Assembly: GCF_013408295.1 (NCBI RefSeq)
Contig: NZ_JACBYQ010000001.1
Location: 558,001-622,000 of the forward strand
DNA from: Psychromicrobium silvestre
Lineage (GTDB): Bacteria > Actinomycetota > Actinomycetes > Actinomycetales > Micrococcaceae
Reading direction: 5' to 3'
Length of the DNA: 64,000 bases
Of the stretch, positions 1-64,000 are shown in pieces (position 1 is the stretch's first letter; each line of letters opens with the position of its first letter). The position numbers and the translations under genes are program-made. The notes beneath the pieces are model-generated. The model made no database searches. It saw only the letters and a list, made by a program, of their open reading frames with translations, and was not told the origin of the DNA.

Positions 1-1499
1 TCGTCACCGTGCTAAACGAATCCGCGCCCCTGCCCTTCCCCTTGGATGAGCACGGCAGCGACGGTTCGGTGGGCGAAGAAGCCAGGCTCAAGCACCGCTA
101 TCTAGACCTGCGCCGCGCACCTATGGCCAGGAACCTGAAACTGCGCTCCGAGGCGAACCGGGTGGCTCGTGAGTTGCTGCACGACGAAGGCTTCGTGGAA
201 ATTGAGACGCCGACCATGACGCTCTCCACCCCGGGCGGCGCACGGGATTTTGTGGTGCCCGCTCGGCTAGCCCCGGGTAGCTGGTATGGCCTTGCTCAGT
301 CCCCGCAGCTCTTCAAGCAACTGCTGCAAGTGGGCGGTTTTGAAAAGTATTACCAGATTGCTCGCTGCTATCGCGATGAAGATTTCCGGGCGGACCGCCA
401 GCCGGAATTCACTCAGTTGGATATCGAGGCCAGCTTCGTGGATCAGGAAGACGTCTTGGCGCTGGGCGAGCGGGTGGTGAAGGCGCTCTGGAAGCTCATC
501 GACGTGGAGGTTCCCACCCCGATTCAGCGGCTGCCCTACTGGGAGGCGATGGCTCGCTTCGGCTCGGATAAGCCCGACCTTCGCTTTGGCTTGGAGTTGA
601 CCGAGCTGACCGAATTTTTCAAGGACACCACTTTCCGGGTTTTCCAGGCTCCTTATGTGGGGGCTGTGGTGATGCCCGGCGGTGCCTCGCAGGCGCGGCG
701 AACCTTGGACGGTTGGCAGGAATGGGCCAAGCAGCGTGGCGCCAAGGGGCTGGCCTACGTGCTGGTTCAGGACGACGGCGAGCTGACCGGCCCGGTGGCC
801 AAGAACCTTTCCGAGCTGGAAAAGGCCGGACTGGCTGAGGCGGTCGGGGCGAAGCCCGGTGACTGTGTATTCTTCGGCGCGGGGGAACGGGACGACGCTT
901 GGTCAATCCTGGGTGCCACCCGGGTAGAGATTGGACATCGAACCGGCTTGATCGATCCGAAGGACTTCGCCTTTGTCTGGGTGGTGGACTTCCCCATGTT
1001 CGAATCGGCGGCCGCTGCCACCGCCTCGGGCGACACCGCCGTGGGAGCGGGAGAGTGGACCGCCCTGCACCACGCCTTTACCTCACCCAAACCGGAATTC
1101 CTGGACAATTTCGATGAGGTTCCGGCCGAGGCTCTTGCTTATGCCTATGACATTGTCTGCAATGGCAATGAAATTGGCGGCGGTTCGATCCGTATTCACC
1201 GGCGCGATGTGCAGGAGCGAGTTTTTGCCCTGATGGGTCTGGACGAGGCTCAGCAGCAGGAAGCCTTCGGATTCCTGCTGGAAGGTTTCAAGTACGGAGC
1301 CCCGCCACATGGAGGTATTGCCTTTGGCTGGGACCGTGCGGTGGCCCTGCTGGCCGGGGTGGAATCGATCCGCGACGTGATTGCCTTCCCGAAGTCCGGT
1401 GGTGGCTTCGATCCACTGACTGGTGCGCCCGAAACAATTACCGCGCAGCAGCGTAAGGAAGCCGGGATCGACTTTGTGCCCAAAAAGGCCGAGGCATAG
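1..1499 (+). CDS. aspS: Aspartyl-tRNA synthetase, 5'-truncated by window edge
   Basis: Class II aminoacyl-tRNA synthetase that charges tRNA-Asp in the cytoplasm. The reading frame is open from the first base (first whole codon at position 3), so the N-terminal OB-fold anticodon-binding domain lies outside the window. The visible part has the class II core: HRYLDLRR (motif 1 side), QSPQLFKQ, the motif 2 stretch [15 protein letters not shown] about residues 119-133, a bacterial-type GAD-like insertion in the middle, GGGSIRIH, and motif 3 FGWDRA around residue 439. The C-terminus ([11 protein letters not shown]) is normal for bacterial enzymes. The GTG at position 9 is an internal valine codon, not the start. 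A GNAT gene follows 13 nt downstream on the same strand. Whether the enzyme is discriminating or non-discriminating cannot be judged from this fragment. Confidence 0.97.
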
Positions 1500-1512
1500 C
1501 GAGGTCTAAGCT

Positions 1513-2319
1513 TTGAGCGTGCCCCGGCAGGAAGCGGATCAATGGGCGGTGTCTTCGGCTGGGTTTGACCTGGTGATGCACCGGAGTTGGCCGGCCTTGC
1601 GGGTCATTGAGGATCGAGGTTGGCTGCTTCGCTCCTCCCGTGGGGTGACGAAGCGAGCCAACTCGGTGCTGCCGATGGCTCGTTCTGTCGCGGGGACTTC
1701 AGCTGAGGCCGAACTGTCGAGTCTGCTTGCCGCCGTCGAGCGGGCCGAAGATCACTACCGAGCTCTCGGCCTGCCGTGCATCCTTCAGCGTCGGTTGAGT
1801 ACCGAATCGCCGGGCTTGGCGGGATTGCTCTCCCGGCGCGGGTACTCGGAGCTGGGCCACACCGAGATCATGGCGATGAATCTTGACTCCGAGCCAGCCG
1901 CCGTCGAGCATGAGCAGATCGACTATTCCTCCAAGCCGACAGCAGCCTGGTTAGACTTCATGGCCGAAACCGGCGGCTTGGAAGAGGACGCGAAACTGAC
2001 CCTCGGTGAGGTGCTGGCCGGGGGCCGAGCAATTTACGGCGCCATTAGCCGGCGGGGTCGGGTCGTTTCCATTGCGCGGCTCAGCCTGGATGTGGAAAGC
2101 GGCTGGGCAGGGATTTCGAGTGTGGAGACGGCCATTGCCGAGCGCCGCCGGGGACTAGCCGGTGCTTTGATTCGCGGGCTTCTCGCTGCGGGCTACCGGG
2201 ATGGAGCCCGCAGGGCTTTCCTCCAGGTAGAGCACGTCAATGCCGGAGCCCGCAGGCTCTATGCGCAACTGGGCTTTGGGCACGCCGATGACTACTTCTA
2301 TTCGATACTAGCGCAGTAA
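1513..2319 (+). CDS. GNAT family N-acetyltransferase
   Basis: Predicted acetyl-CoA-dependent N-acetyltransferase of 268 aa; the substrate is unknown. The C-terminal third carries the GNAT acetyl-CoA signature (ERRRGLAGALI about residues 214-224) followed by the usual 'AARRLYAQLGF'-like end (here VNAGARRLYAQLGF). The N-terminal half is weakly similar to a second, degenerate GNAT fold. Start chosen at TTG 1513 because GAGGT lies 7 nt upstream and no better start exists close to the aspS stop. It follows aspS by 13 nt and is probably co-transcribed; this pairing is common in Micrococcaceae. It converges with the next GNAT gene with only 4 nt between the two stop codons and no visible terminator. 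Confidence 0.85.
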   Translation: MSVPRQEADQWAVSSAGFDLVMHRSWPALRVIEDRGWLLRSSRGVTKRANSVLPMARSVAGTSAEAELSSLLAAVERAEDHYRALGLPCILQRRLSTESPGLAGLLSRRGYSELGHTEIMAMNLDSEPAAVEHEQIDYSSKPTAAWLDFMAETGGLEEDAKLTLGEVLAGGRAIYGAISRRGRVVSIARLSLDVESGWAGISSVETAIAERRRGLAGALIRGLLAAGYRDGARRAFLQVEHVNAGARRLYAQLGFGHADDYFYSILAQ

Positions 2320-2323
2320 TGTC

Positions 2324-2743
2324 TCAGTAATGTCTGAGGAAAACTGTGGAAGGCTCCGGCAGCGTTTTTTCCGGATCGATGAACCCCAGTGATTCATAAA
2401 AAGCGCGTTGTTCCGGAGCCACGCCGGTGATGAGCGCCCGCACCATCAATGGGAAAGGCTCGAAGACTTTCTCTACCAGGGCTTTGCCAATTCCTCGACG
2501 CTGGTAGTCCGGATGGGTTGCCAAGCTCTGCAGGAAGCAGATGGACACCGAATCGGAGATCACCCTGGCCAGCCCCACCAGCCTTCCATCCTCGCGTGCT
2601 TGGGCCAGTGCGGTTGAATTGGCCAAGGCCTGCATGAGCCTCTCGGGGGCATGATCAAAGGCGTGCCAGCCGACGGAATGATAGAGATCGAGGACTTCCT
2701 GAACCTCGATGGCTTCGGCTGCCGCGAGTTCGATAATCAGCAT
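2324..2743 (-). CDS. GNAT family N-acetyltransferase (small)
   Basis: Single-domain GNAT acetyltransferase of 139 aa, of unknown substrate. The acetyl-CoA pyrophosphate loop is DYQRRGIGKALVEK (about residues 79-92), preceded by the beta-4 strand ICFLQSLATHP and followed by FYESLGF, the usual C-terminal GNAT element. The start ATG has no Shine-Dalgarno sequence, but TAAGCT ends 6 nt upstream of it, as expected for a leaderless transcript. That -10 element overlaps the last codons of the upstream acVLRF1 gene, from which it is separated by only 4 nt. It may therefore be expressed both from its own promoter and by read-through from the acVLRF1 gene. Confidence 0.88.
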   Translation of the reverse strand: MLIIELAAAEAIEVQEVLDLYHSVGWHAFDHAPERLMQALANSTALAQAREDGRLVGLARVISDSVSICFLQSLATHPDYQRRGIGKALVEKVFEPFPLMVRALITGVAPEQRAFYESLGFIDPEKTLPEPSTVFLRHY

Positions 2744-2747
2744 TGAT

Positions 2748-3452
2748 TTAGCTTAGCGCTGCCGGGGAGGGGCCGTCTGTCACCTTAATCCGCACGCTAC
2801 GTACTTGTTTGGCGGCTTCGGCTAGAACCTTTGCTCGCGGATCTGGGACGTCGAGGAAAGCCAGCCGTTCCAGTTTCGCGAGCGCGCTAACTGCCGGTTC
2901 GGCGATGAGCGTCGCGGCCATCGCCTTATCCCCACCAAGCACCAGGTATTCGGCCTGCTCGGTGGGCAGAGCGGCGGCGTGGTCAGCCACCGCCTCGATC
3001 ATCGCGTCCGCCTGATTGGCTCGACGACGGGCGAAGCGTTGCTGCGACCAGCCACCCGCAGCGGTACGGGACTGCACATATCGAGTGCCTATTTTGGAGG
3101 CCAGCACTTGGCCGTCTCGGCAGAGACTCACCGCATAGCCACCACGCCGAATCAGCAGCACGACGACGGTACGGGACTGCTCACTCAGGGAAGCCAGACG
3201 TTGCACCGGATCTGCGCCGCGGCCGGGTCTTCCGGCCACCGGCCAAGGTGCGGCAAGTTCCGCGAAGCTACCGTCGAGGGCGAAGAGTGACACGCCGTTC
3301 TCACTCTCTTCGATTCGAAGCTGACCGTGCGCTGCCTGAAACCTCTCCAACCAGCCGGACAAGCGCTCTCCGCTCACCCAAGCCAGGCGGCTACGGGTGG
3401 CCGGTCGGGGGCTGGGTCCTGGAATAGCGGAGCTCTCGGTGGGTGGGGACAT
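2748..3452 (-). CDS. acVLRF1-type peptidyl-tRNA hydrolase
   Basis: Resembles the actinobacterial branch of the VLRF1 (Vms1-like release factor 1) family, an eRF1-like fold that can hydrolyse peptidyl-tRNA on stalled ribosomes. The 234-aa protein has the diagnostic central stretch [17 protein letters not shown] then FARRRANQ, where the GG-S-Q motif near residues 141-146 is the presumed catalytic glutamine loop, and a C-terminal Rossmann-like part ([15 protein letters not shown]). Start set at ATG 3452: TAGCGT lies exactly 7 nt upstream and the sequence further upstream (a possible 38-aa extension) overlaps rarA. It is transcribed divergently from rarA, from a shared palindromic promoter. A role in ribosome rescue is inferred from the family, not shown here. 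Confidence 0.8.
2750..2755 (-). promoter_or_regulatory. -10 element of a leaderless promoter for the small GNAT gene
   Basis: TAAGCT on the minus strand, 6 nt ahead of the ATG at 2743. The spacing fits the actinobacterial leaderless arrangement, in which transcription starts at the first base of the start codon. It overlaps the 3' end of the acVLRF1 coding sequence. No convincing -35 is seen. Confidence 0.45.
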
Positions 3453-3456
3453 GCTT

Positions 3457-3495
3457 CCTACGCTATCTGTTGTCGGTGCTGCCAGGTAGCGTAGG
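3457..3495. promoter_or_regulatory. Palindromic divergent leaderless promoter, acVLRF1 / rarA
   Basis: CCTACGCTA (3457-3465) and TAGCGTAGG (3487-3495) are perfect 9-bp inverted arms separated by 21 nt. Read outward on each strand, TAGCGT serves as a TANNNT -10 box placed exactly 7 nt before the ATG of acVLRF1 (3452) and the GTG of rarA (3500). The two genes thus appear to start from mirror-image leaderless promoters. Confidence 0.55.
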
Positions 3496-3499
3496 GAGG

Positions 3500-4888
3500 G
3501 TGAGCGATCTGTTCGATTTCGACCAAGCCGAGACGGCTGAGCCCCGTGCCGGGCGTGCCAGGGCACCCCTCGCGGTGCGAATGCGCCCTCGCAGCCTCGA
3601 CGAAGTGGTGGGCCAGCAGCACCTACTCAGCGACGGTTCGCCCTTGCGCCGACTGGCGGCTGCCTCCACCGATTCCGCTGCCGGTCCCAGTTCAGTAATC
3701 CTCTGGGGGCCTCCGGGCACCGGGAAGACCACGCTGGCTCATGTGATTGCTCGCGGCCCGGGCAGGTCCTTTGTAGAGCTCTCCGCGATCACCGCGGGAG
3801 TTAAGGACGTGCGCCGGGTGATGGATGAAGCGCTGACCGCCCGAGATCTGCACGGTCGCACCACGGTGTTATTTCTCGATGAGATTCATCGCTTCACCAA
3901 AGCACAACAGGACGCGCTGCTACCCGGAGTGGAGAACCGATGGGTGGTTTTGGTGGCAGCAACCACGGAAAATCCTTCGTTTTCGGTGGTTTCTCCTTTG
4001 CTTTCGCGTTCCCTGCTGCTCACGCTCCAGCCCCTGGACGATGAGGATATCCGTGCGCTGATTGAGCGGGCTGTACTGGATCCACGCGGCCTAGCGGGCT
4101 CGCTGGAGTTGAGTGAACCCGCCCTCGACCATCTGGTTCGACTCTCTTCTGGGGACGCGCGCAGGGCGCTGACCACCCTGGAAGCTGCAGCGGGAGTCGC
4201 CTTGGATCGTTGGGAGGCCGAAGGCCTGCTTGACGAGTCCGGTCAGGGTGCTGCGACCCTTGAACTAGCAGACGCGGAAAGAGCTATCGATGCCGCTGCG
4301 GTGCGTTATGACCGGGCCGGTGACCAGCATTACGACGTAATCAGTGCCTTCATTAAATCGATTCGTGGCTCCGACGTGGACGCTGCTCTGCATTATCTGG
4401 CCAGGATGATTGAAGCGGGGGAGGACCCTCGCTTCATTGCCCGACGACTGATCATCTCGGCTAGTGAGGACATCGGGATGGCAGATCCCACCGCCCTACA
4501 AACAGCGGTGGCCACGGCGCAGGCCGTTCAACTCATTGGCATGCCCGAAGGCCGAATTCCGCTCGCCGAAGCCGTGGTGCATCTGGCCACTGCACCGAAG
4601 TCCAATGCGGCCTATCTGGGTATTAACGCCGCGGTGGCGGATATTCGCGCTGGAAAGGGCACCACGATTCCGCTTCATTTGCGCGATGCTCACTACCCCG
4701 GGTCTAAACAATTGGGCCATGGCAAAGGCTATATTTACGCTCACGATGAGCCGCACTCGGTAGCCCGTCAGCAATATCCGCCGGACGATCTGATCGGTAA
4801 GAACTATTACCAGCCGACGGCGAACGGTGCCGAACGTGAGGTGTCCAGCCGTTTGGAGAAGCTACGCGGGATCATCCGGGGTAGCTGA
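3500..4888 (+). CDS. rarA: Replication-associated recombination protein A (AAA+ ATPase)
   Basis: Clamp-loader-like AAA+ ATPase (RarA/MgsA, relative of eukaryotic WRNIP1) acting at stalled or broken replication forks. 462 aa. Walker [10 protein letters not shown] lies near residue 70, Walker B FLDEIHRF near residue 124, followed by sensor 1 [10 protein letters not shown], and the C-terminal MgsA tetramerisation domain with DIGMADP and the conserved end ([19 protein letters not shown]). Start placed at GTG 3500, giving the family-typical N-terminus MSDLFDF; the upstream GTG at 3443 would overlap the divergent gene and add 19 unrelated residues. GGAGG directly abuts the GTG, too close to act as an ordinary ribosome-binding site, whereas TAGCGT-N7-GTG fits a leaderless transcript. 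Confidence 0.95.
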
Positions 4889-4907
4889 CCGGGTTACTGA
4901 TAGTCGC

Positions 4908-5543
4908 TTACTGGTCGCGGGTGCCCTCCTCATAGCTAATAAACCCTGCGGCAGGCGCAAGAAAGCGATGCATCTGGTGGCGTCGCGGGTGGTAACTATG
5001 GCCGAAAGCGTCCTGCACTAATACCTCCTCGAGTTCCTCCTGCTCGGCCAAGGCTTGATCCAGTTCCGCCAAACTATTGAGGTGCTGCACCGATCCGGCT
5101 AACCGGACCGTCCAGGAATGTGGTTGCGGGCAGGGGCTGGCCTCCAACTGAAGTGCCTCGAACATCCCGTTCAGCAGAGAAACCGCGCTGGCCGGTGGCA
5201 GCCGGTGTAAGGGATAGGACTGGGGACGTAGCTTCTGAGCGCGCAACCAGCTCTGCCGTAACCACGGGAAATCGATCTGCCCGCGAGCACAGCCTAGAGC
5301 CAGCCGGTGCTCCTGATCGAAGATCAGCCCGTAACTTAGCCCGTTACGGTCCAGGATGCAGATGGCTTCCGCCGGATATTCGAAGTCCTCCAGAAGCGAG
5401 ACTTTCGAGGCGTGATAGCGGAACTCGCCGCCGTCGTCCAGGGAAACAAAATCCTGGGTTCGACCCGGCTGCTCCTGAGCCGTGGTTTGGTAGTCTTGGT
5501 CGGCAGGACGGGGCGCGCTGGTTTCTGGGGAATAGCTGCTCAT
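4908..5543 (-). CDS. Conserved hypothetical protein
   Basis: Not assigned to a family. The 211-aa product is soluble, acidic, without signal peptide or membrane segment. It opens with a polar disordered tail of about 35 residues; residues about 36-90 form a beta-rich segment (DDGGEFRYHASKVSLL, ICILDRNGLSYGLIFD), and a helical middle ends in ALAEQEELEEV. It sits convergent to rarA, 19 nt away, and upstream of rpsD in the opposite orientation. Base composition and codon use look like the neighbours, so it is probably a native lineage gene. No Shine-Dalgarno sequence is obvious before the ATG at 5543, so the start is uncertain. Confidence 0.6.
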   Translation of the reverse strand: MSSYSPETSAPRPADQDYQTTAQEQPGRTQDFVSLDDGGEFRYHASKVSLLEDFEYPAEAICILDRNGLSYGLIFDQEHRLALGCARGQIDFPWLRQSWLRAQKLRPQSYPLHRLPPASAVSLLNGMFEALQLEASPCPQPHSWTVRLAGSVQHLNSLAELDQALAEQEELEEVLVQDAFGHSYHPRRHQMHRFLAPAAGFISYEEGTRDQ

Positions 5544-5861
5544 AGATCCATTAATGCCACCATTCGGAGCATCCGGAACCTGGTTTTATGTATTCCATAC
5601 GCGCGGTAGCTGGATCTTTATGTCTTGCTTATTGAGACCCGCCGATCCCCCAAATCTTGATCGCTGAGGGCAGGGAACTACCGGCGGATGGAAATGCTAA
5701 GATAGATGCTGCACTGGCAAGCCCTGGCACCAGCCTCACAGTAACTCCCAAACTATTGGCGATGTGAGTATGCCCAGGCGCTGTAGCAGCGGGCCGCAAC
5801 AGCCCCAGCTCTCCGACGTGGAGGCCAGACTTATCCTGTTGCAGATATTTGGAAGGACACC
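5544..5861. other. Divergent intergenic region upstream of rpsD
   Basis: 318 nt with no convincing gene. It must hold promoters for the minus-strand hypothetical gene and for rpsD. AGATCCA (5544-5550) and TGGATCT (5611-5617) form a spaced inverted repeat just upstream of the hypothetical gene. TAAGAT (5698-5703) and TATCCT (5832-5837) are possible -10 boxes for rpsD; neither has a clear -35. The 25 nt before rpsD contain its ribosome-binding site GGAAGGA. A short pseudo-ORF overlapping the rpsD start in another frame is not believed. Confidence 0.4.
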
Positions 5862-6488
5862 GTGGCTAACAACACACGTGCCCGCCGTCAGGTTCGCATT
5901 TCGCGTGCCCTCGGCATTGCTCTTACTCCTAAGGCCGTCAAGTACCTCGAGCGCCGTCCCTATGGCCCGGGTGAGCATGGTCGTGCCCGCAAGAAGCAGG
6001 ACTCCGATTACGCCGTTCGTTTGCGCGAAAAGCAGCGTCTGCGCGCTCAGTACGGCATCCGCGAAGCCCAGATGACTCGGGTCTTCGAAGAAGCCCGTCG
6101 CACCAAGGGTCTGACCGGTGAAAACCTGGTTGAGCTGCTGGAAATGCGCCTTGACGCCCTGGTATTGCGTGCTGGCTTTGCCCGCACCATTGCCCAGGCA
6201 CGTCAGCTCGTAGTACACCGCCACATCATGATTGATGGCGCTCGGGTTGACCGTCCTTCGTTCCGGGTTGCCGAAGGCCAGCTCATCCACGTTCACCCGC
6301 GCAGCGAGGTAATGGCTCCGTTGCAGGTTGCCGCCGCCGGCGCGCACCGCGATGTGCTCCCCGCCGTTCCCGGCTACTTGGACGTCAAGCTGGAGAGCCT
6401 GCAGGCTCGCCTGGTTCGTCGCCCGAAGCGCACCGAGGTTCCGGTGACCTGCGAAGAGCAGCTCGTCGTCGAATTCTACGCACGCTAA
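5862..6488 (+). CDS. rpsD: 30S ribosomal protein S4
   Basis: Primary 16S rRNA-binding protein that nucleates assembly of the 30S body. 208 aa, normal length. The N-terminus ANNTRARRQVRISRALG is of the actinobacterial stand-alone type, and the S4 RNA-binding domain spans about residues 97-160 (RLDALVLRAGFARTIAQARQ, then VVHRHIMIDG). No zinc-binding cysteines are present, so it is the zinc-free (C-minus) form. The GTG start at 5862 has GGAAGGA 6 nt upstream. The gene stands alone instead of in the alpha operon, as is usual in Micrococcaceae, and is followed by a strong terminator. Autoregulation by S4 binding to its leader is possible but no known structure is recognised. Confidence 0.97.
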   Translation: MANNTRARRQVRISRALGIALTPKAVKYLERRPYGPGEHGRARKKQDSDYAVRLREKQRLRAQYGIREAQMTRVFEEARRTKGLTGENLVELLEMRLDALVLRAGFARTIAQARQLVVHRHIMIDGARVDRPSFRVAEGQLIHVHPRSEVMAPLQVAAAGAHRDVLPAVPGYLDVKLESLQARLVRRPKRTEVPVTCEEQLVVEFYAR

Positions 6489-6510
6489 GCGTTCCACGCT
6501 CAGCACCTTG

Positions 6511-6543
6511 AGGAAGCCCGCGGCCCAGGTCGCGGGCTTCCTT
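6511..6543 (+). terminator. rpsD terminator
   Basis: AGGAAGCCCGCG and CGCGGGCTTCCT pair perfectly over 12 bp with an 8-nt loop, 22 nt after the rpsD stop codon. Only a short T-run follows, as is normal for GC-rich actinobacteria. Confidence 0.85.
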
Positions 6544-6592
6544 GCGTCCGGGATACTTTGGCCCACTCTCTTTGCTCGCGATAGTGCACCAG

Positions 6593-6634
6593 CTTCGGGA
6601 TAGCCTACGGTCGCGTCAGTAGGCTATCCCGAAG
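6593..6634. repeat. Long perfect extragenic palindrome (element D)
   Basis: CTTCGGGATAGCCTAC (6593-6608) and its exact complement (6619-6634) form a 16-bp stem around a 10-nt loop; after two mismatched positions CACC/GGTG on the outside pair as well. It lies between the rpsD terminator and the DUF948 gene and has no T-tract, so a terminator role is not obvious. It could be a processing site, a protein-binding site or a dispersed extragenic palindrome. Confidence 0.6.
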
Positions 6635-6758
6635 TCGGTGGACCATCCTGAACCAGGGAAGGCTAAGGGGCATAGACCCCTGCACAGGCCAGTTCTCCGT
6701 TGTCGAGAGAACTCGGTAAGGTACTGATAGACATCAAGCACAAATTTGAGGAGGCATC

Positions 6759-7136
6759 ATGTCGGGTGGTGACATCGCCGGGCTTATTGCTGCAGGAGTC
6801 TTCGCAATTCTGGTGGCCATTCTGGCCGTGCCGGTTTTCAAGCTCGGCAAGGTCTTTGACGAACTTAGCGGCAGCATTCGCGCCCTGAGTGAGGAGACCA
6901 CCCCCTTGATCGGTGAGGTCACGGCCACCGTGACCACGACCAACGAACAGCTCAAGAAGGTGGATGGAATGACGTCCAATGTCTCCGATGCCACCGCCAA
7001 TATCTCGGCGCTGTCCTCGCTGATCGCCGCCACCGTGGGCTCGCCGCTGATTAAGGTGGCCTCCTTCTCCTACGGGGTACGCCAGGCCTTCACGAATCGC
7101 AAGAAGGACCAGCCGCGCGCCAAGCGTAGCCGCTGA
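6759..7136 (+). CDS. DUF948 domain membrane protein
   Basis: Small membrane-anchored protein of 125 aa whose biochemical role is unknown. An N-terminal transmembrane helix (about residues 7-28, IAGLIAAGVFAILVAILAVP) is followed by a predicted amphipathic helical region rich in Thr and Ser (EVTATVTTTNEQLKKVD) typical of the DUF948 family, and a basic C-terminal tail (NRKKDQPRAKRSR). The start ATG is preceded by GAGGAGG at optimal spacing. It is the first gene of a run with the DUF6167 gene and alaS, an arrangement conserved across actinobacteria. Confidence 0.85.
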   Translation: MSGGDIAGLIAAGVFAILVAILAVPVFKLGKVFDELSGSIRALSEETTPLIGEVTATVTTTNEQLKKVDGMTSNVSDATANISALSSLIAATVGSPLIKVASFSYGVRQAFTNRKKDQPRAKRSR

Positions 7137-7153
7137 GTGCTGGAGGGAAAGAG

Positions 7154-7375
7154 ATGATTAAGAGAATTTTCTGGCTTGGGCTGGGTGTCACCGTTGGCGT
7201 CATCGCGGCTCGTAAGCTCGGCCAAGCCCAGCAATCGATCGGACCGGCCGGACTGAACCGGGCAGTGGGGCGAATCAATGACGATCTGCATAATTTTGCC
7301 GATGCGGTCTGGGACGGCATGAACCGAAGAGAAACTGAATTACGTTCGGCCCTGGGCCTGGACGACGAAAACTGA
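7154..7375 (+). CDS. DUF6167-like small membrane protein
   Basis: 73-aa protein with one N-terminal hydrophobic helix (about residues 5-20, IFWLGLGVTVGVIAAR) and a short helical tail. Length, the opening residues and position between the DUF948 gene and alaS match the small DUF6167 family of actinobacteria; function is unknown. GGAGGGAAAGAG supplies a ribosome-binding site. It lies 17 nt after the DUF948 gene and 40 nt before alaS, so the three genes probably share a transcript. A link to alaS function is only positional. Confidence 0.75.
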   Translation: MIKRIFWLGLGVTVGVIAARKLGQAQQSIGPAGLNRAVGRINDDLHNFADAVWDGMNRRETELRSALGLDDEN

Positions 7376-7415
7376 CGAGAACCACAGAGAACAAGCGTAA
7401 GGATTGCCACCTGCT

Positions 7416-10106
<2,691 letters not shown>

Positions 10107-10120
10107 GGATTGGTTTAGCA

Positions 10121-10645
10121 ATGAGCAGTAGGCCTGGAGTACGGCTGGGCGTCGACGTGGGCACGGTCCGCGTCGGCGTCGCAGCCTGCGATCCGGACGG
10201 TATCTTGGCTACTCCTTGGCGCACCCTGAGCCGGGATAAAAAGAAGAATTCCGATCTGCGGATCATCGTCCAGGAAGCTGCTGAACGCGAGGCCGTGGTG
10301 ATTTACGTTGGCCTGCCACAGACCTTGCGCGGCGGCGAAAGTGGGTCGGCTCAGCTGGCTAGGGAACTCGCCGGACTGCTGGCTGGATTGCTAGAAAAGG
10401 CTGGCATGAGCACTCAAGTCCGGCTCATCGACGAAAGACTTAGCTCGGTCACCGCTCATCAGCAACTACGTTCGGCTGGCGTGGCCGGGCGGGAGCAACG
10501 TAAAGTAGTGGATCAAGTGGCTGCTGTTGGCATTTTGCAGCATGCCTTGGAGATGGAAAAGTCTGTGCGTGCGCCAGTGGGGGAACTGGTAATCGCTCAC
10601 GTCGACGCTGCTGAAACCGAGCGGCTCGACCTCGACGGACAGTGA
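10121..10645 (+). CDS. ruvX: Holliday junction resolvase-like / pre-16S rRNA nuclease RuvX (YqgF)
   Basis: RNase H-fold nuclease of the YqgF family; E. coli YqgF takes part in 16S rRNA 5' maturation, while the Holliday-junction activity is a family-level proposal. 174 aa. Catalytic acidic residues are expected in VRLGVDVGTVRVGVA (residues 6-20), in the segment around VIYVGLP, and in IDERLSS near residue 104. It sits between alaS and mltG, the standard actinobacterial order. The C-terminal tail (VDAAETERLDLDGQ) is longer than the minimal domain and probably flexible. Confidence 0.93.
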   Translation: MSSRPGVRLGVDVGTVRVGVAACDPDGILATPWRTLSRDKKKNSDLRIIVQEAAEREAVVIYVGLPQTLRGGESGSAQLARELAGLLAGLLEKAGMSTQVRLIDERLSSVTAHQQLRSAGVAGREQRKVVDQVAAVGILQHALEMEKSVRAPVGELVIAHVDAAETERLDLDGQ

Positions 10646-10666
10646 GGACAACGCATTAAGATCTGT

Positions 10667-10693
10667 ATGAGCCCGCTCAGGGTCGCCCCATGA
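10667..10693 (+). other. Possible 8-codon upstream ORF coupled to mltG
   Basis: ATG at 10667 opens an 8-codon frame (MSPLRVAP) whose TGA overlaps the mltG ATG in an ATGA arrangement. TAAGAT lies 4 nt upstream of this ATG. It could be chance or could provide translational coupling for mltG, whose own ribosome-binding site (CAGGGT) is weak. Confidence 0.2.
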
Positions 10694-11868
10694 ACCCTAT
10701 TTTTACCGATGAGCCTGCCGAGCAGGCTCCGGAGGGCCCGGCAAACGTCATCGAGCACTTCGAGCAGACTCCCGCGCACTCCCGTAGAGCCGCCCGCACC
10801 TCACGGAAGGTGCGCCGTCGCCGTCGTAGCTTGATTTTCATTCTGATTGTCGCCGCTTTTGTGGTGGCAGGCTACTTCGCCGTGCAGGTAATCAGCCCAA
10901 TGCTGAACTTCAACACCACCAAGGATTTCCCCGGTCCGGGGCAGGGCGAGGTTAATTACACCTTGCCGAATGGCGCCTCTGCCCGCATCGTTGCCGCTGA
11001 CCTGGTGAAGCAGAATGTGGTGGCCAGTGAGGGGGCCTTCGTTGACGCCCTGAATGCCGCGAATGGCGCTAGCCTGCTGCTGCCCGGGGTTTACCCCCTC
11101 AAGCAAGAGATGAAGGCCGCCGATGTGGTGACCGTTTTGCTGGCTGCTAGCAAGCAAAAGGTGCACTATGCGCCGATTCAACAGAACTTGCGACAATCGG
11201 AGGTTTTCGCTGCGCTCGCCACGGCGACTGGCCTACCGCTCAGCGATTTCACCACTCTGGCTAAGACCCCGACTGCCCTGGGTCTACCGGCTAAGGCTCC
11301 TTCTTTGGAAGGCTACCTGTCTCCTGGTCAGTACCAATTCGCGGTTGATATGACGGCAAAACAAGTCCTCACGGAGATGATTCAAAAGACTAAGGATGAG
11401 TTGACCCAGGCCGGGGTGACCGACCCCGAGGAACAATTTCGGGTGCTGACCATCGCCAGTATTGTCGAGGCCGAAGGTAATGAGGCGAATTACGCGAAGA
11501 TCTCGGGAGCCATTGAAAACCGGCTGAAGAACACCACCGCGGTAACCGGTGGGCGTCTCGAATCGGATGCCACCGTGGCCTATGGTCTGGGTGTCAAGAC
11601 CTACAACATCACCAACACTCAAAAACTCGATAAGTCGAATAAGTACAACACCTTCGCCAATCCGGGTCTGCCGATTGGGCCGATTGGATCGCCCACCAAC
11701 GCAGCCATTCAGGCTGCAGCGCATCCGGAAGCGAATGATTATTACTTCTGGGTGACGGTGAATCTGGATAACGGCGAGACCCTCTACGCCACAACCTTGG
11801 CGCAGCACGAGGCGAACGTGAAGAAGTACCAGGCTTGGTGCCAGGCGAACACCGGCAAGTGCCAGTAA
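10690..11868 (+). CDS. mltG: Endolytic peptidoglycan transglycosylase MltG
   Basis: Membrane-anchored lytic transglycosylase (YceG family) that cleaves nascent glycan strands and acts as a glycan chain terminator. 392 aa. A basic, disordered cytoplasmic tail (KVRRRRRS just before the membrane) precedes one transmembrane helix at about residues 47-68. A LysM-like subdomain with the paired loops LPGVYPL and SLEGYLSPGQYQF follows. The catalytic glutamate is E260 in IASIVEAEG, and the typical NTYANPGLP-like motif appears as NTFANPGLPIGPI. The catalytic domain faces the cell wall. It sits between ruvX and aroE as in most actinobacteria. Confidence 0.95.
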   Translation: MNPIFTDEPAEQAPEGPANVIEHFEQTPAHSRRAARTSRKVRRRRRSLIFILIVAAFVVAGYFAVQVISPMLNFNTTKDFPGPGQGEVNYTLPNGASARIVAADLVKQNVVASEGAFVDALNAANGASLLLPGVYPLKQEMKAADVVTVLLAASKQKVHYAPIQQNLRQSEVFAALATATGLPLSDFTTLAKTPTALGLPAKAPSLEGYLSPGQYQFAVDMTAKQVLTEMIQKTKDELTQAGVTDPEEQFRVLTIASIVEAEGNEANYAKISGAIENRLKNTTAVTGGRLESDATVAYGLGVKTYNITNTQKLDKSNKYNTFANPGLPIGPIGSPTNAAIQAAAHPEANDYYFWVTVNLDNGETLYATTLAQHEANVKKYQAWCQANTGKCQ

Positions 11869-11881
11869 GCGAGCGGGTGTT

Positions 11882-12715
11882 ATGAAGGCTGCGGTGATTG
11901 GTCATCCGATCGCGCATTCAAAGTCGCCCGCCCTGCATCGAGCTGCCTATCGGTGGCTTGAGCTTGAGGTGGAGTATTCCGCCATTGACGTGCCACCCGA
12001 GGACTTGGCTCAGTTCATCGCCCGGCTCCGTTCCGAGCCCGTTTGGCTGGGCCTCTCAGTGACCATGCCGCATAAGGCGGCGCTGGTGCCTCTTGTGGAT
12101 GAGCTCGACGTCGGTGCCCGCATCTTGGGCGTGCTAAATACCGTTCAGTTCCGTTCGGATGGCAGCTTGCTGGGCAGCAATACCGATGTACTTGGCATTC
12201 TCGGAGCGCTGCGGCATGCCGGTCTGCGAAGCATCGATCCGGAATCTGCGCCGCCGGCGATCCTGGGCGGCGGCGGGACCACCCTGGCGGCGCTGGCTGC
12301 CTTAGAGCTACTGGGCGCTAGCGCCGTGCAGATCTATTTACGAGACACCACTAAGGTCGGCGCCCTGCACGCAGTGGCGGCAGAACTGGAGCTGGAGTTG
12401 GAGATCCGCTCGCTCGGGGAGCTGCCCGGTCAACGACCTGGACTGTTACTGAGCACCTTGCCGCCCAGGGCGGCCGATTCACTGCTCGGAGCCATTGAGC
12501 CCACCGGAGGATTACTACTCGACGTGGCTTATGATCCTTGGCCCAGTGCCTTGGCAAAGCATTGGCAAGCCGGTGGTGGAACGGTGGTTTCCGGTTTGGA
12601 GATGCTGCTTTATCAGGCAGTGGAGCAGGTCAAGCTCTTCACCGGGATCACTCCAGTGGATCAGTCTGGCTTGCTAAATGTGATGTGTGACTCAATCGGC
12701 TTGGCGAATCGGTAA
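11882..12715 (+). CDS. aroE: Shikimate dehydrogenase
   Basis: NADPH-dependent reduction of 3-dehydroshikimate to shikimate in aromatic amino acid synthesis. 277 aa. The shikimate-binding N-terminus shows HSKSPALHR (residues 13-21) and the catalytic lysine in MPHKAAL (near residue 65); NTV and NTD contact shikimate. The nucleotide-binding loop is ILGGGGTTLAALAA (about 123-136). The family is sometimes annotated by homology as quinate/shikimate dehydrogenase, but its place directly ahead of aroC-aroK-aroB favours the biosynthetic role. ATG at 11882, 13 nt after mltG. Confidence 0.95.
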   Translation: MKAAVIGHPIAHSKSPALHRAAYRWLELEVEYSAIDVPPEDLAQFIARLRSEPVWLGLSVTMPHKAALVPLVDELDVGARILGVLNTVQFRSDGSLLGSNTDVLGILGALRHAGLRSIDPESAPPAILGGGGTTLAALAALELLGASAVQIYLRDTTKVGALHAVAAELELELEIRSLGELPGQRPGLLLSTLPPRAADSLLGAIEPTGGLLLDVAYDPWPSALAKHWQAGGGTVVSGLEMLLYQAVEQVKLFTGITPVDQSGLLNVMCDSIGLANR

Positions 12716-12756
12716 CCGACGCTAAGTCACGGCACGGTTAGTGGCAGGATGTATTT

Positions 12757-13952
12757 ATGTTGCGTTGGCTTACTGCGGGAGAATCCCACGGCCCGGCTCT
12801 GACCGGGATCATTGAAGGATTGCCCGCCGGAATTGAAATCAGCAGTCAGGACGTTCAGGCGGCACTGGCTCGCCGTCGCCTTGGCTACGGCCGGGGTGCC
12901 CGAATGAAGTTCGAAGAGGACCAGGTACGGTTGCTCGGTGGGGTTCGGCACGGTCGCACTCAGGGTGGCCCGGTGGCCATCGAGGTCGGTAATACCGAAT
13001 GGCCCAAGTGGGAACAGATCATGGCGGCCGACGTCGTCGATCAGGCAGAGCTAGAAGGTCAGGCTCGCAATGCCCCGCTGACCCGACCCAGACCAGGACA
13101 TGCCGATTTCACCGGTATGCAGAAGTATGGCTTCGATGAGGCTCGTCCAGTGCTGGAGCGGGCAAGCGCGCGCGAGACCGCGATGCGAGTGGCGCTGGGT
13201 GCTGTTGCCTCACGTTTTCTGGCTCAGCTAGAGATTAGCTTGGTCAGCCATACCGTTGCCGTCGGCGGTGTTTCGGTCCCGGAGGGAACTGCGCTTCCTA
13301 GCGCTGCCGATGTGGCGGCACTCGACACCGATCCGCTGCGCTGCTTTGACCAGCAGACTTCCGCTGCGATGGTGGCAGAGGTAGATGCGGCTCACCGAGA
13401 AGGCGAGACCCTAGGCGGTGTGGTGGAGGTGCTGGCTTACGGCTTACCGCCGGGACTTGGTAGTTATGTGCACTGGGATCGGCGCCTAGATTCTCGGCTT
13501 GCCGCCGCGCTCATGGGCATCCAGGCCATTAAGGGCGTGGAAGTGGGGGATGGTTTCCGCACCGCGGCCCGGCGAGGCTCCGCTGCCCACGATGAAATCG
13601 TTCTGGACGAAGATGGTGCGATCCGTCGATTGAGTAACCGGGCAGGCGGCATCGAAGGTGGCATGAGCATCGGCGATAGCCTGCGGGTGCGCGCCGCGAT
13701 GAAGCCGATTGCCACGGTGCCCCGCGCCTTGCGTACCGTCGATGTTGCCACCGGACAGCCCGCTAAGGCTCATCATCAGCGCTCCGATGTTTGTGCGGTG
13801 CCCGCTGCTGGGGTGGTTGCCGAGGCGATGGTGGCACTGGTACTCGCCGAGGCTGTACTGGAGAAATTTGGTGGTGACTCCCTGGCTGAGACGCAGCGCA
13901 ATCTGCGTCAATACCTGGCAAATATCCCGCAGGAGTTGGAGTCTCAGCCGCT

Positions 13953-13956
<4 letters not shown>
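12757..13956 (+). CDS. aroC: Chorismate synthase
   Basis: Converts 5-enolpyruvylshikimate 3-phosphate to chorismate, with reduced FMN as catalyst. 399 aa. Family signatures: GESHGPAL near the N-terminus, the FMN-binding block [14 protein letters not shown] (residues about 133-146), and the C-terminal [20 protein letters not shown] segment. Bacterial monofunctional type without a flavin reductase domain. ATG at 12757 has AGGA about 8 nt upstream. The stop overlaps the aroK start (GTGA), so the downstream genes are translationally coupled. Confidence 0.97.
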
Positions 13957-16125
<2,169 letters not shown>

Positions 16126-16144
16126 ACCCGGCTTTGAACGGGGT

Positions 16145-16187
16145 TTTGATCCGGTTTGATCCGGGCAAGGGAAAAACACGATAGAAT
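16145..16187 (+). promoter_or_regulatory. Probable efp promoter with a duplicated -35-like box
   Basis: TTGATCCGG occurs twice in tandem (16146-16154 and 16156-16164) and TAGAAT, a near-consensus -10, lies at 16182-16187. The downstream TTGATC is 20 nt from the -10, slightly long. The transcript would start about 75 nt before efp. Confidence 0.45.
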
Positions 16188-16232
16188 GGGTGCTGGTTTT
16201 TTGACAAGCTGAACATCCGCCGAATATCTCGG

Positions 16233-16247
16233 CCTGAGTATCTCAGG
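16233..16247 (+). promoter_or_regulatory. Small hairpin in the efp 5' leader
   Basis: CCTGAG-TAT-CTCAGG is a perfect 6-bp stem with a 3-nt loop that ends 10 nt before the AGGAAGAG ribosome-binding site of efp. It may affect mRNA stability or initiation; no known riboswitch is recognised. Confidence 0.35.
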
Positions 16248-16270
16248 CTGAACCTCCAGGAAGAGACACA

Positions 16271-16831
16271 GTGGCAACTACTAACGACATCAAAAACGGA
16301 ACGGTGCTTAACCTCGACGGGCAGCTCTGGAATATCATCGAATTCCAGCACGTCAAGCCTGGCAAGGGCGGCGCCTTCGTGCGTACCAAGATGCGCAATG
16401 TGCTCTCCGGCAAGGTTGTGGATAAGACCTTCAACGCTGGCCTCAAGATTGAGACCGCTACCGTTGACCGTCGCGATTACCAGTACCTCTACCAGGATGG
16501 CGAAGATTTCGTCTTCATGGACACCCAGGATTACGACCAGATCACCGTCCCCGGCTCGGTTGTTGGCGATGCAGTGAACTTTATGCTGGAGAATCTGAAC
16601 GTCAATATCGCCCTGCACGAGGGAACCCCGCTATACATTGAGCTTCCGGCCTCGGTGATCCTGGAGATCACCTACACCGAGCCTGGTTTGCAGGGCGACC
16701 GTTCCTCCGCTGGAACCAAGGGTGCCACCCTGGAAACCGGTTACGAAATCCAGGTTCCGCTGTTTGTTGAGCAGGGCACCAAGGTCAAGGTCGATACCCG
16801 CGACGGCAGCTATTTGGGTCGAGTTAGCTAG
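16271..16831 (+). CDS. efp: Translation elongation factor P
   Basis: Binds between ribosomal P and E sites and rescues ribosomes stalled at polyproline stretches. 186 aa in three domains: KOW-like N-domain, central OB and C-terminal OB ending in [11 protein letters not shown]. The domain I tip carries lysine 32 in KPGKGGAF. No EpmA/EpmB, EarP or YmfI partner is visible in the window; actinobacterial EF-P of this class is described as working with an unmodified lysine. GTG start with AGGAAGAG upstream. nusB starts on the last base of its stop codon. Confidence 0.97.
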
Positions 16832-17262
16832 TGGAGTCTGGAACTAGCAGCACTAGATCGCGTAGTAAGGCCCGGCGTCGGGCTCTGGACATTTTGTTCG
16901 AAGCCGAGCAGCGGGAGAAGACCGCAGCGGAAGTTTTGCAGGTCCGGCGTGATAGCACCGATCAGATCATTGGTGAGTACACGGTGCAACTGGTGGACGG
17001 CGTAGCCGCCCGGCAGGAAACGATCGACGAGTTTTTGCAGACCTATGCCAAGGGCTGGACCCTCGAGCGGATGCCCTCGGTGGACCGAATCATCTTGCGG
17101 GTAGGCGCTTGGGAACTGTTGTACAACGATGAGGTCCCCGACGCTGTTGCGGTGAGCGAAGCCGTTGAGCTGGCCAAGACCCTCTCCACCGATGATTCGC
17201 CACAGTTCGTGAACGGTCTATTGGGCCGCTTGCAGCAGTTGAAGCCAACGCTGCTCGCCTAA
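16831..17262 (+). CDS. nusB: Transcription antitermination factor NusB
   Basis: RNA-binding all-helical protein which, with NusE (S10), loads the antitermination complex on boxA of rRNA transcripts. 143 aa, with the family start RSKARRRALDILFEAEQR and the C-terminal block VPDAVAVSEAVELAKTLSTD, then the typical FVNGLLGRL. Overlaps efp by one base (TAGTG). It is the last gene of the aro-efp-nusB run and is followed by a long palindrome that separates it from the convergent PrsW gene. Confidence 0.96.
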   Translation: MESGTSSTRSRSKARRRALDILFEAEQREKTAAEVLQVRRDSTDQIIGEYTVQLVDGVAARQETIDEFLQTYAKGWTLERMPSVDRIILRVGAWELLYNDEVPDAVAVSEAVELAKTLSTDDSPQFVNGLLGRLQQLKPTLLA

Positions 17263-17281
17263 TCCTTCCGCTTAGCACCTC

Positions 17282-17353
17282 CGAGTGTGGAGATCTGCAT
17301 CTTTTGAGCGCTGTTTAGCGTGCAGATCTCCACACTCGACTCTCCACACTCGA
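17282..17353. repeat. Long extragenic palindrome with tandem half-copy (element C)
   Basis: CGAGTGTGGAGATCTGCA (17282-17299) pairs perfectly with 17321-17338 (18 bp). Inside the loop CGCT-GTTT-AGCG gives a second hairpin. Immediately after, CTCCACACTCGAC is repeated once more (copies at 17328-17340 and 17342-17353, the latter lacking one base of context), leaving an extra half-arm. It lies between the convergent genes nusB and PrsW and may be a bidirectional terminator built from a repeat-family sequence. Confidence 0.65.
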
Positions 17354-17368
17354 CGGAGCCGGAGCGGC

Positions 17369-18988
17369 TCAGTTCAAAACCATCGGGCGTAGCGCGGTAA
17401 TCTCATTCAGCAGATCCTGCTCATCGGACTGATTCTGCTTTTGGCTCGCACCCACCAGGATGCGCTGGCGAGTATAGGCCAGCGAGGTGGATTTACGAAT
17501 GAACTCCTTCATCGGCTGCGTCCGACGGAAGGTTTTAGCCCAATTCATCGCGTTCCGGCGACCGGCCGGGGTAGCGATCATAATGACTTCCTCCGGAGTG
17601 AACCAACCGCTCTGCGCATATTCGGCCAACCGCCGCTGGGTGAGCTTCGCCTCCGATTTGCGTAAGAAGTAAATCCCCACGCCCCAGAGCACCAGCAATG
17701 GACCCTCATAGACCACCGATTGCAGGAACACCGAGGCCAGGAAACTGGGCAGATCGGTGGGTTCGAAAAGCGTGGGCGCGCTGTTCCAGATGTAATGGAA
17801 GATCATCGCAGGCACCAAGCCAATGAAGAAGAAGCCAATGATCATTCCGGTGTTCCCCTTGCGAGCCGCATAACCGACCGCAACACCCGTGCAAGCTGTA
17901 TAAAGTGCGTGGCCGAAGGGACTGAAGATGCCACGGATGATAAAGATAATGCTCAGGCCCAGAGCACCGCTGTCCGGATCCACGAAGGTACGCCCGAAGT
18001 ACTGAATATTCTCCGTGAAGGCAAAGCCCGCGGCAATCGTGGCTGCATACACCACACCATCAACCGGGCCATCGAAATACTTCCGTGCGAAGAGGGCTAT
18101 CAGCAAAATGCCCAGCCCCTTCGAGAATTCCTCCACCGGGGGTGCTTCAAAGCTCGCCAGCCATTGAGAGGCCTCTAGCTTAGAAAGGTCCTGCGGCATG
18201 AAGAGCCTGACCCAGGCGGGTTGAATCAAAAGGGTGGTGCCGATCGATCCGGCGGCACCCCAGAGCAGAGCAAATCCCAGCATCCAACGGGGTTCCGGTT
18301 CCCAGCGATCAATGAAGTACACCGTGAGCAGCACGGCCGCCAAGGGGAAGAGGGAGAGCAGGAAGCCCACCATAATTCCCGCCGGTCCGGCAGCTCGATA
18401 GAGATTGGGTAGCACCAGGAAGATCGCCAGCAAGGCAACCACCAGGCAGGTGATGCTCACCAGCAGCACAATGTTCAGTGTTCTGCCGGTGCGCTTTGCC
18501 TGCTGATGGGTCCACACCGGCTGAATTGGCTGAGTCGGAGCGTAGTTAGGAGCCGGGGTGTAGTTCTCCGGCTCTACTTGTCCCATCCAAGTGGGATTGA
18601 TCGGGGTCACATAAGGCTGCTGATTCTGAAATGGCTGATTCTGCCCCGGCTGGTAGGGTCCACCATAGCCTGCGTTCTGGTCGTAGAACGGCTGCTGCTG
18701 ACCGTAGCCGCCTTGATGAGGCTGAGTTTGAGCCGGCTGGCCTTGGTAGTAGTTTTGCGTGGCCGGATCAGTGGGATTCTGTCCGTAGAGATTCTGTGGG
18801 GCAGGCTGCTGAACGTGCTGACCGTGACCGTACTGTTGTTGGTCGTACTGATCTTGGCTGTAGGGCTGTTGCCCATATTGATTCTGTTGCTGCGGATAGA
18901 TCGGCTGGCCATACTGATCGTATTGCTGCACCTCTGGCTGTGGCTGCCAGTTCTGTGGATTGTTCGGATCCTGCCAAGGGGTGGTCAT
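17369..18988 (-). CDS. PrsW-family intramembrane metalloprotease with Q/Y-rich N-terminal tail
   Basis: 539-aa polytopic membrane protein of the PrsW/CPBP-related glutamic-type protease family; in Bacillus PrsW cleaves an anti-sigma factor, but the substrate here is unknown. Residues 1 to about 165 are low-complexity, dominated by Gln, Tyr, Asn, Gly and Pro. Eight or more membrane helices follow. Family motifs are present: the EE pair in PPVEEFSKG, HALYTACTGVAVGYA after FSPFG, and FHYIWNS. The start is ATG 18988, since TAAAGT stands exactly 7 nt upstream; the frame stays open another 102 codons but would run into the pyrR leader. The final tail is cytoplasmic and basic. Convergent to nusB, divergent from pyrR. 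Confidence 0.85.
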   Translation of the reverse strand: MTTPWQDPNNPQNWQPQPEVQQYDQYGQPIYPQQQNQYGQQPYSQDQYDQQQYGHGQHVQQPAPQNLYGQNPTDPATQNYYQGQPAQTQPHQGGYGQQQPFYDQNAGYGGPYQPGQNQPFQNQQPYVTPINPTWMGQVEPENYTPAPNYAPTQPIQPVWTHQQAKRTGRTLNIVLLVSITCLVVALLAIFLVLPNLYRAAGPAGIMVGFLLSLFPLAAVLLTVYFIDRWEPEPRWMLGFALLWGAAGSIGTTLLIQPAWVRLFMPQDLSKLEASQWLASFEAPPVEEFSKGLGILLIALFARKYFDGPVDGVVYAATIAAGFAFTENIQYFGRTFVDPDSGALGLSIIFIIRGIFSPFGHALYTACTGVAVGYAARKGNTGMIIGFFFIGLVPAMIFHYIWNSAPTLFEPTDLPSFLASVFLQSVVYEGPLLVLWGVGIYFLRKSEAKLTQRRLAEYAQSGWFTPEEVIMIATPAGRRNAMNWAKTFRRTQPMKEFIRKSTSLAYTRQRILVGASQKQNQSDEQDLLNEITALRPMVLN

Positions 18989-18995
18989 AGCCCAT

Positions 18996-19001
18996 ACTTT
19001 A
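18996..19001 (-). promoter_or_regulatory. -10 element of a leaderless promoter for the PrsW gene
   Basis: TAAAGT on the minus strand ends 7 nt before the ATG at 18988, and no Shine-Dalgarno sequence is present. Both facts favour a leaderless transcript and support the chosen start. Confidence 0.45.
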
Positions 19002-19090
19002 CGGCGTATCGGGTGACTAAACCAAGCAGTTGGGCTAATCGGCGGGGATACTGCTGTGATAGCTTTGAACTGCAACGATCCACTTTTAAT

Positions 19091-19114
19091 TCCGTCCTGT
19101 GAGGCGGGGAAGGG
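19091..19114 (+). promoter_or_regulatory. PyrR-binding RNA hairpin at the pyrR ribosome-binding site
   Basis: GTCCTGTGAGGCG at 19094-19106 matches the PyrR anti-antiterminator loop consensus (RUCCNGNGAGGYU) at all but the last position, and is flanked by CCG/CGG that can close the stem. The ribosome-binding site GGGGAAGGGGG lies directly downstream, 10-20 nt before the pyrR ATG. No terminator follows. This fits PyrR-mediated translational repression as described for Mycobacterium smegmatis. Confidence 0.75.
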
Positions 19115-19123
19115 GGCATCGGC

Positions 19124-19720
19124 ATGAACAACTCTCTTCAGGCTACGGGAACCGGCAACGGGCGCGTGGTTCTGGGTAGTGCGGACATTGACCGTGCACT
19201 GACGCGCATTGCGCATGAAATCCTCGAATCGAATCGAGGTCCCGAGCAACTCGTGCTCCTGGGCATTCCACGTCGAGGCTTTCCCTTGGCGCAACGGTTG
19301 GCAGCGAAGATCGCCGCCGCAGAACCCCGGGTTACGGCCGCGGATATTGTTGGTCAGCTCGATGTCACCATGTTTCGTGACGACCTGTCCCGGCAGCCCA
19401 CCCGCGCTCCACAGCGAACCGAGCTGCCGCCGTCGGGCATTGACGACAAAGTCGTGGTGCTAGTTGATGACGTGCTCTATTCCGGACGGACCATCCGAGC
19501 CGCACTGGACGCTCTGGTCGATTTGGGCAGGCCAAAGGTCGTTCGGCTCGCCGTATTGGTCGATCGCGGGCACCGGGAATTGCCGATTCGAGCGGACTAC
19601 GTGGGCAAGAACCTGCCAACCTCCTCCAGCGAGCGGGTTTGGGTGCAGCTAGCGGAGACCGACGACGGCGCAGAGCAAGTTTTGATCGAAGGCCCGGCCC
19701 AGGAGGGGGTGCAGGCATGA
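19124..19720 (+). CDS. pyrR: Pyrimidine operon regulator / uracil phosphoribosyltransferase PyrR
   Basis: UMP-sensing RNA-binding attenuation protein with a type I phosphoribosyltransferase fold; many members also make UMP from uracil. 198 aa. The PRPP loop is [18 protein letters not shown] (about residues 110-127), and [14 protein letters not shown] and [18 protein letters not shown] are further PyrR signatures; basic RNA-binding surface residues fall in [11 protein letters not shown]. First gene of the pyr operon, with its predicted RNA target overlapping its own translation start. Its stop overlaps the pyrB start (ATGA). Confidence 0.95.
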
Positions 19721-20739
19721 GACATCTTCTATCAACACACGATCTTGCGCTCAGCGATGCCCTGGCCATTCTGGACACCGCCGAGGAAATGGCGGCGGTG
19801 ACCGACCGTGAGGTGAAGAAGTTACCCGCGCTGCGCGGTCGCACCGTAGTGAACCTTTTCTTCGAAGACTCCACCCGAACCAGGATCTCTTTTGAGGCCG
19901 CAGCTAAACGGTTGAGCGCCGATGTGATCAACTTTGCGGCCAAAGGCTCCTCGGTTTCCAAGGGCGAATCCCTTAAGGACACCGCTCAGACCTTAGAAGC
20001 GATGAGCGCCGATGCCGTGGTGGTGCGGCATGGAGCCTCCGGCGCACCGCAACAGTTGGCGAACTCCGGCTGGATCGACGCGGTGGTCATCAATGCGGGC
20101 GATGGCACCCACGAACACCCCACTCAGGCTCTGCTGGATGCCTTCACGATGCGACGGCATTGGGCGAAGCTACACGGGGTGCCCTCAACAGGTTCAGACC
20201 TTAGAGGCATGCGGGTGGCCATTGTCGGCGATGTACTGCATTCCCGAGTGGCCCGCTCTAACGTTTGGCTGTTGAAGACGCTGGGTGCTTCGGTGACCTT
20301 GGTGGCGCCGCCCACCCTGCTGCCGCTGGGAGTGCGTTCCTGGCCGGTGGAAGTTAGCTACGATCTGGACCGCACCCTCGCCGCGGGAGTTGACGCCGTG
20401 ATGATGTTGCGGGTGCAGGGGGAGCGGATGAATGCCGCCTTTTTCCCTTCCGAACGCGAATACTCTCGGCGGTGGGGTTTTGATGATGGCCGCCTAGCCA
20501 GCCTGGACACCTTGGGACTCAAGGACACCATCGTGATGCATCCCGGACCGATGAACCGGGGCCTGGAGATTTCCTCCGCGGCGGCAGACTCCCCTCGTTC
20601 CACCGTGCTGGAGCAGGTTCGCAATGGAGTCGCGGTAAGAATGGCGGCTCTCTATTTGCTGCTCAGCGGTGGTTCCAGGCACAGCTCCGAAAACCACCCG
20701 GCAGCAAGCACCGAACAGAGTAAAGGAAGCACAGCATGA
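19717..20739 (+). CDS. pyrB: Aspartate carbamoyltransferase catalytic subunit
   Basis: Forms N-carbamoyl-aspartate from aspartate and carbamoyl phosphate. 340 aa. Carbamoyl-phosphate loop [13 protein letters not shown] (about residues 45-57), and the HPTQALLD and MHPGPMNRG motifs. Start placed at ATG 19717 (RHLLSTHDL) overlapping the pyrR stop; a longer frame starting at 19639 lies inside pyrR and is not credible. No pyrI regulatory subunit is present, as usual in actinobacteria. The last 25 residues are polar and non-conserved. Confidence 0.96.
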
Positions 20740-22076
20740 GCAACTACTTGATTAAAGGCGCATCGGTGCTCGGCGGCGTGCGGGCTGATTTGCTGATCAC
20801 CGATGGCGTGCTCAGCGAAGTGAGCGAGACCCCGATTAGCTCTTCGGGCGCACAAGTTATCGATGCCGAAGGCCTGGTGGCGCTGCCCGGACTGGTCGAT
20901 CTGCACACCCACCTGCGCGAGCCCGGCCGGGAGGACGCCGAAACCGTACTGACCGGCTCCCAGGCGGCGGCCAAGGGTGGCTTCACCGCAGTTCATGCGA
21001 TGGCAAACAGCACCCCGGTAGCGGATACCGCCGGAGTGGTGGAGCAGGTCTATAGCCTTGGCCTGGAGGCTGGCTGGACCGAGGTCCGCCCGGTGGGCGC
21101 GGTGACCGTGGGACTAGCCGGGCAGCGCCTGGCAGAGCTTGGCGCAATGGCCGATTCCCGGGCCCGAGTGCGCGTCTTCTCCGATGATGGAATGTGCGTC
21201 TGGGACCCGTCACTGATGCGTCGAGCGCTGGAATACGTCAAGGCGTTCGACGGCGTGGTGGCCCAGCACGCGCAGGAACCTCGCCTCACCGAGGGCGCCC
21301 AGATGAACGAGGGGGAGGTCTCAGCGGTCCTTGGTCTGCAGGGTTGGCCCGCGGTCGCCGAGGAGAGCATCATCGCCCGCGATGTGCTGCTGGCCCAGCA
21401 TGTCGATTCCCGGCTGCATGTCTGTCACGTTTCCACTGCTGGCAGCGTGGAGATCATCCGTTGGGCCAAGGCCCGGGGGATTAAGGTCACCGCCGAAGTC
21501 ACCCCACATCATCTGCTACTCACCGATGAGCTGGTGCGCAGCTATGATCCGGTGTTCAAGGTCAACCCGCCGCTGCGTACCTCCGAGGATGTCCAGGCGC
21601 TGCGGGCCGGGCTGGCGGACGGCACCATCGATGTGGTGGGCACCGATCACGCACCACACCCCAGCGAAGCCAAGGAATGCGAATGGGCGCAGGCCGCGAT
21701 GGGGATGACGGGTCTGGAGACCGCGCTTTCCGTGGTGCAGCACACGATGGTAGAGACCGGGCTAATCGGCTGGGAGCAGGTTGCCCGAATCACTTCGCAA
21801 ACCCCAGCCAAAATCGGTCAGCTGCCCTGGCAGGGCGGATCACTGCGAACCGGGGAAGCAGCCAATCTGGTGTTGGTCGATCCCGCCGCGCGTTGGACCG
21901 TTGACCCGAAGCTGATGGCCACCAAGGGCCGCAACTCGCCCTTCGCCGGTCTTGAACTGCCCGGTGCCGTGCAGGCTACTTTCTTCCGAGGGCATCCCAC
22001 GGTTCTGGACGCCGCTTTGAATGCCTCGCTGCCGCAGCAGAACTCCTTGCCGCAGAATCCAGGGGTGCGCAGCTGA
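20736..22076 (+). CDS. pyrC: Dihydroorotase
   Basis: Zn-dependent cyclic amidohydrolase that closes carbamoyl-aspartate to dihydroorotate. 446 aa, type I long form. Metal ligands in [12 protein letters not shown] (residues about 56-67), the central HAQEPRLTE and [10 protein letters not shown] histidines, and the catalytic aspartate in VVGTDHAPH. An EnoC-like pair of terminal beta strands flanks the barrel ([14 protein letters not shown]). Overlaps pyrB by 4 nt (ATGA) and the following membrane-protein gene by 1 nt. Confidence 0.96.
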
Positions 22077-22636
22077 TGGATAAGGTTTTTCCCACCATCT
22101 TCGCAATCATCCTGGTGCTCGGAGTCTTCACCCTGATCTGGTGGGGCTGGCGTAACCGGCAACGTAGGCAGGCCGATACTCAGCCCCTACCCGAGGTGCC
22201 GGAGCTCACCGAGCCGCTGGCCGACGTCGAAGGTCAGTATGTGGCCACCACTAGCGAGGGGGACTGGCTGGACCGGATCGCGGTGCACAGCCTGGGCTTG
22301 CGGACCCGGAGCCGGTTGAGCGTTCACCCGGAAGGCATTCTCTTCAGCCGTAGCGGTGCCCCGGATCTGTTCATTGCCAAGGAGCAGTACGACGACGTCC
22401 GGCTGGAGAGCGGGATGGCCGGAAAGTTCGTCGAAAAGGACGGGCTACTGGTACTTAGCTGGCGACTGGGCGAACAAGCTCTAGATACCGGCTTCCGAAC
22501 TCAGAAAGCGGCGGAGAGAACCCCGCTTTTCGAACTTTTGCGGAGCATTACCCCACATCACGAATCGCACAGTACAGAATCCAACAACGCAGATTTTCAC
22601 AAGACAGATTTTCACAGCACAGAAAAGGACGGCTGA
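22076..22636 (+). CDS. Membrane-anchored PH-like hypothetical protein in the pyr operon
   Basis: 186-aa protein with one N-terminal transmembrane helix (about residues 5-24, [20 protein letters not shown]) and a cytoplasmic beta-rich domain ([38 protein letters not shown]) resembling bacterial PH-like domains. Similar proteins sit between pyrC and carA in other actinobacteria, suggesting a role linked to the operon, but no function is established. The C-terminal tail is His/Ser-rich and carries the short repeat [10 protein letters not shown], encoded by a tandem duplication of CAGATTTTCACA (about 22592 and 22606). Coupled to pyrC through TGATG. Confidence 0.65.
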
Positions 22637-22637
22637 T

Positions 22638-23849
22638 ATGACTCAGTCCGCAGAACCTCAGAACAGCGCCGTGCTGATTCTCGAAGACGGGACCAGCTTC
22701 CACGGCAGCAGCTACGGTGCCACCGGAACCGCCCTAGGAGAGGCCGTTTTCTCCACCGGCATGACCGGCTACCAGGAAACTATCACCGATCCCTCCTACG
22801 CCAGGCAGCTGGTGGTGCAGACCGCGCCGCATATCGGCAATACCGGCGTCAACGATGAGGACGCCGAGTCCCGCAAGATCTGGGTGGCTGGGTATATCGT
22901 CCGAGATCCTGCCCGCCGCGCCTCCAACTGGCGTTCTCAGCGCAGTCTGGACGAGGAGCTGATAGTTCAGGGCATCATCGGCATCCAGGGCGTTGATACC
23001 CGTGCCATCACGAGGCATCTGCGTGAGCGTGGGGCGATGAAAGCAGGCATCTTCTCCGGGGCGGATGCACAGCGGCCTGCCGCCCAGCTGCTCACCGAGG
23101 TAACCTCGCAAGCCTCGATGGAAGGCTTACAGCTGGCCGAAGAGGTCAGCGTCTCCGAGGCATACACGGTAGAACCCTCCGATCACGGTTGGCAGGCCCC
23201 GGACGGCAGTACGCAGCCGCTTTTCAGCATTGCCGCCCTGGATCTGGGCATTAAGGCGATGACTCCGCAGCGTTTCGCGGAGCGCGGGGTGCGGGTACAT
23301 GTGTTGCCTGCTACCGCTTCCTTCCAGGACATCCAGGCGGTTCAGCCCGATGGAGTTTTTATGTCCAATGGCCCTGGGGACCCGGCCACGGCCGATGCCC
23401 AAGTCGGTCTGCTCCGCGAGGTGCTGGACCAGAAGATCCCGTTCTTTGGAATCTGCTTCGGTAATCAGATTTTGGGCCGGGCGCTCGGCTTCGGCACCTA
23501 TAAACTGCGCTATGGTCACCGCGGCATTAACCAGCCGGTGATGGACCGAGCCACCGGCAAGGTGGAGATCACCTCGCAGAACCACGGCTTCGCGGTGGAC
23601 GCACCCAAGGAGCGAATTAGCGACGCCCCGGAGAGCCGTTTTGGCCGGGTCGAGGTGAGTCATATCAGCCTGAACGACGACGTCGTGGAGGGCCTCAACT
23701 GCCTTGACCTACCTGCTTTCTCGGTGCAGTATCACCCGGAGGCCGCGGCCGGTCCGCACGATTCCGCCTACCTATTCGACCGTTTTATTGACTTGATGCG
23801 CAGCACCGCCAGCGCACACCAGGCTAAGACCGCAGAGGACTCCGAGTAA
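22638..23849 (+). CDS. carA: Carbamoyl-phosphate synthase small subunit
   Basis: Glutamine amidotransferase subunit that feeds ammonia to CarB. 403 aa. N-terminal CPSase small-chain domain ([31 protein letters not shown]) and a C-terminal class I amidotransferase with nucleophile C273 in GICFGNQ and the histidine in [11 protein letters not shown]. Supplies both pyrimidine and arginine synthesis; here it lies in the pyr operon. ATG 2 nt after the previous stop; no strong ribosome-binding site, so coupling is likely. Its stop overlaps carB by one base. Confidence 0.96.
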
Positions 23850-26800
23850 TGCCTAAAAGAGAAGATTTGAAATCCGTTCTGGTGATCGGCTCCGGCCCGA
23901 TTGTGATTGGCCAGGCCGCAGAGTTCGACTACTCCGGAACCCAGGCTTTGCGGGTGCTCAAGGAAGAGGGTCTGCGGGTCATCTTGGTCAACTCCAACCC
24001 GGCCACCATCATGACCGATCCCGAGTTCGCCGATGCCACTTACGTTGAGCCGATCACTCCCGAGGTGGTGGAGAAGATCATCGCCAAGGAACGGCCCGAC
24101 GCCGTGCTGCCCACCCTGGGTGGACAGACCGCGCTCAACACCGCGATTGCCTTGGATAAGAACGGCGTGCTGGCCAAGTACAACGTCGAGCTGATCGGCG
24201 CGAATATTGCCGCCATCGAGCTCGGCGAGGACCGGGAGAAGTTCAAGGGCGTAGTAGAGCGCTGCGGCGCCGAATCCGCCCGTTCGCATATTGTGCACTC
24301 CCTGGACGAGGCCTTCGAAGCCGCCGCCGATCTGGGTTACCCATTGGTTGTTCGGCCTTCCTTCACGATGGGTGGCTTGGGTTCCGGGCTGGCTTATAGC
24401 GAAGCGGACCTGCGTCGGATCGCCGGGGCAGGCATCCAGTACAGCCCCACCTCCGAGGTATTGCTTGAAGAGAGCATCCTGGGCTGGAAAGAATACGAAC
24501 TCGAAATGATGCGGGACAAAAACGACAATGTCGTGGTGGTCTGCTCGATCGAGAACTTCGATCCGGTCGGCGTGCACACCGGAGATTCGATCACCGTCGC
24601 TCCGGCCATGACGCTGACCGATCGTGAGTATCAGAAGCTGCGCGATATTTCGATTGCTGTGATCCGCGAGGTGGGCGTCGATACCGGCGGTTGCAATATT
24701 CAGTTCGCTATCGAGCCGAGCACCGGCCGGGTGGTGGTGATCGAGATGAACCCCCGGGTTTCTCGTTCTTCAGCCCTGGCGTCCAAGGCCACCGGCTTCG
24801 CTATCGCCAAGATCGCTACCAAGCTCTCGCTCGGTTACACCCTGGACGAGATCCCAAACGACATCACCCAGAAGACCCCGGCGAGCTTCGAACCGACCCT
24901 GGATTACGTCGTCGTGAAGGTGCCGCGCTTTGCCTTCGAGAAGTTCCCGGCGGCCGATCCCACCCTGACCACCACGATGAAGAGCGTGGGCGAGGCGATG
25001 GCCATTGGTCGGAACTTCACCGAGGCCCTGCAAAAGGCGCTGCGTTCCTTGGAGCAGAAGGGCACCCAGCTGAATTTCGGCAGCGTCAACGCGCTCGACG
25101 TGCCTGATCTGATCGAGGCCGCGAAGCGTCCCACCACCGACCGGCTGGGGCAGGTACAGCGAGCCTTGGCCGGAGGTGCCTCCATTGAGGAACTCTATGA
25201 AGCGACCGGAATCGATCCCTGGTTCCTGGATCAGCTGCAGTTACTGAACGAAATCGCGACTGAACTGCGTTCAACCGCTCAGCTTGATGCCGGCGTGCTG
25301 CAGCGGGCCAAGCGGCATGGCTTCTCGGATGCCCAGATCGCTGAATTGACGCACAATACCGAAGGCGTTGTGCGTGGTGTTCGGCAGGCGCTAGGTATCC
25401 GCCCGGTCTATAAGACGGTAGATACCTGCGCGGCTGAGTTCGCTGCCTACACGCCCTACCACTACTCCTCCTATGACCTGGAGGACGAAGTAGCTTTGCA
25501 CGAGAAGCCCTCGATTATCATTCTGGGTTCCGGGCCGAACCGGATTGGTCAGGGCATCGAGTTCGACTACTCCTGCGTGCATGCCTCAATGGCGCTGCGC
25601 AAGGCCGGCTACGAAACCGTGATGGTGAACTGCAACCCGGAAACCGTTTCCACCGATTACGACGTCTCCACCCGGCTGTACTTCGAGCCGCTGACCCTGG
25701 AAGACGTGCTTGAGGTAATCGCTGCCGAGGAACGCACCGGGGGAGTGATGGGTGTTTTCGTTCAGCTGGGCGGGCAAACTCCACTCAAGCTTGCCCAGGA
25801 CCTGGCCGATGCCGGAGTGCCGATTCTTGGCACCTCGCCGGAAGCCATCGATCTGGCCGAACACCGTGGCCAGTTTGCCCGCGTGCTAGATAACGCTGGC
25901 CTGATTGCGCCCAAGAACGGAACTGCGGTCTCCTTTGAGGATGCCAAACGCGTAGCGGACGAAATCGGTTACCCGGTGCTGGTCCGCCCCTCCTATGTGC
26001 TCGGCGGACGAGGAATGGAAATCGTCTACGACGAGGCTCAGCTTTCCCGCTACATCGCCGGTGCCACCGAGATCACCCCGGACCATCCGGTGCTGATTGA
26101 CCGCTTCCTGGAGGACGCCATCGAAATTGATGTCGATGCTCTCTACGACGGCCAGGAACTTTACCTGGGCGGCGTGATGGAACACATCGAGGAAGCCGGG
26201 ATTCACTCGGGCGACTCGGCTTGCGTGCTGCCCCCCATCACCCTGGGAGCGAATGTTATCGACCGAGTCCGCGAGGCCACCAGGGCTATCGCCGAAGGGG
26301 TCGGAGTACGGGGCTTGATCAACATTCAGTTCGCGCTGGCCTCCGATGTGCTCTATGTCCTAGAAGCCAACCCGCGCGCTTCCCGGACGGTACCTTTCGT
26401 CTCCAAGGCCACCGGCGTCCAACTGGCCAAGGCTGCCGCTTTGATCGGCACCGGGGTGACCGTCAACCAGCTACGCAGCGCGTACAAGATGATCCCGGAA
26501 ACGTTCGACGGCGGTTCCCTTCCCTTGGGTGCCCCGGTGGCGGTCAAGGAAGCGGTACTGCCGTTCAGTCGCTTCCGCACCCCGGAGGGCGAGGTGGTAG
26601 ATTCCCTGCTCGGTCCGGAGATGCGCTCCACCGGCGAGGTGATGGGCATCGACCGGCACTTCGATACCGCCTTCGCGAAGAGCCAGGCCGCGGCCAATAA
26701 TGCCCTTCCCACCGAGGGCAAGGTCTTCGTCTCGGTGGCGAATCGGGATAAGCGCGCGGTCATCATGGCGGTCAAACTGCTCGCCGACTTCGGTTTTGAG

Positions 26801-27163
26801 ATCGTCTCCACCGGTGGCACCGCGGACGTGCTGCGTCGAAACGGCATTCAGTCCACCACGGTGCGCAAGGTTGCCGAAGGAGCCAGCGCCGAGGGCGAGG
26901 GCACCATTGTTGACCTGATCGTGGCGGGGGAGATCGATATGGTCTTCAATACCCCCTCCGGTGGTGAAGCTCGCGGCGACGGCTATGAGATCCGTGCGGC
27001 TGCGACCTCGATCGGCATTCCGTGCATCACCACGGTGGCCGAGTTCAACGTTGCCGTGCTAGCCATCGAGGCTATGCGCAGCTTCGAATGGTCGGTGACT
27101 AGCTTGCAGGAGCACGCGGAGACTCTGCTGCAAGCCGCAGGGCAGGAGTCCTCGAATGGCTGA
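23849..27163 (+). CDS. carB: Carbamoyl-phosphate synthase large subunit
   Basis: Makes carbamoyl phosphate from bicarbonate, ammonia and two ATP. 1104 aa. Two homologous ATP-grasp halves: the first about residues 1-400 ([35 protein letters not shown]), an oligomerisation domain about 400-560, the second about 560-940 ([34 protein letters not shown]). The C-terminal MGS-like allosteric domain is at about 950-1080 ([26 protein letters not shown]). Starts on the last base of the carA stop; pyrF begins 8 nt inside its 3' end. Confidence 0.97.
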
Positions 27164-28007
27164 GTCCTTCGGTAACCAACTCCGTTCCGCGATGGCCGCC
27201 CGTGGCCAGCTTTGCGTCGGCATTGATCCGCACCCCTCCTTGCTACGGGAGTGGGGCCTGGATCAGGACGTGGTCTCGCTTAAGCGATTCTCCTTCACTC
27301 TCTTGGAGGCGGTGGCCGATTTGGTGCCAGCGATCAAACCACAGGTGGCTTTGTTCGAGCGCTTCGGCTCCGCAGGCTTCGCAGTGCTTGAGGAACTGCT
27401 CGCCACAGCTCGTGAAGCGGGGGTACTGACCATTGCGGACGCTAAACGCGGCGATATTGGTTCTACCATGACTGCTTATGCGCAGGCCTGGCTGGACGAG
27501 GCTTCACCGCTGGCCGCCGATGCCGTCACGCTCAGCCCGTACTTGGGTTTTGAATCGCTGCGACCGGCCTTGGACTTAGCTAGCGAGCAAGGGCGTGGTG
27601 TCTTCGTGCTGGCGCTGACCTCCAATCCGGAAGGTCCGAGCGTTCAGCATGTCGGCGCTGCCGATCCCGAGGGCTCGGTGGCGGCTCGAATTGTGCGTTC
27701 CGCGGCGGAGGAGAACACTCGCGCAGCGAAAACTGGGGGCGGCTGGGGTTCCACCGGTCTAGTGATCGGTGCCACCGTGGGGGAGGCACTGCGTAGCTTG
27801 CAGATTGACCTCGGCTCCTTGCAGGGGCCTATCCTGGCTCCCGGTTTTGGTGCTCAAGGAGCCACCGCGGCTGACCTCCGCGCGGTCTTCGGCGCCGCTT
27901 ATTCTCAGGTGCTGGCTACCTCCAGTCGGGGGATCGCCGTCGTCGGACCTGAATCGGTAGCGCTGCGGGCAGCCACCCAACAGGCGCTGGCCGAACTAGC
28001 CGCTTAA
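27156..28007 (+). CDS. pyrF: Orotidine 5'-phosphate decarboxylase (type 2)
   Basis: Last step of UMP synthesis. 283 aa, the longer actinobacterial/type 2 form. The catalytic Asp-Lys-Asp network is in [14 protein letters not shown] (about residues 91-104). [12 protein letters not shown] binds substrate near the N-terminus, and [10 protein letters not shown] is the phosphate-gripper region. Overlaps carB by 8 nt. It ends the operon and is followed by a perfect hairpin terminator. No pyrD or pyrE lies in the window, so dihydroorotate oxidation and orotate phosphoribosylation are encoded elsewhere. Confidence 0.95.
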
Positions 28008-28027
28008 AACACCAAGGCTAAAACACC

Positions 28028-28072
28028 AGGGCACTTAGTATCGCTTTCGATACTAAGTGCCCTGCCTTTTTC
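28028..28072. terminator. Bidirectional terminator between pyrF and the MFS gene
   Basis: AGGGCACTTAGTATCG (28028-28043), loop CTTT, and the exact complement (28048-28063) form a 16-bp perfect stem followed by GCCTTTTT. It lies between convergent genes; the plus-strand T-run favours termination of the pyr operon, and the hairpin can serve the MFS transcript as well. Confidence 0.9.
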
Positions 28073-28075
28073 GAA

Positions 28076-29551
28076 TTAGTGCGCCGGGGCTTCTACACCC
28101 TCGTGTGCCTCGGAGGTCACGCTATCGGCGGGCTTCCGAATGAAGAAGCCGATCACGATATTCGCGGTAAAGAGGATCGCTCCGATCATAAAGGCCAATC
28201 GGATACCCGCTGCCGTGGCCACTTCATCGCTTGAACCTGTTGCCGCCAATCCGGCAGCTTGAGAGCTCATCACGGCGATGAAGAGTGCGGTACCAGCCGC
28301 ACCGGCCACCTGTTGGACGGTGCCAACGATAGCCGAACCGTGCGAGTAGAGCTTGGGCTCCAAGGAAGCCAGCCCCGCGGTGAAGAGCGGAGTGAAAACA
28401 AACCCCAGCCCCAAGCTGAGCAAAATATGCATCACCAAGAGGTAGTAGGGCGAGGTGTTCGCGTTCACCATGGAGAGCATCCAGAGCACCGCGGTGACCA
28501 GAATGGTGCCCGGCACAATCAGCGGACGCGGACCATATTTATCGAAGAGCCGGCCGGCAATCGGCGCCGAGAGCCCCATAACCAGTCCACCAGGCAGCAG
28601 CATCAGCCCCACCCATAGGCTCTCCACATGCAGCACTCTCTGCAGGTAAATCGGCAGCAAGATGATGGTGCCGAAGAGCGCCATCATGGCCACCAACATC
28701 ATCACCACTGTGGCGGTGAAGGAAGAGTTACGGAAAGTCCGTAGATCGAGCAAAGCCCGATCACTACGCTGCAAGGACAACTGCCGGAAGATGAAGGCGG
28801 TCAGCGCAACGACGCCTACGACCAGCGAAACGACGAGAACACCTGGGGAGGCATCCGTGCCGGTATGGCCGAGCTGGCTGAGTCCGTAGACCAGACCGCT
28901 GAAACCAAAGGCGGACAAGATCACCGAGGCCACATCCAGAGGTGCCTTGCTCGGTTCGCTGACATTGCGCACCCAACGGTAACCAATCGCCAGCATCACC
29001 AGGGCAATGGGAAGTACCACGCCGAACATCCAGCGCCATGAGCCCAGGCTCAGGATGATGCCCGCAATGGTCGGGCCAATGGCCGGGGCCACTGAGATCA
29101 CGATGCTGATATTGCCCATCGTCTTGCCTCGCGAGGAGGCCGGAACCAACTGCAGGATGGTGGTCATCAGCAGCGGCATCATAATTGCGGTGCCGCAAGC
29201 CTGGACGATTCTGGCGATCAGCAAAACGGAGAACCCCGGGGCCACAATGGCCAGCAAGGTACCCGCGCTGAAAAAGATCATCGCGGTGATGAAGACCTGT
29301 CGGGTGGTTAGCCGTTGCAACAGGAAGCCGGTAATGGGGATAACCACGGCCATGGTCAACATGAAGGCGGTGGAAAGCCACTGCACTGTATTGGCATCCA
29401 CATGCAGATCGTTCATCAGTGGGGTTAGTGCCACGCTCATGATGGTCTCGTTGAGAAAAACCACGAAGGTGGCGGCTAGGAGCAGGTAAATGACCTGCAT
29501 ATTTCGGCGCTCCAGATCGGGACTGGGTGGGTGGCTCTGAGTCTCGGTCAT
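28076..29551 (-). CDS. MFS drug-efflux transporter, DHA2 (EmrB/QacA) family
   Basis: Proton-driven multidrug exporter of the cytoplasmic membrane. 491 aa with about 14 predicted helices. It shows the DHA2 signatures: FLNETIMSVALTPLMNDL in helix 1 (motif D1-like), LTTRQVFI in the first cytoplasmic loop, and the antiporter motif C region SVAPAIGPTIAGIILS. Substrate cannot be predicted. Start taken at ATG 29551, preceded by GAGGAGA at good spacing, 4 codons inside the longest frame. Faces a 315-nt upstream region that contains no recognisable local regulator gene. Confidence 0.88.
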   Translation of the reverse strand: MTETQSHPPSPDLERRNMQVIYLLLAATFVVFLNETIMSVALTPLMNDLHVDANTVQWLSTAFMLTMAVVIPITGFLLQRLTTRQVFITAMIFFSAGTLLAIVAPGFSVLLIARIVQACGTAIMMPLLMTTILQLVPASSRGKTMGNISIVISVAPAIGPTIAGIILSLGSWRWMFGVVLPIALVMLAIGYRWVRNVSEPSKAPLDVASVILSAFGFSGLVYGLSQLGHTGTDASPGVLVVSLVVGVVALTAFIFRQLSLQRSDRALLDLRTFRNSSFTATVVMMLVAMMALFGTIILLPIYLQRVLHVESLWVGLMLLPGGLVMGLSAPIAGRLFDKYGPRPLIVPGTILVTAVLWMLSMVNANTSPYYLLVMHILLSLGLGFVFTPLFTAGLASLEPKLYSHGSAIVGTVQQVAGAAGTALFIAVMSSQAAGLAATGSSDEVATAAGIRLAFMIGAILFTANIVIGFFIRKPADSVTSEAHEGVEAPAH

Positions 29552-29866
29552 GCTTCTCCTCAAGGTTGAATACGGCTATAAAAGTCTAAGAATGTGGTTT
29601 TGGAACAAAATTGAGCTGCCGGGATATTCCCCGTGGGGTGATCCTTGTTGAACATGGACGGTTCGAAGTTGAACTCGAAGGGATTCTGCGGTTTGGGAGC
29701 AGAATCCAGATGCCAGAACGGGCGCGTGTTAAAAGTTCACCGGTTAACTCTAAAGGTGTAAGGGCTGAAATGTCGAGATTATCTGCCCAAAAATACCTCG
29801 GTTTATTCGATGGATTTATATCACCTCATCGGAAATCTGGGCTAAATCGCAGGCTAAGCTGAGCTG
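29552..29866. other. Intergenic region between divergent MFS and DinB-like genes
   Basis: 315 nt without a credible gene; one 83-codon plus-strand frame has no family likeness and no ribosome-binding site. AGTTcACCGGTtAACT at 29734-29749 is a 16-bp palindrome with one mismatched pair and could be an operator for either gene. The 3' end holds the TAAGCT -10 of the DinB-like gene. The stretch is AT-richer than its neighbours. Confidence 0.35.
29855..29860 (+). promoter_or_regulatory. -10 element of a leaderless promoter for the DinB-like gene
   Basis: TAAGCT ends 6 nt before the GTG at 29867, and no Shine-Dalgarno sequence is present. Same box and spacing as before the small GNAT gene and the PemK-like gene. 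Confidence 0.45.
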
Positions 29867-30607
29867 GTGACGCAGCTCTCATCCGAGGACCACCTGAAAC
29901 AACTAGCCAATTCCCTGCACTTCATGAGCGATTGGCTACCGCAAGCACGACAGGCGCCGGAAACTACCGTTCCAGCTTGCCCTGGCTGGACACTCTCCGA
30001 CCTCTACGCCCATCTCAGCGACGTGCACCGAAACGTCATCCAGACCTTGGCGACCGCGGGAACAGATCGCCGTCCTGAGCCTCGCGGTCAGAATTCTGAA
30101 CAACACCACTCGGACCCCTTCGATGGCTTCCTGGAATCCTCTCGCGATCTGTTTAAGGCTCTTACGGCAACCGATCCGGGCCTGGCCTGCTGGGGCTTCG
30201 GCCCGCCACCTCGGCTAGCTGCCTTCTGGTTCAGAAGGCAGAATATGGAGCACCTAGTGCATGCCGAAGATCTAGCGCAGAGCTTACGAAGCCAAGAACC
30301 GGCGATGGCCAAGGAAGCCCACTTGTCGAATGAAACTGCCCTAGACGGGGTCTCCGAGCTACTGGACATGCTGGTACCACAACGCATTCGCTCCGGTACG
30401 GTGGAGCAGCCCGCGGCAGCGCTTCGATTTGAGGCAGCCGGACAGAGCTGGATCGTCGGTGCCGGGGAGGTCGTTGCGAGCCTGACCACGGACCCGGTGA
30501 CCATGTTACTGGGGCTGTGGCGCCGCCGTCCGCTGCTCTCTTTAGCAATCACGACGGGTGATCGAGAAGTCCTTGGGGCCTTCCTGCAAAGTAAAATTGT
30601 GCCCTGA
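29867..30607 (+). CDS. Maleylpyruvate isomerase family / DinB-like mycothiol-dependent protein
   Basis: 246-aa protein of the MDMPI/DinB_2 superfamily, whose characterised members are mycothiol-dependent isomerases or S-transferases with a metal bound by three histidines. Visible family elements: VPACPGWTLSDLYAHLSDVH (residues about 36-55, first His ligand) and RRQNMEHLVHAEDLA (about 122-136, the other ligands), then the C-terminal domain with VIVGAGEVV-like strands. Actual substrate unknown; many paralogues occur per genome. GTG start at 29867 with a TAAGCT box 6 nt upstream. Confidence 0.75.
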   Translation: MTQLSSEDHLKQLANSLHFMSDWLPQARQAPETTVPACPGWTLSDLYAHLSDVHRNVIQTLATAGTDRRPEPRGQNSEQHHSDPFDGFLESSRDLFKALTATDPGLACWGFGPPPRLAAFWFRRQNMEHLVHAEDLAQSLRSQEPAMAKEAHLSNETALDGVSELLDMLVPQRIRSGTVEQPAAALRFEAAGQSWIVGAGEVVASLTTDPVTMLLGLWRRRPLLSLAITTGDREVLGAFLQSKIVP

Positions 30608-30633
30608 ACCAACGGGCAAATTCTGCTATGGGA

Positions 30634-30663
30634 TTGATTTTCCAGGGGTAGAGCGGATAGGTT
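30634..30663 (+). promoter_or_regulatory. Probable mihF promoter
   Basis: TTGATT (30634-30639) and TAGGTT (30658-30663) with an 18-nt spacer lie about 70 nt upstream of mihF. The leader that follows can form a hairpin from ATGCCT (30690-30695) and AGGCAT (30716-30721), with an alternative CCTCG/CGAGG pairing inside. Confidence 0.4.
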
Positions 30664-30730
30664 TCAAAGAAAGTTATTAGTCGTCGCCGATGCCTCGGCG
30701 TGCGCAAGCGAGGTTAGGCATGGGTGAGCA

Positions 30731-31066
30731 GTGACTTTAAAACCTTTGACGGCTCAGGAGCGTGCTGCTGCCCTGGCGAAGGCTGCTCAGGCGCGTACCA
30801 TTCGTGCCGAGGCGAAGAGCAAGCTCAAAAACGGCAACACCAGCATCGCCGCGTTGATTGAGGCAGCAGCCACAGAGGAAGCCCTAGGTCGTTTGAAAGT
30901 CACTGAATTGCTGGAATCGCTACCGGGAGTGGGCCAAGTGCGTGCCCGAGCCATTATGGAACAAGTTGGTATCGCCAGCACCCGCCGGCTGCGCGGCTTA
31001 GGAATACACCAACGCAAGGCACTCATCGAGCTACTCGACTCCAATATTCTTCAGGCCAGGTCCTAG
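30731..31066 (+). CDS. mihF: Actinobacterial integration host factor
   Basis: Small nucleoid-associated DNA-binding protein (mIHF type, unrelated to E. coli IHF), essential in mycobacteria and able to bend DNA. 111 aa. The N-terminal basic helix ([19 protein letters not shown]) is followed by a helix-two-turn-helix region with a helix-hairpin-helix-like core, [20 protein letters not shown] (about residues 63-82). Located in the conserved pyrF-mihF-gmk-rpoZ order, though here an exporter and a DinB-like gene are inserted after pyrF. gmk starts on the last base of its stop. Confidence 0.92.
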
Positions 31067-31644
31067 TGCCTGATCAGCTCCACACCGGACTCACCGTATT
31101 AGCCGGGCCAACCGCCGTCGGCAAGGGAACCGTTTCGACCTACATCCGGGACAACTATCCTCAGGTCTGGCTTTCCGTCTCCGCCACCACTCGTCAGCCC
31201 CGTCCGGGCGAAGTAGACGGGGTGCACTATTTCTTCAAGACCGCCGAAGAGTTCGATCAGCTCATTAACGAGGGCGCTTTTCTGGAGTGGGCAGTGGTGC
31301 ATGGGCAGAATCGCTACGGCACCCTGCGGTCCACGGTGCAGGACGCCGTAGCTGCCGGAAAATCGGTGTTATTGGAAATCGATTTACAAGGTGCCCGGCA
31401 GGTCAAAGCGGCGGTTCCGGAGGCGCGTTTCGTCTTTCTGGCCCCGCCCAGTTGGGACGAACTGGTGCGAAGATTGATCGGCCGCGGCACGGAAAGCGCC
31501 GATGAACAGCAACGACGCCTGGAAACCGCTAAAATGGAACTTGCTGCCGAACCTGAGTTCGATCACACCATTGTTAACGACAGTGTGCACAGGGCGGCAG
31601 ACGAGCTAGTTTCCCTCATGGGACTTGCCGCAAACCCGCGTTGA
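31066..31644 (+). CDS. gmk: Guanylate kinase
   Basis: ATP-dependent phosphorylation of GMP to GDP. 192 aa. P-loop [11 protein letters not shown] (residues about 9-19), GMP-binding stretch [18 protein letters not shown], then [13 protein letters not shown] and the LID with [11 protein letters not shown] start overlaps the mihF stop (TAGTG). rpoZ follows after 24 nt. Family placement is clear; no unusual residues seen. Confidence 0.96.
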
Positions 31645-31668
31645 GCCCCAGTAATTTTTGGAGTATTT

Positions 31669-31947
31669 GTGTCTAATCCTGCCGAAGGCATTATCAACCC
31701 GCCGATCGATTCGCTGCTGGAAGCAGCCGATTCGAAGTACGGCCTGGTCATCTTCGGTGCCAAGCGCGCACGTCAGATCAATGCTTACTATGCGCAATTG
31801 CACGAGGGCCTTTTCGAATACGTCGGTCCGTTGGTGGATACCAAGCTGAATGAGAAGCCCTTGTCCATCGCGCTGCGCGAGGTCAACGAAGGCCTTCTGG
31901 TGGCCAAGCCGATTGAGGCTGCTCCGGTCGCGGAAGTTACCGAGTAG
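31669..31947 (+). CDS. rpoZ: DNA-directed RNA polymerase omega subunit
   Basis: Small subunit that wraps the C-terminal tail of beta-prime and aids RNA polymerase assembly. 92 aa. Contains the conserved helix [19 protein letters not shown] (about residues 23-41) and the actinobacterial C-terminal block [23 protein letters not shown] start with GGAG 8 nt upstream. Sits between gmk and coaBC, 11 nt before the latter, likely one transcript. Confidence 0.95.
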
Positions 31948-31958
31948 ACAGTCTCTCG

Positions 31959-33203
31959 ATGCGCATCATCCTCGGCGTTGGCGGCGGCATCGCCGCCTAT
32001 AAGGCTGCCTCCCTTTTGCGGCTCTTCACCGAGGCGGGGCATTCGGTCACCGTCATTCCCACCCAGGCTTCGCTGAATTTTGTTGGCGCGGCCACCTGGG
32101 AAGCACTCTCCGGCAAAACGGTGAGCAATGATGTCTTTGATCAGGTGGAGAAGGTCAATCACGTCCGCTTAGGTCATGAAGCCGATCTGATTGTGCTGGC
32201 TCCGGCCACCGCCGATCTACTGGCTCGTGCGGCTGGCGGGCATGCCGATGACCTGCTGACCAACACCTTGCTGATGGCGCACGGTCCGGTGCTCTACGCG
32301 CCGGCGATGCACTCCGAGATGTGGGCTAATCCGGCCACCCAGGCCAATGTTGCCACCCTGCGCTCTCGCGGAGCCACCGTGCTCGATCCGGCCGTGGGCC
32401 GGCTGACCGGTAGCGACTCGGGTCCGGGAAGGTTGCCGGAACCCGAGGAGATTTTTGCTGCCGCACTGGCATTGGTGGAATCCCACGATAGTGCTGAGAG
32501 CCTTGGCCTGAGCGGTAAACGAGTGGTGATCACGGCCGGGGGAACCTTGGAGCCGCTGGACCCGGTTCGCTACTTGGGCAACCGCTCCTCCGGGAAACAA
32601 GGAATTGCGCTGGCTCTGGCGGCACAGCAAGCCGGTGCCACGGTTACCTTGATAGCCGCACATCTGGAAGTAGCACTGCCCAGCGCAGCCCTGACGGTGC
32701 AAAGGGTGGAAACTGCTCTTGAGCTACAGGCAGCGACCGAACTTGCCGCAGATACCGCCGATGTGGTGATCATGGCGGCCGCGGTGGCGGATTTCCGGCC
32801 CGATCATGCCGAAGGTAGCAAGATCAAGAAGCGTGATGACAGTGCTGATCCGGTGATTACCTTGGTGCGAAATCCCGATATCCTGGCCGGGCTGGTCTCT
32901 CGGCGCAATGCTCGGGGAGCGCGGCAGCTGATCGTCGGATTTGCTGCCGAAACCGGTGATGAGCGCGGAGATGTGCTGGATTATGCTCTGGCCAAGTTGG
33001 AACGCAAGGGTTGCGATCTGCTTGTGGTCAACCAGGTTGGCCAGGATGGACAGGGGCAGGAAAAAGTTTTCGGACAGGATTCGAACCAGGTACTTATCCT
33101 GGATCGGGACGGTTCCGCACCGGTGCCAGCGGAAGGCTCCAAGCAAGCGGTGGCGAGGGCCGTCGTCGAACGTATTGTGAACAAAATCGATGCTTTCCAG
33201 TGA
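31959..33203 (+). CDS. coaBC: Bifunctional phosphopantothenoylcysteine decarboxylase / phosphopantothenate-cysteine ligase
   Basis: Performs two steps of coenzyme A synthesis: CTP-dependent joining of cysteine to 4'-phosphopantothenate (CoaB) and FMN-dependent decarboxylation (CoaC). 414 aa. The CoaC domain is about residues 1-180, with GVGGGIAAYKAASLLR, the active-site histidine in VNHVRLGHEAD, and the substrate-clamp-type APAMHSEMW. The CoaB domain follows from about 190 (VVITAGGTLEPLDPVRYLGN, MAAAVADFRP, KIKKRDD). ATG at 31959 lacks an obvious ribosome-binding site. Confidence 0.96.
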   Translation: MRIILGVGGGIAAYKAASLLRLFTEAGHSVTVIPTQASLNFVGAATWEALSGKTVSNDVFDQVEKVNHVRLGHEADLIVLAPATADLLARAAGGHADDLLTNTLLMAHGPVLYAPAMHSEMWANPATQANVATLRSRGATVLDPAVGRLTGSDSGPGRLPEPEEIFAAALALVESHDSAESLGLSGKRVVITAGGTLEPLDPVRYLGNRSSGKQGIALALAAQQAGATVTLIAAHLEVALPSAALTVQRVETALELQAATELAADTADVVIMAAAVADFRPDHAEGSKIKKRDDSADPVITLVRNPDILAGLVSRRNARGARQLIVGFAAETGDERGDVLDYALAKLERKGCDLLVVNQVGQDGQGQEKVFGQDSNQVLILDRDGSAPVPAEGSKQAVARAVVERIVNKIDAFQ

Positions 33204-33233
33204 TCGCTACGATCCGGCGAGCACTGCGGAAGT

Positions 33234-33239
33234 TAGAGT
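33234..33239 (+). promoter_or_regulatory. -10 element of a leaderless promoter for metK
   Basis: TAGAGT ends 6 nt before the GTG at 33246. Only 42 nt separate coaBC and metK, so there is no room for a SAM riboswitch; read-through from coaBC is also possible. Confidence 0.4.
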
Positions 33240-33245
33240 GAAGAA

Positions 33246-34457
33246 GTGACTTTTAGCAAGGAATCCATGCCTGGTCTGAGACTATTTACCTCCGAGTCTG
33301 TGACCGAGGGACACCCGGATAAGATCTGTGATCAGATCAGCGACGCCATCTTGGATGCGCTTTTGCGGGCCGATCCGGAGTCTCGGGTAGCGGTTGAGAC
33401 GCTGGCCACCACCGGCTTGGTACATGTCGCCGGTGAGGTGACCACTGACGCCTACGTCGAGATTCCGCAGATCGTCCGGGAGACGATTCTTGGCATCGGT
33501 TACGATTCCTCGGCAAACGGTTTCGATGGTGCACGTTGTGGCGTTTCCGTCTCCATCGGGCAGCAATCCCCGGACATCTTCGACGGCGTGTTCAACTCAC
33601 TCGAAGCCAGGGCAGGTAGTACGGATAGCTATGATCTACAGGGTGCCGGCGATCAAGGCTTGATGTTCGGCTACGCCTCGAATGAGACGGGCACCTTTAT
33701 GCCCACTCCGATCTTCTTGGCTCACCGCCTGTCGGAGCGGCTCTCCGAGGTACGCAAGACCGGTCAGCTGGCGTACTTACGTCCGGACGGCAAGACTCAG
33801 GTCACTATCGGGTACGACGGCGACACCCCGGTAAGTGTGCAAACGGTAGTGATCTCCAGCCAGCACGCCGAAAATGCTTCTCTTGATCAGTTGCGCGCCG
33901 ATCTGGCCGAGTTCGTGATCAATCCTGTGCTAGCCGATTCCGGCTTGGATCTTTCCCAGGTTCGCCATATTCTCAATCCGGCTGGCGCCTTCGTGGTCGG
34001 CGGACCGGTGGGGGATGCTGGCTTGACCGGAAGGAAGATCATCGTCGATACCTACGGAGGGATGGCTCGGCATGGTGGTGGGGCTTTCTCCGGGAAGGAT
34101 CCGTCGAAGGTCGATCGCTCTGCTGCCTATGCCATGCGATGGGTGGCGAAGAACGTGGTGGCTGCCGGGCTGGCCAGCCGCGCTGAGATTCAGATCGCTT
34201 ATGCCATTGGCCAGGCTCGCCCGGTTGGTACCTATGTCGAGACTTTTGGCACCGAGACTGTCGATCCGGGCAGAATCAGCCAGGCAATCAGCGAGATCTT
34301 CGACCTGCGTCCGCAGGCGATCATTAACGATCTTGATTTGAAGCGTCCGATCTATGCGAAGACCGCAGCTCACGGCCACTTTGGTCGCGAAGACCCGGAC
34401 TTCACCTGGGAACGCTTGGACCGGGTAGAGGCGCTACGCTCTTATTTCGGCGCCTAA
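33246..34457 (+). CDS. metK: S-adenosylmethionine synthetase
   Basis: Makes SAM from methionine and ATP. 403 aa, three-domain fold. Motifs: [20 protein letters not shown] (residues 14-33, with catalytic His and metal-binding Asp), [12 protein letters not shown] near 131, the methionine/ATP-binding [15 protein letters not shown] (about 277-291), and the C-terminal GHFGR. GTG start at 33246; an internal ATG 7 codons on (MPGLRLF) is an alternative start. Followed by priA, the usual actinobacterial order. Confidence 0.97.
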
Positions 34458-34550
34458 AGAGGATCACGGTCCGGTAGTGGGCCGCAGCTTCAGACTGTCA
34501 CCGGTAGCTGATTGACTTATTGCATCGACCAGCAGGCGGGAGGGAATGTC

Positions 34551-36611
34551 TTGAGTAGCAATGCGGGCACCGAAGCGCTGCTGCCACTGCCCGAACCAGC
34601 GGCAGATGGCGAGCAACTCACCGCTGAGCAATTGCCGATCGCCAGGGTGCTTATTGATTCCTCGCTACCGCATTTGGACCGTCTTTTTGATTATCGAATT
34701 CCGCCAGAACTCCATGAAGTCGCGCAGCCCGGCGTCCGGGTCCGGGTGCGGTTCGCTGGCCAGGAACTGGCCGGATTCCTGATCGATCGGGTGGCTCGGG
34801 CAGGCACCGAACATAAACTTGCACCGCTGGGCAAGGTGGTCAGTCCACTCCAAGTGCTCAAGCCAGAGATCCTCGCGCTGGCCACTAGCGTTGCCGCTCG
34901 ATATGCCGGAGCAATCTCCGATGTGCTCAGGGTGGCGGTACCGCCACGAGCGGCGAAGGTGGAACAGGGCTATCTTGGGAAGGAACTGGGAGAACAGGAG
35001 ATGCCACCGCCGTCGTTTGTGCTAGATCCGGAGTTGTTTCGCGGCTACGACCGGGCCCAGCATTTCCTGGAACACTTGGCTGCTGGCGGATCTCCTCGGG
35101 CTACCCTGGGTGCCTTGCGTGGCTACGGTGCGCTGTCCTGGCACCACCAACTTGCTCAAGCCATCGCCGTTTGCGCGGGCAGCGGGCGCGGGGCGATTGC
35201 GGTAGTGCCAGACTTACGAGATCTTGACCTGCTCTGCGTTGCTGTTGCCGAACTCCTCGGAGCGGATAGCTATGTCCGACTCACCGCCGACGATGGACCG
35301 ACTCCCAGATATCGTGGATTTTTGCGGGTACTCAGTGGGGAGTGCCGGATTGTGCTCGGTACCCGTTCCGCAGCCTTTGCGCCGGTGCAGAACCTTGGCC
35401 TGCTATGTTGCTGGGACGATGGCGACGATCTGCTGATTGAGCGCCGTGCGCCTTACCAGCACGCCCGCGAAGTTCTCTTGCTACGTGCTGAGCAACAGGG
35501 CGCAGCCGTGTTGCTAGCCGGGCATACTCGCAGCACCGAGGCAGAGCGCCTGCTGGAAAGTGGCTGGGCGCAGCCCATCACACCGCAGCGGTCACTGAGT
35601 CGGCGAATTGCCCCGCGGGTGGTGAACACCTCGGACAGCTTTGAAACAGAGCGAGATCCACTCGCCACCTTGGCTCGACTGCCGCATCGGGCGTGGCAGG
35701 TGGCGCAGCAGGGACTGGAGCGCGGACCGGTGCTGATTCAGGTGGCACGCGGCGGCTATATTCCAGCCCTGGCCTGCGAAAATTGCCGGGAATCAGCCAG
35801 ATGTACCAAATGCGCAGGACCGCTAGGGCGTTCCGGAGCCGTCGGAGAGGTGCAATGCCGCTGGTGCGGGACCCCGGAGAACAGTTTTAGCTGCCCGCAT
35901 TGTGGGGGGCGCAGGCTGCGCAATACGGTTAGCGGAGCAGGACGTACCGCGGAGGAACTGGGCCGAGCTTTCCCTAAGGCGCAGGTCATCTCTTCGGCTA
36001 ATGACCATGTCAAGGCCACCATTCCGGACAAACCAGCGCTTGTAGTGGCAACCGTGGGCGCCGAACCGGTGGCGGCCGGGGGCTATGCGGCGGCCTTGCT
36101 CCTCGACGGGGACACCCTCATGCGCCGAGAAAATCTCCGTGCTGCAGAGGAAGCCGTCCGCAGATGGTTTACCGCGGCGGCTTTGGTTCAACCGGCTGAG
36201 CAAGGCGGAACCGTGGTGCTGACCGCCTCACAAAGCGAGGCTGCGGCGGCCCTAGTGCGCTGGGATCCCGCGGGATTCGCCGCCCGCGAATTAGCACAGC
36301 GTCGCGAACTAGGGCTACCACCGGCGGTGCGCCTGATTGCATTGACCGGGGCATTGGCTGCCGTGACCACGTTTATGACTCGGCTGGAGCTTCCGGATTT
36401 GGCCAACCCAAAGGTGCGAGTTATCGGTCCGGCGCTGCTGAGTAGCTATTCAGCGGCTGCCGCCGAGGAGGAATATCGTTCCCTCATTTTCGTACCCTAT
36501 GCCATGGCCCAGACCGTGCTCGCTCAGGTGCGCGCCGTCAAGGCGAGCCTCTCGGCTTCGCGGCAGACGGAGCCGGTACAGGTGCGATGCGACGGAGTGG
36601 ACCTGCTCTGA
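34551..36611 (+). CDS. priA: Primosomal protein N' (PriA), form without ATPase motifs
   Basis: PriA-like replication restart protein, 686 aa. The N-terminal 3'-DNA-binding domain (IARVLIDSSLPHLDRLFDYR) and the zinc-binding region are intact: eight cysteines in CENCRESARCTKC, CRWC and CPHC (about residues 408-452). The helicase core is degenerate: where E. coli has GVTGSGKTE this protein has AGSGRGAIAVV, and the DEEH box is replaced by CCWDDGDD. This loss is known for actinobacterial PriA and suggests a structural loader role without helicase activity. Start set at TTG 34551 because GGGAGG lies 7 nt upstream; the frame is open for 13 more codons. Convergent with the glycosyltransferase gene. 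Confidence 0.88.
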   Translation: MSSNAGTEALLPLPEPAADGEQLTAEQLPIARVLIDSSLPHLDRLFDYRIPPELHEVAQPGVRVRVRFAGQELAGFLIDRVARAGTEHKLAPLGKVVSPLQVLKPEILALATSVAARYAGAISDVLRVAVPPRAAKVEQGYLGKELGEQEMPPPSFVLDPELFRGYDRAQHFLEHLAAGGSPRATLGALRGYGALSWHHQLAQAIAVCAGSGRGAIAVVPDLRDLDLLCVAVAELLGADSYVRLTADDGPTPRYRGFLRVLSGECRIVLGTRSAAFAPVQNLGLLCCWDDGDDLLIERRAPYQHAREVLLLRAEQQGAAVLLAGHTRSTEAERLLESGWAQPITPQRSLSRRIAPRVVNTSDSFETERDPLATLARLPHRAWQVAQQGLERGPVLIQVARGGYIPALACENCRESARCTKCAGPLGRSGAVGEVQCRWCGTPENSFSCPHCGGRRLRNTVSGAGRTAEELGRAFPKAQVISSANDHVKATIPDKPALVVATVGAEPVAAGGYAAALLLDGDTLMRRENLRAAEEAVRRWFTAAALVQPAEQGGTVVLTASQSEAAAALVRWDPAGFAARELAQRRELGLPPAVRLIALTGALAAVTTFMTRLELPDLANPKVRVIGPALLSSYSAAAAEEEYRSLIFVPYAMAQTVLAQVRAVKASLSASRQTEPVQVRCDGVDLL

Positions 36612-36632
36612 TGAGGAGTTCGGGCCGATCCC

Positions 36633-37712
36633 TTAGCCCTCAGAGTGCAGGGCGGCGGCCTCCTCGGCCATAGCCACCAAGGCCTCTGCCGAGCGTTCCC
36701 AGCTGTATTCGGCGGCGCGTTGCAGGGAAGCCGCGGAACGGCGTCGCCACTCTTCGGGCTCGGCTAGTGCGCGTACCGCCGTCGCGAAAGCTTCCGAATC
36801 ATCCTCCGGAACATAGCTGGCCGCTTGGCCGCCCACTTCACGAAAAATCTCGGTGTCCGCAACCACCACCGGGGTTCCCAAGGTCATTGATTCGACCAGT
36901 GGCAAACCGTATCCCTCTGCCTTCGACAAGGTGACCAGCGCCGTCGCTCGTAATACCAGCTCGTCATACTCCTCATCGGTCACCCCATGATGAAACACCA
37001 CCCGGGCGTCCTGGGGAATCAGAGCTGCCAACTCGGCTTGGCGTTCCGGGGTGATGCGGCTCAGCAGATGCAGGGTGAACTCCGGCAGCCCGGCCATTCC
37101 CCGGATCATAGTTTCCACGTTTTTATAGGGCATGAATGAGCCCATGTAGACGAGAGATTTTTCTGGCTGTACGGCGGGATCGCGCGGCTGTTTGCCCGGC
37201 TGCGGCGCATTACCGACAATCCGGATGGGCCGCTTGGTGAGCCGGAATTTCTCGATCAGGGACTGTGAGGTCTGCGAAATCGTGGACACCAAGTCTGCCC
37301 GGTTGAGTAGCAGCCGTTGTGGCCAGTAAGCCTGGTGATAGAGCCGCCAAAGGATCCGTACCGGAAGCGGCAGGAAACCCGGTGGCTGCGGGTGCTGATA
37401 GTAGATCAAGTCCTGCAAGGTCAGGATGAGTCCGTAACGCCTGCCCCAGGAGCCCATGGTTTGTAGCGGGCAGAACACCGCGTCGGGCTCTAGCGGGTTG
37501 ATCTTCCTGGCGACAAAGAGTTCCATTGGCGAAAGTGGGCTGTTCACCTTGACCCAGGGCACCTCGGGAAGCAGCTTGAGCTGCCGCTCGTCATTGATCA
37601 GCATGGTGACCTCGGCGATTTTTGCGGTGGCCTCAATCAAGCTGGCACCGTAGCGGCTGATCCCGTCGTGGAAATCGGTGCGGGTAAAACGGGCGTCCAT
37701 CACGATCTTCAC
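36633..37712 (-). CDS. Glycosyltransferase family 4 (GT-B)
   Basis: Retaining GT-B glycosyltransferase, likely transferring a sugar from a nucleotide donor; acceptor unknown. 359 aa. The N-terminal acceptor domain (MDARFTRTDFHDGISRYGAS) and the C-terminal donor domain with YMGSFMPYKNVETMI (about residues 189-203) and the EX7E motif E266/E274 in KAEGYGLPLVESM are clear. No signal peptide or membrane segment. Last gene of a four-gene operon; overlaps the hydrolase gene by 4 nt. Role could be glycolipid or cell-wall glycan synthesis; nothing in the sequence decides this. Confidence 0.85.
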   Translation of the reverse strand: MKIVMDARFTRTDFHDGISRYGASLIEATAKIAEVTMLINDERQLKLLPEVPWVKVNSPLSPMELFVARKINPLEPDAVFCPLQTMGSWGRRYGLILTLQDLIYYQHPQPPGFLPLPVRILWRLYHQAYWPQRLLLNRADLVSTISQTSQSLIEKFRLTKRPIRIVGNAPQPGKQPRDPAVQPEKSLVYMGSFMPYKNVETMIRGMAGLPEFTLHLLSRITPERQAELAALIPQDARVVFHHGVTDEEYDELVLRATALVTLSKAEGYGLPLVESMTLGTPVVVADTEIFREVGGQAASYVPEDDSEAFATAVRALAEPEEWRRRSAASLQRAAEYSWERSAEALVAMAEEAAALHSEG

Positions 37713-38638
37713 GAAGCTGCCTCCGAAGGGTCTGGGTGTGCGGCCAGGAAAGCCTTGATGGCTTGAGCGGCTTCGGCCGGTGTCTCATAGTGAATGAGGT
37801 GCCCGACGCCGTCAATCACCGACAATTCAGCCTGCGGTAAGCGCTCCAGCAGCGCGTGTTGAGCCGGTAACGCCGCTATTTCGTCCTTCTCACCGGCGAT
37901 CAGCAAGGTTGGCAGCCGGAGTTGCTCGGCCACTTGACGTACATTACCGCTGATCGAAGCCTTAAAAGCTTCCAGCAGCATGTCCCGATGAGCGAAGGAA
38001 CTGAAATAGGCGTGGTGTTGGCCGTGGATGAACTCCAGCAGCTCTGGGTCCTTCGTTTTCGCCATACTCACGCTCATCACTTGCACGATCAATTTGCTCC
38101 GCAGCAGCGCCTGGCCCAGTTTCTCCGGCAGCTTCGCGGCAGCCCAGTAATAGAACTGCGCTAATTTGGAGAGCACTCCCTTTGGTCCTTCTAAAGCCGG
38201 GGCAGCAATCGGGTTGATCAGGATCAGCTCGGCCACCCGTCCGGGGTGCTCAGCCACAAAATGACTCGCCACGATCGACCCGAAGGAATGGCCTAGCAGG
38301 ACGGTTCGTTCGTCCAATCCCAGCGCGGTCATAAACTCCTGTAGGAATTCGGTGTAACCGGCGATGTTGTGTTCTCGACTGGGGAAGGCTTCTGACTCGC
38401 CGAAGCCTGGCAAATCCGGCATCAGCACCCGCAAGCCCGGGAGCGCTTCTACCACTCGTTCCAGTCCGTGGTGATCACCGCGGAAACCGTGTACCACTAA
38501 TACCGTGCGCAGTGGAGCTGGCGAATTGTCTGCCGGGCAGGGTAGTGCGGGGTATTCCCAGTAGTGAACGGTTGAACCGCTCAGTTCAAGGGAATGCTCA
38601 CTCACCCTGTCTTGGATCACGGGGGAGTAGCGGTTCAT
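37709..38638 (-). CDS. Alpha/beta-fold hydrolase
   Basis: Serine hydrolase of the alpha/beta-fold superfamily, 309 aa, substrate unknown. Oxyanion-hole segment VVHGFRGDHHG (about residues 48-58), MPDLPGFGES, nucleophile elbow LGHSFGS with S118, the acid in AGEKDEIA and the histidine in DGVGHLIHYETP near the C-terminus. A helical cap of about 90 residues lies in between. No signal peptide, so cytoplasmic. Overlaps both neighbours by 4 nt, showing translational coupling in the operon regulator - aldo/keto reductase - hydrolase - glycosyltransferase. Confidence 0.85.
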   Translation of the reverse strand: MNRYSPVIQDRVSEHSLELSGSTVHYWEYPALPCPADNSPAPLRTVLVVHGFRGDHHGLERVVEALPGLRVLMPDLPGFGESEAFPSREHNIAGYTEFLQEFMTALGLDERTVLLGHSFGSIVASHFVAEHPGRVAELILINPIAAPALEGPKGVLSKLAQFYYWAAAKLPEKLGQALLRSKLIVQVMSVSMAKTKDPELLEFIHGQHHAYFSSFAHRDMLLEAFKASISGNVRQVAEQLRLPTLLIAGEKDEIAALPAQHALLERLPQAELSVIDGVGHLIHYETPAEAAQAIKAFLAAHPDPSEAAS

Positions 38639-39468
38639 CCTACTGTCCTGGGGTCGGAGCCAACGCGTTGAAAGCGGTCAAGGGCGGCAATTCTGGCCAT
38701 GGTTTGCGGGCTCAGTTGCATAGTCGGAAGTTCAAGATTCTGCCTAATCCGCGCTTCGCTGGAGGCTTTCGGGATCGCGCTGATGCCCAGTTCGCGCAGC
38801 CAGCACAGCACCAGTTGGGCTACCGGTAGGCCCAATTCGGCGGATAACTCCAGTAAGCCCGGATCGTTTAGCACTTGCCCCCTGGCCAGTGGACTCCAAG
38901 CCTGAGTGAGAATGCCATGCTGGGCGTGGAATGCTCTCAGCGGACCTTGTTGCAACCAAGGGTGCAACTCCACCTGGTTGAGGGAGGGCCGCACAGTGCA
39001 TTCCTGGAGCAGCCGCTCAAGGTGCTCGATCAGGAAGTTACTCACCCCTATAGAGCGGACGACGCCGTCGGCCGCCAAAGCCTCGAAAGCCCGGTAGGTT
39101 TCTAGGTACTTATCCTGGGCTGGCGCAGGCCAGTGGATCAAGAAGAGATCGAGATAGTCCAAGCCAAGACGTTGGTGGGATTCCTTAAAGCCGCGCAGCG
39201 CCGAATCGTAGCCTTGCTGATCGTTCCAGAGCTTGGAGGTAATGAAGAGCTCATTGCGGCTAACCACGCCATCGGAGATCGCCTGCCTGACCGCTTGGCC
39301 GACTCCTTCCTCGTTGAGATAGAACGCGGCGGTGTCTATTAATCGGTAGCCGGCGTCGATGGCTTGCCTGACCAGTCGAGCGGTTTCTTGCGGAGGAACC
39401 TTATAGACACCGTAACCTTGTGATGGAATCCGCGCACCGGAATTGAGCGTCAGCAACGGGGAAGTCAT
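38635..39468 (-). CDS. Aldo/keto reductase
   Basis: NADPH-dependent carbonyl reductase, 277 aa, of the AKR5-like group (2,5-diketo-D-gluconate reductase-like proteins). The full catalytic tetrad is visible: D45 and Y50 in LIDTAAFY, K79 in FITSKLW, H112 in LFLIHWP. Cofactor phosphate-binding region IPKASSEARIRQNLE is near the C-terminus. True substrate unknown. Second gene of the SorC-headed operon, overlapping neighbours by 4 nt on each side, so probably controlled by the upstream regulator. Confidence 0.9.
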   Translation of the reverse strand: MTSPLLTLNSGARIPSQGYGVYKVPPQETARLVRQAIDAGYRLIDTAAFYLNEEGVGQAVRQAISDGVVSRNELFITSKLWNDQQGYDSALRGFKESHQRLGLDYLDLFLIHWPAPAQDKYLETYRAFEALAADGVVRSIGVSNFLIEHLERLLQECTVRPSLNQVELHPWLQQGPLRAFHAQHGILTQAWSPLARGQVLNDPGLLELSAELGLPVAQLVLCWLRELGISAIPKASSEARIRQNLELPTMQLSPQTMARIAALDRFQRVGSDPRTVG

Positions 39469-40466
39469 AGTCCGACTTTACCGGGTGGCTCGCTATGAAC
39501 GGTTATATCCTCCTGCACCAGACGGCGCGCCGTCGCCTCATCCAGGATCAGTTCGGTGGCCAGACCGGCGGCGAGTGCACCTCGTAGACCATTGATCTTG
39601 GAAACCCCGGAGACCACACATATTCTGCGGTGAACTTGGCGCAGCTGGGATAGCGGTGGACCGGAGGCGCGGGTGTTCATGGCGATTCCGTCGTCGCTCC
39701 CATCGGCCCGGAAGAACACCGTGGCCACGTCACCCACCACCGAGCTAGCGGCTAGCCCGTCAAGATCTGTCTCATCGAGATAGCCACCGGTATAAACGTG
39801 GCTGGGTACATCGGAGTCAATCGAGCCAACACCAAAAACCGACATGGTCATTCGTTCTTGCAGATCCAGAATGCGCTGCACGCTGCGTTCGTTCCACATT
39901 GCAGCTTTGGTCTCCGCGCGATCGAAGAAGGCTGGGACTGGGAATTGCTCCACCCTGGCGCTATAGGCCTGACCGAAACGACGAAGGATTTCGGAGGCGT
40001 AGCTAATGCCGCTTGTCCTGGTGTTGCCGGAGCCATTCAGTTGCACGATTGTGCAGTCATGGGTGGTTTTCTGCCTCAGATGCCTGCTCACCGCGCTCAG
40101 TGTGGACCCCCAAGCAACACCGATCACGGCATTGGAATCCACCAGCGGCGTGATGGTCCGGGCAGCTTGCAGCGCTACTCGATCCAGCACCTCGCCTTCG
40201 TTGAGGGTGTCCGGGACCGGAACAACGTGCGCATCGACTTGGTATCGGTGGCGGATTTGCCGCTCTAATTCGGGTGTGAGCTCCTGTGGTGAACGGATCT
40301 GAATCTGTACTAATCCGCTGTCTCGCGCTGCCGAGAGTAACCGAGAAACGGTGGAGCGAGAGGTGTGCAATTCATGGGCAATGGCATCCATGGTGAGATC
40401 TTGTAGGTAGTACATCTGGGCTGCCCTCAGGCTGTCCGAATTACTCAGGGATGGTGATCGCGACAA
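39465..40466 (-). CDS. SorC-family sugar-binding transcriptional regulator
   Basis: Predicted repressor or activator that senses a phosphorylated sugar or polyol. 333 aa. A helix-turn-helix spans about residues 22-45 (LTMDAIAHELHTSRSTVSRLL) and is followed by the SorC effector domain (VIGVAWGSTLSAVSRHL, GVGSIDSD, DVATVFFRADG). I set the start at TTG 40466, which has AAAGGAC 7 nt upstream; the frame stays open to 40517, but that would put the intergenic palindromes inside the gene. Divergent from glpD, head of the operon with the aldo/keto reductase. Likely controls glycerol catabolism and its own operon; this is inferred from position. Confidence 0.82.
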   Translation of the reverse strand: MSRSPSLSNSDSLRAAQMYYLQDLTMDAIAHELHTSRSTVSRLLSAARDSGLVQIQIRSPQELTPELERQIRHRYQVDAHVVPVPDTLNEGEVLDRVALQAARTITPLVDSNAVIGVAWGSTLSAVSRHLRQKTTHDCTIVQLNGSGNTRTSGISYASEILRRFGQAYSARVEQFPVPAFFDRAETKAAMWNERSVQRILDLQERMTMSVFGVGSIDSDVPSHVYTGGYLDETDLDGLAASSVVGDVATVFFRADGSDDGIAMNTRASGPPLSQLRQVHRRICVVSGVSKINGLRGALAAGLATELILDEATARRLVQEDITVHSEPPGKVGL

Positions 40467-40536
40467 AGTTCCCGTCCTTTCTGCACGTTTGTGCATATAG
40501 CTTGACTGAATTTTCATTCAGGTTCAAGAATGAAGT
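40467..40536. promoter_or_regulatory. Divergent control region, SorC regulator / glpD, with two palindromes
   Basis: TGCAC-GTTT-GTGCA (40482-40495) and CTGAAT-TTTC-ATTCAG (40506-40521) are perfect inverted repeats. TTGACT (40502-40507) is a near-consensus plus-strand -35 overlapped by the second palindrome, with AAGAAT (40526-40531) as a weak -10, just before the glpD ATG. On the minus strand TATATG lies beside the first palindrome. The layout fits one operator per divergent promoter. Confidence 0.6.
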
Positions 40537-42294
40537 ATGAATCAGCAAGAACCCGCCACCGTCCCTGCCAGCATCGAACGGAGCACCGTGAGTGCGCTCC
40601 GCGAACGACCGCGCGCGCAGGTGCTCATCATCGGCGGTGGGATCAATGGCGTCGGCACCTTCCGCGACCTGGCCTTACAGGGAGTCGATGTGGTGCTGGT
40701 GGAGCGCGGTGACTATTGTCAAGGTGCCTCCGGAGCTTCTTCACATATGATCCATGGCGGCATTCGTTACCTGGAGAACGGCGAATTCCGGTTGGTGAAG
40801 GAGTCTGTTCAGGAACGTAACGGGCTACTGAAAATCGCACCGCACTATGTCAAGCCGCTGCAGACCACGATCCCGATTTTTTCCACAGTTTCCGGCGTGC
40901 TCAACGCCCCTTTGCGTTTCCTCACTCACAAACAGCAAGGCAAGCCCAAGGAACGCGGCGCCTTCCTGATCAAGCTCGGTTTGAGCCTGTACGACTCCTT
41001 CTCTCGGGATGGCGGCAGCGTGCCGCGTCACCAGTTCGCTGGTCGGAAGAAGGCATTACAGACCCTTCCGCTGCTCAACCAGGACATTAAATACGCGGCT
41101 ACCTACTTTGATGCCTCGGTGCATAATCCCGAACGGCTCACCCTGGACGTTTTGCGCGACGGTGAGCAGGCAGGACGGAGCGCGGATACCTCGCGTGCTC
41201 GAGCCAGCAACTACCTGGCGGTCACTAGGATCGCTGAGGACGGCGTCGAACTGACGGATCAGCTCACTGGCGAATCCTTCAGCTTCACTCCGGAACTCAT
41301 TGTGAACACCACAGGTGCCTGGGTTGATCAGACTAATGCGGCAATGGGGGAGGCCACTTCCTTTATGGGCGGCACCAAGGGCTCACATATTGTCTTGGAT
41401 CACCCTGAATTGCTGGCTGCTTGCGCTGGCCGTGAAATTTTCTTTGAGCACACTGACGGCCGGATCGTGCTGATCTACCCGATGGGTGACCGGGTCTTGG
41501 TGGGCACCACCGATGTGGATGCCGATATGCGCAAGGACGCGGTCTGCACGGAAGAGGAGATCGATTACTTCTTCGATCTGGTCAAGCATGTTTTCCCGAC
41601 CATTGAGGTGAACCGGAGTCAGATTGTCTACTCCTTTGCCGGGGTACGGCCACTGCCGAAACACGATGCAACTCAGCCCGGTTTCGTTTCCCGGGACTAT
41701 CGGATCGAACGCGCCGACCGGCAAGTTGGCGATCGGAAGATTCCAGTGCTGAGCCTGGTTGGTGGAAAGTGGACGACTTTCCGTGCCCTTAGCGAGCATA
41801 TGAGCAACGACGTTCTGGAATTGCTCGGTAAGGAACGCAAAGTTTCGACGGCGGGGCTCGCCATTGGCGGCGGAGTTGGCTTCCCGAAGGACGAAAAAGC
41901 GGTGGAGAGCTGGATCTTGCAGCACACCGGTCCGCAGGTGGATGCGCAGCGCGCGGCCGTGTTACTGACCCGTTATGGTTCTCGGGCCGAACAGGTCATC
42001 GAATACCTTGAGGCCGGTACCGACAAGGTACTAGATTCGACTTATGAGCTGAGCATTCGCGAAGTGGCTTATATTGCAGCCCACGAACAGCTTGGTCATT
42101 TGGTTGATGTGCTAATTCGGCGTACCTCGCTCGCTTTCCGCGGCCTGGTCACGGGGGAACTGTTGACCGAATTGGCTGAAGCCTTGCGTGGACCGCTGAA
42201 CTGGAGCGATGAGCGTGTGCAGTTCGAGCTCAGGCACGCTGAAATTGTCCTGGACCGTTTTCATCGGGTACAGGTACAGAACTTGGTGGTCTGA
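40537..42294 (+). CDS. glpD: Aerobic glycerol-3-phosphate dehydrogenase (FAD)
   Basis: Membrane-associated flavoenzyme that oxidises glycerol 3-phosphate to dihydroxyacetone phosphate and passes electrons to quinone. 585 aa. Dinucleotide-binding motif LIIGGGINGVGTFRDLALQG (residues about 30-49), GASSHMIHGGIRYLENGE, RPLPKHD, and LVGGKWTTFRALSEHM towards the end; C-terminal DAO_C cap domain. First gene of glpD-glpF-glpK. No clear ribosome-binding site; the ATG at 40537 may be leaderless or nearly so. Confidence 0.95.
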   Translation: MNQQEPATVPASIERSTVSALRERPRAQVLIIGGGINGVGTFRDLALQGVDVVLVERGDYCQGASGASSHMIHGGIRYLENGEFRLVKESVQERNGLLKIAPHYVKPLQTTIPIFSTVSGVLNAPLRFLTHKQQGKPKERGAFLIKLGLSLYDSFSRDGGSVPRHQFAGRKKALQTLPLLNQDIKYAATYFDASVHNPERLTLDVLRDGEQAGRSADTSRARASNYLAVTRIAEDGVELTDQLTGESFSFTPELIVNTTGAWVDQTNAAMGEATSFMGGTKGSHIVLDHPELLAACAGREIFFEHTDGRIVLIYPMGDRVLVGTTDVDADMRKDAVCTEEEIDYFFDLVKHVFPTIEVNRSQIVYSFAGVRPLPKHDATQPGFVSRDYRIERADRQVGDRKIPVLSLVGGKWTTFRALSEHMSNDVLELLGKERKVSTAGLAIGGGVGFPKDEKAVESWILQHTGPQVDAQRAAVLLTRYGSRAEQVIEYLEAGTDKVLDSTYELSIREVAYIAAHEQLGHLVDVLIRRTSLAFRGLVTGELLTELAEALRGPLNWSDERVQFELRHAEIVLDRFHRVQVQNLVV

Positions 42295-42375
42295 AGGGCC
42301 ATGGGGACCTAAGCACCAAGAACGCCGGGTTTCACTCGAAGTCGGCGCAAGATACGTATTGAGGAGTCAAAGACG

Positions 42376-43128
42376 ATGAATCTATTGGAGATATTCCTCT
42401 CCGAGCTACTCGGCACCGCCACCCTGATCCTGTTGGGAACCGGCGTGGTGGCGAACGTAGCGTTGAAGGGAACCAAGGGCAACGCCGGCGGTTTCTTGAT
42501 GGTTAACTTCGGTTGGGGTCTCGGTGTTTTTGCAGGCGTCTATGTAGCGGCTAAATCTGGCGCACACTTGAACCCGGCAGTCACCATAGGCGTTGCGATC
42601 AACGACCTAATGCAGGGTAAGCACGAATTTGTACCCGGCGTGGACATCAATCTAGGCACCATTGGGCTCTACATCCTGGCTCAGTTGCTTGGCGCCATTA
42701 TCGGCGCCGTGGTCTGCTGGCTGGCCTACAAGCAGCACTTCGATGCCGAGCCCGAGGCTGCTAATAAGCTGGGCGTGTTCTCCACCGGTCCGGCAATCCG
42801 GAACACCGGCTGGAACCTGGTCACCGAGATTGTTGCAACCTTCGTTCTGGTGTTCGTGGTTATCCTGTTCGCCGGTTCTCCCAGTGGCCTGGGGCCGCTC
42901 GCCGTCGCCTTGCTGGTGGTCGGCATTGGCGCCTCCCTTGGTGGTCCTACCGGCTACGCAATCAACCCGGCGCGTGACCTTGGCCCGCGTATTGCACACG
43001 CCTTCCTGCCGATCAAGGGCAAGGGTTCCAGCGACTGGAACTATTCCTGGATCCCGGTAGTTGGTCCGATCATTGGCGGCGTGCTGGCAGCTGTCGTCGC
43101 TCCGGCTGTCGCAGTCTTGGCCAAGTAA
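42376..43128 (+). CDS. glpF: Glycerol uptake facilitator (aquaglyceroporin)
   Basis: MIP-family channel for passive glycerol entry through the cytoplasmic membrane. 250 aa with six membrane helices and two half-helices. Both NPA boxes are present: LNPAVTIG with N66 and INPARDLGPR with N197; the Asp directly after NPAR marks the glycerol-permeable subgroup. The loop DLMQGKHEFVPGVDINLG between helices is typical of actinobacterial GlpF. AGGAG precedes the ATG. Lies 81 nt after glpD and 55 nt before glpK. Confidence 0.94.
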   Translation: MNLLEIFLSELLGTATLILLGTGVVANVALKGTKGNAGGFLMVNFGWGLGVFAGVYVAAKSGAHLNPAVTIGVAINDLMQGKHEFVPGVDINLGTIGLYILAQLLGAIIGAVVCWLAYKQHFDAEPEAANKLGVFSTGPAIRNTGWNLVTEIVATFVLVFVVILFAGSPSGLGPLAVALLVVGIGASLGGPTGYAINPARDLGPRIAHAFLPIKGKGSSDWNYSWIPVVGPIIGGVLAAVVAPAVAVLAK

Positions 43129-43183
43129 TACAGCAGGTAGTTAGACACTCGCAATCTTAAGAGGCAACGACAAAGGAGTTCTT

Positions 43184-44698
43184 ATGCCGCAGTATGTAAT
43201 AGCTATTGATCAAGGCACCACCTCGAGCAGGGCCATAGTTTTCGATCACGATGGCAATATCGTCTCCACCGGTCAGAAGGAGCACGAGCAGATCTTCCCG
43301 AAAGCGGGCTGGGTGGAGCATAACGCCACCGAGATCTGGGACAACACCCGCGAGGTGATTGGCCAAGCGCTCTCCAAGGCGAACCTGACCCGGCATGACA
43401 TTGCCGCCGTCGGAATTACCAATCAGCGCGAAACCGCTGTGGTCTGGGATAAGAACACCGGCGAGCCGGTGTACAACGCAATTGTCTGGCAGGACACCCG
43501 GACGCAGGACATCGTTGATCAGCTAGCCGCTGATGGCGGGGTTGACCGTTTCAAGTCCACCGTGGGCCTGCCCTTGGCCACCTACTTCTCCGGTACCAAG
43601 ATCAAGTGGATCCTGGACAATGTTGAAGGTGCCAGAGAGCGGGCCGAGGCGGGGGATTTGATCTTCGGTAACACCGATTCTTGGGTCACCTGGAACCTGA
43701 CCGGTGGCCCGGATGGTGGTGTGCACATCACCGATGTCACCAATGCCTCCCGGACCATGTTCATGGACTTAGAGACGCTTTCCTGGGATCAGTCGATTCT
43801 GGATGCTTTCGGTGTCCCGGCTTCGATGTTGCCCACGATTAAGTCCTCTTCTGAGGTCTACGGCACCGTACACACCTCGCAGTTGCTGCGGGAGGTGCCG
43901 GTGGCTGGCATCCTGGGTGATCAGCAGGCCGCTACCTTCGGCCAGGCGGCGTTCAATAGTGGCGAAGCCAAGAACACCTACGGTACGGGTTGCTTCTTGA
44001 TCTTCAACACGGGCGAGGAAATCGTTCGCTCCAAGAATGGTCTGCTCACCACGGTTGGCTATAAGCTCGGTGATGCTCCGACGCACTACGCCCTGGAGGG
44101 TTCAATTGCGGTGGCCGGCTCACTCATTCAGTGGCTGCGTGACAACCTCAACATGATCGGATCTGCTCCCGAGGTGGAGACCTTGGCCGCTTCCGTTGAA
44201 GATAATGGCGGGGTTTACATTGTGCCGGCATTTTCCGGTCTGTTCGCGCCCTACTGGCGTTCAGATGCCCGCGGTGCGATCGTCGGTCTGACCCGTTTCG
44301 TCAACAAGGGTCATATTGCTCGTGCTGCCTTGGAGGCTACGGCGTTCCAGACCCGTGAGGTGCTGGATGCGGTCAATGCCGATTCCGGTGTTCCGCTCAC
44401 CGAGTTGAAGGTCGACGGCGGTATGGTCGCCAATGAGGCGCTCATGCAGTTCCAGGCGGATATCCTGGGCGTGCCGGTGATCCGGCCGAAGGTCACCGAA
44501 ACCACCGCGCTGGGTGCTGCCTATGCGGCAGGCCTTGCGGTGGGCTTCTGGAATGGCCTGGGTGAGCTGTCCTCCAACTGGGCAGAGGATAAGCGCTGGG
44601 AGCCGCAGCTAGATGTGGCCGAGCGTGATCGTCAGCTCCGACTTTGGAAGAAGGCAGTTACCAAGTCGATGGACTGGGTCGACGAGGACGTCAAGTAA
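43184..44698 (+). CDS. glpK: Glycerol kinase
   Basis: Phosphorylates glycerol to glycerol 3-phosphate, trapping it in the cell. 504 aa, FGGY kinase. Phosphate-1 motif [13 protein letters not shown] (residues 7-19), [23 protein letters not shown], the adenosine region [17 protein letters not shown] (about 408-424) and [16 protein letters not shown]. Strong ribosome-binding site AAAGGAG. Completes the glycerol pathway with GlpF and GlpD. A nested palindrome follows 18 nt after the stop. Confidence 0.97.
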
Positions 44699-44716
44699 GT
44701 AACCTACGCAACATCC

Positions 44717-44794
44717 GCGCGTGAGTTCGCTTCTGCCTCTCGGATTCGCCTGTTTTTACGGGCGAATCCGAGACCGGGAAGCGAACTCACGCGC
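44717..44794. repeat. Nested extragenic palindrome, element A (left flank of DUF559 gene)
   Basis: Outer arms GCGCGTGAGTTCGCTTC (44717-44733) and its exact complement (44778-44794); inner arms CTCGGATTCGCC (44739-44750) and its complement (44761-44772) around the loop TGTTTTTACG. The whole can fold into a long two-part hairpin. A short T-run (TGCTTTT) follows on the plus strand, so it may also terminate glpK and the convergent DUF559 gene. It is related to element B, which lies in reverse orientation on the other side of the gene. Confidence 0.8.
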
Positions 44795-44799
44795 TGCTT

Positions 44800-45744
44800 T
44801 TAAGGGACGCTGCGCTTTAGGGCGCTGATCACTCGCCTGCGTAGTGCGGCTGGGCGTTCCAGGTCCGCCCATTCGACGCGGATTATTCGCCAGCCCTCCG
44901 CAACCAAAGCCTTCTCTCGGCGTCGCTCCTGGAACACCACTTCGGAGCTAGCGCCGTAGTCAAAGTATTTGCTCCGGCCGTCGAATTCCAGCAGGAGCCG
45001 TGCCTCGGACCAGCCGAGGTCGGCCCTGAAGAGCCCTGCCGTGGTCGCAAGCTCTAGCTGAGATGTCGGAGCCAGGTCCGAAACAATCAACCGAAGGCGA
45101 GACTCTCCAACAGATTCCGAGCGGCCATCTATCGCCCCCAGCACAAGCCTTGCTCGCCGCACCCCACGGCTTCCCGGGGTAGCAGCGAGTAGCCGCCGCA
45201 TGTAGGTCAAATCTGCGCCTTTTTGTAGAGCATGATCGCCCAGCACCACAGCTTGTTCAAACCCCAGGAGCCGGGCACAGTCGGTGGCCGTTCGCTCCAG
45301 ACTGGTTACCCGGAACTCTTGTCCGAGCTCATTTTGTACCAAGCATTCTTGCCGTCCCGGTATCGAATAGCGGTGCACCGTAACGTCATCCCCGAAACTA
45401 CCTCGCGACCAGCGGTAGGGGATATTAAGGTGGATTCGCTCACCCAGGCCCCAGGTTCGAAGCCCATGCAGACGAGCCGCGCTTTGATGGGTGTAGAGGT
45501 GAACACCGCCGCTCACTAGATGGTGCGCCTCAAGTTGCCACTGCGCTCGGTGCCAGGGCTCGGATCCTTCCCAGCGTTCGCGGAGGAGGTAGCCGCCTTT
45601 GCGGATCTTCAAGACGATACCGGCCGCAAGACAGTCCTGGAGCAGGAGATGATTGATCCCAGCGAGTTCGAGACTCAATCGGGTCTGGACAATGCCCTCG
45701 GGCCATCGTGCGCCGAGACGTTGCTGGAGTTTTAGCCTATCCAT
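44800..45744 (-). CDS. DUF559 / AbiEi-like nuclease-fold protein
   Basis: 314-aa protein of unknown function. The N-terminal part (residues about 1-60, QQRLGARWPEGIVQTRLSLE, VLKIRKGGYLLR) looks like the winged-helix AbiEi_4-type antitoxin domain. The middle is an AbiEi-like region (YTHQSAARLHGLRTWG, TSLERTATDCARLL). The C-terminal DUF559 region has a Vsr/PD-(D/E)XK-like core: FRADLGW (D242), LLLEFDGRSKY (E253, D255, K259), then WRIIRVEW. No cognate toxin is adjacent. Such genes are multicopy in many actinobacteria. ATG 45744 chosen; a TTG 17 codons upstream is less likely. It is enclosed by palindromes A and B. Confidence 0.72.
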   Translation of the reverse strand: MDRLKLQQRLGARWPEGIVQTRLSLELAGINHLLLQDCLAAGIVLKIRKGGYLLRERWEGSEPWHRAQWQLEAHHLVSGGVHLYTHQSAARLHGLRTWGLGERIHLNIPYRWSRGSFGDDVTVHRYSIPGRQECLVQNELGQEFRVTSLERTATDCARLLGFEQAVVLGDHALQKGADLTYMRRLLAATPGSRGVRRARLVLGAIDGRSESVGESRLRLIVSDLAPTSQLELATTAGLFRADLGWSEARLLLEFDGRSKYFDYGASSEVVFQERRREKALVAEGWRIIRVEWADLERPAALRRRVISALKRSVP

Positions 45745-45820
45745 CCCAGTAGACTGCCGATCAAATCTGGGTTCCGCTACCCCGGCATACCCCAATGTGG
45801 AAAACTCCGCAGCCCATTAT

Positions 45821-45894
45821 GCGCGAGTTCGCGGGTAACTCTCGGGTTCGCCCGTAAAGACAGGCGAACCCGAGAAGCGGAAGCGAACTCGCGC
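45821..45894. repeat. Nested extragenic palindrome, element B (right flank of DUF559 gene)
   Basis: Outer arms GCGCGAGTTCGC (45821-45832) and complement (45883-45894); inner arms CTCGGGTTCGCC (45841-45852) and complement (45863-45874) around CGTAAAGACA. Its reverse complement has the loop TGTCTTTACG, nearly that of element A, so B is an inverted copy of A. Relative to A, one inner base pair is changed from A-T to G-C on both arms and the outer stem is shortened on both arms. Confidence 0.8.
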
Positions 45895-45922
45895 GCTGGT
45901 CGCTGCTGGTCGGTGCTGGTCG
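45895..45922. repeat. Short tandem repeat next to element B
   Basis: GCTGGTCG occurs three times at about 10-nt period (starting near 45895, 45905 and 45915), directly abutting element B and before the putA stop. Meaning unknown; could be replication slippage. Confidence 0.4.
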
Positions 45923-45935
45923 CGCAGCGCGCTGC

Positions 45936-48900
45936 TTAGAGGACGGCGTGCGAGATGTTGTCGGGGTTGCCGAAACGGTGTGCCGTGATCGTGACAGCTT
46001 GCTCGTGTAGGAACGGCAGCAGTTCGATCCGTCCGGCTTCGGTGACCGAACCAGCATAGATCGCCAGATCGGGGCTACCCTGGCTGGCCGCCAGCAGGGC
46101 GCGCTCGGCGCTGCGCTCGGTGTCACCCACCAGCCGGACGCGGATGGGGCCACGGGCGGTCACCCGGGCTGCCCAATCGGCCTCGGACTCAAGCAGGAGA
46201 CTTACTCCAAGCTGGGTGAGGGCATTCCGCAGTGGGCTCGTCGGCTGCTCAGCCACAGACACCGTTACCGAGGAACCGCTAAGGTAACCTGCCGCCGTCG
46301 TACGCAATAATTCGGCAGCAGAACCAGCCACCAAACGGACCTCAACCGGCACCGGCAGGTAGCGGAAAACATTCCGCTCCACCCCGAGCGCGGAGACATC
46401 CTTGGCCACACCGAATTCTGCTTCCCACTGGCGCTGATCATCGGCGACGGAGCGCTGCAGATAGGCAAGCTGCTCGGCCGGAAGGTCGGCGGCAACGGCC
46501 TTAAGAGCTTGCTCGACGGCGGGACGCAGCTTGAGCGGGACACTCGCCTCCGGCAGTTCCCGAGATTCCCAGGAGCCCAGATGTACCAAGTAATTCGGCC
46601 CGCCAGCCTTGGCTCCTGCACCCACAGAGGAGCGCTTCCACCCGCCAAAGGGCTGGCGCTGCACGATGGCGCCGGTGATGCCGCGGTTCACATAAAGGTT
46701 CCCAGCCTGCACCTTATCCAGCCAGAGCGCCAGCTCTTCGGCATCCATGGTGTGCAATCCGGCTGTCAAGCCGTAAGCCGAGGCGTTCTGCAGCTCAATG
46801 GCTTCTTCCAGGGTTTTAGCGGTCATCACGCCCAGCACGGGTCCGAAGAACTCGGTCAGGTGGTAGTAGCTGTTCGGCCGCACGCCGGTGCGAACACCGG
46901 GGGAGTAGAGCCTGCCCTCGGTATCGAGCTTGCGCGGGGCGACCAACCAGGATTCCCCTTCGCCCAGGGTTGTCAACGCGGTCTTGAGCTTTCCGGCTGC
47001 GGGTTCAATGATCGGTCCTATCTCGGTTTCGGGGTCCTCGGGGAAACCAACCTTGAGTGAGGACACCGCATCCACCAGTTGGTTCCGGAAGCGATCGGAA
47101 TCCGCCACCGAGCCAACCAGGATTACCAGCGAGGCGGCCGAACACTTCTGACCGGCGTGGCCGAAGGCGGAGCGCACCACATCCTTAGCTGCAACATCCA
47201 GATCTGCACTAGGAGTGACGATAATCGCGTTCTTGCCGCTGGTTTCGGCCAGCAGGGGCAAGTCTGAACGCCAGGAGCGGAACAGCTTCGCCGTCTCGTA
47301 GGCTCCGGTCAGAATTACCCGATCCACAGCCGGATGGGAGATCAGGTGCTGACCAATCGGCCCCTCAGCCACATCAGCAAAAATCAGCACGTCCTTGGAG
47401 ATCCCTGCCGCCCAGAGCGCCTCCACCACAACGGCGGCGCAACGCTTGGCCTGGGGAGCGGGCTTGACGATCACCGAGCTACCCGCGGCGAGCGGGGCCA
47501 AGATGGAGCCTGCCGTAATAGCGATCGGGAAATTCCACGGTGGCGTGACCACGGTCAGCTTGGAGGGCACGAAAGTCGCCCCCTGCACCTGGTCCAGCTT
47601 CGCGGCACTCATCCCGTAGTAATTGGCGAAGTCGACGGCTTCGCTGATCTCAACATCGCCTTCGGCGAGCGTCTTGCCGGTTTCGCTGGCGGCAACCTCG
47701 ATCAGCTCACCACGACGGCGGGAAAGTTCGACGGCGGCCTTCCGCAGCAAAGCGGCACGACCCGCACCGCCAAGCGCGGCCCACTCCGGCTGCGCGGTCA
47801 GGGCGCGCTCGATCAAAACCTCGACGGCTTCGGTGCTATCAAAGACGGAAGCCTCGACCAGGTCCATGCCCAGCCGCGATTGGGGAACCTTGGAGAGCAC
47901 TTCGCGGCCCCAAGCCCGCACCACTGGCAGCGATGAATCGGAGTCGTCAGCGTTGTTAAAGCCGTTTTCGGGCTGCTCCGGGGCGCGGTCCGTCTGCTGT
48001 TTCCGGTTAGCTTCCGGAACCACTGTGTCCAGAGCCGCCAGCGAATCCAGGAATCGCTGCGTCTCGCGCTGCAGGAGTTGCGGATTCGAGGTCAGTTCGA
48101 AGACCGCGGACATAAAGTTCTCCTGGCTGGCATTCTCCTCCAGCCGACGGATCAGGTAGCTGATGGCCACATCGAACTGCTGCGGCTTAACCACGGGTGT
48201 GTAGAGCAGCAGTGAGCCGACATCCTGCCGCACCGCATCCGCCTGGTCTTCGGCCATGCCGAGCAGCATTTCGAACTCGACCTTCTCGGAGACGCCACGA
48301 CGATCAGCCAGCAGGTGAGCGAAGGCAATATCGAAGAGATTGTGCCCGGCCACACCAAGCCGCACAGCATCGGTATTTTCCTTTTGCAGAGCCCAGTCCA
48401 GGCAGCGCTTGTAGTTGGTATCGGCGTCCTGCTTGGAGGCGACGGTGGCCAACTCCCAACCGTGTAGGGCGGCATCCACCTTCTCCATGGCCAGGTTCGC
48501 GCCCTTGACCAGACGGACCTTGATGCCGGCGCCACCGGCGGCGCGACGTACTTGCGCCCAGCCGGTGAGGTCCTGCAAAGCTCCCAGGGCGTCAGGCAAA
48601 TAGGCCTGCAAGACAATCCCTGCTTCTAGCTTTTCCAGCTCAGGACGATCCAAGATTCGCTTGAAGACCGCGACCGTAAGGTCCAGATCGTGATACTCCT
48701 CCATATCCAGGTTAATGAACTTCGGCTCCGCCGAGGAAGCGGCCATTAGATAGAGCGGGACCAACCGATCGGTGATCTTCTGCACGCTCTCTTCAAAGGC
48801 CCACATGTTCAGTTGGGAAACCACAGAGGAGACCTTGATCGAAACATAGTCGACGTCGGGGCGCGCCAATAGCTCTTTCGTTCCGGCTAGACGGGCGTCG

Positions 48901-49391
48901 GCTTCCTTATCGCCCAATACTGCTTCACCGAGCAGGTTAATATTTAGCCTGGTGTGATCCTTCTTCAGCTTGGCAATTGAGGTTCCCAGCTGGCGGGGGC
49001 GGGCATCGACAATCAAGTGCGCCACCATTTGGCGCAGAATTGTTCTGGCTACCGGCACCACGGCCCAAGGCAATATGGGGGCAGCCAGCCCACCCAATCG
49101 GACGCCAGCTTTCATGAACCAGGGCAGGAAGGTAGGGGTGTTCTTGGCTAATAGGGTGAGGTTGCGGGCCGCGACTCCGAGATCTTCGGGACGGACCACT
49201 CGGTCCACGAAACCAATCGTGAAGTCCAAGCCGTTCTGGTCCTTGAGCACCTCGGCCAGCAACGCTGCCGAACTCGAAGCCTTTTTCGCGGAACTGGATA
49301 CCGGAGCATCCAACCATTTCTGAACCAAGGCAATAACGTCGTTGGCCAGATCGGCGGGGCGGGGATTGATGGGAGCAAACATTTGAGGCAT
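45936..49391 (-). CDS. putA: Bifunctional proline dehydrogenase / L-glutamate gamma-semialdehyde dehydrogenase
   Basis: Oxidises proline to glutamate in two steps: FAD-dependent PRODH barrel (about residues 60-420) and NAD-dependent P5C dehydrogenase (about 500-990). 1151 aa. PRODH shows VRLVKGANLAMEKVDA-type motifs and LLGMAEDQADAVR. The ALDH domain has the glutamate in LLAETSGKNAI and nucleophile C750 in HAGQKCSAA, and ends with GAIVQRQPFGGWKRSS. A further C-terminal region of about 160 residues is degenerate ALDH-like, as in long PutA proteins. No ribbon-helix-helix DNA-binding domain, so not a trifunctional repressor. ATG 49391 gives MPQMFAPINP; a longer frame to 49463 lacks support. Confidence 0.93.
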   Translation of the reverse strand: MPQMFAPINPRPADLANDVIALVQKWLDAPVSSSAKKASSSAALLAEVLKDQNGLDFTIGFVDRVVRPEDLGVAARNLTLLAKNTPTFLPWFMKAGVRLGGLAAPILPWAVVPVARTILRQMVAHLIVDARPRQLGTSIAKLKKDHTRLNINLLGEAVLGDKEADARLAGTKELLARPDVDYVSIKVSSVVSQLNMWAFEESVQKITDRLVPLYLMAASSAEPKFINLDMEEYHDLDLTVAVFKRILDRPELEKLEAGIVLQAYLPDALGALQDLTGWAQVRRAAGGAGIKVRLVKGANLAMEKVDAALHGWELATVASKQDADTNYKRCLDWALQKENTDAVRLGVAGHNLFDIAFAHLLADRRGVSEKVEFEMLLGMAEDQADAVRQDVGSLLLYTPVVKPQQFDVAISYLIRRLEENASQENFMSAVFELTSNPQLLQRETQRFLDSLAALDTVVPEANRKQQTDRAPEQPENGFNNADDSDSSLPVVRAWGREVLSKVPQSRLGMDLVEASVFDSTEAVEVLIERALTAQPEWAALGGAGRAALLRKAAVELSRRRGELIEVAASETGKTLAEGDVEISEAVDFANYYGMSAAKLDQVQGATFVPSKLTVVTPPWNFPIAITAGSILAPLAAGSSVIVKPAPQAKRCAAVVVEALWAAGISKDVLIFADVAEGPIGQHLISHPAVDRVILTGAYETAKLFRSWRSDLPLLAETSGKNAIIVTPSADLDVAAKDVVRSAFGHAGQKCSAASLVILVGSVADSDRFRNQLVDAVSSLKVGFPEDPETEIGPIIEPAAGKLKTALTTLGEGESWLVAPRKLDTEGRLYSPGVRTGVRPNSYYHLTEFFGPVLGVMTAKTLEEAIELQNASAYGLTAGLHTMDAEELALWLDKVQAGNLYVNRGITGAIVQRQPFGGWKRSSVGAGAKAGGPNYLVHLGSWESRELPEASVPLKLRPAVEQALKAVAADLPAEQLAYLQRSVADDQRQWEAEFGVAKDVSALGVERNVFRYLPVPVEVRLVAGSAAELLRTTAAGYLSGSSVTVSVAEQPTSPLRNALTQLGVSLLLESEADWAARVTARGPIRVRLVGDTERSAERALLAASQGSPDLAIYAGSVTEAGRIELLPFLHEQAVTITAHRFGNPDNISHAVL

Positions 49392-49549
49392 GTGACGAAG
49401 ACCTATCAAATGACGGGCCAGCCGGATAACTATTGACGGGTGGCCGATCGGCCGTGGGAGCACTCCTCCTCGGCACGAATGCGCTCGGCATTCATAATTA
49501 GGATATCCCTCTCGCGCGGCCGCAGGCGAACATACGCTAATGTTGAATC

Positions 49550-49600
49550 ATGCACTCTTCCTGCACACACAGCGGCTTGATTAGCAACGTGCTTATTTAG
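49550..49600 (+). CDS. Candidate 16-codon leader peptide upstream of leuS
   Basis: ATG at 49550 opens MHSSCTHSGLISNVLI, ending in TAG at 49598-49600, immediately in front of a perfect hairpin and then a terminator-like structure. TACGCT at 49533-49538 could be its -10, placing the transcript start a few bases before the ATG; no Shine-Dalgarno sequence. Two Leu, four Ser and one Cys codons are present, with no run of one residue, so the sensed amino acid is not evident. May be non-coding. Confidence 0.35.
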   Translation: MHSSCTHSGLISNVLI

Positions 49601-49622
49601 CCGTACAGCGCTAGCTGTACGG
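49601..49622 (+). promoter_or_regulatory. Hairpin following the leader ORF
   Basis: CCGTACAGC-GCTA-GCTGTACGG is a perfect 9-bp stem with a tetraloop that starts directly after the stop codon of the small ORF, 106 nt before leuS. In an attenuator it could act as a pause or competing structure. Confidence 0.5.
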
Positions 49623-49625
49623 TAT

Positions 49626-49666
49626 GCCCCGAAAGGCCGTTTGCCCGGCCCGAGGGGCTTTTGTGT
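49626..49666 (+). terminator. Terminator-like hairpin in the leuS leader
   Basis: GCCCC (49626-49630) and GGGGC (49654-49658) enclose an inner GGCC/GGCC stem and are followed by TTTTGTGT. It lies upstream of leuS with only the small ORF before it on this strand, so it would terminate a leader RNA or a small RNA, not a preceding gene. Confidence 0.55.
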
Positions 49667-49727
49667 GTCCAGTCGTAGTTAGCAATACCAGGTAATACCG
49701 AAGAATTCAGTATGGGAAGGCGAGGCA

Positions 49728-52235
49728 GTGAGCCAGCAGACAGTGGGCCAGCAGAGCAGCGAGCAGCGGAGCTACGACGTCGCAGCCATTGAGTCGAAGT
49801 GGTTGCCGCGCTGGGAGGAAGCCAAGCTCTTTGTTCCGCTCGACGACGGCAGCAAGGAACGCCGTTACGTGCTGGACATGTTCCCCTATCCCTCGGGTGA
49901 CCTGCACATGGGTCATGCCGAGGCGTTCGCTATGGGAGACGTCGTCGCACGCTATCTGAAGCTGAAAGGCTTCGACGTGCTGCACCCCATTGGCTGGGAC
50001 TCCTTCGGCCTGCCCGCCGAGAACGCTGCGATTAAGCGCAATGCTCACCCCTCGGAGTGGACTTATGCCAATATCGACACCCAGGCGGCCTCCTTCAAGC
50101 GCTATGGCATCGCGGTGGATTGGTCTCGGGAACTTCATACTTCAGACCCCGAGTACTACCGCTGGACCCAGTGGCTTTTCCTGCGCTTCTACCAGCGCGG
50201 GCTGGCCTATCGGAAGAATTCTCCGGTCAATTGGTGCCCCAAGGATCAGACGGTGTTGGCCAATGAGCAGGTAGTGAACGGCGCTTGCGAGCGCTGCGGC
50301 ACCCTGGTAACTAAGAAGAATCTGAATCAGTGGTACTACAAGATCACCGATTACGCGGACCGCTTGCTGGACGATATGGAGCCGCTCAAGGGTCACTGGC
50401 CGGAGCGAGTACTGGCCATGCAGCGGAACTGGATTGGCCGCTCTGAGGGTGCTCACGTAGATTTCGAAATCAAGGACCTGGCACAGAAGGTCACGGTTTT
50501 CAGCACCAGGCCAGACACCCTGGCCGGCGCCACTTTCTTCGTGGTAGCTGCGGACTCCGCGCTAGCATCCGAGCTGGTCACCGATCAGCATCGGGCCGAT
50601 CTGGAGGCTTATCAGGAGGACGTTAAGAAGCTTTCCGAAATCGAGCGACAGGCCACCGAGCGGGAGAAAACCGGGGTGTTCCTGGGCCGTTACGCAATCA
50701 ATCCGCTTACCGGTACGGAGTTGCCTGTCTGGGCCGCCGATTATGTGCTGGCGGACTACGGTACCGGTGCGGTGATGGCTGTTCCGGCTCATGATCAGCG
50801 GGATCTAGATTTTGCCCGAGCCTTCGGCCTGCCTGTTCAGGTGGTGGTGGAAACGGGGCAGGAGGATCCTGCGATTTCCGGTATTGCCACCACCGGCGAT
50901 GGCAAAATGATTAACTCCGGTTCTCTGGACGGGCTGAGTAAGGCCGAAGCCATTCCGGCTGCTATTGAACTGCTGGAGGCCGCCAAGACCGGTCAGAAGA
51001 CTGTTAACTATCGGCTGCGTGATTGGCTGCTCAGCCGGCAGCGTTTCTGGGGCGCACCCATCCCGATCATCCACTGCGCGGACTGCGGTGAAGTGCCGGT
51101 TCCTGATGATCAGTTGCCGGTACGTCTACCGGATAATCTTCGTGGCGAAGACCTGTCACCCAAGGGGACTTCTCCGTTAGCAGCAGTTCAGGATTGGGTG
51201 AATGTTTCCTGCCCGAAGTGTGCTGGCCCCGCCCTGCGCGATACCGACACGATGGATACCTTCGTCGATTCCTCCTGGTATTTCTTGCGTTTCGTTTCGC
51301 CGCACGATGAGCAGTTGCCCTTTGACCCGGAGGCAGTCGCTCGCTGGATGCCGGTGGGTCAGTACGTAGGCGGTGTGGAGCACGCCATCCTGCACCTGCT
51401 GTACAGCAGGTTCTTCATGAAGGTGCTCTTTGACTTGGGCATGGTTAGCATGCAGGAACCCTTTGCCGCGCTGCTGAACCAAGGTCAGGTCATCAACGGC
51501 GGCAAGGCAATGAGTAAATCGCTCGGCAACGGCATTGACTTGTCCGAACAGCTGGATCGATTCGGCGTGGACGCGGTGCGCATCGCCATGGTGTTTGCCT
51601 CCCCGCCGGAGGACGATGTGGACTGGGCTGACGTTTCCCCGGCCGGTTCAGCGAAGTTCCTGGCCCGAGCTTGGCGGCTAGCCCAGGATGTGGCTGCGGC
51701 GGCGGACGACGGCGGTGTGAACGCCGACGGTGGGCGTGAAGGGGACGCCGCGTTGCGGGCAGCGACGCACCGAACCGTGGCCGAGGCAGCGGAACTGCTG
51801 GATGCCCATAAATTCAATGTCGTCATCGCCAAGATCATGGAATTGGTCAACACCACCCGAAAAGCCATCGACTCGGGTGCCGGTGCTGCCGATCCAGCCG
51901 TGCGTGAGGCCGTCGAAGCGGTTGCTATATTGCTGAGTTTGTTCGCGCCCTATACCGCGGACGATATGTGGGAGCAGCTCGGTCATCATGATTTCGTAGC
52001 CCGTGCAGAGTGGCCGAAGGTGGACCAGTCGTTGCTGGTGCTATCTACGGTGACAGCGGTGGTCCAAGTCCAAGGTAAGGTTCGCGACCGTTTGGAAGTG
52101 CCTGCCGATGTCACGGAGGAAGCCCTGCGAGAATTGGCTCTGGCTTCGGAAAACGTGCAGAAGTTCTTGGACGGCCGCCAGATTAGAACGGTGATCGTTC
52201 GCGCGCCGAAACTGGTCAATATTGTCCCTGCCTAA
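49728..52235 (+). CDS. leuS: Leucyl-tRNA synthetase
   Basis: Class I synthetase charging tRNA-Leu. 835 aa. HIGH-type motif HMGH at residues 60-63 in [15 protein letters not shown]. The CP1 editing domain spans about 220-420 ([30 protein letters not shown]). The zinc-region cysteines appear in [10 protein letters not shown], and the KMSKS loop is AMSKS at 594-598. Helical anticodon-binding and C-terminal domains complete it ([18 protein letters not shown]). GTG start at 49728 with GGGAAGGCGAGG upstream. The 336-nt gap before it carries the candidate attenuator. Divergent from putA. Confidence 0.97.
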
Positions 52236-52264
52236 TTCTTCCTGCCTCATGGCTGGCTGCTGAG

Positions 52265-53191
52265 ATGGACGAAACCACAGGAGCCTTCGCCTGGTTGCGC
52301 CGCAGGTTACATCGTCCGGTGGAGCAGGCTCGGCCTCTTTCGCCGAGGGTTGCCGTTGTGACGGATTCTGCCGCTGCGCTGCCCACCGAGTTGGTCTTCG
52401 ATCGGCTCGTGGTGGTGCCGATGCCCGTTATGGTGGATGGACAGATTTTCGGTGAGGGGGATGAAGACCTCTCCGCCAAGCTGAGTCTGGCTCTGGCTGC
52501 GGGCAAGGAGGTGAAGACTTCCAGGCCCTCGCCGGGGCAGTTTGAGCGGGTCTATCAGTCGCTTGCCGATCGGGGCTTCGATTCGGTTCTCTCGCTGCAC
52601 ATCTCCGGGGAGTTATCGGGCACCGTGGAGGCAGCGCGGCTGGCCACTGACCGGGTGTCGATTCCGGTGCAGGTGCTAGATTCCAGGACCGTAGCGATGG
52701 CTCAGGGCTTTGGCGTATTGGCCGCGCTGCGCTCCTCGGCTGGTGGTGAGTCACTGGATTTGGTGGCGACGGCTGCACAACGAGCCCTCGATACCTCAAC
52801 GGTGTTTTTCTACGTCCCCTCTTTGGAGCAATTGCGTCGCGGCGGACGAATCGGCGCGGCAGCTTCTTGGCTGGGCACGGTCTTGGCGATCAAACCCATC
52901 TTGAGTGTGTCCAATGGGCAAGTGGTACCGCTGGAACGAGTGCGTTCTTCGGCTAAGGCGATTGGACGATTGGACGAGTTAGTCGCGGCCGAACTCAGTA
53001 GGCGTGACCAGGCGAGCAGCGTTGCGGTGCATCATTTTGGCAACCGTTCCCAGGCCGAGGCGCTTTTGGGGCGGCTTGCTTTGCTGCCCACGCCTCCGGC
53101 AGAAGCCGTGCTGAGCGATCTACCCGCGGTATTGGCGGCACATGTAGGATTGGGAGTTTTGGCCGTGGTGATCTCAGCACGGGAGAGCTGA
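52265..53191 (+). CDS. DegV family fatty-acid-binding protein
   Basis: Two-domain DegV/FakB fold that binds a fatty acid; FakB homologues present it to the kinase FakA. 308 aa. Family blocks: VAVVTDSAAALP (about residues 29-40), KTSRPSPGQFERVYQSLA, LHISGELSGT (serine contacts carboxylate), and the EQLRRGGRIGAAASWLGTVL helix. No fakA (Dak-like) gene is nearby. The N-terminal 25 residues are extra and basic. It sits between leuS and comEA as in other Micrococcaceae. Confidence 0.9.
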   Translation: MDETTGAFAWLRRRLHRPVEQARPLSPRVAVVTDSAAALPTELVFDRLVVVPMPVMVDGQIFGEGDEDLSAKLSLALAAGKEVKTSRPSPGQFERVYQSLADRGFDSVLSLHISGELSGTVEAARLATDRVSIPVQVLDSRTVAMAQGFGVLAALRSSAGGESLDLVATAAQRALDTSTVFFYVPSLEQLRRGGRIGAAASWLGTVLAIKPILSVSNGQVVPLERVRSSAKAIGRLDELVAAELSRRDQASSVAVHHFGNRSQAEALLGRLALLPTPPAEAVLSDLPAVLAAHVGLGVLAVVISARES

Positions 53192-53270
53192 CTCTTCCTC
53201 CACAATAGGAATCTCAGGTAGTTTCCTCACATTCGCGTTCCTGGCTCTTTCGCGCTCCAGGCAAGCTACC

Positions 53271-53276
53271 TAATCT
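53271..53276 (+). promoter_or_regulatory. -10 element of a leaderless promoter for comEA
   Basis: TAATCT ends 6 nt before the comEA ATG at 53283, without a Shine-Dalgarno sequence. Suggests that comEA-comEC can be transcribed apart from degV. Confidence 0.45.
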
Positions 53277-53282
53277 CGGGAT

Positions 53283-54056
53283 ATGGCAAGCCACAGTAAA
53301 CACTCCAAGCTGAGCCCCAGACTCACCGAGTTATTCCCCGAGGCCACGGAATCAGATCTACTGCGCGCTAACCAGCGGCGCAGTCCTCGCTGGCGGATAA
53401 CGACGGCGGCGCTGCTGGCTGTGCTGTTAGTCGCTGGGGCGGGCGCACTACTCAGTTGGCTCAACGGCTCGGCGAGCCTGGCTCATGGTGCCTCAGGGCC
53501 GCCGAGCGAATCGGTTCCAATCGCGGTGCCTGCGGCAAACTCGGCTAGCCCGAGTAGCACCGGCAAGGCTTCGACCCCAAGCGGAGCTGTTGTCCAGGTG
53601 GTCGGGGCGGTGGCCAAGCCAGGGGTGTTGACCTTGCCTGTCGGTAGCAGAATCTTTCAGGCGATTTCGGCAGCGGGTGGAGCCCTGCCGAGCGCCGAAT
53701 TGGCGGCGTTGAATCTGGCAGCCATAGTTCAGGATGGTCAACAGATTCGAGTGCCGACCCATCAGGAAGCTGCGGGCGGTAGCGGAGGGAGTCCAGACAG
53801 TGCTGGTTCGGGCAAGGGGAGTGCTCAGAACGGCTCAGCCAGCGGCTTGAGTACAGCCAAGGTGGCAGCGATCAATTTGAACACCGCCAGCGCAGAAGAC
53901 CTTGCTAGCTTGCCCAGGGTTGGTCCCGTGCTGGCCCAGCGAATTGTCGATTGGCGAACAGAGCATGGTGCTTTCAACTCGGTTCAGGATCTCGATGCTG
54001 TCGACGGCATCGGGACGAAATTGCTGGAAAGTCTGAGTCCCTTGGTGGTGGTTTAA
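53283..54056 (+). CDS. comEA: Competence protein ComEA (SLBB plus helix-hairpin-helix)
   Basis: Membrane-anchored DNA receptor of the DNA-uptake apparatus. 257 aa. A cytoplasmic basic tail is followed by one transmembrane helix (about residues 41-60, TAALLAVLLVAGAGALLSWL), a low-complexity Ser/Pro/Ala linker, an SLBB domain (VQVVGAVAKPGVLTLPVGSR, about 100-160), a Gly/Ser-rich linker, and a C-terminal double helix-hairpin-helix (INLNTASAEDLASLPRVGP, LDAVDGIGTKLLESL). TAA at 54054-54056 is followed in the same frame, without interruption, by the comEC coding sequence. Confidence 0.93.
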   Translation: MASHSKHSKLSPRLTELFPEATESDLLRANQRRSPRWRITTAALLAVLLVAGAGALLSWLNGSASLAHGASGPPSESVPIAVPAANSASPSSTGKASTPSGAVVQVVGAVAKPGVLTLPVGSRIFQAISAAGGALPSAELAALNLAAIVQDGQQIRVPTHQEAAGGSGGSPDSAGSGKGSAQNGSASGLSTAKVAAINLNTASAEDLASLPRVGPVLAQRIVDWRTEHGAFNSVQDLDAVDGIGTKLLESLSPLVVV

Positions 54057-54332
54057 CTGGGACGGCCAGCTTGGCTTTATTACCAGCGCAGCGCCACGGG
54101 CGGAAAGCTTGCATCCGAACTAGGCGCTGGCAAGGTTTCCGATGCCGAAGGTCCAGAACACGAAGGTTCAGAACATAAGAGTCTTGTCGAGAGGCGCCAC
54201 CGTGTACGCCGTGGAGGGTGGCCACAGCTGAGGGGACTCCTCCACTGGCTACGTAATAGGAAGATCTCAGCGGCAGGAACCGCGCCAAAGCCATGGGACC
54301 TGCGCCTGCTTCCGGCGACTGCCGGAGTCTGG

Positions 54333-55910
54333 GTGGGGGCGGCTTCCGGAGTTCTTCTGCAGCAAAACATCGTCTGGACTCTCGAAGTGGTAATTTTTAT
54401 CGCGCTGCTGCTGGTCCTCGGCTTGGGGTTCTTCGCACGGGCACGGAGTCTTCTTCGTCAACTGAGTCTCGGCGCAGCGATCACCCTCCTGACTTTAGTG
54501 CTGGCCGGCACGCTCTCGGCTGAGCGTATGCCCGCACCCTTAACCAACGCAGTTCAGGATCGAACAATCATTTCCGTGCAGCTCACTCTGGATAACGAGC
54601 CACGGACCTTGGCCGGGGAACCGGGCGGCGTGCTGATCCAGGGAACCCTCAGCGAAGCGACCGTGAAGGGGAATCGTCTCTCGATGTCGCTACCAATCTC
54701 GATCCATGCCGATGGACTCTGGGGTTCGGTGCAGCAAGGACAGCGAATCTCAACCATTGGAGTGCTGGGGTCCGCTGATCCGAGCAATCCTGGGAGAAAT
54801 TCCTTTACTCCTCGAACAGGTCCCCGATTGCTCGCGGGCGTAACTGATTCTGGTCCCTTCGGCGGCCTAAGAAGGCTTCTAAGAATCTCGGTCCAAGAGC
54901 TTTGGAAGGATCGATGGCCGGAGGCTGCCGAGTTGCTGCCGGGCCTGGTAACCGGGGATCGCAGCGCGCAATCCGAGGAACTCAGCCAGTTGATGAAAAC
55001 GGTAGGAATGACTCACGTTTCTGCGGTCAGCGGGATGAATTGCAGCATCGTAGTGCTGGCTATCATCCTGGCGGCCAGGAGCATTCGGATGCCTCGTGTC
55101 TTTGCGGCGCTCTGTGGTGCTCTCGGCTTGCTGTTCTTAATTGGGGTGGTGGGGCCGGATCCTAGTGTGCTTCGTGCCGCAGTGATGGGCACCCTCGGCA
55201 CGCTCTCCTTACTGGGCGGCCGATCAAAGCACCCTTTGGCTTTGCTCCATACCGCGGTGATCGTTCTGCTACTCGCCAATCCGTGGCTAGCCATAAGCTT
55301 TGGTTTTATCTTGTCCGTATTGGCTACCGCCGGCTTGGTGGTCCTCGGGCCTGGTCTGAGATTCTTCTTCGAACGGTTTCTACCCGGCTGGGCAGCTACC
55401 TTAATCGCCATTCCGCTGGCCGCACAACTATGCTGCGCTCCCGTGATTGTCCTGCTCACACCACGATTAACGCCTTATGCCTTACCAGCAAATATTCTGG
55501 CTGCGCCGCTGGTTTCGCTAGGCACCCTACTTGGAACTTTGGCCTTGCCATTATTGCCACTGTTGCCCTGGCTTGCTACGCCTCTGCTCTGGCTGGCCGG
55601 GCTCTGCGCGGGAGGAGTCGTGGCCATCTGTCGTGTCCTCGCCGCGCTACCCGGTTCTTCGCTGCCCTGGCTAGAGGGAGCGCCCGGTGCGATTCTGCTC
55701 GGGCTGCTGTCTGCGGCCTTCCTAGGAGTATTCCTCGCAGCAGAGCACTGGTGGCGCAACCCCGAACGGTTCAAGGAGCGAGCTAGCCGTTGGCTACCGT
55801 TCCGGGTGCGCTGGGTCTTGCAGGGGACCGGCATGATCGCTGTTGCTTCGGTCGCTGGTTCAATGCTCGCGACTTGGCTGGCCCGCGCCTATTACCGAAT
55901 GCCACCCTAA
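54333..55910 (+). CDS. comEC: ComEC/Rec2 family DNA-uptake channel, short form with unclear start
   Basis: Polytopic membrane protein expected to conduct single-stranded DNA during transformation. 525 aa from the first ordinary start, GTG 54333. The conserved competence core includes LLPGLVTGDRSAQSEELSQL and MTHVSAVSGMNCSIV (about residues 195-240), followed by multiple helices. Two oddities: the usual N-terminal stretch PWDLRLLPATAGVWV is encoded directly upstream (54291-54335) but has no ATG, GTG or TTG before it back to the comEA stop; and the C-terminal metallo-beta-lactamase domain found in many ComEC proteins is absent. A non-canonical CTG start, read-through, sequence error or partial decay are all possible. 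Confidence 0.75.
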   Translation: MGAASGVLLQQNIVWTLEVVIFIALLLVLGLGFFARARSLLRQLSLGAAITLLTLVLAGTLSAERMPAPLTNAVQDRTIISVQLTLDNEPRTLAGEPGGVLIQGTLSEATVKGNRLSMSLPISIHADGLWGSVQQGQRISTIGVLGSADPSNPGRNSFTPRTGPRLLAGVTDSGPFGGLRRLLRISVQELWKDRWPEAAELLPGLVTGDRSAQSEELSQLMKTVGMTHVSAVSGMNCSIVVLAIILAARSIRMPRVFAALCGALGLLFLIGVVGPDPSVLRAAVMGTLGTLSLLGGRSKHPLALLHTAVIVLLLANPWLAISFGFILSVLATAGLVVLGPGLRFFFERFLPGWAATLIAIPLAAQLCCAPVIVLLTPRLTPYALPANILAAPLVSLGTLLGTLALPLLPLLPWLATPLLWLAGLCAGGVVAICRVLAALPGSSLPWLEGAPGAILLGLLSAAFLGVFLAAEHWWRNPERFKERASRWLPFRVRWVLQGTGMIAVASVAGSMLATWLARAYYRMPP

Positions 55911-55980
55911 AACAATGGCTCGGCATGATGAGCCAATGATTGAACTTCCGATTGTCGGTGCCACATGGCAGGCTTGAGCT

Positions 55981-56991
55981 GTGCCCGCCGCTAAGACCTC
56001 CGCTAAAACCGCAGCCAATCTGGTGAGCTGGCGAGCCATTCCACCCGCCCCGATCATTCTTCTGCAAGGTCCTGAGGAGTATCTTGCCCATCGGGCGATG
56101 GAATCGGTGCGCGCCTCGATGCGCCGGGCTCATCCCGAGTTGGAACTCAACCACTTAGAGGCTTCGGGCTATAGCGGTGGCGAGCTTTTAATGGCATCGA
56201 GCCCTTCTCTCTTTGGAGAGTACAAGCTCATCGAGGTCCTTGGCCTAGCCAGCATGAGCGATGCCTTCCTCAGCGACGCCCTAGCCTATCTCGCTGCTCC
56301 TGAGGCCGACTGCGTCGTCGTGATGCAGCATGGCGGCGGAGTGCGAGGCAAAAAACTTCTGGATGCACTCAAAGCTGCTGGTTATCCGGTCGTCGAGTGT
56401 CAGCCCCTCAAAAAAGATGCTGAAAAAGCCGAGTTCGTTAAAGCCGAATTCAAGGATGCTCAGCGCCGCTTTGATGCTGATGCGGTCAGAGCCCTCGTCT
56501 CGGCGGTGGGCTCTCAGCTTTCCGAACTGGCCGCTGCCTGCCAACAACTCATCTCCGATGTGGACGGCCCGATCAGTGCGGAGCTGGTGGATAAATATTA
56601 TGGCGGCAGGGTAGAAGCAACAGCTTTTAAGGTAGCCGATGCCGCTGTCGCTGGGAATGGTGCAGTGGCCTTGTCTAGCCTGCGGCACGCGCTGTCCACC
56701 GGCGTTGATCCGGTTCCGCTGGTGGCTTCTCTCGCCATGAAAATACGCGCAGTTGCCAAGGTTTATGGAGCGCGCGGAAGTTCGGCCGGGCTGGCTAAAG
56801 AACTGGGCATGGCCCCTTGGCAAGTCGATCAAGCTCGGCGCGAAGCCGAACGCTGGACCGAGGAAGGCTTAGTTGAGGCCCTGCAGGCATTGGCTCTAGC
56901 CGATGCTCAAGTTAAGGGAGCAGGTCGTGATCCTGTCTACGCCGTGGAGCGCGCCGTCGTGGTGATTGCGACCGCGGCTCGGGGTCGCTAA
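55981..56991 (+). CDS. holA: DNA polymerase III delta subunit
   Basis: Clamp-loader wrench subunit that opens the beta clamp. 336 aa. N-terminal AAA+-like fold without a P-loop (APIILLQGPEEYLAHRAMES), the sensor region CVVVMQHGGGVRGKKLLDAL, and the C-terminal collar domain (VADAAVAGNGAVALSSLRHAL, ALQALALADAQVKGAGRDP). GTG start at 55981, 70 nt after the comEC stop. comEA-comEC-holA order is normal for actinobacteria. Its downstream neighbour is normally rpsT; here accessory genes intervene. Confidence 0.93.
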   Translation: MPAAKTSAKTAANLVSWRAIPPAPIILLQGPEEYLAHRAMESVRASMRRAHPELELNHLEASGYSGGELLMASSPSLFGEYKLIEVLGLASMSDAFLSDALAYLAAPEADCVVVMQHGGGVRGKKLLDALKAAGYPVVECQPLKKDAEKAEFVKAEFKDAQRRFDADAVRALVSAVGSQLSELAAACQQLISDVDGPISAELVDKYYGGRVEATAFKVADAAVAGNGAVALSSLRHALSTGVDPVPLVASLAMKIRAVAKVYGARGSSAGLAKELGMAPWQVDQARREAERWTEEGLVEALQALALADAQVKGAGRDPVYAVERAVVVIATAARGR

Positions 56992-57161
56992 CAAGGTTTG
57001 AAGATTATTCGCTGAGAGCGACATTTATCGTTCGATGCACTGAGTTCGCCCGGGCAGGATCGGGCCGCTCCGAATTATTGCTGCCGTGCTCCCTCCCCAT
57101 CCCAAGAACTAAGACTCGTATACACTTGCGGGAAGGTTCTTATTTTGGGGAATAAGGTGCG

Positions 57162-59837
57162 GTGAAACTGCACAAAATTGGGGGATTTGTGTCTCTTTTG
57201 ACGCGTAACGGGAGCGCGCGCTCTTCGGTAATTGGGCTTATGGCCGTCCTGGCCTTATTAGCTTCACTGCTTGTGATTGTTGTGTCCACGGCCCCGCCAG
57301 CTCAGGCGGTCGGTACGCCGCTATCGTGCGATGGCACCACCATCTACTCGGCGCAACGTGGCTCGACGGGGACTACCGCGAGTGACGGCGCCATTTACGG
57401 CCTCACCACTTCGGCAGTCGGGAGTGCCGCCGTCACCAATACCTTGATCACGACAATTCCCACCGGTGGTTTTGTCAACGCCATCGGGATTACCCAGGGC
57501 GGGACGGCGCTTTACGGTGTTAACCAGTCAACTCTGATTGCCGGGCAGACCATTGTGTACCGATACGACGCAGTGGGGCAGAGCTGGACCCAGTATGTCG
57601 GGACTGGCGGACCAGTTGGCGCAACTTATCAAACAGGTGCCGTCGATCCGGCTAACGGCATCTACTACTATGCCACTTATCTTTCCGGAACTGCCACGAC
57701 TCCGGCCAGGGGATTGCTCTACGGCTTCAATACCAACACGAACCAGGCAATCCCAGGCGTCATCGCTACTTTTGCTTTACCGACGGGAGCCTCCGCGGCG
57801 GGTGTCAATGGAGATTTAGCATTCGACTCCACCGGGAATCTGTATCTGTTGACCTCGAATAGTTCGATTTCGGCAATTGGAGTGGTCAGCGGTCCCTTGC
57901 CTGTGACCGGGTCTGCGAGTGGGGCTCCACTAACGGATACGGTACTAACGACCTTCCCAGCCACAGCTTCTTACGTCGGAATCGCCTTCGATAATGCCGG
58001 AAACCTTTATACCGAATCCGGAGGCGTAGGCTCTTCGGCAATTACTAAGTTCAATCCGAATACGGGTGCTGTCGTTTCCGGGCCAACCCCCACTAGCACC
58101 GCTAACAATGCCCAGGCGTTGATGCAGACGGACCTAGCCGCCTGTTCGACCAATCCAACGCTGAGCGTTAGCAAGGATATAGTCGGTAGGTATTCCCCAA
58201 GTGATCAATTCACTATGTCTATCACCGGTGGCGGAATCAGCCAGGGAAACACTGCCACCACCACAGGATCAACCACGGGTTTGCAGCCGGAACCTGCTGT
58301 CGCTGGGCCGGTGATCGCGACCTCCGGTTCGACGTACACCATCGCCGAGATCGCGAGCTCGGGAAATTTGCTCAACTACGCAAGCACTTACTCCTGTGTC
58401 GACACAGCTAACGGAAATGCCCTCATTGCCAGTGGCACTGGGCAAAGTTTCACGCTCCAGTTTCCTGCCACCACCCGGGGAAAAGGCACTCCAAACATTG
58501 CCTGCAGGTTCACCAACACTCCACTTCTTAACTCTCTTACGCTCCAGAAATCTGTCGCAGAATCAACTCTGGTAGTCGGTCAGACGCTGCACTATTCTTT
58601 CTTGGTCACCAATACGGGCAATACGGTTCTGGCGCCGGTATCTGTCATTGAGGGGCCGTTCACTGGGACCGGGGCGATGCCGGCTGTCAGTTGCCCCGCG
58701 GGCGCAACGTCACTGGCTCCCGGTGCCTCGGTGACCTGCACGGCAAGCTACGTCGTCGAGCAAGCTGACGTTGACCGAGGAACCATCCACAATGCCGCCA
58801 CCGCGCAGGGTGTTACCCCGGCCGGTGACCCTGTTGATTCGAACGAATCAACAGCCGACGTGCCTGAACTACCGGCAGCTTCGCTTACTTTCAAGAAGAC
58901 TGTTGCTGAAACGAGTCTGGTTGCTGGCGAAACTTTGCATTACAGCTTCCTGGTAACCAATACCGGTAATGTCACTCTCGCCCCGGTTGCCGTCAATGAA
59001 GCTACCTTCACCGGGATTGGCTCGATGTCGGCTGTCAGTTGCCCTGCGGGCGCTACATCACTGGCTCCCGGTGCCTCGGTGACCTGCACGGCAAGCTACG
59101 TCGTCGAGCAAGCCGACGTCGACCGAGGAACCGTCGATAACTCCGCTACCGCTACCGGAACGCCTCCTACCGGCCCCGCGGTCACTACTCCACCGTCTAG
59201 CGCCGATGTGCCCGGAGTATCAACGCCCGCGCTCACCATCGCAAAGACCGCGAGTCCAACCATCATTACCGCAGTTGGACAAACAATCACCTACTCATTT
59301 CTGGTGACTAACACCGGAAATGTGACGTTGGCTCCCGTCCAGGTCAACGAAGGTGCGTTTTCTGGAACCCCGGCGAACCTCTCACCGGTTACTTGTCCGG
59401 CTGAGGCCGCGTCTCTGGCTCCTGGTGAGAACCTCACCTGCACTGCCACCTATAAGACGACGCAAGTCGACATCGACAATGGAAAGATCACCAATACCGC
59501 CACGGCCACAGGAACTCCTCCGAACAGCGGCACCCCAGTCGACTCACCACCCTCAACGGCCACCGTTACCGTGAATACTCCTCACGTTTCGCCGTCACCG
59601 ACGCCCTCTGCTCCGGCTCAGAGCGCGAGTGTTCCGACTCAGGAAACGAGCGTTCCGACCCAGAGCACGAGTGTTCCGGCTCAGAGCACGAGCGACCTCC
59701 AACCTCAGTCGGTGCTCGCCAACACCGGTATCTCTTCTGCACCGATAGTCGAGGCCGGAATCGTCGCCCTTCTCCTCGGCCTCGTAATGCTGCAGCTAAG
59801 TCGCCGCCGCTCGAGCAAGACCCGACGCCGCACCTGA
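57162..59837 (+). CDS. LAXTG-anchored cell-surface protein with DUF11/DUF7507-type repeats
   Basis: Large exported protein, 891 aa, probably linked to peptidoglycan by a class E sortase. Signal peptide: basic start, hydrophobic core about residues 24-42, cleavage expected after AQA (about 49). Residues about 50-330 form a beta-propeller-like region (AVDPANGIYYYATY, DLAFDSTGNLYLLT). Three DUF11-like beta-sandwich repeats start near 458, 573 and 689, each with LHYSFLVTNTGN or a close variant. Then a Pro/Ser/Gln linker with SVPxQ(S/E)TS repeats and the sorting signal LANTG (852-856), a hydrophobic helix and an Arg-rich tail. Adhesin or envelope role inferred. GTG start follows a 170-nt gap after holA. 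Confidence 0.82.
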   Translation: MKLHKIGGFVSLLTRNGSARSSVIGLMAVLALLASLLVIVVSTAPPAQAVGTPLSCDGTTIYSAQRGSTGTTASDGAIYGLTTSAVGSAAVTNTLITTIPTGGFVNAIGITQGGTALYGVNQSTLIAGQTIVYRYDAVGQSWTQYVGTGGPVGATYQTGAVDPANGIYYYATYLSGTATTPARGLLYGFNTNTNQAIPGVIATFALPTGASAAGVNGDLAFDSTGNLYLLTSNSSISAIGVVSGPLPVTGSASGAPLTDTVLTTFPATASYVGIAFDNAGNLYTESGGVGSSAITKFNPNTGAVVSGPTPTSTANNAQALMQTDLAACSTNPTLSVSKDIVGRYSPSDQFTMSITGGGISQGNTATTTGSTTGLQPEPAVAGPVIATSGSTYTIAEIASSGNLLNYASTYSCVDTANGNALIASGTGQSFTLQFPATTRGKGTPNIACRFTNTPLLNSLTLQKSVAESTLVVGQTLHYSFLVTNTGNTVLAPVSVIEGPFTGTGAMPAVSCPAGATSLAPGASVTCTASYVVEQADVDRGTIHNAATAQGVTPAGDPVDSNESTADVPELPAASLTFKKTVAETSLVAGETLHYSFLVTNTGNVTLAPVAVNEATFTGIGSMSAVSCPAGATSLAPGASVTCTASYVVEQADVDRGTVDNSATATGTPPTGPAVTTPPSSADVPGVSTPALTIAKTASPTIITAVGQTITYSFLVTNTGNVTLAPVQVNEGAFSGTPANLSPVTCPAEAASLAPGENLTCTATYKTTQVDIDNGKITNTATATGTPPNSGTPVDSPPSTATVTVNTPHVSPSPTPSAPAQSASVPTQETSVPTQSTSVPAQSTSDLQPQSVLANTGISSAPIVEAGIVALLLGLVMLQLSRRRSSKTRRRT
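58683..59132 (+). repeat. Near-identical 102-nt duplication within the surface-protein gene
   Basis: Segments 58683-58784 and 59031-59132 differ at only about five positions over 102 nt, while the flanking parts of the same protein repeats differ much more. The period is 348 nt (116 residues). It points to recent duplication or gene conversion between repeats 1 and 2; repeat 3 is more diverged. Confidence 0.75.
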
Positions 59838-59839
59838 TG

Positions 59840-59864
59840 CTCCTCCGGGCACTGCCCGGAGGAG
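59840..59864 (+). terminator. Terminator of the surface-protein gene
   Basis: CTCCTCCGGGC-ACT-GCCCGGAGGAG, an 11-bp perfect stem starting 2 nt after the stop codon, with no T-run, as often in GC-rich actinobacteria. Confidence 0.7.
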
Positions 59865-59945
59865 AGGTTGGGTCAGCCGCTGAGGGGAATCGATCAATCT
59901 TTCGTCATGCGGCACAACGCTTCGCCTCGATTCAACGGGGAGGAC

Positions 59946-59951
59946 TAGCCT
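59946..59951 (+). promoter_or_regulatory. -10 element of a leaderless promoter for the SDR pseudogene
   Basis: TAGCCT ends 7 nt before the GTG at 59959; no Shine-Dalgarno sequence. Confidence 0.4.
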
Positions 59952-59958
59952 AATAGAT

Positions 59959-60648
59959 GTGAAGAGGCTGGCTGCGGTAACTGGCGCGAGTAGAGGATTG
60001 GGCAAGGCTCTTGTAGAGGAGTTCTCGGAGGCAGGTTGGGCCGTCATTGCTGTCTTCCGGTCACGACTCAGCCCGAAGTCTTGGAGGTCATCCGACTTCG
60101 TTGAGGTGGTGGTGCACGATGTTCGGTCCGAAGACATTACGGAGCTCTCTTCGGTCGTTGGGAAGCGTCCAGTTGACTTGCTCATCAATAATGCCGTCCA
60201 AGGCGCAAAGCATCATGATCTAGGATCCATCTCTTCGAGTGAGCTGATGAACGCGGTCGATGTCAATGTGGGAGGGCCGCTGCGCTTGGTGCAGGCGCTA
60301 CTTCCGAACCTGTTGGCAGCATCGAATCCGCTCATTATCAACGTGAATTCGCGACTCGGATCCGTTTCTGCTCAGGCGAGGGGCGACTTTTCTGACCTCT
60401 CAACCAGCTACGCCTACAAGATATCCAAGGCTGCGCAAAACATGCTGACGATCTCTATGGCTCAGGACCTTTAGGGGCAGGTTAGAGCTTGGGCCGTTCA
60501 CCCAGGAAAGCTGGCCACAGGTCTGGGACAGCCTGATGCGTCCAAGGACCCCGCCCTTGCGGCGCGCCAGCTACGGGAGTTGGTAGATGCCGGGGACTCG
60601 ATCTCACCCCGTTTCTGCGCGTTAGGGGACGACGACCTCAGTCGGTGA
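59959..60648 (+). pseudogene. Short-chain dehydrogenase/reductase gene interrupted by an in-frame TAG
   Basis: The first 171 codons encode a typical SDR: cofactor loop AVTGASRGLGKALVEE near the N-terminus, LLINNAVQG, the catalytic serine in NVNSRLGS, and YAYKISKAAQN with the YxxxK pair. TAG at 60472-60474 then stops translation, yet the same frame continues for 57 more sense codons with the expected SDR C-terminal sequence (RAWAVHPGKLATGLG) to TGA at 60646-60648. A single nonsense change (or a sequencing error) therefore separates this from a normal protein of about 229 residues. The truncated product keeps the active site but loses the substrate-loop end, and is probably inactive. Substrate unknown. 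Confidence 0.8.
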
Positions 60649-60735
60649 TGCTGGTCTTTGTGCCAACGAATCGACGATGCATGAAGCTACATCATGAAGA
60701 AGTAGGCACCTTTTCCCAGTTGTTAGGCGGAAGCT

Positions 60736-61671
60736 CTAGCGGATACCAGCTCTTCTCAATCGTTCAGATGTTTGCAGCGTGAGCGCGTCCAAGGCAACCG
60801 GTGGAGAGCGAAAGAGGCTTTCGCCGCGGGCATTGTGCAATGCGGGCCACAAGCTCGCGGCCCAGGCAACTTCATGCTCCTCCTGGGTAAATGACCTGCC
60901 TCGCGCCTGTTGATAAGCATCGATGAATTCCTGCGAGTCTTCGAGCGGTGCCAACGTCGGGATGGTGGTACTGACAAAGGCTCCGGAAGCGGCACCGACG
61001 ATAGCCGCTTCCGGTAGCGCGACGAGGCTATCCCAATCATGGACCGCCCATGGGAGATCTTCATTCCAGCGTAGGTTCTGACTCTCCCAGTCACCGTGTC
61101 CGACAACTAGAGGTAGCACTGTCCGCGACAGCCGGTTCGAGACCGCGCGGGCTACGGTGTGTAGGTGGCTAGGCACGAGGTTTTGATTCATGGCGTCTAT
61201 GGCGGGATTTTGGGGCCACAGATCGCCGGTTGCCGGATTCCAGTGCATCCATGGTGGGGGTGAACCAAGCCCGGTGGGGGATTGCTTCTCAAGAAGTTCT
61301 AGCAGTTCTGCGAGAAGTTTGGCGGATCGAATAGCGAAGGAATTTCCTCCGCCAGAGTACATTTCGCCGCCAGGTCGCCACGTTTCTGCACTTACAACGA
61401 AGCCCGATTCAAGGGTGTGAGCATCTGTCACAGGCTGAGCGCACGGGAAATCAGTATCTGCCGCGATGCGCTGAAGCTGAAGGCATCGGCGGACCTTTTC
61501 CGTGGATTCAAACCGGAGTTTGACCGCAACAGTACCGAGGTCATCGGAGTCATATTGGAACTGTTGAGACATTTCACCGCCAGCCTCGGGCCGCAAGGGA
61601 GTGAGAACACCGTGCCCAAACATGCGGAAACACCATTCCTGGACCCGAACGGAATCTGCTGTTGCCACCAT
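60736..61671 (-). CDS. Aminoglycoside-phosphotransferase-like kinase
   Basis: Protein-kinase-like fold of the APH/choline kinase superfamily, 311 aa; real substrate unknown and resistance should not be assumed. Candidate ATP-lysine K51 in VAVKLRF; the catalytic loop is HGDWESQN (H192, D194, N199) and the metal-binding motif is HDWDS (D212/D214). The middle segment is proline-rich (SPTGLGSPPPWMHWNP). ATG 61671 has TAGAAT 6 nt upstream, a leaderless arrangement. It lies in the accessory block between holA and rpsT, with the NUDIX gene divergent on its 5' side. Confidence 0.8.
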   Translation of the reverse strand: MVATADSVRVQEWCFRMFGHGVLTPLRPEAGGEMSQQFQYDSDDLGTVAVKLRFESTEKVRRCLQLQRIAADTDFPCAQPVTDAHTLESGFVVSAETWRPGGEMYSGGGNSFAIRSAKLLAELLELLEKQSPTGLGSPPPWMHWNPATGDLWPQNPAIDAMNQNLVPSHLHTVARAVSNRLSRTVLPLVVGHGDWESQNLRWNEDLPWAVHDWDSLVALPEAAIVGAASGAFVSTTIPTLAPLEDSQEFIDAYQQARGRSFTQEEHEVAWAASLWPALHNARGESLFRSPPVALDALTLQTSERLRRAGIR

Positions 61672-61677
61672 CGTTTG

Positions 61678-61683
61678 ATTCTA
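61678..61683 (-). promoter_or_regulatory. -10 element of a leaderless promoter for the APH-like gene
   Basis: TAGAAT on the minus strand ends 6 nt before the ATG at 61671. Near-consensus -10 and no Shine-Dalgarno sequence. In the 235 nt up to the NUDIX gene there are two spaced inverted repeats, CAGGGGC/GCCCCTG (61726-61732, 61755-61761) and CCGTAAC/GTTACGG (61807-61813, 61832-61838), of unknown role. Confidence 0.45.
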
Positions 61684-61918
61684 CAAACAGGGACCAAATA
61701 GCTAGTTTCAAAGTTGACCATCGTGCAGGGGCTGGCATCCAGCTGCTGCTACTCGCCCCTGAAGTGTCTTCCACCAAAAAACGAAAACAGACGACGGCGT
61801 ATCGAACCGTAACCGTCCCGCATACGTTGCCGTTACGGACGGCAAAGTCAACAATAATGAATCCAGACGTGGCTGCGAACAACTAGACCGTAATGCCGTT
61901 CTAAGGAGATAGATACTG

Positions 61919-62380
61919 ATGGTTGATAGGTTCCAAGTAGTCCCTGCCAGCTATGTGGTCTTTCGACGCGGGGATCTAGTATTGCTTCAGTTGCGTCATG
62001 GCACCGGATACATGGATGGATACTGGTCCACCGCTGCCGCTGGCCATATCGAAGCGAACGAATCTGCCGCTCAAACGGCAATACGCGAAGCCAACGAAGA
62101 GCTCGGCGTATTCATTACCCCTGAGCAATTAGTTCCGTTGACCGTGATGCACCGAACTCAAGGAAATGGTCATGCTATTGATGAGCGCGTCGACTTCTTT
62201 TTCGTGTGTACTGCTTGGCGGGGCGAGCCTCAGATGATGGAGCCAGAAAAGGTCGCTGATCTTAGATGGTTCCCCCTCGACGACCTGCCGGCTGCCCTGG
62301 TTCCTCACGAGCGATATGTTTTTGAGCGTCTAGAATCCGGGCTGACATCCATCACCGCTTATGGGTTTGCGACGAACTAG
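61919..62380 (+). CDS. NUDIX hydrolase
   Basis: Nucleoside-diphosphate-linked pyrophosphohydrolase fold, 153 aa. The NUDIX box is complete: G42, E48, R56, E57, E60, E61, G63 in GHIEANESAAQTAIREANEE followed by LGV. Residues after the box (VMHRTQGNGHAIDERVDFFF) resemble MutT/NUDT-like enzymes; substrate cannot be told. Strong ribosome-binding site AAGGAGAT precedes the ATG. Isolated in the accessory block, 221 nt before the rpsT end. A 7-bp hairpin CTAAGCC/GGCTTAG (62424-62441) and the doublet GCTTCGTCCG lie downstream. Confidence 0.88.
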   Translation: MVDRFQVVPASYVVFRRGDLVLLQLRHGTGYMDGYWSTAAAGHIEANESAAQTAIREANEELGVFITPEQLVPLTVMHRTQGNGHAIDERVDFFFVCTAWRGEPQMMEPEKVADLRWFPLDDLPAALVPHERYVFERLESGLTSITAYGFATN

Positions 62381-62545
62381 CTTCGTCCGGCTTCGTCCGG
62401 CTACGGTTCCGCGAGCGCACCACCTAAGCCACTAGGCTTAGCGTCGGATATTGGCCTTAACCGCATCGCGGTGCGCTGCCAGCGGGGGACGGGGACATTA
62501 CTATCAGGTCGATGAGGCAGCAGTTTTCAAACTGACCCTATTGCT

Positions 62546-62585
62546 TAAAAGACTGTTGGCCAGCCCCCATAAGGGACCAGCCAAC
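62546..62585 (-). terminator. rpsT terminator
   Basis: On the minus strand GTTGGC (62585-62580) pairs with GCCAAC (62560-62555), extended inwards by further G-C pairs, and is followed by AGTCTTTT. It lies 17 nt after the rpsT stop. Confidence 0.8.
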
Positions 62586-62601
62586 AATTCTTGAGGATCA
62601 A

Positions 62602-62865
62602 TTAGCCTAGACGGCTGACCTTCTTGGAGATCGCAGACTTGCGGTTAGCAGCCTGATTGGCGTGGATAACGCCCTTGCTGGCTGCCTTGTCGAGCTTGCG
62701 GCCAGCGGTGGCCAGGGCCGCGCTAGCGTTTTCCTTATCGCCCGACTCAATCGCTTCGTTGACGGCGCGAACGGCCGTCTTCAGCTCGGATCGGACAGCA
62801 ACATTGCGCTGACGCGCCTTCTCGTTGGTGAGAATGCGCTTCTTCTGGGACTTGATATTAGCCAC
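62602..62865 (-). CDS. rpsT: 30S ribosomal protein S20
   Basis: Helical 16S rRNA-binding protein of the small-subunit body. 87 aa, normal length. [20 protein letters not shown] at the N-terminus and the conserved end [20 protein letters not shown] are diagnostic. GTG 62865 is chosen over an 18-residue longer frame because it gives the invariant (M)ANIKSQKKR start and has AGAG upstream. Lies between holA and lepA as in other actinobacteria, though separated from holA here by about 5.6 kb of accessory DNA. Confidence 0.96.
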
Positions 62866-63038
62866 GTATGAACTCTCTGTATAAAACGGAATTGGTCTAG
62901 AGGGCGTTGAACCAGCCATTGACAGCGGCGTGGGGATGCTCGATTATGGTGAACGTCCGGCTGGTCCGTCGTGCCCGCCGACCTGCGCGGACACACAGCA
63001 TCAGAGTTTAGCAGAGTATCGCTTCCCTTGCCGCAGCT

Positions 63039-63455
63039 TCACTGCCAGCCGTGTCGCTGTCTCAAGGCTTCTGCTACCTGCTCGAAACGATCGGCTATCA
63101 GCACTGTGCCCTCGCGGCGAATCTTTTCGCTCGCAATCCGCAGGATTCTATCCACCCTAACCTCGCTGGGCCGCCGTCGTTCATCCCAAGCGCCGGTTCC
63201 CACGTCAACGTAATCCCGATGCGTGCGTTCATCTACTTCGCTGCCGTGGACATGGTCCTTACTCGTCATCATGAGGCCTAGCAGCCACTCTCGGTCTCTG
63301 CCGATCAGGAGCACCGGGCGGTCTTTTCCTTGCGCGGGATCATCCTCGTACGGCACCCAGGTCCAGACAATCTCACCCGGATCCGGTTCACCATCCGGTT
63401 TCGGCGCATAACTGACTACGCCACGGCCCTGATAGTCCTCGGGAAAGTCACCCAC
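63039..63455 (-). CDS. PemK/MazF-like toxin-family protein without a visible antitoxin
   Basis: 138-aa protein with the PemK/MazF-like SH3 barrel pattern: GEIVWTWVPYEDDPAQGKDR (residues about 27-46), then PVLLIGRD, and a C-terminal VDRILRIASEKIRREGTVL. MazF-type members are mRNA interferases, but no antitoxin gene is next to it: the 67 nt upstream lead to divergent lepA and the downstream neighbour is rpsT. Solo genes of this kind at this place are known in Micrococcaceae and may have a non-toxic role. The GTG start at 63455 has TAAGCT 6 nt upstream. Confidence 0.7.
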   Translation of the reverse strand: MGDFPEDYQGRGVVSYAPKPDGEPDPGEIVWTWVPYEDDPAQGKDRPVLLIGRDREWLLGLMMTSKDHVHGSEVDERTHRDYVDVGTGAWDERRRPSEVRVDRILRIASEKIRREGTVLIADRFEQVAEALRQRHGWQ

Positions 63456-63461
63456 ATGGCT

Positions 63462-63467
63462 AGCTTA
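63462..63467 (-). promoter_or_regulatory. -10 element of a leaderless promoter for the PemK-like gene
   Basis: TAAGCT on the minus strand ends 6 nt before the GTG at 63455; identical box and spacing to the promoters at 2750 and 29855. Confidence 0.45.
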
Positions 63468-63522
63468 TGGGAGAATTGAATTTGCTCCATTGAAGGGAGT
63501 GCCTCAACAGTAAGGAAGCTCT

Positions 63523-64000
63523 GTGTCACCCATGGCCCGCACCGCACCGGTGCCCGCCGCGACCGATCCGGCGATCATCAGGAATTTCTGCATCATCGCC
63601 CATATCGACCACGGGAAATCCACTCTCGCGGACCGGATGCTGCAACTGACCGGCGTCGTCGAGCAGCGCGATATGAAGGCCCAGTACCTGGACCGGATGG
63701 ACATCGAACGCGAACGCGGCATTACGATCAAATCGCAAGCCGTCCGACTTCCCTGGGAACTCGACGGCGAGAGCTATTGCCTGAACATGATCGATACCCC
63801 CGGGCACGTTGACTTCACCTACGAGGTATCTCGCTCACTGGCAGCCTGCGAAGGAGCCATCCTCCTGGTTGACGCCGCTCAGGGCATTGAGGCACAGACC
63901 CTGGCCAATCTGTACCTGGCGATGGAGAACAACCTCACCATTATTCCGGTGCTGAACAAGATCGATCTGCCGGCCGCTCAGCCGGAGAAGTATGCCGCCG
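63523..64000 (+). CDS. lepA: Elongation factor 4 (LepA), 3'-truncated by window edge
   Basis: Translational GTPase that acts in ribosome back-translocation or 30S biogenesis. The first 159 codons are visible. G1 loop [13 protein letters not shown], switch region [11 protein letters not shown]3 DTPGHVDF and G4 NKID identify it; the [15 protein letters not shown] wording separates LepA from EF-G. GTG start at 63523 with AAGGAAG 4 nt upstream; an ATG three codons later is the alternative. Divergent from the PemK-like gene. Confidence 0.96.

Follow-up and report, generated by a model that had tools for sequence, protein, structure and literature searches.

In Psychromicrobium silvestre, a gene for a Vsr-type (DUF559) nuclease with an AbiEi-like N-terminus lies between two copies of a long nested palindrome, and the same arrangement, with palindromes of other sequence, recurs at most of the related actinobacterial loci surveyed. 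The palindromes are associated with these genes, are dispersed through the genome, change in concert and co-vary with the N-terminal half of the enclosed protein. Such a palindrome-gene-palindrome unit is probably the home copy of a dispersed family that is spread and homogenised by nuclease-driven gene conversion. The unit was met in the window, the whole 64,000-nucleotide stretch of contig NZ_JACBYQ010000001.1 that was analysed. Its genome is here called G000 and belongs to a genus set of seven genomes, own included, among which G005 is the congener that also bears the palindrome family of the window (F1). The features concerned are given below; the neighbouring genes are presumably glpK and putA, names that were assigned by recognition of their sequence, without a search.

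44717..44794, no strand: element A, an F1 nested palindrome between glpK and the DUF559 gene, which converge on it (covariance-model match G000:C1:602717-602794)
45819..45896 (core 45821-45894), no strand: element B, an F1 nested palindrome between the start of the DUF559 gene and the end of putA (covariance-model match G000:C1:603819-603896)
44800..45795, minus strand: gene for the AbiEi-like N-terminal domain and Vsr/DUF559 nuclease, 331 amino acids from a TTG, start uncertain (ORF call, AbiEi models, family-level Vsr/DUF559/MTES_1575 matches)
43184..44698, plus strand: glpK, neighbour, whose 3' end has element A in common with the DUF559 gene
45936..49382, minus strand: putA, neighbour, with element B at its 3' end and its start at 49382 or 49463 depending on the gene call
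17277..17343, no strand: lone copy of family F3; the DUF559 gene belonging to this family is G000:C2:321080-322000
6577..6650, no strand: lone copy of family F4; the DUF559 gene belonging to this family is G000:C1:169203-170183

In both A and B, an outer stem of 14 bp leads through linkers of 7 nt to an inner stem of 13 bp, closed by a loop of 10 nt; they fold with z-scores of -10.5 (A) and of -7.3 and -8.9 (the two strands of B), an equally stable structure being reached by 0/200 shuffles in each case. Their positions and nested architecture, first described in a sequence-only reading of the window, are thereby borne out. The opposite orientation reported in the same reading applies to the pair itself, for which the inverted alignment is the better one (89% over 57 nt, as against 77% over 78 nt for the direct match), but it is not general: among the 42 loci with matched palindromes considered below, 18 pairs are direct, 14 inverted and 10 tied, and since no orientation dominates, a mirror image is not a general feature of the arrangement. 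At a permissive threshold, an Rfam search of the A/B region returned only matches below gathering scores, mostly of microRNA type. A convergent terminator of conventional look at position 28046 of the window carries a T-run, unlike the F1 elements.

The two-domain composition proposed for the enclosed protein likewise stands, its nuclease part through the family profile, the window protein alone giving a weak match to the Pfam REase model that falls below the required cut-off (E 0.023). Residues 41-194 match the three best AbiEi models, with a best E of 1.8e-7. Among 40 family members, MTES_1575 is matched in 24 and DUF559 in 21 at E up to 0.01, and a family profile (A5) run against structures retrieves the Vsr entries 1odg, 1vsr and 1cw0 at E 1.2e-4 to 1.5e-4 and 3hrl at 8e-5. 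The family profile also matches PvuRts1I, AbaSI and the mobile intron protein 3r3p, which we take to be the homing nuclease I-Bth0305I. Conserved in the nuclease half are E231, R235, D259, D272 and R293, of which D259 and R293 are invariant and E231 and D272 nearly invariant across the 40 proteins. By sequence profile, the family is thus clearly predicted to end in a Vsr-like nuclease, and extracts of one study describe the MTES_1575 nuclease domain as a Vsr-type domain (PMC3710099). A structure model predicted with two sequences was too poor for use (mean pLDDT 39), and scans of viral contigs yielded no further relatives for structure prediction. A search of 41 actinobacterial genomes, own included, with the AbiEi-DUF559 profile gave matches in 14, at most 13 per genome; the genome with 13 such matches, G179 of the same class, had matched palindromes at 3/3 loci fetched.

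By a permissive test, matched palindromes are present on both sides of 42 of 55 AbiEi-DUF559 loci, namely 25/30 in the genus and 17/25 elsewhere. The 55 loci comprise the 30 from the genus, 21 from a phylum-wide search of 41 genomes, three from Arthrobacter plasmid records and one from an Arthrobacter MAG. Excluded from them are four loci at contig ends (L221, L227, L232 and L234) and four with no matched pair (L224, L236, L210 and L211); with these latter four counted in, the figure becomes 42/59. Two loci of one genome (L222 and L233, G150) were counted as matched, with flanks that are more broadly repetitive, and the 13 unmatched loci include five from the genus, one of which (L196) matches at a larger distance. 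A stricter scored test, requiring a palindrome of at least 19/33 dyad positions on both sides and a similarity of at least 25, is passed by 23/30 genus loci, the cross-locus similarity having a mean of 9.2 (s.d. 5.5). These genus loci derive from a profile of eight proteins (A3) with 43 matches across all seven genus genomes: 31 of the 43 appear in the flank listing and make up the 30 scored loci, two pieces of one G001 gene being joined, while the other 12, mostly weak, carry no flank score, and the sample is skewed towards the best-scoring members. In that listing, L035 replaced one row that had no locus, and a G002 remnant was viewed in L154 only. The excluded locus L211 is a DUF559 relative of 30.6% identity in MT837503.1, a 6.7-kb, bacteriophage-labelled, unverified record from a human faecal sample, in which no matched pair was found. 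A pattern drawn from the Arthrobacter MAG locus, TCGCCGGAA, matched 3/120 family genomes and is too strict to serve as a census.

The palindromes differ between paralogues of a single genome. A scan for dyad symmetry around the six best-scoring DUF559 paralogues of G000, three weaker matches lying outside it, revealed a different palindrome pair at each of five: F1 at the window gene, and F3, F4, F5 and F6 at the others. No palindrome pair was found at the sixth (L203, also L032; G000:C1:1486200-1487069). The protein of this sixth locus has the motif LEADS where its relatives have EFDG.

Two controls indicate how rarely other genes are enclosed in this way. In 1.2 Mb made up of three 400-kb samples from three genomes, genes of 600-1500 nt were given the same flank test as the DUF559 loci, and 8/555 passed, all eight being DUF559 genes, as against 0/547 of the others. 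Because DUF559 loci lay at the centre of the samples or elsewhere within them, the eight were expected and the informative figure is 0/547; the samples from G004 and G006 are moreover near-identical and not independent. Two DUF559 genes, G006:C1:2427102 and G004:C14:60003, were not among the eight, and in G000 one gene straddled two pieces and one weak match fell at the edge of a piece. In the second control, on loci picked for their F1 or F2 elements, 8/395 genes passed, comprising the G005 DUF559 gene and seven others (7/394 non-DUF559 genes), which means that element pairs enclose other genes too, but rarely; the comparison of 23/30 DUF559 loci with these 8/395 control genes gives a Fisher p of 2e-25. 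Single non-DUF559 genes inside F1 or F2 pairs were seen at L094, L096, L101 and L108 (G005), L124 (G000), and L150, L151 and L156 (G002), with the pairs spaced about 0.7-1.2 kb apart, seemingly more often than random spacing would give by a rough hand estimate. Integron attC sites were considered for these varied single genes between element pairs and were dropped on comparison with attC core boxes.

Beyond the home locus, blastn detected further F1 copies in the window's own genome, and a covariance model built from 27 copies finds 21 in G000 and 40 in G005, the other five genus genomes giving one marginal match (G003, E 0.02). By blastn, matches are confined to G000 and G005 among 59 genomes, own included, and F1 and the F1-type DUF559 gene co-occur in the same two of the seven genus genomes, own included. 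The length of the element is near-fixed, the best match spanning 78 nt in 58 of the 61 copies. Both sides have changed in 11 of the 27 stem pairs (7/14 in the outer stem) and pairing holds in 88.5% of cells; none of 500 shuffles attains the covariation score, and the count of pairs with both-sided change was reached by 61/500. The link between gene and palindrome had been expected to fail if the copies stood apart from DUF559 genes or if these genes consistently lacked palindromes. The former is indeed the situation of 19/21 F1 copies in G000, as most REPs likewise do not adjoin RAYTs, but most of the DUF559 genes surveyed do have palindromes, as the count of matched loci attests.

The other families are distributed similarly. 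In 400 kb of G000 there are seven F3, five F5, four F4 and one F1 copies, two flanking copies being included for each of F3, F4 and F5; F6 gave no copy at the threshold applied. The 17 copies all lie between genes, and they account for 17/29 of the long intergenic palindromes in this stretch and for 0/8 of the intragenic ones; further copies of F1, F3, F4 and F5 are scattered between the genes of G000. At L279, a near-identical pair of F5 palindromes (16704 and 17018) lies 314 bp apart in one intergenic region.

The glpK-putA junction offers a view of the same relationship across species. The DUF559 gene sits there between F1 elements in G000 and G005, while in G003 putA and glpK converge on one simple hairpin, without a DUF559 gene, and in G002 the junction (L155 2745-7746) holds four other called genes with an element of a further family, F2, at each end. 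F2 was encountered first at the putA end of G002, as a nested palindrome unrelated to F1, and occupies about 39 places in that genome (the author's count from 77 strand-wise matches). A DUF559 gene between two F2 elements was found only afterwards (L154 2863-4936), picked up by profile A3 and split by an IS3-type transposase gene, so that the prediction held. The F2 copies are near-perfect in G002 although their DUF559 gene is split.

Comparison of G000 and G005 reveals that F1 and F3 copies change in concert within a genome, those of F1 at largely unchanged positions. For 16 of the 21 G000 F1 elements, G005 has an element at the same end of the orthologous gene, and yet the mean identity of orthologous elements is 70% (16 pairs read by eye, one G000 element entered twice), as against 75% and 77% within the two genomes and 68% for random between-genome pairs. 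The unpaired centre GTAATTAC is found in 28/40 F1 copies of G005 and in 0/21 of G000, and an arm of F3 reads GTGGAG in 10/10 copies of G000 and GTGCAG in 5/5 of G005, flanking copies counted. Old positions combined with genome-wide renewed sequence point to copying rather than independent selection.

The enclosed protein follows its palindromes unevenly. Across the 42 matched loci, palindrome similarity correlates with protein identity at r 0.68 for residues 30-222 and r 0.56 for residues 222-325. In partial Mantel tests on 39 loci, three near-duplicates having been removed from the 42, the N-terminal half retains r 0.36 given the C-terminal half (0/1000 permutations), whereas the C-terminal half given the N-terminal retains r 0.05 (100/1000), permutation figures that are optimistic because related sequences are not independent. 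This N-terminal co-variation points to the AbiEi-like half as the probable specificity part of the enzyme.

A mechanism that would accommodate these observations begins with recognition of its own palindrome by the N-terminal AbiEi-like part of the enzyme, be it in duplex form, as a cruciform or as a single-strand hairpin. The C-terminal nuclease of Vsr type would then cut or nick at the palindrome, and repair using another copy as template would overwrite the one that was cut. Gene conversion driven in this way by the nuclease would spread and homogenise the family and keep its palindromes matched to the enzyme; the family would behave as a REPIN population does when a vertically inherited RAYT maintains it, but with an unrelated nuclease. 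Binding, cutting and conversion by the enzyme are deduced here from the comparison of sequences. Weighing against this mechanism are the DUF559 loci with no matched pair, the few other genes that pairs enclose, the near-perfect F2 copies of a genome whose F2 gene is split, and a G006 protein with the motif GEFGG in place of the GEFDG of its counterpart in G004, which suggests that a palindrome pair can outlast the activity of a nuclease that may be dead.

Of the alternatives, RAYT-like transposition fares best and is nevertheless unlikely. By this account the nuclease would excise and reinsert the palindromes as miniature mobile elements, the flanked gene being the autonomous copy. It would explain the dispersal of the copies and their unequal numbers, with F1 at 40 in G005 as against 21 in G000, and two comparisons of G004 with G006, which are about 98% identical in the regions compared, lend it further weight. 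A 77-bp palindrome-bearing stretch of G006 stands in place of 507 nt in G004, and between G006:C1 about 1993332-1994503 and G004:C1 about 198067-199305 the whole palindrome-DUF559-palindrome unit has been replaced, with boundaries at the palindromes. The units exchanged have different palindromes, and their proteins resemble one another more closely in the C-terminal (0.69) than in the N-terminal part (0.38); the right flank of the G004 unit still has some sequence similar to one arm of the palindrome of G006 type. Against transposition, DUF559 units keep their neighbours across species: the F3-type unit occupies one site in as many as six (G000, G002, G003, G004, G005 and G006), with differing palindromes, and this, together with the 16/21 F1 positions common to two species, implies that movement is rare. 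No target duplication was seen, although no systematic search was made, and a Vsr-type nuclease is, to our knowledge, not a known transposase. The suggestion of a mobile cassette is not supported in the sense of hopping, given these conserved chromosomal sites, the one whole-unit exchange between near-identical genomes notwithstanding.

The early comparison with REPIN/RAYT systems survives in part: the pairing at DUF559 loci, its absence from the 547 other genes and the N-terminal co-variation agree with it; hopping is not supported. To the extent that extracts of the sources describe them, RAYT genes are flanked by REPs or TIRs, as REPtrons and TIRtrons (PMC3733652), and RAYTs are single-copy, vertically inherited genes (PMC8049555). 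The present system has in common with these its dispersed extragenic palindromes, copies on either side of the enzyme gene, a set of element-specific enzymes in a single genome and vertical inheritance. The RepRanger paper, in the extracts consulted, lists an Arthrobacter genome among its tabulated palindrome counts and does not contain the term RAYT (PMC12306157). The elements here differ in their nested palindromic structure, with a core some 63-66 nt long, and the enzyme in being of Vsr type with an AbiEi-like N-terminus. Membership of the RAYT/REPtron group was rejected for G000 and G005 because neither genome has a match to the Y1 HUH tyrosine transposase (PF01797), which among the seven genus genomes is matched in G002 alone, and because inspection of the 27-sequence alignment of F1, the one family so inspected, found no conserved GTAG/CGTC end tag.

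Slightly less probable again is a binding-site system without nuclease-driven spread, in which the protein would regulate by binding DNA or RNA, or act at 3' ends, and its operators and bidirectional terminators would be the palindromes, kept alike by selection. The position of the F1 copies is in its favour, since 57 of the 61 have a gene 3' end on one side or on both (on both in 27) and only 4 are placed between two 5' ends (by gene calls from an in-house codon-bias script that miscalled the window DUF559 gene itself), as are the AbiEi-like N-terminus and the both-sided changes in half of the outer-stem pairs. However, no T-run or U-tract follows on any of the 83 gene-facing sides of F1 copies, which indicates that they are not classical intrinsic terminators; the unpaired centres and the near-fixed length, which selection for binding or termination would not need, are homogenised as well; and the nuclease residues are conserved. 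A first account of the copies as plain dispersed terminators, prompted by 15/15 copies at a gene 3' end, proved insufficient and was given up for want of U-tracts, for the concerted evolution and, above all, for the matched pairs at other DUF559 paralogues. Intrinsic terminators and terminator-embedded DNA uptake sequences likewise form hairpins directly downstream of stop codons, in many cases where genes converge, whereas F1 lacks a U-tract, is homogenised genome-wide and is tied to one gene family. Uptake sequences are far more numerous than the palindrome copies, and they were rejected on this ground, the copy number here being much too low.

A role in defence or self-recognition is quite improbable. 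The nuclease would then attack DNA according to the presence or absence of the palindrome, the genomic copies serving to mark or to titrate, and the Vsr/PvuRts1I/AbaSI-like nuclease domain, the AbiEi similarity and the genome-specific sequence dialects would all be in keeping with such a role. The N-terminal similarity is to the antitoxin AbiEi of the AbiE toxin-antitoxin system, but here the AbiEi-like part is fused to a nuclease, and an adjacent AbiEii nucleotidyltransferase toxin is absent from the window locus, where glpK and putA adjoin and no partner gene is present. F1 was not found in the phage and plasmid records (by DNA search) or viral contigs (by pattern scan) that were searched, and 20-40 copies per genome would be sparse for a self-mark.

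That A and B are ordinary glpK and putA terminators drawn from one repeat family and unrelated to the gene they enclose, the plainer explanation originally offered, keeps its account of the gene-end positions and can point to the few unrelated genes inside F1 and F2 pairs, but is scarcely credible beside matched pairs at 42/55 DUF559 loci and none of 547 other genes in the 1.2-Mb samples, families that differ between paralogues and co-vary with the protein, and the missing U-tracts.

Among enzymes, the nearest likeness is to the Vsr mismatch endonuclease, PvuRts1I/AbaSI and 3r3p, through the nuclease domain by family profile and the conserved acidic residues; we know of none of these linked to a dispersed palindrome family. 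Outside subscription papers and preprints, no published link between DUF559/MTES_1575 proteins and dispersed palindromes was seen in the literature searched. The system is judged to be new, as enzyme class, chemistry and element type are unlike those of any repeat-enzyme pair found, and it appears to work in the manner of REPIN/RAYT. Chances are evenly balanced that it represents a class of nuclease-palindrome systems, selfish or domesticated, that is widespread in actinobacteria and independent of RAYT/REPIN, and in which each AbiEi-Vsr enzyme would maintain its own long nested palindromes through cutting and repair copying, N-terminal specificity and dozens of sites shifting dialect jointly.

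The association points to an unrecognised kind of enzyme-and-repeat partnership. If this is correct, a common gene family of unknown function would gain a partner sequence and a testable function, and in these genomes many long hairpins that would pass for terminators would belong to repeat populations linked to an enzyme. The palindromes, together with the N-terminal domains paired with them, would provide a natural data set for a protein-DNA recognition code. The REPIN/RAYT way of life would then have had a second, independent origin with another chemistry, and the persistence of sequence populations within bacterial genomes would become testable in another system.
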